From: an uncultured Gammaproteobacteria bacterium
GTDB lineage: Bacteria > Pseudomonadota > Gammaproteobacteria > Arenicellales > JAANXG01
Length of the DNA: 34,040 nt
NCBI GenBank assembly: GCA_947259875.1
Contig: CAMYNX010000028.1
Span: forward strand, 1-34,040
Direction of reading: 5' to 3'
In this document: piece by piece, positions 1-34,040 of the stretch
How positions within the stretch are numbered: the stretch's first letter is position 1
How the letters are laid out: the number at the start of each line of letters is the position of its first letter
Notes under the pieces: generated by a model
What the model was told of the DNA's origin: nothing
The model's database searches: none
Seen by the model: the letters and a program-made list of their open reading frames with translations, nothing else
Made by a program: the position numbers and the translations under genes

Positions 1-657
1 CGCTTTGCGCCGCGCGGGCGTATCGACAATCCATTTGCCCGCATACTGCGAGAACATGTACTCACCCATGTCATTCATCACTTGGATCCCCTTGACCTGC
101 GGATAAATGCTCAGCGTTTCCTCGACTTTTCTCAACATCAACTCCCAGGCGTAATTGAACATACTCCCCGACGTGTCGATGATGAATATGATGTACTCGC
201 TGTCCACCGGGATGCCGCCAACGGTGGTGTCCGCGGGCGGACGGCGGTAACTTTCGCCGAGCAGACGCCGCATCTCGGCGCTGAGTTCTTGCTTCGCTGA
301 CTGCAACCGGCCGCTGATCGCACGCTGCGCTTGCAGATCGCGTTGCGCGGATTCGAACTCACCGCGAACAGTTGCCAGATCTCCCATCAGCCGCGCGAGA
401 CTCTGTTTTATCTCGGACACCTGCTCCCGTTTGCTGTTGAATTGCCGGTTGAGGATCTGCGTGTCTCCGCGTATTTCGAAGATCTGTTCGGTGAGGTCGG
501 CGACCACTTCTTTGAGATCGGCGCGAATTGCCTCCAACACGCGGGGTTCAGCAGTCTTGGACAACACCAACACGAGGATAATGGCGCCGAATGCACAGCA
601 GATTACATCGAGGAAAGAGATACTGAACGCCTCCACGGCGCGGCGCCGGCGTCTCAT
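1..657 (-). CDS. Membrane-anchored VWA domain protein (C-terminus runs off the window)
   Basis: Not in the ORF track because it has no stop in the window. Minus-strand translation from ATG at 657: MRRRRRAVEAFSISFLDVICCAFGAIILVLVLSKTAEPR..., coiled coil, then VWA MIDAS 'FIIDTSGSM'. ATGA overlap with the stop of the upstream gene. Confidence 0.88.
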   Translation of the reverse strand, partial: MRRRRRAVEAFSISFLDVICCAFGAIILVLVLSKTAEPRVLEAIRADLKEVVADLTEQIFEIRGDTQILNRQFNSKREQVSEIKQSLARLMGDLATVRGEFESAQRDLQAQRAISGRLQSAKQELSAEMRRLLGESYRRPPADTTVGGIPVDSEYIIFIIDTSGSMFNYAWELMLRKVEETLSIYPQVKGIQVMNDMGEYMFSQYAGKWIVDTPARRKA

Positions 658-1766
658 GGCCAGTCCCGCGACGGCGCCAGGAATGACCCCGTGGTCGATA
701 ACGCCAGTCTCCAGAACTCGCTGGCGGCAAACGGATCGCCTTCTATGGGAAATAATATGGTGTTGACCGGTATGTTGGCGGGCAGGCGGCCGATGGCCTG
801 GCGGAAAAACTTACGGCGTTGTTCGCCGGAAACGCGTGATCGTCCCGGCCTGGTCCTACCCTGGGTGGGCAGACCATCGCTGATGAGAAATATGTTGTCA
901 GGTCGCGGCGTCAGCGTGCGAGTCACATCGAACGCATGGTAAAGGCTGGTGCCGCCGTCCGGCACCACAGCGCGCAGCCGCGCGAATGCCTCATCGAGCA
1001 TGCCTTTGTCGCGGGTGTCCAACCATTTGCCATCGGTGCCCGCAATCACCGGCCGCGCGTTGGTATTGAACGCAAAGATTTGATACCGGCTTTCGACAGG
1101 TAGCTGGGCGAGCAGCCACTCTACCGTACGCACCGCGCGCTGCCATTTGGGAGCGTCTCGTTTTACCGCATCGGGAAGGTTGCGCAAGCGAATGATGTTG
1201 ACGATGGTTTCTTCCAGCATACTCGCGGAAGCATCCACCAGGATCAGTATGCGTTTGCCACCCATCTTCAGCCCGGTCAAATATTGACGATCCCCTTCGC
1301 CGACATAGCGCCTGACCTTGCTGCCTTGTGCTTTTTCCCTCTCCCGTTTCGCGGCCAGCTTCTGCCGGTCCTGATCGAGCTTGTTTACATCCGACTTGAG
1401 CCGGTTCACATGCTCACGCTGAGACCGTGTCTCCTTGGTAAACGTGGCAATCTCGGGTTGCATTTGCTGGATGCGATCCAATACCTCACGAGACCGGCCT
1501 TCGGTAACCACGCGTTCACGTTCGATCTCGTCAAGCACGTTTCGCAGTTCGGCCAGATAGCGCTCGCCCGCCACCACCTCGGTCTCGAGACGCGAGACCT
1601 CGCCGCGCAGATCCTGATGCACTTGCTTGCGGCGCGTCAGGGTGTCGGCATTCACGATCATCACCAACAGGATCACCGAGCCGAATCCACAGAACATCAC
1701 ATCCAGAAACGAGAGCCCGAAGACGCTGATGCCTCGCCGTTTGGTACGTGGACTGAGGGCGGCCAC
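654..1766 (-). CDS. Membrane-anchored VWA domain protein
   Basis: ORF 370 aa; N-terminal 'GLSFLDVMFCGFGSVILLVMI' TM segment, long coiled coil, MIDAS-like 'ILVDASASM', 'DGGTSLYHAF'. Confidence 0.88.
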   Translation of the reverse strand: MAALSPRTKRRGISVFGLSFLDVMFCGFGSVILLVMIVNADTLTRRKQVHQDLRGEVSRLETEVVAGERYLAELRNVLDEIERERVVTEGRSREVLDRIQQMQPEIATFTKETRSQREHVNRLKSDVNKLDQDRQKLAAKREREKAQGSKVRRYVGEGDRQYLTGLKMGGKRILILVDASASMLEETIVNIIRLRNLPDAVKRDAPKWQRAVRTVEWLLAQLPVESRYQIFAFNTNARPVIAGTDGKWLDTRDKGMLDEAFARLRAVVPDGGTSLYHAFDVTRTLTPRPDNIFLISDGLPTQGRTRPGRSRVSGEQRRKFFRQAIGRLPANIPVNTILFPIEGDPFAASEFWRLALSTTGSFLAPSRDWP

Positions 1767-1787
1767 AGGATGCCCGCAGTTAGATCG

Positions 1788-2600
1788 CTATCGTCTCAGG
1801 CGGCGGATCAGCCGCTGATCGCAATAGCCTTCGGTCTCGAGCACGACCCGCTCCTGGGCAAGTTGCAGCTGATGCACGAAGAACATGACGACGATGCTGA
1901 TCACCAAGGCAATAAACGTCGAATTGAACGCTACACCCAGGCTTTGGGTGACCCCGGTGATGTCACCTTCCACCGCCCGGTGCGCCTGTGCCAGCGCATC
2001 GCTGATGCCGCGCACCGTGCCAATGAAGCCAATCGAGGGAATGGCCCAGGCGATATAGCGGATGATCGACAGTTCCGACTCGAGACGCTCGGCTTCGGAC
2101 TGACACACCTCGCGTGAGGCGGTGGAAACACCTTGTACGTTGTCCGCGGCCGCAAATCGGTGCAAGGCAGCCGTCAACGCCCGCGGCAACAGCAGGTCCT
2201 TGGCACGGGCCGGCAAGGACTGAATGCGGCGCGACAGGCCCTGGGTGTCGTCCTGGGTAATCGGCGCATCGCTCGAGTCGTCGATGAGATCCGAGTTGAG
2301 CAGACGCCGTTCGCGATAGATCAATGTCCCCTTATAACCCATGATTGCAAATGCCCACAGCATGAGTACAAAACACGCTTCTTGCTCAAAGTCGCGTACC
2401 ACAACATATAACGACCGCTGCTGGACGTATTGGGGATCGGCCTGCATCCGCTCCGACTCGGCTTGCAGGAACGCCTCGGCGTTGGGTCTGATCATGGCGA
2501 CATAGAGCGCATGGATTAAGATAACGGCAACGAGTAGTGAAAATACTTGATAGATAAATTCCACTGGGATCGCCTTTTTCATGAAGTTCGCACTCATCAT
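1788..2600 (-). CDS. MotA/TolQ/ExbB family proton channel protein
   Basis: ORF 270 aa; 'WAIPSIGFIGTVRGISDALAQAHRA...ITGVTQSLGVAFNSTFIALVISIVVMFFVHQLQ' matches the ExbB/TolQ/MotA core. Confidence 0.9.
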   Translation of the reverse strand: MMSANFMKKAIPVEFIYQVFSLLVAVILIHALYVAMIRPNAEAFLQAESERMQADPQYVQQRSLYVVVRDFEQEACFVLMLWAFAIMGYKGTLIYRERRLLNSDLIDDSSDAPITQDDTQGLSRRIQSLPARAKDLLLPRALTAALHRFAAADNVQGVSTASREVCQSEAERLESELSIIRYIAWAIPSIGFIGTVRGISDALAQAHRAVEGDITGVTQSLGVAFNSTFIALVISIVVMFFVHQLQLAQERVVLETEGYCDQRLIRRLRR

Positions 2601-2610
2601 TGATCCTCGT

Positions 2611-2838
2611 TTAAATATCAGAAGGAAATGAAATCACAGTATCCGGAGATATCTTATCCGTCGGCACAAACCGCTCGGGGAGTTTTCCCGCTCGTGGCGG
2701 GGGTCGGGACGGCGATTGGGGGATTGCCTCGGTCTGCGGCTTCTCAGGACCGGATTGTGACGTGGTCGATGGTGACTGACCCATCGCCGGCATCGCCAGC
2801 ATCAACACCAGCACCAAACTTAGCAGGCTATTCGGCAT
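2611..2838 (-). CDS. Small secreted/periplasmic hypothetical protein
   Basis: Internal start MPNSLLSLVLVLMLAMPAMGQ gives a signal peptide followed by a Pro-rich tail; overlaps the end of the upstream gene, consistent with coupling. Confidence 0.55.
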   Translation of the reverse strand: MPNSLLSLVLVLMLAMPAMGQSPSTTSQSGPEKPQTEAIPQSPSRPPPRAGKLPERFVPTDKISPDTVISFPSDI

Positions 2839-5179
2839 AACGCGCGATCCGGAATCCAAGATCTTGCCTTGGTTTGTCACTGTAATCCCGAAAACTCAAT
2901 CGCAGTTCGCTGATGGTCGAGTGTTTCCAACCGGCACCGCGCACTACGTGGTGGCGCCCGGACGCTGGTCCGATCGGGTCTCGTACCACCCGCGCACCGG
3001 CCACGTGGACGTCGTAGAAGTCGTGGCACCATTCTGCCACGTTCCCACCGACGTCGTGGACACCCAACGAGTTCGGTAGGAAGCTGCCGACCGGGGCGGT
3101 GACCGCAAATTGGTCGTTATAGGTCGAGAGTGTATTGGGGAGCAAGCCGGTGGCTGCGCGGTCGGCGTAATTACCTGCCGAGCCGGTCGGCGGATAGTTG
3201 TTTCCCCAGTCATATTTGGTCGGACTCGGACGCTCGGCATGGCGCGCCGCGTACTCCCATTCCGCCTCGGTAGGCAGACGATAACCGTTGGTCGGCGGCC
3301 GCACAGCGACCAGCTTTTCGCCCTGTTTCGAGTATGCCGGGATCAACCCGTCCTTCTCGCTCAACCAATTCAGATAGGCGGCAGCCTCGTCCCAGCGTAT
3401 GTCGACCACCGGTTGTTGGTCGTCGTCGAGACTTCGGCCATAGGCGGAACCCGAATTGTGCTCGGCCTTGAAACGGCGGAATTGTCCATTGGTAACCTCT
3501 TTGACGCCGAGATAGAACGCCCGGGTCAGCTCCACCTGGCGCAATTGCTCGTTTGCCCGCCGGCCCTGTTCGCGACGCGATGCACCCATGGTGAACTGCC
3601 CGGGCTTGATCAACCGCAACACATGACCCTCGCCGGTGGTGACCGTCTTAGCGATTGCGGACCGTTGCGGGCTCGCGGTAGTTCTGTTTAGCGTCACCGT
3701 CACCTCTTTGCTCACTCCTGCCCGGGGCGTGACGGTCACCCGGTAAGGTTCGTAACCCGGCTTTTTGAATTCCAGCTGGTGCGGTTCGGTGGTCAACTGC
3801 AAGCGCTGGGCGCCCTCGCCACGATCCTTGCCGTCGACATACAGTTGTGCATCGGGGGGATCGCTGACAATGAATAGCGCGCCGTACTCGGCGGGTAGCG
3901 TGACGTCCAGAGACTCGGTAGCCGCGGCTTTCAAACTCACCGTCTTGGTGACCGTCTTACGGCCGGCCCTGGACAACACGATATGATGTTCTTGTTTCGG
4001 AGTGAGCGTGAGTTCGAGCGGTGTCACCCCGAAATATTGACCGTCCATTGTTACCGAAGCGCCAACCGGCTCGCTGTTAATGGCAAGCAGTCCGTGTGAC
4101 AGTTTGAGCACGAACGGCTCGAGTGTCATCGCCTCACCAGCAACCACGGTAAGCTGTGAGCGAAACGGGTCGTGCTCGTCCAACCGTAGTTCGACTGCGT
4201 GCTCCCCCGAGAGCAGGTCCATGGTTGCCGGCGTTGTACCAACCTCTTCGTTGTCAATCCATAGTGAGGCGCCGCTTGGACTCGATGCGAACGACACCGG
4301 AGCCCAATCGGGTTGCAATGTGACGTCGACCTCCTGCGAGCGGCCCATGCCTTCAACGTTCAGATCGAGTTCAATTGGTTGGTAACGAACCGCGGTTATC
4401 TGAATCTGATGCGCACCAGCACGCAGCTCGAGATCCCGAATCGGTGTCACGCCGACCTGCCGACCGTCGACACTTACGGTCGCACCGGCGACCGGACTGC
4501 TGATCAGCGAGATGCGACCGGGAAGCTTTTGCATGTCGAACGCAAACTCCTGATGCGGTCCGCGGCGGATGTCGGCCCCACGGCTGAGCGGCTGATAGCC
4601 AGGCTTGCTGGCGACGATCTCATAGCTGCCGGGATAGACCAGATACCGTTCCTGCAACTTCAATACCGGCAAGGTTCCACGCAATTCGAAGTATTCCGGT
4701 TCGGGGGTGATCGTCACCGACACCGGGGTAGCGGTAAACACAAACACCGCGACCAATAACAGAACCAGGAACATTGCCAACACACCGAGCCGCAGCATGC
4801 GGCGGCTACCGCGTTTCGCCGCCGGGGCAGTGGCAAAGGTTGCCGGTTCACCGGCGCTTTCCTGTAGTTGCAGCGTTTGTCCGGTGAACACACACGCGAG
4901 CGTCACCGCACCGATTCTTACATGGTCGCCATCCCGCAACGGCGCAGGATCTGTAAGACGGCGCTCATTGAGCAATACCGTGATTGTGGGCACACCGGGC
5001 ACCAACCACGGGTGGCCACTACGGCACTCTACGTATGCGTATTCATTTTGGCTGCGGTCCCCGGATAAGGGAATATCCGCGGCTTCACCGCCAATGCTGA
5101 GGCGCTCGCCGTCGGCACATCGCCGGTCTTTTGCATTGGTTCCAGTAATTGTAAACGCGTTCAAATCTGCTCCTCGCAT
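2828..5179 (-). CDS. FHA-like / TM / tandem PEGA repeats / SUMF1 (formylglycine-generating-enzyme-like) protein
   Basis: ORF 783 aa; N-term FHA-like ('LSIGGEAADIPLSG...LRDGDHVRIGAVTL'), TM 'LGVLAMFLVLLLVAVFVF', repeated 'SSPSGASLWIDNEEVGTTP'-type PEGA units, C-term 'YRLPTEAEWEYAAR...LGVHDVGGNVAEWCHD...LGFRIAR'. Confidence 0.88.
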   Translation of the reverse strand: MRGADLNAFTITGTNAKDRRCADGERLSIGGEAADIPLSGDRSQNEYAYVECRSGHPWLVPGVPTITVLLNERRLTDPAPLRDGDHVRIGAVTLACVFTGQTLQLQESAGEPATFATAPAAKRGSRRMLRLGVLAMFLVLLLVAVFVFTATPVSVTITPEPEYFELRGTLPVLKLQERYLVYPGSYEIVASKPGYQPLSRGADIRRGPHQEFAFDMQKLPGRISLISSPVAGATVSVDGRQVGVTPIRDLELRAGAHQIQITAVRYQPIELDLNVEGMGRSQEVDVTLQPDWAPVSFASSPSGASLWIDNEEVGTTPATMDLLSGEHAVELRLDEHDPFRSQLTVVAGEAMTLEPFVLKLSHGLLAINSEPVGASVTMDGQYFGVTPLELTLTPKQEHHIVLSRAGRKTVTKTVSLKAAATESLDVTLPAEYGALFIVSDPPDAQLYVDGKDRGEGAQRLQLTTEPHQLEFKKPGYEPYRVTVTPRAGVSKEVTVTLNRTTASPQRSAIAKTVTTGEGHVLRLIKPGQFTMGASRREQGRRANEQLRQVELTRAFYLGVKEVTNGQFRRFKAEHNSGSAYGRSLDDDQQPVVDIRWDEAAAYLNWLSEKDGLIPAYSKQGEKLVAVRPPTNGYRLPTEAEWEYAARHAERPSPTKYDWGNNYPPTGSAGNYADRAATGLLPNTLSTYNDQFAVTAPVGSFLPNSLGVHDVGGNVAEWCHDFYDVHVAGARVVRDPIGPASGRHHVVRGAGWKHSTISELRLSFRDYSDKPRQDLGFRIARYAE

Positions 5180-6591
5180 CTAACATCTATGGTTTGCAAG
5201 GCCGGCCCGGCCGTGACCTTCCATTCCACGCGCACATCGCGGTATCCAACCCGCGTCCCGCGCACACGGTAAGTGCCAGGCAACAACATCATCCGCGATT
5301 CCGAGAATCTGCCGAAACGGCCGACCCGATCGATGGACACCTCGGTTTGGTTGTCGGAGCGTATCAACACCGCCACCGGGGTGCTGGCGAGCCTCACCAG
5401 ATCCTCGAGGGTATCGAGTTTTTGCCGCAGTCGCGGCCCTTGGTCCGACAGCGACACCGCACTCTGTAACAGACGGTCAGCGTTGGCCCGCGGTTCGGGC
5501 GATTGCAGGCGATCGGGGGCGTCAAGATAGGTATCCAACTGCGCATGCAATTCGGCAAGCCGCTCGGCGTGCCGAACACCCTGCAACGCAAATTGCGCTT
5601 GCGGATCGATCGCCAGCACCGCCTCGTACTCGGTAATTACGTCCCGCCAGTGCTCTTCGTGTTCGCTTCGCTGAGCGCGTGTACGATGATGTGCAATCTT
5701 TTGGGCCTGTATCGCCCGCGTCAGCCGCCGTTGCGTATCCACCACCTCCGCCGACTCCGGGTTCAGCATGCGTGCACGCTCCAGTGCGCGGCGCGCCTCG
5801 GGCAGTGCCCCACTTTCGATTGCGGTCAATGCATCAGACATGGCTTCACGGAATTCAATCTGCTTGATTGTCGCCGTTACCCGCTCCACACCCTCACGCG
5901 CTTCGCGCGAGTCGGGATCCAGGCGCCGCGCGGCGCGGTACTGTTCTTCGGCCAACGTCCATTTACGGTCCTGCTCGTGCTCGCGTCCAGACGCCAATAT
6001 AACTGCCAGGCGATCGAGGGTTTTTGCTCGTGCCGCGCCCCGTTGTGCTTGTGCATGCTGTGGGTCGATGGCGAGCGCGATAGTGAAATGTTTCTGCGCC
6101 GATTTGGCGTCGTAGCTCTCAACTGCTTGCGCACCCTGTTCCAGGGCCGTGGTCAGCCGGTCGGCCTTGGACGCTTCCAGTGCCATCAACATGGTCGAGA
6201 CATCGCGATAAGTGATGGCCGCCGCCGCAAAGTTCTGATTGGTAAACTCGGCATCGCCCTCGGCGAGGCGGGTGAGCACCGTTTCATAGTCCGCGCCGCC
6301 CCAAACCCGAACCTGCTGCGCCTCAAGCACAGTCTGATGTTCAAGCAGCTGCTGCAATGCCCGTTCTGCCTCGCGTTTTTCACGCGCGAGTCGTACCTGT
6401 TCGGCTTTTGGCGCCATCGGTTTGGCCGCCTCGGGAGCCGGCCGGTCGTTAGACTCTTCGACGACCGCGCGTTGGTCTACGAAATCCGGAAGCACCCACA
6501 CCACAATCACCACGGCAGTCAATAAGATCATGAGCGCCGCCAGCAGCGTAATCCGGACCCAAACGGGTGCGTGAATCCGAGCGCGGGTCAC
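5161..6591 (-). CDS. TPR-repeat membrane protein with C-terminal PEGA-like domain
   Basis: ORF 5161..6630; probable GTG start at 6591 (VTRARIHAPVWVRITLLAALMILLTAVVIVVWVL); TPR-like helices; C-term 'LLPGTYRVRGTRVGYRDVRV'. Overlaps the next gene by 19 bp. Confidence 0.8.
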   Translation of the reverse strand: MTRARIHAPVWVRITLLAALMILLTAVVIVVWVLPDFVDQRAVVEESNDRPAPEAAKPMAPKAEQVRLAREKREAERALQQLLEHQTVLEAQQVRVWGGADYETVLTRLAEGDAEFTNQNFAAAAITYRDVSTMLMALEASKADRLTTALEQGAQAVESYDAKSAQKHFTIALAIDPQHAQAQRGAARAKTLDRLAVILASGREHEQDRKWTLAEEQYRAARRLDPDSREAREGVERVTATIKQIEFREAMSDALTAIESGALPEARRALERARMLNPESAEVVDTQRRLTRAIQAQKIAHHRTRAQRSEHEEHWRDVITEYEAVLAIDPQAQFALQGVRHAERLAELHAQLDTYLDAPDRLQSPEPRANADRLLQSAVSLSDQGPRLRQKLDTLEDLVRLASTPVAVLIRSDNQTEVSIDRVGRFGRFSESRMMLLPGTYRVRGTRVGYRDVRVEWKVTAGPALQTIDVRCEEQI

Positions 6592-6636
6592 GCCGTTTCC
6601 TCTACCGCACCTGGAGCCCGCATATTGCACCGAGGC

Positions 6637-6741
6637 GCCCCGCCCTTATTCATGGTACACAACTGGAGACACCCACAGAGCTTCATCCCGGTAATGACAA
6701 TATTGAACTCCTTAGGTTTCTTGGCAAGAATAAGGGCTGGG
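6637..6741. repeat. MITE-like element, family R1, copy 1 (105 bp with imperfect TIRs)
   Basis: GCCCCGCCCTTATTCATGG...CTTGGCAAGAATAAGGGCTGGGC imperfect inverted termini; diverged relative at 18028-18132 of the same length. Confidence 0.6.
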
Positions 6742-6813
6742 CTATCCCGACCCTGACTGGTCCTCGCACGCCTGCGCTTGGCCTTCACTCGATCCAACGC
6801 CCGCTATGGGTCT

Positions 6814-7030
6814 TATTCTGTTGAAAAACTCCAAATTTTTCGAAACGACAAAGTCATTTTTCCTACAGGCAATTTTAAATTCTGATACATGGGGGGGATC
6901 TTATAATTAACGATTTCTTCCTACCGAGTCACCGGCGAGCTTGTGCATAAAATACTACGCCAGGTTTAGGACGTATTAGTATTTACCAGAAAATTCGCCT
7001 TCCCAATTATTCGAGTTTTTCAACAGAATC
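6814..7030. mobile_element. Non-autonomous IS/MITE-like element with 17-bp terminal inverted repeats
   Basis: ATTCTGTTGAAAAACTC (6815-6831) and GAGTTTTTCAACAGAAT (7013-7029) are perfect inverted repeats; GGTCT flanks both sides (6809-6813, 7031-7035); AT-rich interior without an ORF. Confidence 0.75.
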
Positions 7031-7122
7031 GGTCTCGCTCCAGGCACCGCCCTCAGCTGCACGAATCCTGCGTCAGCATCCGGGATCCTGGTGAGAAATG
7101 CGGGCTCGATCACCACGTGGGG

Positions 7123-8355
7123 TCATTTCACCGGCAATGATTGGGGCTGATCGTCGTCCGCAATGTCGGGCGTCGGCGCGCCGGTTTCGGTTGCATACAT
7201 CTCACTGAGCAGAAGGCGCCACTGGTGAAACTGCTGTTCGGCCGAGCCGGTCAATTCCACCGTCTGTCCCTCGACGTTGAGTACCAATGGCGCCACCTCG
7301 GCGTTGAACGACTCGCCAAGCTCGCGAATCGCATCCTCATGGATCGCCTTCTGTGCACTGATGTCCATTCCGCGCTTGACGTTATACGCACCGCCGAGGA
7401 CCATCACATCGCGTACCGACTCGGTGCCAGAGTCTCCACCCAAGACCTCAACTGCGATGGCGCCAACGATCATCGCGGCGCCCAGCAAATAGCGATTGGC
7501 TGCCTTTTGTCTTACCTCGCGCAACGCCGCAGCCTCGTCGCTACGGGCCTTGCGCCAGTCGAAATAGGGGTCAGCCATCTCGGCATTGAACTTGTCGTAG
7601 TATCCGTTTACAACATCGATCAGCATATGTTCGCGCTCGCGGACCTTCAACACTCGATCGAGCATCGGATCGTCTTGGGCAGGCAGTCTTATAATGCGAT
7701 ATTGGCCGTCGTCGGTCGAGGTAACAAAGCCGTCGAACGCCTCCGGCGCCAGCGATTTACCAAATCTAAGTTTGGCGATACGTTGGATCTCCAAGATCCG
7801 GTCCGCCGACAATTTCGCTTTGTGGCGGTACAGGTCATTGGCGATGCGATTGTAGACATCCTGAAACACTTCGTTTTCGTTGGCGTCGAGGTAGGCTTGG
7901 GCATCAACCCGTTTCTCATACACAGAACTGAACCACCGATTTCCCGAGGAATCGGATACCTTTACCTCTAATTCCAAGACCTCACCGTCAGATTCTAAGA
8001 TCTTCCCTTCCACCAAGACATTGACGGCGTGGGTTTGCGCCGGCACCACGCGCACGGCGCCCCAGTGACTCGTTCTCTGCAATGTATCGCGCAGAACCAG
8101 CGGAATGAAACGCGCCTCGGCGGACCGGATCTCGGCAGTCAGGCCCTTCTTCTCACGGTCCTTTTCGCTGATCTCACCGGGATCGAAGACGCGAATGCCA
8201 ACGTCAAGGAGTTGTTGCTCCTGAAGCTCGGCCTGCGCGTTGATCACCGGCGTGTCTTCGACCTTTTCGGCAACGGTCATGGTCTGGCACCCCGCCACCA
8301 GCATGGCCGCGATCGCCAAAATGATCACCAAACCACTCGATCTCACCGCTGTCAT
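7123..8355 (-). CDS. Lipoprotein of unknown function
   Basis: ORF 410 aa; lipobox 'IAAMLVAGCQT'; ATGA overlap with the upstream gene at 8352-8355. Confidence 0.8.
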   Translation of the reverse strand: MTAVRSSGLVIILAIAAMLVAGCQTMTVAEKVEDTPVINAQAELQEQQLLDVGIRVFDPGEISEKDREKKGLTAEIRSAEARFIPLVLRDTLQRTSHWGAVRVVPAQTHAVNVLVEGKILESDGEVLELEVKVSDSSGNRWFSSVYEKRVDAQAYLDANENEVFQDVYNRIANDLYRHKAKLSADRILEIQRIAKLRFGKSLAPEAFDGFVTSTDDGQYRIIRLPAQDDPMLDRVLKVREREHMLIDVVNGYYDKFNAEMADPYFDWRKARSDEAAALREVRQKAANRYLLGAAMIVGAIAVEVLGGDSGTESVRDVMVLGGAYNVKRGMDISAQKAIHEDAIRELGESFNAEVAPLVLNVEGQTVELTGSAEQQFHQWRLLLSEMYATETGAPTPDIADDDQPQSLPVK

Positions 8356-9233
8356 CGTGTCTGCACCTTGCCTGACTTATATCGCTTGTACTCTTGCCAC
8401 AGCTTTTCACGAAGTTCCGGGTCGGTCTCGTTTTCCGCCGCTTCGCGTAGTTGGCGGGCGACCACGTCGTCATCGCCGGCATCGGGTACATCGTCCCGGA
8501 CAACCGCGCCACTTCGTTTGGCATCTTTCTTCGCACCAGCTTGGTCAACCTTTGCCGTTTGACCCGTTTCAGGCACGGCCCCGGTGGTCGTCCGGCCGGA
8601 CGATTTGTCAGCCTTGGTCTTGGCACCGCTGTCTGTCGCGGTAGTTGTCTCGTCTCCCGGTTTTTCACTACGCGCCGATTGGCCGTCTCCCGCGTTCGCA
8701 CTACCCGACTGTTCCCCGGTTCCCGAGCCAGAACCGGTTCCGGCGTCGGGCGACCCGCTTTGCGTGCGCGCCAGTTGCTCCATCTCGCGCAGCAACATCT
8801 CGTCGAACTCTGAAAGCGACGAACCCAGTCGCCGTTCCAGTGCTGCCATATTTTCACCCTCGGTCTGTTCGTTGGGGAAAGACAGCGGCAATTCTTCCGT
8901 AATCACGCCGCGTTCACAGTTGGGTTCGGGGGAACTGTCGCCGGCGTTTGCCTTGAGTTGGGATACCGTTTGGCAATTCACTCTGACCACGCGGTCCAGG
9001 CGGGTCAGGAAAGTGCGGTAGTCATCCAATTCAGCCGGTGTTAATGTGCCCTTTTGCCGCAGCCTCTGGTATTCCGCCGTCGCACGCGCTTCGGCGGCAA
9101 GCGCCGCGTTCAGTGCCTGCCGCGCTGCCGACAAATCCGTGGACGTATCCTCCGCAGACGCCATGGCCGTGCCCCACCCGAAGAAGGGCAACAAAATCAC
9201 ACATAGCGTGGCTCGGTAAGATTTCTTGACCAT
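8352..9233 (-). CDS. Secreted coiled-coil protein with a low-complexity linker
   Basis: Start MVKKSYRATLCVILLPFFGWGTAMASA (ATG at 9233) gives a signal peptide; Gly/Ser/Thr-rich middle; C-term 'VARQLREAAENETDPELREKLWQEYKRYK'. Confidence 0.7.
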   Translation of the reverse strand: MVKKSYRATLCVILLPFFGWGTAMASAEDTSTDLSAARQALNAALAAEARATAEYQRLRQKGTLTPAELDDYRTFLTRLDRVVRVNCQTVSQLKANAGDSSPEPNCERGVITEELPLSFPNEQTEGENMAALERRLGSSLSEFDEMLLREMEQLARTQSGSPDAGTGSGSGTGEQSGSANAGDGQSARSEKPGDETTTATDSGAKTKADKSSGRTTTGAVPETGQTAKVDQAGAKKDAKRSGAVVRDDVPDAGDDDVVARQLREAAENETDPELREKLWQEYKRYKSGKVQTR

Positions 9234-9543
9234 GCCCTTATTCGAGAACTCTCTCGATTGGAAGTTCAGCTTGCCGCATAGCAAATTCGGGGCCCTTTTC
9301 AAACAAGGGCGTTATCCTGATTAACGATGACCCAAGAATACCATCGGGCCCGACCGGAAAGCAGTGCGATGGGTCAAAGACTGTGAAAAACGTTGTCATC
9401 CACAGGCGCGGCACCGCCGCATATCGGCAGTAAATAATATATTTATTTCAAGTAGTTACGTATGGATCTGGCCCCTAATCACAGGCGGATCAGACCCCGA
9501 ACCAAGTTTGCGGCCAGCATCCGACGTGTCCGCCTAATCAGTG

Positions 9544-9981
9544 TCAGTAGCCCGCCGGGTAGTCGCGCCCGAAACCCCAGCGCCAGTGAAATGGAACGAG
9601 GCGATGACCGCCGATCCGTGTACCCAGATACATCAAGGTGCCCATCCACGCCGAAGAACGATTCGACACGCACGTCCGCAGCAACTTATCGGCATCCCTG
9701 CGTTGCTGAGCGCTACCGCCGCACCAATAGGGAATGTCGTGCGTCACGCAACACGCCACCCAACGCCCATTCGGCCACAGCGTGCAACCGTCGGTGACAA
9801 AGGGCTTGGCCGGAAGTCCGATGGTTACGCTTTGCTGGCAAATCTGCTCCGCGTTGCGCTCCAGTTGCGCCGCGCTTCGTGCATCGCTGCGGTAGGGTTC
9901 AACCGTGTGACGCGTGGGCGTGCAGCCGCTGAACACCATCACCAACACCAACAACGTTAACCCCGCATACCTTAGTTTCAC
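9544..9981 (-). CDS. Lipoprotein with PLA2-like CCxxHD motif
   Basis: ORF 145 aa; lipobox 'LVMVFSGCTP'; 'DGCTLWPNGRWVACCVTHDIPYWCGGSAQQRRDADKLLRTCV'. Confidence 0.75.
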   Translation of the reverse strand: MKLRYAGLTLLVLVMVFSGCTPTRHTVEPYRSDARSAAQLERNAEQICQQSVTIGLPAKPFVTDGCTLWPNGRWVACCVTHDIPYWCGGSAQQRRDADKLLRTCVSNRSSAWMGTLMYLGTRIGGHRLVPFHWRWGFGRDYPAGY

Positions 9982-10017
9982 AAACTTTCAACTTTACTCA
10001 GATAAATCGAGATAACC

Positions 10018-10272
10018 GTCATGGCTGTCCCAATCACGATGACGTTTCGTGTTGTGGGCCCTTCGGCTCCGCTCAGGGCAGGCCTTTTTTAATTGTCATC
10101 CCGACAAGCGCAGCGCGGCTTGTCCTGCGCGCAGTTCCCCTGCTGTGCGGGGACAAGCACAGGAAAGGATCTCACCCTGTCAATATTACCACCACCATCC
10201 AACACGGTGAGATTCCTCGTTGCACTCGGAATGACATGTTAATGTTCGACACGACCAACAACAGGTCGGATT
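10018..10272 (+). repeat. Dispersed intergenic repeat R2, left copy
   Basis: Aligns with the reverse complement of 11821-12026, e.g. 'CACCACCATCCAAYACGGTGAGATTCCTCGTTGCACTCGGAATGACATGTTAATG'. The left copy has about 50 bp of extra hairpin-forming sequence. Confidence 0.85.
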
Positions 10273-10970
10273 CCTCGCGGCGCGAGGAACGCTAGTGAAC
10301 TGTTCCCGTCCCATGTTAGCGGAACAGCAAACGGCAGGCGTCGGATTTTGAAAAGTGTTTCCTCCGGCATCCCCAATAACATCGGCGTGGCGATGAATCC
10401 CGGCGCAATGGTCACCACACGGATTCCTTTTCCGGATAGATCGCGCGCCGCCTGGATGGTCAACGCCACCAACCCCCCTTTGGAAGCGGTGTACGCAGCC
10501 TGCCCCACCTGTCCCTCAAACGCGGCGACCGACGCAGTGTTGACAATTACGCCGCGTTCCCCAACGTCATCGAGCGGTTCCTCCGCATACAGGTCCGCTG
10601 CGACGAGGCGCAGCACATTGAACGAACCGATCAGGTTCACGTCGATGACTTTTTTGAAATCCTCCAATGGCATCGGCCCGTCGCGGCCCACGATGCGCTT
10701 TGCCGGCGCAATTCCTGCACAGTTGACCAGTACCCGGGCCGCGCCATGGGCGTTTCTCGCTGCAGCGACTGCGGCCTGTGCACTCTCGCTGCTGGAGACA
10801 TCGCATTCCACCGCCAGCCCACCAATTTCTTTTGCCACCTCGTCCAATGCTTCCTTGTTGACGTCCAAGATAGTGACCTTCGCGCCGGCCACGGCCAGGG
10901 CGTGGGCGGTCTCCGCCCCCATCCCAGATGCGCCGCCGGTGACTATCGCCGCGTGTCCCGATACGTTCAT
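10239..10970 (-). CDS. Short-chain dehydrogenase, 3-hydroxyacyl-CoA dehydrogenase type-2-like; C-terminus altered and runs into repeat R2
   Basis: ORF 243 aa; TGGASGMG, NCAG, YTASKGG, 'APGFIATPMLLGMPEE'; the expected 'RLGxPEEYAxLxxHIxxNxxLNGExIRLDGAxRM' tail is absent. Confidence 0.75.
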   Translation of the reverse strand: MNVSGHAAIVTGGASGMGAETAHALAVAGAKVTILDVNKEALDEVAKEIGGLAVECDVSSSESAQAAVAAARNAHGAARVLVNCAGIAPAKRIVGRDGPMPLEDFKKVIDVNLIGSFNVLRLVAADLYAEEPLDDVGERGVIVNTASVAAFEGQVGQAAYTASKGGLVALTIQAARDLSGKGIRVVTIAPGFIATPMLLGMPEETLFKIRRLPFAVPLTWDGNSSLAFLAPRGIRPVVGRVEH

Positions 10971-10989
10971 CGTTATGTTCTCCTAATTA

Positions 10990-11004
10990 ACCAACCTGGT
11001 TAGT
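10990..11004. promoter_or_regulatory. Candidate TetR-type palindromic operator upstream of the SDR
   Basis: ACCAACC-T-GGTTAGT, arms 6/7 complementary, 20 bp upstream of the SDR start codon. Confidence 0.35.
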
Positions 11005-11056
11005 GATCGTTATTTGTCTGTTAGCGCTCACTGCGCGTTATTATCGCGGAACAAAA

Positions 11057-11202
11057 CCCCGTGCGTAAGCACGGGGATGGACGCGATGCCCGCACGGTAT
11101 CGTGCGGGCCACGGGCGAGGCCGGGTGCGGCTTTGCCGACAACCGGCCGAGTCCAGTGTATCCCGGCGTAGCCGGGATGATTCCCCGGGCATAAGCGCGG
11201 GG
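11057..11202. repeat. Cluster of five consecutive GC-rich hairpins
   Basis: CCCCGTGC-GTAA-GCACGGGG (11057-11076); GCCCGCACG-GTAT-CGTGCGGGC (11088-11109); GGCCGG...CCGGCC (11119-11148); ATCCCGGC-GTA-GCCGGGAT (11160-11178); CCCCGGGC-ATAA-GCGCGGGG (11183-11202). Confidence 0.75.
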
Positions 11203-11251
11203 AGATTCAATAACTCGTCGGGTGTTGCTCGTGCCTAATCACCCGAGCTTG

Positions 11252-11601
11252 CTATGGGTTCGCATATAGAATCATCTGCGTACAGCGAAACAAAGCGATT
11301 GTTTTATCGGTTTTTTCGTGTCTCACCACCGCGTCCCACACCTGAAATTGGCCTTGAGCTCGATCGTCGTGAAGCTATGTGCCCCCTCCGGCAGGCTGGC
11401 CAATGCGCCAAAACCACAACACGTGTCGGCCAACGCTATCACGCTCGCTGCGTGTAGGAAATTGTTGGGCGCAAGATGGGTTGTTTGTACGTCGATGTGC
11501 GCCTGGGCATGAGCCGGTTCGACTTGATCGAATTCAAGCCCCATGAGCTCTACCAGCGTCCCTCTGGCTCGCTCGGTGATATCTTCGAGGCTGTTTATCA
11601 A
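11252..11601 (-). pseudogene. PaaI-family hotdog thioesterase with internal frameshifting deletion
   Basis: TTG start at 11601 preceded by AAGGAG: LINSLEDITERARGTLVELMGLEFDQ...SFTTIELKANF, frame break at about 11340, then in another frame QVWDAVVRHEKTDKTIALFRCTQMILYANP* (stop 11252-11254). Confidence 0.8.
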
Positions 11602-11716
11602 CGCATTCTCCTTGTGGGTCGTAGCGCAGTAACTGAAAGTAATGTATTCGGCCCGGTGTGGGCGTCTCGCGCACGATATAATAAATCCGCCAACAACAAA
11701 AACAATCGAGGCGCCG

Positions 11717-11800
11717 GTGGAACGCGAGGCCATGGAATATGACGTTGTGATCGTGGGCGCCGGTCCCGCCGGGCTCTCCACCGCTATCCGTACAAAGCAG
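11717..11800 (+). pseudogene. 5' remnant of electron-transfer flavoprotein-ubiquinone oxidoreductase
   Basis: GTG start: VEREAMEYDVVIVGAGPAGLSTAIRTKQL matches the start of ETF-QO, then runs into repeat R2. Confidence 0.75.
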
Positions 11801-11820
11801 CTCACCCTCCGTGAGATGGG

Positions 11821-12026
11821 GAATCCGAACTGTTGTTGGTCGTGCCGAGCATTAACATGTCATTCCGAGTGCAACGAGGAATCTCACCGTATTGGATGGT
11901 GGTGGTAATGTTGACAGGGTGAGGTCCCTTCCTGCGCTGGTCGGGATGACAACTAAAAAAGCCTGCCCTGAGCGGAGTCGAAGGGTCAACCGCACGAAAT
12001 GTCATCCTGAAGGGGACAGCAATGAC
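11821..12026 (-). repeat. Dispersed intergenic repeat R2, right copy (inverted)
   Basis: Reverse complement matches 10018-10272; includes CCCTTCGACTCCGCTCAGGGCAGGC. Confidence 0.85.
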
Positions 12027-12086
12027 TTTCTTCCTTAAACTTTATACTCTCCACTTTGTTCCAACGACATCAAGACAGGGTACATT

Positions 12087-13379
12087 ATGGCTGGTCCGCG
12101 ATACCCCCGCTTCGACACCCTAACCCTCCACGCCGGGCAACGGCCTGATCCTACTACCGGTGCCCGCGCGGTGCCGATCTTTCAAACGACGTCTTATGTG
12201 TTCAAAGATACCGATCAGGCGGCAGCGATTTTCAACGGTGAGCGCCCGGGGCATGTCTATTCGCGCATCTCCAATCCGACCAACGCCGTGCTCGAAGAAC
12301 GCATCGCGGCTTTAGAAGGGGGGGTCGGCGCAATCGCCACCGCTAGCGGCCAAGCGGCGATGCATCTGGCGATCACCACACTAATGGGTGCCGGGTCACA
12401 CATCGTATCATCGCGGTCGTTGTACGGCGGCTCCCATAACCTGTTGTGCTACACCCTGCCCCGCTTCGGCATCGAAACCACCTTCGTCGATCCACGCGTG
12501 CCGGCGGCGTTTCGCGACGCACTGCGTCCCAACACCCGCTTGATCTTCGCAGAAACGCTGGGCAATCCGGGGCTGGATGTGTTGGACATTCCGGCCATCG
12601 CCGATATTGCCCATGACGCCGGCGTGCCGCTACTAATCGACTCGACATTCACCACCCCATACCTGTGCAAACCCTTCGAACACGGCGCCGATTTATTGTT
12701 TCATTCAGCGACAAAGTTCTTGGGCGGACACGGTGTCGCCATCGGCGGTTTGTTGGTCGACAGTGGCCACTTCGACTGGCTGGGGTCGGACAAGTTTCCG
12801 ACGCTCACCGAACCGTATGCAGGGTTTCACAACCTGGTGTTTGCGGAAGAGTTCGGGCCGGCTGCCTTCATCGCACGGGCGCGCAAAGAGGGCGTACGGG
12901 ATTTCGGCGCCTGCATGAGCCCGACCACGGCGTTTCACATCCTGCAAGGTATCGAAACCTTACCGTTGCGCATGCAGCGTCACATCGACAACACCCGTAA
13001 GCTGGTCGCCCATTTGCACACGCATCCGGCGGTGGACTCGGTGATCTATCCGGAGCTTGCCGGCCATCCCGATCACGAATTAACCAAGCGCTTGCTACCC
13101 AAAGGCGTAGGCGCGGTATTCAGCTTCATTATCAAAGGGGGTCGCGCCGCAGGACGCAAGTTCATCGAAGGCCTGCAGATATTTTCTCATCTCGCCAACG
13201 TCGGCGATGCGAAGTCATTGGTCATTCACCCGGCGAGCACCACCCATCACCGCATGGACGCAGACGCGCTCCGCGCCGCGGGTATCTCCGAAGGCATGGT
13301 ACGTTTATCGGTCGGGCTGGAAGACCCGGACGACTTGATGGAAGACCTCGATCGGGGCCTGCATGCGTCGCAAAAATAA
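12087..13379 (+). CDS. metY: O-acetylhomoserine aminocarboxypropyltransferase/sulfhydrylase (MetY-like)
   Basis: ORF 430 aa; Cys/Met-metabolism PLP enzyme signature, PLP lysine 'FHSATKFLGGHG', '[12 protein letters not shown]'. Confidence 0.9.
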   Translation: MAGPRYPRFDTLTLHAGQRPDPTTGARAVPIFQTTSYVFKDTDQAAAIFNGERPGHVYSRISNPTNAVLEERIAALEGGVGAIATASGQAAMHLAITTLMGAGSHIVSSRSLYGGSHNLLCYTLPRFGIETTFVDPRVPAAFRDALRPNTRLIFAETLGNPGLDVLDIPAIADIAHDAGVPLLIDSTFTTPYLCKPFEHGADLLFHSATKFLGGHGVAIGGLLVDSGHFDWLGSDKFPTLTEPYAGFHNLVFAEEFGPAAFIARARKEGVRDFGACMSPTTAFHILQGIETLPLRMQRHIDNTRKLVAHLHTHPAVDSVIYPELAGHPDHELTKRLLPKGVGAVFSFIIKGGRAAGRKFIEGLQIFSHLANVGDAKSLVIHPASTTHHRMDADALRAAGISEGMVRLSVGLEDPDDLMEDLDRGLHASQK

Positions 13380-13522
13380 GCCAACATGTGGTCGCGGTAT
13401 TCACGCCGGCGCTAAAGTTTCTTTGCGAGCTGGCCGCATAGAAATTGATCCGAATTTGCCCGTACCCGTTTCCAACATGCAGGACCAGCGCTTGATCGTC
13501 AGACACCGGGACACGGGTTTAG

Positions 13523-14326
13523 ATGAAACTTAAAGTTAACAACAAAACCGTTTACGTATATACCGGCACCAAAGATTTGATCCCCGAACAGGACACCATT
13601 GTGTTCGTTCATGGTGCCGGACTCGATCATACGGTGTGGCTGCTCCAAAGCCGGTATTTCGCCCATCACGGATGGAATGTCGTGGCGTTGGATCTGCCGG
13701 GACATGGCCACTCACACGGACCGGCGCTGTCCCCTATCGAAACCATGGCGGATTGGGTGGTGCAACTAATGGACGGATTGGGTATCGAACAGGCCGCTGT
13801 GGTCGGGCACAGCATGGGATCGTTGGTGGCCTTGGAAACCGGCGCGCGACACCCGCAACGGGTGAAGCGGCTCGCGCTGCTGGGCACGTCGATACCACTG
13901 GCAGTCAGCGAACCGCTACTGAACGCCGCCAGAAACAACGATCACGCTGCCTTCGACATGATTACACTGTGGGGCCACGGCCACGCAGCGCAATTGGGAG
14001 GTCATCCAGTGCCGGGGATGTGGATGATTGGCAACACCGTGCGACTCCTGGAGCACTCTCCGCCGGGGGTGTTGTACGCCGATCTAACTGCCTGCAACCA
14101 ATACCAAACGGGTCTCGTTAGCGCGCGACAACTACACTGCCCGGTGCTGCTGGTGTTGGCAAGCCAAGATCGCATGACGCCGATTGCCATTGCCGAGGAG
14201 CTGATTCACAGTATCGGCGATGTGCACACGGTGATTTTGGACGATTGCGGTCACATGATGCTTGCCGAGCAGCCCAATCAGGTGCTCGATGCACTCAAGA
14301 CCTTTCTGTTCGGAGGACAAAACTAA
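13523..14326 (+). CDS. Alpha/beta hydrolase
   Basis: ORF 267 aa; 'FVHGAGLDHTVW', nucleophile elbow 'VVGHSMGS', 'DDCGHMMLAEQP'. Confidence 0.9.
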   Translation: MKLKVNNKTVYVYTGTKDLIPEQDTIVFVHGAGLDHTVWLLQSRYFAHHGWNVVALDLPGHGHSHGPALSPIETMADWVVQLMDGLGIEQAAVVGHSMGSLVALETGARHPQRVKRLALLGTSIPLAVSEPLLNAARNNDHAAFDMITLWGHGHAAQLGGHPVPGMWMIGNTVRLLEHSPPGVLYADLTACNQYQTGLVSARQLHCPVLLVLASQDRMTPIAIAEELIHSIGDVHTVILDDCGHMMLAEQPNQVLDALKTFLFGGQN

Positions 14327-14370
14327 ATTCCGTCCTCGACCCACGAGACTCACAACCTGAATTCTGCTTA

Positions 14371-15282
14371 CTAAACCCCGCGTTCCCATGGAGGAACCGG
14401 CGTGAACTTCTCACTGAGAAAGTCCACGAACGCCCTCACCTTGGTAGACAAATGCCGGCGGTGGGGGTACACAACCAGCAACGAAGATTTTTCGTGCACG
14501 TAGTCGGTCAACAATGGCACCAGCTTACCGGTGGATAGATCGTGGCCAACCATAAATGTCGCCAGCCGCGCCACACCGATGCCCGCCAACACCGCCTCAT
14601 ACAACGCCATGGCACTGTTGGCCTCGAAGTTTCCGGCGACACGCATCACTTTGGTGCCGTTCGGGCCCTCGAACTCCCAGTCGTTAAAATGGACGAATGA
14701 TGAGTGGGTCAAGCAATTGTGATCGAGCAGATCCTCCGGCGTTTGGGGTATACCGTATCGATCGAGATAAGCAGGCGTCGCGCACACTAGGCGGCGATTG
14801 GTGAACAATTTTTTTGCCACCAGTGATTCGTCATCAATCATCTCGCTGAGCTGAAGCGCGACGTCGGCTCCGACATCGATCAAATCCACGGATCGTTCGC
14901 TGAGCCGGAGTTCAACCTTGAGCTCGGGGAAACGTCCCATAAACTCAGGGAACAGAGGCAACAGATGGGCACGCGCGAATGCCGCAACCGCCACTACCCG
15001 CAGCACGCCGCGCACCTGTCCACGTAGTTCAGATACCGCTTGCTCCGCTTGTTGTATCTCGTCCAATACCGCCACGCAGCGCTCGTAGAACGCGCGGCCT
15101 TCCTGGGTGAGATTCAATCGACGGGTGGTGCGGTGAAACAGGCGTGCTCCGAGCCGGTCCTCCAGACGGCTGATCTGTTTGCTGACCGCCGAGGGGGTAA
15201 GTTGCAATTCGCGCGCAGCTGCCGAGAACCCGCGATGCTCCACCGCATGCACAAAGGCGGTCATTTCCTCGAGTTTATTCAT
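14371..15282 (-). CDS. LysR family transcriptional regulator
   Basis: ORF 303 aa; 'MTAFVHAVEHRGFSAAARELQLTPSAVSKQISRLEDRLGARLFHRTTRRLNLTQEG'. Confidence 0.93.
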   Translation of the reverse strand: MNKLEEMTAFVHAVEHRGFSAAARELQLTPSAVSKQISRLEDRLGARLFHRTTRRLNLTQEGRAFYERCVAVLDEIQQAEQAVSELRGQVRGVLRVVAVAAFARAHLLPLFPEFMGRFPELKVELRLSERSVDLIDVGADVALQLSEMIDDESLVAKKLFTNRRLVCATPAYLDRYGIPQTPEDLLDHNCLTHSSFVHFNDWEFEGPNGTKVMRVAGNFEANSAMALYEAVLAGIGVARLATFMVGHDLSTGKLVPLLTDYVHEKSSLLVVYPHRRHLSTKVRAFVDFLSEKFTPVPPWERGV

Positions 15283-15294
15283 TACGGCTATTTA

Positions 15295-15307
15295 TGAATA
15301 TATTTCA
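15295..15307. promoter_or_regulatory. Candidate LysR box in a divergent intergenic region
   Basis: TGAATATATTTCA, near-palindromic T-N11-A, between the LysR gene and the small ORF at 15434. Confidence 0.35.
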
Positions 15308-15433
15308 AAAGTCTTGTTACATTAGCGAGGATTATAATTCAGGCGGCAACAAACTACACTTTGATTCAGTCGATGCCACCTAAGCTCACACCGGTGGCCT
15401 TACAGGAAGAACCCTGATTAAAGGAGAACTTAT

Positions 15434-15637
15434 ATGAACACGATGCAAAACATGACACCCGACAAGCCGACCTTCGAAGACGTCGAGCGGATCATACAGC
15501 GCGCACGCAGGATGCGCAGCCAAGCGCTGGCCGATATGGGGATCGCGCTGCGGTCTTTCTTGAGGCGCTGGACAAAGTGCGCGCTGCTGCACATTGGCGC
15601 CGCGCTCAGGGGCAAAACCGCAGAACAATGCGCCTGA
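15434..15637 (+). CDS. Small basic protein of unknown function
   Basis: 67 aa; AAGGAG RBS just upstream (15420-15426); divergent from LysR. Confidence 0.6.
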   Translation: MNTMQNMTPDKPTFEDVERIIQRARRMRSQALADMGIALRSFLRRWTKCALLHIGAALRGKTAEQCA

Positions 15638-15693
15638 TTACCAGGGCTGCAACCGGTGGTGGGCACGGCCACCCACATCAACAGATGGGATAG

Positions 15694-16182
15694 TCAGGAC
15701 TCGAGCGGCACCAGTAACACCGGCAGCCGACTCCGGTGGACGACCTGGTGGGCGACCGATCCCAGGAACATCTCGCTCACCCCGGTGCGGCCGTGGGTGC
15801 CCATGACGATCACGTCGGCGTTTACGTCGGCGGCCTGACTGAGAATGGTGGCCGCGATACGCCCCTCGATGACACGGGCATCTGCGATAACCCGGCAATC
15901 GTCGGGCTCCATGCCCAATTCGTCTTTGCAGAACATTTTGAGCCGATCCTCGATCTTTTCACGCACTCGCTGCATCCCCTCCTTGCGCAAGGATTCCGGC
16001 ATCCCGTCGGGAAGGACGCTGGCAACCAGTGACTGAGCCGACGGGCTGAGCGGCTCGATGACGTTAAGCAACACGATCTTCGCGGTGTATCGTTCGGCAA
16101 GACTGACCGCATAACGAAACACCGGCCGGGCATGCTTTTCCAAGTCGGTGGCATAGAGAATTGTTTGTATTTTAGGAAGCAT
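15694..16182 (-). CDS. Universal stress protein (UspA family)
   Basis: ORF 162 aa; 'ILYATDLEKHARPVFRYAVSLAERY', 'VIVMGTHGRTGVSEMFLGSVAHQVVHRSRLPVLLVP'. Confidence 0.92.
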   Translation of the reverse strand: MLPKIQTILYATDLEKHARPVFRYAVSLAERYTAKIVLLNVIEPLSPSAQSLVASVLPDGMPESLRKEGMQRVREKIEDRLKMFCKDELGMEPDDCRVIADARVIEGRIAATILSQAADVNADVIVMGTHGRTGVSEMFLGSVAHQVVHRSRLPVLLVPLES

Positions 16183-16278
16183 CGTTTAATGTCTGTCCAT
16201 CTATTAAATGAGAATCGAATCCTTCCTTAAGGGAGGACCACTTCAGCGAACATGCTAGATTCACGCATAGCGCTATAT

Positions 16279-17061
16279 TTACTGCGCCACCCAACCACCG
16301 TCAATGTTGATTGCCGCGCCGCGCATCTGCGCGGCGTCCTCAGAGCAGAGAAAGACCGTTAATGCGGCGATTTGTGCGGGTGTCACGAACTCCTTCGAGG
16401 GTTGTTTTTCTGACAACAATAGTTCCTTGGCCCGCTCGAGCGAGACGCTGTCGCGCTCGGCCCGATCATCGACTTGCTTTTGAACCAAAGGAGTAAGCAC
16501 CCAGCCCGGGCAAATGGCATTACAGGTAACGCCGGTGGTGGCGGTCTCGAGTGCGACAACTTTGGTCAAACCCAACACACCATGCTTGGCCGCAACGTAG
16601 GCTGCCTTGGTTGCCGAGGCAACCAGACCGTGCGCTGATGCAACATTGACGATGCGTCCCCAGTTGCGTTTCTTCATCCCAGGCATCGCCGCACGGATCG
16701 TGTGAAAGTTCGAGGAAAGATTAATAGCAATAATCGCGTCCCATTTTTCGACCGGAAATTCCTCGATTACTGAGATATGTTGAATCCCCGCATTGTTAAC
16801 CAGGATGTCCACACTGCCAAATGCGGTGCCTGCCTGGTCAACCATGGCGTAAATCTCATTGGGCTTGGACATGTCGGCGCCGTTGTAAAGCACGTCCACA
16901 TTGTATGCTTCGGACATAGTCACTCTTGTCGTTTCGATCTGCTGCTCATCGCCGAATCCGTTGAGCATGATGCGTGCTCCCTGTTTCGCCAGGCCATGCG
17001 CGATCTCAAGACCGATGCCACTGGTAGACCCGGTTACAATTGCGTTTTTTCCGTTCAACAT
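16279..17061 (-). CDS. 3-hydroxybutyrate dehydrogenase (SDR family)
   Basis: Start MLNGKNAIVTGSTSGIGLEIAHGLA; YVAAKHG; 'CNAICPGWVLTPLVQKQVDDRA'; 'GAAINIDGGWVAQ'. Confidence 0.87.
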   Translation of the reverse strand: MLNGKNAIVTGSTSGIGLEIAHGLAKQGARIMLNGFGDEQQIETTRVTMSEAYNVDVLYNGADMSKPNEIYAMVDQAGTAFGSVDILVNNAGIQHISVIEEFPVEKWDAIIAINLSSNFHTIRAAMPGMKKRNWGRIVNVASAHGLVASATKAAYVAAKHGVLGLTKVVALETATTGVTCNAICPGWVLTPLVQKQVDDRAERDSVSLERAKELLLSEKQPSKEFVTPAQIAALTVFLCSEDAAQMRGAAINIDGGWVAQ

Positions 17062-17136
17062 GACGTTACCACCCCCCGGTAAGACTAGTGCACAATCGAA
17101 TGAAGACATATATCAAGACACGGAAACTGATAGCCA

Positions 17137-17877
17137 TTATTGCTCCTGCTGTGTCGGTCTGAGCACGATCTCATTGACATTGACGTGTGCCGGCGCCTGC
17201 ACGGCGTAGAGGATCGCGTTGGCGATATCTTCGGCCTGCAGCGCCTCGATGCCTTTGATATGTTTTTGAAATGACGCCAGATCTGGATCGGTGATGGCAT
17301 CGGCCAACTCGGTGGCGACAATGCCTGGTTGAATACAAGTCACGCGGATATTCTTTCTCGCGCTCAACTCCAGCCGCAGGGCATCACTAAATGCGTTAAC
17401 AGCAAATTTAGTGGCACAGTACACACTGCCCGAGGCAATGACCCTTTTGCCGGCGATGGAAGAGATATTCACAATGTGGCCGGTTCCTTGAGCGAACAGG
17501 TGTGGCAGTGCGGCGGCGGTACAGAACAACACCCCCTTGATGTTGACATCGATCATGCGCTCCCATTCATCGACCCGCAAGTTCTTCACAAAGCTCAACG
17601 GCATGATACCGGCGTTGTTGATCAGGATATCAACACGTCCCCAACGGTCGATTCCGGCTTGCAGCAACGCCTCGCACTCATCGCGCGCGGTGACGTCGCA
17701 ACGCACCGCAAGGGCCTCGCCGTGGCGTGCAGCAATCTCGTCTTGTATGGCATGCAGGCGATCCTCGCGCCGTGCACCCATCACCACCTTTGCCCCGGCA
17801 GCGGCCAATAAGCTCGCCGTTGCCGCGCCGATCCCACTGCTGGCGCCGGTAATTAGCGCGACTTTTCCGCTCAACAT
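17137..17877 (-). CDS. SDR family oxidoreductase
   Basis: ORF 246 aa; TGASSGIG, NNAG, YCATKFA, 'VNEIVLRPTQQEQ'. Confidence 0.9.
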   Translation of the reverse strand: MLSGKVALITGASSGIGAATASLLAAAGAKVVMGARREDRLHAIQDEIAARHGEALAVRCDVTARDECEALLQAGIDRWGRVDILINNAGIMPLSFVKNLRVDEWERMIDVNIKGVLFCTAAALPHLFAQGTGHIVNISSIAGKRVIASGSVYCATKFAVNAFSDALRLELSARKNIRVTCIQPGIVATELADAITDPDLASFQKHIKGIEALQAEDIANAILYAVQAPAHVNVNEIVLRPTQQEQ

Positions 17878-17884
17878 CGGGCTC

Positions 17885-18132
17885 GCCCGTGTGTTGCATC
17901 AAGGATCCCGGATGATGGCGAAGGTATCGGGCGGTTGGACGCCGCGGTGGAATGAAACGCATAGCCGTAGCTATGGGTTGAGTGAAGCGCAAGTCCAGGC
18001 GTTCGAGACCGAGCCAGCGCTGGGATAGTCCCGCGACTATTCATGGTACGGGACGGAGAGTTCCGCAGTTTCACTTCCATTAAATAGCAATATCAGATTC
18101 TCCAATTTGTCTAGCGAGAATAATGGCGGGAT
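17885..18132. repeat. Dispersed repeat R1, copy 2 (uninterrupted); TIR-flanked part at 18028-18132
   Basis: Reverse complement aligns with 6742-6813 and 7031-7110; 18028-18132 aligns with 6637-6741 in direct orientation. Confidence 0.6.
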
Positions 18133-18152
18133 GCCTTGGTGTAACACACTCG

Positions 18153-19448
<1,296 letters not shown>

Positions 19449-19456
19449 TCAAATTG

Positions 19457-19927
19457 CTAATACGGCACCCACAGCGGGCGTTTGGATGAAATCAACCCAG
19501 TGTTGACACCGACCAAGCTCAGCCCGCCGAACAGGCGCGCGTATTCAATCTTCATGCAACGATCCATCACCACTTCCAGTCCCGCCTCGCGGGCCTTGCG
19601 AGCCGCCTCCTCGTGAACGATACCGAGCTGCATCCATACCACCTTGGCGCCAATCTTGATCGCCGCATCGACATGTGGAGGTACGTCCTCAGGCCTTTGA
19701 AACAGATCCACCACGTCCACCGGCTCCGGGATGTCCTCCAACCGCGCATAGCATTGCTCGCCCAGGATCTGCGGATAGGTGGGCGTTACCGGGATTACGC
19801 GAAAACCATGATCTTGCAGGTACTTGGCGGCGAAGAAACTCGGGCGGTACCAGTTGGCAGATAATCCAACTATCGCCACGGTCCGGTTTTCTTTCAGTAT
19901 CCTGCGTATCGTTTGTATATCGGTCAT
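19457..19927 (-). CDS. CoA-binding domain protein (YccU-like)
   Basis: ORF 156 aa; 'TVAIVGLSANWYRPSFFAAKYLQDHGFRVIPVTPTY', 'VVWMQLGIVHEEAARKAREAGLEVVMDRCMKIEY'. Confidence 0.9.
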   Translation of the reverse strand: MTDIQTIRRILKENRTVAIVGLSANWYRPSFFAAKYLQDHGFRVIPVTPTYPQILGEQCYARLEDIPEPVDVVDLFQRPEDVPPHVDAAIKIGAKVVWMQLGIVHEEAARKAREAGLEVVMDRCMKIEYARLFGGLSLVGVNTGLISSKRPLWVPY

Positions 19928-20132
19928 CGGTTAACTCAGTTAACTCGGTATCACAGCGTAAACAAAACCCCGGCAAGCGGCAACTTTATAGTGGTTTACA
20001 ATAGTGAAACCAGACCGTAGATTATCGCTCTGTTAACTTTTTCGACTGAAGGATTCCCCTTAGCTCGCGCCTAGGTCTGCTAATGCACGCAACAAGCCAG
20101 AACCACAACGCCACATCTATGAAGAATCGACA

Positions 20133-21098
20133 ATGAGCAAAAACCCGACTGTATTGGTTACACGAAAACTGCCGCCCGCAGTGGAGGGGCGTCTGACGCG
20201 GGACTATGAACCGCATCTCAATGCACAAGACCGGTTGTATAGCACCGAGGAACTGATAGCGCTTGCCAAAGATGCGCAAGCCCTGTTCGCCACACACACC
20301 GAGCATCTATCCGCGGATGTAATGGCACAGTTGTCCGGTACCATCAAGGTCATCGCCAATTTCTCGGTCGGTGTCGATCACTGTGATCTGGCAGCGGCCA
20401 AGAAGCATGGCATTATAGTGACCAACACACCGGACGTGCTCGCTGACGCCACCGCCGAACTCACGATGCTGTTGATACTCGGCGCTGCGCGGCGTGCGAG
20501 TGAGGGCGAACGACTGATCCGGGCCCGCAAGTGGGACACGTGGAGTCCGATGTTCATGCTGGGAACCCAAGTCACCGGCAAACGTTTGGGTATCATCGGG
20601 CTGGGCCGGATCGGACAAGTAGTCGCCCAACGCGCGCGCGGTTTTGGTATGGAGATCCATTATCACAATCGCTCGCGGCTGGATGCCGCAAGGGAAGCAG
20701 GCGCCCTCTATCACGACACACTGGACTCGCTACTCCCGCAGTCTGAGTTTCTCGCGCTACACTGCCCCAACACACCGGACACCCAGAATTTATTCAACGC
20801 CGAGCGCATTGCGCAATTACCGGACGGCGCGATCGTAGTGAATTCCGCGCGTGGCAATATTGTCGACGAAGACGCGCTGATCGCCGCGTTGCGCTCGGGA
20901 AAGATCAGGGCCGCAGGCTTGGATGTGTATAAGGACGAACCGTACATTCGCCGCGAATTCGCAGAACTCGATAACACCTTCTTGCTTCCCCATCTTGGCA
21001 GCGCCACCCACGAGACCCGGGACGCGATGGGCTTTCGGGCGCTGGATAATCTGGACGCCGTGTTCGCCGGTCAGGAACCCAAAGACCGCGTCGCCTAG
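20133..21098 (+). CDS. D-2-hydroxyacid dehydrogenase (glycerate dehydrogenase/hydroxypyruvate reductase-like)
   Basis: ORF 321 aa; 'GLGRIGQVVAQRARGFGMEIHYHNRS', 'LPHLGSATHETRDAM'. Confidence 0.92.
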   Translation: MSKNPTVLVTRKLPPAVEGRLTRDYEPHLNAQDRLYSTEELIALAKDAQALFATHTEHLSADVMAQLSGTIKVIANFSVGVDHCDLAAAKKHGIIVTNTPDVLADATAELTMLLILGAARRASEGERLIRARKWDTWSPMFMLGTQVTGKRLGIIGLGRIGQVVAQRARGFGMEIHYHNRSRLDAAREAGALYHDTLDSLLPQSEFLALHCPNTPDTQNLFNAERIAQLPDGAIVVNSARGNIVDEDALIAALRSGKIRAAGLDVYKDEPYIRREFAELDNTFLLPHLGSATHETRDAMGFRALDNLDAVFAGQEPKDRVA

Positions 21099-21264
21099 CC
21101 AACGGTGCCGGAATCAACGATTACATAGTGATCAAGGAGCACCTCCTTGCAATCTGCTTCTTTTGAGCCGGCCCACTGACTGTCGCACGGCGAACTTGGG
21201 TATTCAATCTAGTGTCATACGGTAGTGCGGTTAACTGAGACACGGTAAGCGAGGAGTTAGCCTG

Positions 21265-23190
21265 ATGTATTCGAAAGTGGTCCCCATTGAGGATGCGATA
21301 GCGATTATTCATGACGGCGACACGCTCGCCACCAACGGATACGGCGGCAACGGGACACCCGAGAAGCTTTTCGCGGGTATTGAGAAGAGCTTCTTGGACT
21401 CCGGATCACCGAATGGTCTGACCTTGGTCTACGCCGGCGGACAAGGAGACGGCCGCGACAAGGGACTCAATCGACTTGCCCACGAGGGTCTGCTCAAGCG
21501 CGTCATCGGCGGCCACTACGGACTGATGCCGAAGGTGGAACGGTTGGCAGTTAACAATACGGTAGAGGCGTATAACTTGCCGGAAGGCGTAATCACCCAT
21601 CTATATCGGGATATTGCCGCCAACAAGCCAGGCACATTTTCCAAGGTCGGTCTGGGCACGTTTGTCGATCCGCGCGTGGAGGGCGGGAAAATGAACGCCG
21701 TCGCCAAGGAGGACATTGTCGAGGTGGTGACGTATGGAGGCGAGGAGTATCTGTTCTTCAAGGCATTCCCGATTCATGTCGCTTTCATTCGCGGCACCAC
21801 CGCGGATCCCGACGGCAACATTACGATGGAGAAGGAATCATTGACCTTGGAAAACCTGTCAATGGCCATTGCCGCCAGGAACTCAAGGGGTTGCGTGGTG
21901 TGTCAGGTCGAACGTGTGGCGGAAAGAGGATCTTTGGATTCACGACAAGTGAAGATCCCAGGCATCATGGTCGACTGCGTGGTGCTGGCTGAGCCGGAAT
22001 ATCACATGCAGACCTACGGCACGCAGTACAATCCGGCGTATTCGGGGGAGATTCGCGCGCCGCTGGAAACCCTCGACAAGCTCGCGCTCGATGAGCGCAA
22101 GGTCATCGCCCGTCGTGCAGCGCTGGAGCTGGCTGAAAACAGCGTCGTGAATCTCGGCATCGGTTTGCCCGATGTTGTGGGATCCGTCGCGCACGAGGAA
22201 AAGATCCACGACCTCATCACGCTGACTGTCGATCCAGGTATCATCGGCGGCGTTCCAATGGGGGGTCTTGACTTCGGTGCGGCCGTGAATTGTCAGGCCG
22301 TTATCGACCACTCCTATGAGTTCGATTTCATCGACGGTGGCGGTCTCGACGCGGCGTATCTCGGGTTCGCGCAGTGTGACCGACGCGGCAATATTAACGC
22401 CAGCCGCTTCGCCAACCGCCTGTCAGGGTGCGGTGGTTTCATCAATATCAGCCAGAACAGCCAAAAGGTGGTGTTCCTCGGCACGTTCACGTCGGGCGGG
22501 CTGGAGGTGGAAATTGCCGACGGCCAGCTCAAGATTCTCAAGGACGGCCGTTTTGGAAAGTTCCTGGAGTGCGTCGACCAGATCACGTTCAACGGAGAAT
22601 ATGCGGCGCACCGCGATCAAGAGGTTTATTACATCACCGAACGCTGTGTCTTCACGCTCGGCATGGACGGCTTGGTGTTGACAGAGATTGCGCCGGGGAT
22701 TGATCTCGAACGCGATGTGTTGGCGCTGTTGCCGTTTGAACCCGCTATCGACGGCCCGCAGTTGATGGATAGCGCCATCTTCCAGTCGCAACCTATGGAA
22801 CTTCGGGATCGGTTATTGGATATGCGCATCCAAGACCGGGTCAGCTACGACCCGGAAAAAAATATGCTGTTTCTCAATTACGCCGGGCTGCACGTGCGCA
22901 CACAGGCCGACCTGGATGAGATCAAGCAGGCCGTCGAGAAAGTGCTGAAGCCACTGGGCAAACGCGTGTATGCGGTGGTGAACTACGAGCGATTCGTCGC
23001 CGACGACGCCATCGCCGACGCATACATGGATCTCGTCAAGTATGTGGAAGAAAACTATTACCTCAAGGTGTCGCGTTACACGACCAGCGGGTTCCTGCGC
23101 GTCAAACTCGGTAAGGAGTTGGGAAAACGCGCCGTAACCTCGCAAGTGTTTGAATCCGACGAGGAAGCTCGTACCAATGTGAAGCGGTAA
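21265..23190 (+). CDS. Acyl-CoA:acetate/3-ketoacid CoA-transferase (fused alpha/beta) with C-terminal extension
   Basis: ORF 641 aa; 'GYGGNGTPEKLFAGIEKSFL', active-site region 'AENSVVNLGIGLPDVVG', 'FIDGGGLDAAYLGFAQCDRRGNINASRF'. Confidence 0.9.
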   Translation: MYSKVVPIEDAIAIIHDGDTLATNGYGGNGTPEKLFAGIEKSFLDSGSPNGLTLVYAGGQGDGRDKGLNRLAHEGLLKRVIGGHYGLMPKVERLAVNNTVEAYNLPEGVITHLYRDIAANKPGTFSKVGLGTFVDPRVEGGKMNAVAKEDIVEVVTYGGEEYLFFKAFPIHVAFIRGTTADPDGNITMEKESLTLENLSMAIAARNSRGCVVCQVERVAERGSLDSRQVKIPGIMVDCVVLAEPEYHMQTYGTQYNPAYSGEIRAPLETLDKLALDERKVIARRAALELAENSVVNLGIGLPDVVGSVAHEEKIHDLITLTVDPGIIGGVPMGGLDFGAAVNCQAVIDHSYEFDFIDGGGLDAAYLGFAQCDRRGNINASRFANRLSGCGGFINISQNSQKVVFLGTFTSGGLEVEIADGQLKILKDGRFGKFLECVDQITFNGEYAAHRDQEVYYITERCVFTLGMDGLVLTEIAPGIDLERDVLALLPFEPAIDGPQLMDSAIFQSQPMELRDRLLDMRIQDRVSYDPEKNMLFLNYAGLHVRTQADLDEIKQAVEKVLKPLGKRVYAVVNYERFVADDAIADAYMDLVKYVEENYYLKVSRYTTSGFLRVKLGKELGKRAVTSQVFESDEEARTNVKR

Positions 23191-23229
23191 CACACCCACC
23201 GCTGGCCTTGCATCATTCAATCATACTGC

Positions 23230-24168
23230 TCAAGTGCGGCGGTTCGTCAAGCGATCCCAGTTCATCTCCACCAGCACCGCACCGCAGATCACCGTTATTG
23301 CCGCCCATTGCATCAAGGTGACGGACTGACCGAGAAACATCAGCGTCAGGCCCACCGCAATCACTGGCTTCAAAAAGAACAGATAACTGCCGCGGGTGAT
23401 GTCCGGGACCGCAGCCAGCCCACCGATCCACAGGAACTGGGTGATGGTGGTATTCCAAAGGGCAATGGTGATCAGCGCGCCGACCTGCTGTGCCGGGCGT
23501 TCAAACAAGGTCGCCGGATTCACCCATACGTCCCAGCTGATGCCGACGACCAACCACAGCCCCACCGAGCCCAACGCCAAGGTGATGGCGGTGATGCGCA
23601 ACGCGCCGTATTCGGCAATCAACGGGCGCACCCACACCATGAATGCCGCGACGGTGGCGGCGCAGCCCACGGCCAGCAGGACGCCGAACAGGTTATTTAC
23701 ATCTCCCGCCAGTCTTGCCAGATAGCCGTCGGTGAGCAACAACGCCGCACCGATGACCGCGGCAATGCCGCTCAACCAACGGCCGCCAGATATCGGCTGC
23801 CGGTTGATCCACAGATTCGCCAGAGCAACGAAGATCGGAATCGTGGTGACAGTGGTGGCGACTTGAGGCACGGTGGCGAAATCCAGCGACCAGTGAAACA
23901 TGAGATAGCCGGTGGTGATACCCAGCAATGACAACCCGACCAGGCGCGGGCCATGGGCCCTGAGTGGCGCCAGCAGGTCGCGGCTGTCGGCGAACAACAG
24001 CGACAACACTATCAACCCAGCGCTGCCCAGCGTGAAACGCCATACCGACAGCTCCGGCCCCGCTACCCGCGACACCACCGCCACGAACTCGCTCGACGCA
24101 TGGCCGAGAACGCCGAGGAGCACCGCGAGGTAAGCCACCCAGGCATGCCGCCGCCACAGTGAGGTCAC
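23230..24168 (-). CDS. EamA/DMT family transporter
   Basis: GTG start at 24168 overlapping the upstream TGA (GTGA); 'RFTLGSAGLIVLSLLFADSRDLLAPLR', 'IAVGLTLMFLGQSVTLMQWAAITVICGAVLV'. Confidence 0.87.
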   Translation of the reverse strand: MTSLWRRHAWVAYLAVLLGVLGHASSEFVAVVSRVAGPELSVWRFTLGSAGLIVLSLLFADSRDLLAPLRAHGPRLVGLSLLGITTGYLMFHWSLDFATVPQVATTVTTIPIFVALANLWINRQPISGGRWLSGIAAVIGAALLLTDGYLARLAGDVNNLFGVLLAVGCAATVAAFMVWVRPLIAEYGALRITAITLALGSVGLWLVVGISWDVWVNPATLFERPAQQVGALITIALWNTTITQFLWIGGLAAVPDITRGSYLFFLKPVIAVGLTLMFLGQSVTLMQWAAITVICGAVLVEMNWDRLTNRRT

Positions 24169-24974
24169 CGGCGCCCCGCGAAGTCCACCAGCGTACCGAT
24201 CAGCCACCGGGGACATTCGGCGGGCAACATATGCCCCGCATCGGGCTGGTCTTTGCGCTCGACGTTGGGGATGCGGGACGCCAACGCCGCGACGTCGTCC
24301 AAGTCCAGGAATACGTGGTCCTGAAGCCCGGTCAGCACCAGCGTCGGGACCGTCAAGTGCTCGTAGGGGAGGTCCCAGTCGGCGTCGGCCGCATGTTTCA
24401 ACAAATGATAGATACCGCTGGCACGATCGATCGGATGATAACTGTCTTGGACCAAGAACTTGGGCCGGTTTTCCGCTTGCCAACTTTCATTGAACAACAG
24501 CGGACAGAATAGATCGCGGAACAATTCCAGGCCGCCAAACTCCGCACAGCGCACCAGCGCGTCGTTGATCCAACGCAATCGCGGCCCGTCACGCCGTAAG
24601 GTGTTGATGAGCACTAAACCGTCGGCGCTGGCGCCGCGAATCACCGCATGCGCGGCAAACAATCCACCGATCGACAGTCCCACCAATATTGGTTGGTCCG
24701 GATCAATTTCGTTCAGCAGCCTCATCGCGTCGCCGATGATGTGGTCACAATCCAAAGACTGGGGATCACTGAACGAGCTGTTGGCCTGGCCCCGCAGATT
24801 ATAGGTCAACGTGCCATACCCCTGCTGGTTCAGCGCAGGAACCACATCCGCATTCCACATGCCGACATCGCCGGTCAGTGCATTGAAAAATACAAACGTG
24901 TTGCGTGCTCCCTGCGCCGGCGGCTGGTACTCGTAATAGAGGGTATCGCGCACGCCGAGTTTGACAACGCTCAT
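24165..24974 (-). CDS. Alpha/beta hydrolase
   Basis: ORF 269 aa; 'ILVGLSIGGLFAAHAV', C-term 'PDAGHMLPAECPRWL'. Confidence 0.88.
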   Translation of the reverse strand: MSVVKLGVRDTLYYEYQPPAQGARNTFVFFNALTGDVGMWNADVVPALNQQGYGTLTYNLRGQANSSFSDPQSLDCDHIIGDAMRLLNEIDPDQPILVGLSIGGLFAAHAVIRGASADGLVLINTLRRDGPRLRWINDALVRCAEFGGLELFRDLFCPLLFNESWQAENRPKFLVQDSYHPIDRASGIYHLLKHAADADWDLPYEHLTVPTLVLTGLQDHVFLDLDDVAALASRIPNVERKDQPDAGHMLPAECPRWLIGTLVDFAGRR

Positions 24975-25031
24975 GGTCCTTGAATCCTCAACAACGCTAC
25001 GTCGCGTTCTGCACTGCTAAATTTCTGGATA

Positions 25032-25721
25032 TCACTCGAGCCCGAGCAAGGGCGGCAGCTCGTCCAGCGTACGCAATTCCGCGTCCGGCTGTGCCGTGAG
25101 GCGTTCGCGCCGCTGGCCGAAGCGATTGACCCACGCCACCCGCATGCCGAACGTCGCTGCGGCCACCGCATCCCAGGCATTGGACGATTGGAAGCTGATC
25201 CGCTCGGCGGTGACCCCGAGCCGGTCTACGGCCAATTGGTAGACGTGGGGATCGGGTTTGTAGATGCCGACATCTTCAACCGACAACACCGCATCAAGCA
25301 GCTCTGCGATCCCGGCGCTGGTCACCGCGGCATCCAACATCATCGGCGAGCCGTTGGAGAGAATCGCCGTGCGCATACCGTTTTGCTTCAGGCGTTGTAA
25401 CACCGACGTCACTTCCGGATAGGTGTTCAGATTGAGATACGCCTGTATCAGATCTTCGCGCAGCGCCGCATCATCCACATCATGGGCGTCCAGCGCATAG
25501 TCCAGGGCATCACCGGTGACCTGCCAGAAATCCACATGATGTCCCAGCAAGCTGCGCAGCCAGGTGTATTCGAGTTGCTTGGTTCGCCACAGTGCAGACA
25601 CCGCGTCGGCATGTGCCCCCAGGCGTTGTTTGTGCCGGCCCACCGCGGAATGGACATCAAACAAAGTGCCATAGGCGTCGAATACACACGCCTGAATGTT
25701 GGAAAACCGATCGTTCGCCAT
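25032..25721 (-). CDS. Haloacid dehalogenase type II
   Basis: ORF 229 aa; 'CVFDAYGTLFDVHSAV', 'AILSNGSPMML', 'SFQSSNAWDAVAAATFGMRVAWVNR'. Confidence 0.93.
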   Translation of the reverse strand: MANDRFSNIQACVFDAYGTLFDVHSAVGRHKQRLGAHADAVSALWRTKQLEYTWLRSLLGHHVDFWQVTGDALDYALDAHDVDDAALREDLIQAYLNLNTYPEVTSVLQRLKQNGMRTAILSNGSPMMLDAAVTSAGIAELLDAVLSVEDVGIYKPDPHVYQLAVDRLGVTAERISFQSSNAWDAVAAATFGMRVAWVNRFGQRRERLTAQPDAELRTLDELPPLLGLE

Positions 25722-25794
25722 CGAAGTTTCCTCTTCGTTAGAGATATAAAAATTTAAAATCGTAAACCGACGCGTGGCGATGTTTTGTTCAGCG

Positions 25795-26229
25795 TTAAGG
25801 CGTCTCGTCGCCGTATTCCGGCGGAATCGAGTAGGTCGCAGTCACATGAGCCACCATATCCTCATCGTCTTCGAGAAATAGCGCGACCTCGCCAACCGCG
25901 AGCCGTTTGCCCAATTTCAACAACTTGGCCTCCGCGATGATATCGGCCGGCAACGGGCGTCGGAGGAAGTTGATGTTCAAGTTGGTGGTGACCGCGAGTT
26001 CGACCGGGCCGATCTTACTCAGTACCGCGGCGTACAGCGCGAGATCGGCAAGCGCCATCATCACCGGACCGGAGATCGTGCCGCCAGGGCGAATAAAATC
26101 ATCACGAAACGGCAGCCGCAGTCGCGCGTCGCCCGCGCTGATATCCTCCACGATTACCCCCAGTTGCCCGACAAACGGCACTCGGTCCCGGGTGATATTT
26201 TCAAATTCTTCTGCGCTTATGCGCGACAT
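25795..26229 (-). CDS. PaaI-family thioesterase
   Basis: ORF 144 aa; 'RLRLPFRDDFIRPGGTISGPVMMALADLALYAAVLSKIGPVELAVTTNLNINFLRRP'. Confidence 0.87.
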   Translation of the reverse strand: MSRISAEEFENITRDRVPFVGQLGVIVEDISAGDARLRLPFRDDFIRPGGTISGPVMMALADLALYAAVLSKIGPVELAVTTNLNINFLRRPLPADIIAEAKLLKLGKRLAVGEVALFLEDDEDMVAHVTATYSIPPEYGDETP

Positions 26230-26306
26230 GAGTCGCCATCGTTTGACGTCTGTGACGTGGCCACGCAGTATAAACCCTGTCGCCCCTTGGATTACAACTT
26301 CATGCT

Positions 26307-26939
26307 ATGAAACAGGCCGAATGGTTCTTCGACTTCATCTCGCCGTACTCCTATCTCCAATGTGAACGCTGGGATCGACTGCCGGCGGAGCTGCAAGTCC
26401 AGTGCCGGCCGGTGCTGCTCGCGGGCTTGCTGGATCACTGGGGTCAGAAAGGCCCGGCCGAGATCACACCCAAAAGGATCTTCATCTATCGCCAGCTGCA
26501 ATGGCTGGCCGAAAAACAAGGCATTCCCTTGCGTTTCCCCAGTGGTCATCCTTTCAATCCGCTGCCGCTGTTGCGGCTCGCGATCGCGCTCGACAGCGAC
26601 ATCGCCGCCATCCGCGCGATGTTTCGTTTCGTCTGGCGCGATGGACACCTGCCATCGGACCAGCAGGCTCTGTCACGCCTACTGGACCAGTTGGCGGTGA
26701 CGGATGCGGAGACAAAACTGCAATCACCCATCGTCAAACAGCAACTTCGCGATAACAGCACACGGGCCATCGAGCTCGGCGTGTTCGGGGTGCCCACCTT
26801 CGTCGTCGACGGTGAATTATTCTGGGGTGCGGACGCGCTGGATTTTTTCCTCGATTACGTGCGCAATCCCGATCTTTTGAACGACCCCGAAATGAAGCGC
26901 ATCAGCAACCTTCCGATCGCTGCGGCCAGAAAGTCCTGA
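26307..26939 (+). CDS. 2-hydroxychromene-2-carboxylate isomerase family protein
   Basis: ORF 210 aa; 'EWFFDFISPYSYLQ', 'GVFGVPTFVVDGELFWGADALDFFLDYV'. Confidence 0.92.
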   Translation: MKQAEWFFDFISPYSYLQCERWDRLPAELQVQCRPVLLAGLLDHWGQKGPAEITPKRIFIYRQLQWLAEKQGIPLRFPSGHPFNPLPLLRLAIALDSDIAAIRAMFRFVWRDGHLPSDQQALSRLLDQLAVTDAETKLQSPIVKQQLRDNSTRAIELGVFGVPTFVVDGELFWGADALDFFLDYVRNPDLLNDPEMKRISNLPIAAARKS

Positions 26940-26958
26940 TCCTCCCGTCTGCACAAGC

Positions 26959-28371
26959 TCACGCTATCTCCAACCACGTGGTCATGCCCCCCGCCTGATG
27001 CTCGAGCATGTGACAATGCAGCAACCACTTGCCGGGGTTGTCAGCGACAAACGCAATACTCACGGATTCGCCAGGCTGCACAAGCTCAGTATCGCGCCAT
27101 GCGTCATCATCCACGACACTGCCCTTGCGTTCGATCACTTTGAAATGATGGCCATGCAAGTGCATGGCGTGGGGCCAACGGTTCTGGTTGCGCATGTCGA
27201 TGACAACCGTCTGGCCGCGTCGGGCGGAGACCAGCGGCGTGTCGGTCATGCCCACGGTCTCGTTGAACGCCCATACCGCGCCTTCTTTGATCAACTCCTG
27301 AATCGATAGCCGCTTGCCTTTCAGCATTGCGCTTTGCATCCCACCCATTGCCCCGCCCTCCATGAGCAGTCCGGACCGCACCGGACTGCCTAGATCGAGC
27401 GCCGCGGACAGTGGGTTAGGGGGTAATCCTGCAAATGGCGGAGCAGCCGGCCTGGTGACTTTTCCACTGGGTTGGTCAAACACAAACTCAGCCACCTGGA
27501 TCACTTCGCGGCGGGTGATCACATCAATGGAAGCGGATGCGCCGGGATCACCGGCCATATCGATGATCAGATCGGCCCTTTGTGCCGGCGCGATGGTTAA
27601 GAACTTACCGAGCGGCCGGGGCGTCACCGGCTGGCCATCGAAGGCAACCACATGCGGTTTGAGCTTGCCAAAACTGAGCGTGAAGACCCTGGCATTGGCG
27701 GTGTTCACCACCCGCAGCCGGACACGCTGTCCACCCGCCACCGGAAACTTCTCGAATGGCTTGCCGTTGACGGTCAGCCATTGGCCCAAGCGCCCACCGT
27801 GGGACCAATCGTGTAACGACTCGAGGCTGGCTTCGTGAATCTGCGCATCCTGGCCGAGCCGCCAGTCGTCGATGACCAATACATAGTCGCGATCCACGGA
27901 AACCGGCTCGGCCTCGTCAACGATCAGCACTCCGTAGAGGCCGCGCGCCACCTGTTCCCACGAACGGGTGTGTGCGTGATACCAAAAAGTACCCGCGTCC
28001 GGTACTTGAAACGCATAATCGAAGGACTGGCCGGGCGCAACCGCATCTTGGGTTAACCCGGCCACCCCGTCCATCGCGTTATCGATACGGATGCCGTGCC
28101 AGTGTATGGTTGTCGCGACCGGCAGGCGGTTCGTCAACCGAGCACGGACCCAGTCGTTCTGTTTCACGCGGATCGTCGGACCCGGTACTTGGCCGTTGTA
28201 GCCCCAGATACGTGTGCGCGGTCCCCCTTCATCCACGAGCTGAGCGGTGTCTTCTCGGGCGATTAGCTCGATCAAGGGTTTGCGGCTCGCGGGCAGCGCG
28301 GCGAAGGCCGGTGCGACCCACGGCAACGCGCCTAGAAGTGAAGTGTGTTTTAGAAAATCGCGACGATTCAT
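26959..28371 (-). CDS. Multicopper oxidase (Tat-exported)
   Basis: ORF 470 aa; 'MNRRDFLKHTSLLGALPWVAPAFA'; copper ligands 'IHWHG', 'FWYHAHT', 'HAMHLHGHHF', 'WLLHCHMLEHQ'. Confidence 0.95.
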   Translation of the reverse strand: MNRRDFLKHTSLLGALPWVAPAFAALPASRKPLIELIAREDTAQLVDEGGPRTRIWGYNGQVPGPTIRVKQNDWVRARLTNRLPVATTIHWHGIRIDNAMDGVAGLTQDAVAPGQSFDYAFQVPDAGTFWYHAHTRSWEQVARGLYGVLIVDEAEPVSVDRDYVLVIDDWRLGQDAQIHEASLESLHDWSHGGRLGQWLTVNGKPFEKFPVAGGQRVRLRVVNTANARVFTLSFGKLKPHVVAFDGQPVTPRPLGKFLTIAPAQRADLIIDMAGDPGASASIDVITRREVIQVAEFVFDQPSGKVTRPAAPPFAGLPPNPLSAALDLGSPVRSGLLMEGGAMGGMQSAMLKGKRLSIQELIKEGAVWAFNETVGMTDTPLVSARRGQTVVIDMRNQNRWPHAMHLHGHHFKVIERKGSVVDDDAWRDTELVQPGESVSIAFVADNPGKWLLHCHMLEHQAGGMTTWLEIA

Positions 28372-28396
28372 ATGGTGGCAGTTCTTAGAACAACAT

Positions 28397-29590
28397 CTAA
28401 AGTTCGCCGCTACCGGGATGTCTGACCCCGGTCCCGCGCAGCATGGCAGCGGTCGCCAAATCCCCGCTCGTCACCGCCGCGGCAAGTGCCGTCGTCCCAT
28501 CGCGCGCGCGGTAATCGACATCCGCCCCCGCTTTCAACAGCAGGCCTACGGCATCGCTAAGACCGCGTTCGGCGGCAAGTATCAGGGCCGTTTCCAAATT
28601 GCCGTCCGCCGCCTGGCCGTTGGCATCGGCGCCGTGGCCAAGCAGCGCGCGCAGGATTTCCGGGTGGTTTCCGCGTACCGCGAGCATGAGCGGTGTTTCG
28701 CCAAGGCGCGCCTTAGCGTTCGGGTCGGCGCCGGCGGCGATCAGGCGCTCGACCACCGCCGCTTGACCAAAAAACACCGCCGCGCCAAGCGGCGTATTAC
28801 CGTCGCGGGCGCGCTTATCGATCATGGCGTTTGCCTCCAGGAGCTGCTCTACGATCTCGACCCGGCCGGTCATCGCCGCCCGATGCAACGCGCTGCGGCC
28901 ATCATCGGACGTCGCGTTGGCATCGGCGTTATTCACTAACAGCGTCGCGGTAATATGCGCGTGCCCACGCACCGATGCCCCCATCAACGCGGTATAGCCA
29001 TCCGGCGCGGGTTGGTTGACGTCGGCGCCCCTAGCGATCAGCTCTATCACCGCCTCGATCCCGCTTGCCTGCCGTGCCGCCAAAATTAGCGGCGTACGGC
29101 CGTCTTTGGTGGAGACAATATTCGGGTTCGCGCCCCGCTCAAGCAGCCGGATCAGACTGCGTATATTTCCGCGCTGTACGGCCACGTGCAGTGGCGTGTG
29201 CCCGTAGCGCTTCTCGTAGGTGTTGGGATTGGCGCCGTGGTTAACCAGAAGATCCACGAGCCCGGCTCGATCGGCATCGACGGCATAAAACAAAGCGGTA
29301 AGCCCGCCCGCGGTGCGGCCATTCACATCCGCGCCATGAGCCAGCAGCCGCTCGATCACCCGAACATGACCGGCGCGGGTCGCAAGGATCAATGCCGTGT
29401 ATTTCTCGTCCGAGGTGTCACGAGTTTCGATATCGGCGCCCTCGGCGAGGGCGTATTCGACAAGGTCAGGGCGATCATTGGAGGCGGCCCATAGCAGGGC
29501 TTGATTCGCAACCGGGGGCGGTCCTTGCGACGCCCCAAAGGTATGCAGCGGCATCAACACAATTATAAAGGTTAGGATAGATGCGCGCAT
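28397..29590 (-). CDS. Secreted ankyrin-repeat protein
   Basis: Start MRASILTFIIVLMPLHTFGASQ (signal peptide); many tandem ankyrin units such as 'DGNTPLGAAVFFGQAAVVERLIAAGADPNAKARLGETPLMLAVRGNHPEILRALLGHGAD'. Confidence 0.92.
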   Translation of the reverse strand: MRASILTFIIVLMPLHTFGASQGPPPVANQALLWAASNDRPDLVEYALAEGADIETRDTSDEKYTALILATRAGHVRVIERLLAHGADVNGRTAGGLTALFYAVDADRAGLVDLLVNHGANPNTYEKRYGHTPLHVAVQRGNIRSLIRLLERGANPNIVSTKDGRTPLILAARQASGIEAVIELIARGADVNQPAPDGYTALMGASVRGHAHITATLLVNNADANATSDDGRSALHRAAMTGRVEIVEQLLEANAMIDKRARDGNTPLGAAVFFGQAAVVERLIAAGADPNAKARLGETPLMLAVRGNHPEILRALLGHGADANGQAADGNLETALILAAERGLSDAVGLLLKAGADVDYRARDGTTALAAAVTSGDLATAAMLRGTGVRHPGSGEL

Positions 29591-30070
29591 GCCGAGTAAT
29601 AGGCCTCTGGTGGTTATACAAATCAATGACAACGAGATGCTAACACAGGGTGTGGGCGGCGGAAGACATGGCATCTTGGAATTCCTGACACATCGCAACA
29701 TTGCTTACACATTTGTGATACTTCGTACTCAACGCATAACGACTCGGTAGTGTGCTGCTTTTTTCATCGTCTGTTCGAACCGGCCGCACCCTCGATCACG
29801 ATGTCTTCCTACATTCGTCACCGCACTCTTTATTCTATTTTCACTATGCTTGATGGCAACACGGGAACGGAAAAACCAAATTGGAACCATCGCGAACCAA
29901 GCAAACGAAAGACGTCGGCGCCGCAGTCATAGCGCCCAAAGAAGTCTTTTAAATGCAACGGAAACGCGAGCGAGCACTTCCGAATCTGGATCGTCAATGT
30001 TCTGCTGATATTGCGCACTCTGGGGATGTGCTCAGCCTGGGCTAAGGTGCGAATCAAGCATTACCTATTC

Positions 30071-30154
30071 GGGCAACACGCAACTGTAGGGCGCGGCCCT
30101 TGCCAAGCACAGGGCGTGACAGGTAAGCACGGGTGCTCCAACGTGTTGTTAGGG
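30071..30154 (-). other. Integron attC site (degenerate), downstream of the GFA gene
   Basis: Minus: CCCTAAC-AACACGTTGGAG...CAGTTGCGTGTTGCCC; the two ends are imperfect inverted complements; located just after the GFA stop. Confidence 0.6.
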
Positions 30155-30163
30155 CGCAATCCG

Positions 30164-30529
30164 CTACGATACAACTGACATCGATGCTCCATCACCAACA
30201 GGAACCTCCCCAAGTTCGTTTGGATCATATCCGTCCAGGCAACCCACATTAACACCGTACTCGTTCGGATCACTACGGCGCTGATGATGCGTATAGATAC
30301 CACACGTCCGGCAAAAATAGTGTTTCGCGATTTTCGTATTCCACTGATATAGCACCAAGTGTTCGATCCCCTTCGTAACTCGTAATCTTTCCACAGGGAC
30401 ACCGGCCATGATTGCTCCTTTTCGACGACACAACGAACAATTGCAACGTCGGAGATTCTCGAGGCCATTTTCAAGATCGACCTCAAACTCAACTGCACCA
30501 CAATGACAAGTACCCTTAACGGTTTCCAC
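30164..30529 (-). CDS. GFA/CENP-V family Zn-binding protein
   Basis: ORF 121 aa; 'GTCHCGAVEFEV', 'RRCNCSLCRRKGAIMAG', 'YFCRTCGIYTHHQRR'. Confidence 0.9.
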   Translation of the reverse strand: METVKGTCHCGAVEFEVDLENGLENLRRCNCSLCRRKGAIMAGVPVERLRVTKGIEHLVLYQWNTKIAKHYFCRTCGIYTHHQRRSDPNEYGVNVGCLDGYDPNELGEVPVGDGASMSVVS

Positions 30530-30580
30530 GATAAATCTTTATCGCTCTAAGGTTTAGCATCAGGCGCGAAAATCGCAGCA

Positions 30581-30907
30581 TTATTTGTCGCCTAAATCCT
30601 CTTGTACCCCGCTTGGCGTCCTCTTTTTTGCTTGATGTTGTTGAACAGCCTTGAGTGCTGCAATGACGAGAAAGAAAACAAGAATTCCAATGGCTACTCT
30701 GTTTGCCAGCTGAAAAAGAGCCGTTGCCATGAGAATGTAGAGCAGTATTCCGAGAATGGTAAACCCAAGCCATGAGAGCCCAACCCTGACATGGCATGCC
30801 TTGCAACGTTGTAAAAATTTTCGAGATGCTTCTTTTGGACTAGTAGGTACCCAGTAGCACCCACACGACGGACAGAATTGCATGCTGATTTTAGTCATAT
30901 TACTCAC
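30581..30907 (-). CDS. Zinc-ribbon plus transmembrane hypothetical protein
   Basis: ORF 108 aa; 'FCPSCGCYW...CKACHVRVG' and two hydrophobic helices. Confidence 0.65.
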   Translation of the reverse strand: MSNMTKISMQFCPSCGCYWVPTSPKEASRKFLQRCKACHVRVGLSWLGFTILGILLYILMATALFQLANRVAIGILVFFLVIAALKAVQQHQAKKRTPSGVQEDLGDK

Positions 30908-30909
30908 AC

Positions 30910-31011
30910 GGAGAACGTTCTAGCTCAGCGGCAAAGGTAAGCTGACGTGGCTTTGGCGACAGCAAAAGGCACGACAGGTTGACTTTGTCCGACTGGAACG
31001 CATTGTTATGC
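30910..31011 (-). other. Integron attC site, downstream of the 144-aa membrane protein gene
   Basis: Minus: GCATAAC-AATGCGTTCCAGTCGGACAAAGT...TTTGCCGCTGAGCTAGAAC-GTTCTCC; shares CGGACAAAGT and TTTGCCGCTGA with the attC at 31506. Confidence 0.75.
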
Positions 31012-31029
31012 GGCGCTGACGGTGTGTTT

Positions 31030-31464
31030 CTAGCTGACCCAACTTTTCTTCCTGGCCTGTATCGAATACCAGATCAAAAACACTGCTACCACCAGCGGCA
31101 TCAGAATCATCATAAAGATTTCGAAGGCACTGAAGTCGATTTTCGAACCGGCCACGCCAAGTGTATGGATCATTGTCACAATCACCCCAAGTACTGACGC
31201 GATGAACAAATAGTACGCAGCTGACTTCCTGAGCATAAGCAGCAGGCAGCCAAAAGCGCCGCCGATTACGGCTATCGCGAAACCGGCGGTGGCCCATGCG
31301 GGTCGGCCTTCGATGATTGCGCGGTGCGACTCGGGATATGAAGCAACCGCGTTTGGATTCATCTGCACGAAGAAATTTATGACACCCATAACATTCCAAA
31401 TCAGCGCGACAACGCCGATTGCCCAGAAACTCCAGTGAACACCACCTACGGTCTCATCGTTCAT
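31030..31464 (-). CDS. Four-TM hypothetical membrane protein
   Basis: ORF 144 aa; several hydrophobic helices ('WSFWAIGVVALIWNVMGVINFFV', 'FMMILMPLVVAVFLIWYSI'). Confidence 0.8.
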   Translation of the reverse strand: MNDETVGGVHWSFWAIGVVALIWNVMGVINFFVQMNPNAVASYPESHRAIIEGRPAWATAGFAIAVIGGAFGCLLLMLRKSAAYYLFIASVLGVIVTMIHTLGVAGSKIDFSAFEIFMMILMPLVVAVFLIWYSIQARKKSWVS

Positions 31465-31505
31465 CGCATTACTCTATACCTTGTGAGGCAATCGACACTT
31501 TTGCC

Positions 31506-31577
31506 ACATAACCTCCGCATCAGCGGCAAAATGCGAGCGCGACGAGTACTTTGTCCGGCCGCATGCGCGTGTTAAAT
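31506..31577 (-). other. Integron attC site, downstream of the VOC gene (72 bp)
   Basis: Minus: ATTTAAC-ACGCGCATGCGGCCGGACAAAGT...TTTTGCCGCTGATGCGGAG-GTTATGT; RYYYAAC/GTTRRRY-like ends with imperfect inverted arms. Confidence 0.78.
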
Positions 31578-32000
31578 GCCTTTACTAGACTTGCCGGATG
31601 ATACTTGTGACCTAAGCTCAACTGTGTTGCCTTCTGGATCTTTGATATATATTGACTTTCCAATTCCCTGTGCGCCATATCGAGCATCAAAATCCCCTGC
31701 GTTAATACCATGTGACAATAATTTTTTCTTGATATCATTTTCTGAAATAGGTTTCAGCTGAAGACAAAAATGATCCAGATTATTTTCAGTTTTGGTCGGG
31801 GCGCCACCGCCCATCTTTCCTAGACGGCTATCAACTTCAACTAGATCAATCAAAGCGTTTCCGGCGCGTAATTGAGTTAGCCCCATTTCAATTGAAGTTT
31901 CTCTTTCAACTGTACAGCCCAAAACATCGCAATAAAAATCAAGCATGTCTTTTAGCTTCGTTGTTCGTAAAACTATATGATCGATTCCCGCTATTTCCAT
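31572..32000 (-). CDS. VOC (glyoxalase/bleomycin resistance) family protein
   Basis: ORF 142 aa; 'IDHIVLRTTKLKDMLDFYCDVLGCTVERE', 'YIKDPEGNTVELRS'; visibly AT-rich. Confidence 0.92.
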   Translation of the reverse strand: MEIAGIDHIVLRTTKLKDMLDFYCDVLGCTVERETSIEMGLTQLRAGNALIDLVEVDSRLGKMGGGAPTKTENNLDHFCLQLKPISENDIKKKLLSHGINAGDFDARYGAQGIGKSIYIKDPEGNTVELRSQVSSGKSSKGI

Positions 32001-32087
32001 TACTTAATCTGCTCCCCCAAAGTGCAATTTCATACTGGTGGAATTTAATCGGGATAGGGGGATGCCTCACGGCATCCCTCCTCCCAC

Positions 32088-32121
32088 ACCACCGGGCATA
32101 CGGGTCACGTACCACGGCGGT
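32088..32121 (-). ncRNA. Group II intron domain V
   Basis: Minus ACCGCCGTGGTACGTGACCCGTATGCCCGGTGGT: 34 nt, ACCGCCG pairs with CGGTGGT, GTACG with CGTAT. Confidence 0.88.
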
Positions 32122-32143
32122 TCGGTCGATTGAGTCAGATTGC

Positions 32144-33481
32144 TCATTGATACACACTCGGCAGACCTAGCCCAGCAAAGTATTTATTCGGTAAAGCATA
32201 ATACAATGCCGGACTTTTACTTAGTCGCCAAGGCCCATGTGCAGACTTGCAGGTATTCCAGGCAAGCTGCCGCTCAACACCTCGTCTGCGTAGCTCACGA
32301 TAACCGCGTCGCCCCCACTGTTTCCAAAGGTAACTCCGCAGTCGCCGTCGTATCCATTTATCGATATCTCGCAATGGCGAGACCACTTCCGCCAGCTGAA
32401 AATACGCTTTCCAACCGTGGAGGTACTTTCTCAGTTCCGCGATAATCGTATGGATGGTTCGACCTCGTGTTCTAACGCTGATGCTTCGTACTTTCTGTTT
32501 GAAGGCCGTTAACGCCTTGCCGCTCACCTTGAGTCGTTGGTCTTTCGGACTCATAGTAAAGCCAAGAAAGCATCGTCGCCAAGGCCGATCAACGGCGCTT
32601 TTGGCATCGTTGATCGTTAGTTTGAGTGTCGCGTGCAGGAACCGTTTCAGGTTGCCCAGCACACGATCACCCGCGCGTTTGCTTCTGACATAGATGTTGC
32701 AATCATCCGCGTAGCGCACAAAACAATGACCTCGCGCTTCCAGTGTTTTATCCAGTTCATCCAGTAGCAGGTTAGCCAATAGCGGCGATAATGGCCCGCC
32801 TTGAGGTGTCCCTGCCCGGTTCGCGTTCCGTTTGCCGTTGATGCTGATATCCGATTTAAGTATACGGTTAATCAGTATCAAAACATGCCGGTCTTCGATC
32901 CGTCGCTTGATGCGTTGCAGGAGGATGTCATGGTTTACACTGTCGAAGAACTTCTCTAAATCCATATCCACCGTCCAGCAGTAGCCTTCACGCACATAGT
33001 GTTGTGCTTGGCGCACCGCTTGATGGGCGGATCGTTTCGGACGAAATCCAAAACTGAATTCGGAGAAGCTGTCATCCCATTCACGTTGCAAGAGCTGTAA
33101 CAACGCTTGTTGGATGAAACGATCAATGACGGCAGGAACACCCAAGTGTCTTTTGCCACCATTCGGTTTGGGTATGCTGATACGCCGCACCGCTTGGGGA
33201 CGATAAGTGCCCGTGCGTAATTGATCTTTGAGGGTGAGCCAATGGTGTTTGAGGTAAACCGGGAGTTGTTCGACGGTCATGCCATCGACCCCCGGTGCAC
33301 CTTTATTGCGTATCACTTGCTTCAGAGCACGTCTTAGATTGTCCCGTTCTAATACCTGTTCCATGAGCGATATAACCGGAGTGTCTTCTTTGTTGACGCC
33401 AACCCCTGGTTCATCGGGTCTGATGCAATCCAAGGGTTCCGTTAACATTGACTGCTCCTCTCGTTTATTCTCAATTTCCAT
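32144..33481 (-). CDS. ltrA: Group II intron reverse transcriptase/maturase
   Basis: ORF 445 aa; 'KGAPGVDGMTV', 'RPQAVRRISIPKPNGGKRHLGVP', 'GTPQGGPLSPLLANLLLDELD', 'FVRYADDCNIYVRSKRAG', C-term 'GPWRLSKSPAL'. Confidence 0.95.
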   Translation of the reverse strand: MEIENKREEQSMLTEPLDCIRPDEPGVGVNKEDTPVISLMEQVLERDNLRRALKQVIRNKGAPGVDGMTVEQLPVYLKHHWLTLKDQLRTGTYRPQAVRRISIPKPNGGKRHLGVPAVIDRFIQQALLQLLQREWDDSFSEFSFGFRPKRSAHQAVRQAQHYVREGYCWTVDMDLEKFFDSVNHDILLQRIKRRIEDRHVLILINRILKSDISINGKRNANRAGTPQGGPLSPLLANLLLDELDKTLEARGHCFVRYADDCNIYVRSKRAGDRVLGNLKRFLHATLKLTINDAKSAVDRPWRRCFLGFTMSPKDQRLKVSGKALTAFKQKVRSISVRTRGRTIHTIIAELRKYLHGWKAYFQLAEVVSPLRDIDKWIRRRLRSYLWKQWGRRGYRELRRRGVERQLAWNTCKSAHGPWRLSKSPALYYALPNKYFAGLGLPSVYQ

Positions 33482-33941
33482 CGAGAGACCGTTCGGACCT
33501 TCATGATAAAACGTTGCAGATTGGCTTATCTGTTTCTCTGTCTTTCAACATTGAGTGCCTAAATAGCCTCACCTGTTGTTATCACTAGTACGTCCTATGC
33601 TGACTTCTGCCCGCGGATCACATGAAATTGCTTCCATGTCAGTCCATCCCTGAACCACAGACAGATCTCCCGGGGTAAGACACAAAACTGTCGTTGCGTA
33701 AACGCCGAATTTATAAAACGTATCCCAATTGCAGATGGAAGACTTCGTGGTCACGTGCCCACTCGTCTCAGATACGTCACACCTCATATCCGGTTCTTGT
33801 TCATCGCCCCGCAACTTTGGATTGGGCTTCCTTCAGCTATCACCTCGCGGCGATAACCTTGCCCTTCTCCTAGCCTTCGGCTCTGCGATGACCTGGCAAG
33901 AGGACTTCCACCTCTCTAGTTTTGCGCCATGCCCGGCACAC

Positions 33942-34014
33942 ACGTCTGAATTGAGCGGCGCGCGTCTCTTGCGCGTCCGGCCCCGAAGGGGCGAACTCGA
34001 ATGATTTGTTATAA
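33942..34014 (-). other. 5' portion of an attC site interrupted by the group II intron
   Basis: Minus: TTATAAC-AAATC-ATTCGAG...CGCCCCTTCGGGGCCGG...GCCGCTCAATTCAGACGT| ; completed by TAAAT at 32047-32043. Confidence 0.85.
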
Positions 34015-34040
34015 GGCATTTACCCCCTCAAAGAACACCT

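Follow-up and report, generated by a model that had tools for sequence, protein, structure and literature searches.

We found that the attC site near the end of the window (the whole 34,040-nucleotide stretch of contig DNA analysed here, from an uncultured gammaproteobacterium) is interrupted by a complete group IIC intron lying in the same sense as the integron cassettes, and we consider it probable, at roughly four chances in five, that this intron belongs to a small mobile group IIC lineage specialised for the sense strand of attC, with the strand set mainly by EBS1. The window intron is a group IIC intron that works like the IIC-attC introns (S.ma.I2 and Kl.pn.I3 types), sharing with them the IIC ribozyme, a class C RT without an endonuclease domain, insertion into attC beside an R box, a T at +1 and an EBS1 in the same loop. 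It departs from two of their defining features, namely the strand and box entered and the RT clade: IIC-attC introns insert at R'' (TTGT^T) in the bottom strand and run antisense to the cassettes, with EBS1 ACAA and an RT clade of their own, whereas the window intron lies on the sense strand, in R' at ACGT^T, with EBS1 ACGU.

The intron occupies 1894 nt (32048-33941; this and the other intron, attC and cassette features given below for the window are on the minus strand unless stated otherwise). The 5' exon contains TTATAACAAATCATTCGAG and, at the junction, ...CTCAATTCAGACGT, its final base being 33942; the intron starts with GTGTGCCGGGCATGG at 33941 and ends with CCCCCTATCCCGAT at 32048, and the 3' exon, TAAATTCCACC, runs from 32047 onward. 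These ends (GTGTG...CCCGAT), already placed at 33941/32048 by the original prediction, are supported at the sequence level by alignment with relatives and by the group IIC rule 5'-GUGYG...AY-3', which they fit. The ribozyme core matches Rfam RF02001 (group-II-D1D4-3; 33680-33854, minus strand, 127 bits, E 4.5e-26), and core and ends together place the element in group IIC. An intact RT/maturase ORF of 445 aa (32144-33481) retains YADD and has only RVT_1 and GIIM as Pfam domains, with no endonuclease domain, and the RT alignment and tree place it among the class C RTs of IIC introns. Domain VI and the 3' end (...CCCCCTATCCCGAT) lie at 32048-32084, next to a segment at 32085-32123 (GAACCGCCGTGG...CCCGGTGGTGTG) that we take to be domain V from its resemblance to that of IIC introns. 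The EBS1 loop, ACGTGA, is at 33751-33756, a position set from 68 IIC introns, and its leading ACGU pairs at four of four positions with the IBS1 ACGT of the 5' exon (33942-33945), whose closing GT is also the GT of R'. The first base of the 3' exon (32047) is the presumed IBS3, a T in this intron as in all clade members whose 3' exon was read, and the predicted spliced junction, 33942/32047, would read CAGACGT-TAAATTCC.

The left part of the interrupted attC (33942-34014) consists of R'' TTATAAC (34014-34008), L'' ATTCGAG (34002-33996), a stem, L' CTCAATT (33955-33949) and the GT of R' (33943-33942); the remainder of R', TAAAT (32047-32043), begins the next cassette, and the rejoined exons run from R'' to GTTAAAT, a perfect R' box, as expected of an insertion within attC. 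The claim that a group II intron splits the attC core GT^TAAAT in cassette orientation was therefore borne out. That orientation had been read from an extra C in the left arm: L'' carries one C more than the complement of L' (ATTGAG), an asymmetry also shown by the left arm of aadA1 (TTCAAGC versus TTAAGC), and this makes the minus strand the cassette sense. The minus-strand direction of the downstream genes supports this independently, as does the attC at 31011-30910, whose asymmetry is shared by attCs located after intI on contig C164 of this genome. From the extra C, the gene direction and the match to the intI array we conclude that the intron lies in the cassette sense; the same three observations rule out an artefact of a reversed attC. 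On the plus strand the opposite box, TTTGT^TATAA, is uninterrupted, again as predicted. The sense strand 5' of the junction can fold into a hairpin ending just before the junction, and the bottom strand likewise, so that the hairpin and short EBS1-IBS1 pairing of group IIC introns are both present, the hairpin being weak (-14.1 kcal/mol for the window attC, modest against shuffled sequences at z -1.6).

Beyond the intron lie a cassette gene of the glyoxalase/VOC family (31572-32000, Pfam PF00903) with its candidate attC (ATTTAAC...GTTATGT, 31506-31577), a 144-aa cassette ORF from the ORF list that has no Pfam match (31030-31464), the attC at 30910-31011, whose homology to the IntI-anchored attCs of C164 fixes the cassette sense, and a GFA-family cassette gene (30164-30529, Pfam PF04828). 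An ankyrin-repeat protein gene (28397-29701) stands immediately past the last recognisable cassette. Contig C164 (L119, G000:C164) carries an integron integrase gene and at least four cassettes at 4819-7979, in an array that reaches the contig end and of which the window array may be a later section.

The closest RTs, 54-64% identical to that of the window, come from an Acidiferrobacterales MAG (L006), a Deltaproteobacteria MAG (L007), a Bacillota MAG (L008), an Enterobacterales MAG with several intron copies (Faavne_M6_B3; L009, L010), a Proteus plasmid with a class 1 integron (L086), an intron that recurs in class 1 integrons on IncC plasmids and others (L087) and, more distantly, an Omnitrophota MAG (L033). 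In all those read, the 5' junction is [A/G]CGT^ and the 3' exon starts with T, and the joined exons form an R' box or a near match. The survey of R' against R'' that the original prediction had called for thus gave a uniform answer, the closest introns all being at RCGT^T in R' on the sense strand. Flanking cassette genes run in the direction of the intron where this is clear (L007-L010, L033, L086 and L087); for L006 a second attC and the extra C indicate the orientation, for L007, where the extra base is ambiguous, gene direction was used instead, and the R'' box of L009 and L010 is atypical. One copy in L009 (from 3005) is reduced to its first ~70 bases, and in L008 (1629-3540) an inserted element with a reverse-strand ORF of 481 aa separates domain V of the intron from domain VI.

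Relatives with identical ends interrupt the aadA1 and aadA2 attCs, where joining their exons gives GCGTTAGAT; on the complementary strand, L104 shows the R' half of the aadA1 attC without an insertion. A single plasmid intron, identical at 1837-1838 of 1838 bases, occurs in three exon contexts (aadA1/3'CS and aadA2/3'CS, both on pOXA436, and aadA2/dfrA12 in E. coli AF200), always at GCGT^TAG in the sense orientation. Recent mobility is the simplest reading of these sequences; homologous recombination inside the intron could possibly account for some of the contexts. On the E. coli AF200 plasmid (L181, NZ_OZ547451.1) the order is aadA2-[intron]-dfrA12-gene-qacEdelta1, which IntI cannot easily produce at an R' box split by an intron. 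Among 399 genomes of the phylum, the sense-strand junction pattern matched the window alone, and the matches examined for the bottom-strand pattern were coding or unrelated DNA; a scan of IMG/VR with the clade alignment found no clade member, and a motif search there gave terminator-type insertions only.

EBS1 was taken as the loop in G-GGC-NNNNNN-NNNN-GAAG, its first four bases being scored for pairing with the 5' exon's final four. Across 68 introns the pairing score was 230.5, as against 119.2 +/- 6.7 with shuffled exons and a maximum of 142.5 in 2000 shuffles. The GACGTATC segment just upstream was also tried as EBS1 and dropped, since it does not covary with the exon and the downstream loop does. 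All clade members in which EBS1 was read have ACGTGA with IBS1 RCGT and a 3' exon T, whereas the five classical IIC-attC introns of the comparison set, drawn from class 1 integrons (L101, L103, L104, L106 and L109; L110, beside enterotoxin genes, was excluded), are antisense, with EBS1 ACAAGA and site TTGT^TA. We thus attribute the choice of strand mainly to EBS1, because the two arms of attC offer different tetramers: among 13 uninvaded attCs, 12 have NCGT^T as the sense-strand site at R', and the site at R'' on the bottom strand is either TTGT^T (10 attCs) or TGGT^T (3). ACGU favours the sense site and ACAA the other strand in 13/13 of these, a small and partly related set of clean intergenic sites filtered by hand from a simple pattern scan that gives false positives in coding sequence, and the preference is in some cases just half a point. 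At the eight sites invaded by the clade, ACGU prefers the sense strand in all eight, and ACAA prefers the other strand in six and ties in two.

The RTs of the window lineage form one clade with support 98/87, small at nine rows, and those of the classical bottom-strand introns a separate one (100/100), which provides the phylogenetic classification that had been proposed as a check. Constraining both attC types to a single clade costs 45 lnL (p-AU 0.018). Since the clades are separate and a joint one is disfavoured, two origins of attC targeting are favoured by the tree, which is to be read with caution in view of its long branches. The window clade is placed beside the terminator-targeting IIC introns (B.h.I1 and O.i.I1 type), which share with it the logic of a hairpin and a short IBS1; their target, in contrast, is a terminator with a T-rich IBS1 rather than attC.

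The original prediction had also allowed for relaxed strand choice, under which the window would hold an ordinary IIC-attC intron inserted by chance into the unusual strand. The near-palindromic arms of attC, which let both strands fold hairpins, and the use of the same kind of site by classical introns lend this some plausibility, but the window RT lies in a different clade, the clade members found are without exception in R' on the sense strand, at RCGT^T, and the EBS1 difference is the one expected, so that we regard it as very improbable. Alternatively, one could envision the strand being set by replication direction, through exposure of the lagging-strand template to endonuclease-minus introns, or by the RT, EBS1 being no more than a passive correlate. 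Such introns do use primers from replication forks (PMC4424553), and RT and EBS1 differ together between the two intron types; yet the sense strand is likewise chosen on replicons unrelated to one another (IncC and IncHI2A plasmids, MAG contigs), and the same attCs have been entered on opposite strands by introns with different EBS1 sequences, that of aadA1 in sense in L087 and antisense in L104, and that of aadA2 in sense in L179 and L181 and antisense in L103. We therefore hold this to be quite unlikely as the main cause, though RT recognition and replication direction are possible contributors, and the clade RTs may also read the target site.

Somewhat less remote, but still unlikely, is that a hairpin of any kind followed by RCGT^T can serve the lineage as a target, attC being simply the commonest such site. 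Most IIC relatives do target terminator-like hairpins, each with its own IBS1; against this, at each site found the junction lies in a core resembling R', accompanied in most cases by an R''. We accordingly prefer a lineage specialised for the attC sense strand, and the suggestion of a different insertion mode survives in that form, as what is presumably the same type of reaction directed at the other attC strand and at R' instead of R''.

In such a lineage the intron RNP would recognise the attC hairpin in single-stranded DNA together with the four-base IBS1 beside the R' box; EBS1 ACGU would pair with RCGU and, with the T at +1 as presumed IBS3, direct reverse splicing into R' as RCGT^TRRRY. 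In classical IIC-attC introns ACAA in the same loop would instead pair with UUGU beside R'' on the other strand. Because it lies in the cassette sense, the window intron would be expected to be removed from the integron transcript by splicing, as an antisense IIC-attC intron could not be, and its insertion at R' would take away the GTT core used by IntI, locking the junction until intron loss. Put more broadly, the chances seem evenly balanced that attC targeting arose at least twice in IIC introns and that the second lineage, its EBS1 differing at two bases (ACGU in place of ACAA), thereby recognises the complementary strand, can be spliced out in sense and so occupy arrays at little cost to expression, and at the same time destroys the R' crossover point and locks the junction. 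A base-pairing rule of this kind would account for both types, would predict the strand and box of an IIC intron in an integron, and would predict opposite effects on cassette expression and mobility. Class 1 resistance integrons of IncC and IncHI2A plasmids already carry members of the lineage.

The literature we found, as far as the passages available go, treats integron IIC introns as bottom-strand and antisense and leaves same-orientation cases as oddities. An Enterobacter cloacae group IIC intron with an unusual target and the same orientation was reported by Rodriguez-Martinez et al. (2012, as cited in PMC7923331), and a same-orientation intron in Shewanella algae KC-Na-R1 was ascribed to a different invasion process in a 2022 paper (PMC9229058), the relevant passage of which gives no lineage, target rule or mechanism. 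The latter is probably the intron of NZ_CP033574, the strain identity being inferred; that intron is 99.9% identical to the one in pR148. In the full text searched, which takes in a minority of subscription papers, we found no paper linking strand to EBS1 or describing the lineage. The lineage and the EBS1 explanation thus appear to be new, same-orientation cases having been known twice before. The original prediction had been made conditional on close homologues not all lying in R' by a documented mechanism; they do all lie in R', and isolated cases in the cassette orientation have been published, but the accessible literature yielded no mechanism.

The genome that harbours the window intron contains other IIC elements. 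A second IIC intron, on contig C316 (L003, L005), sits at a terminator-like hairpin and has EBS1 GACGTA, and the 3' relic of another is found at C306:21-97.
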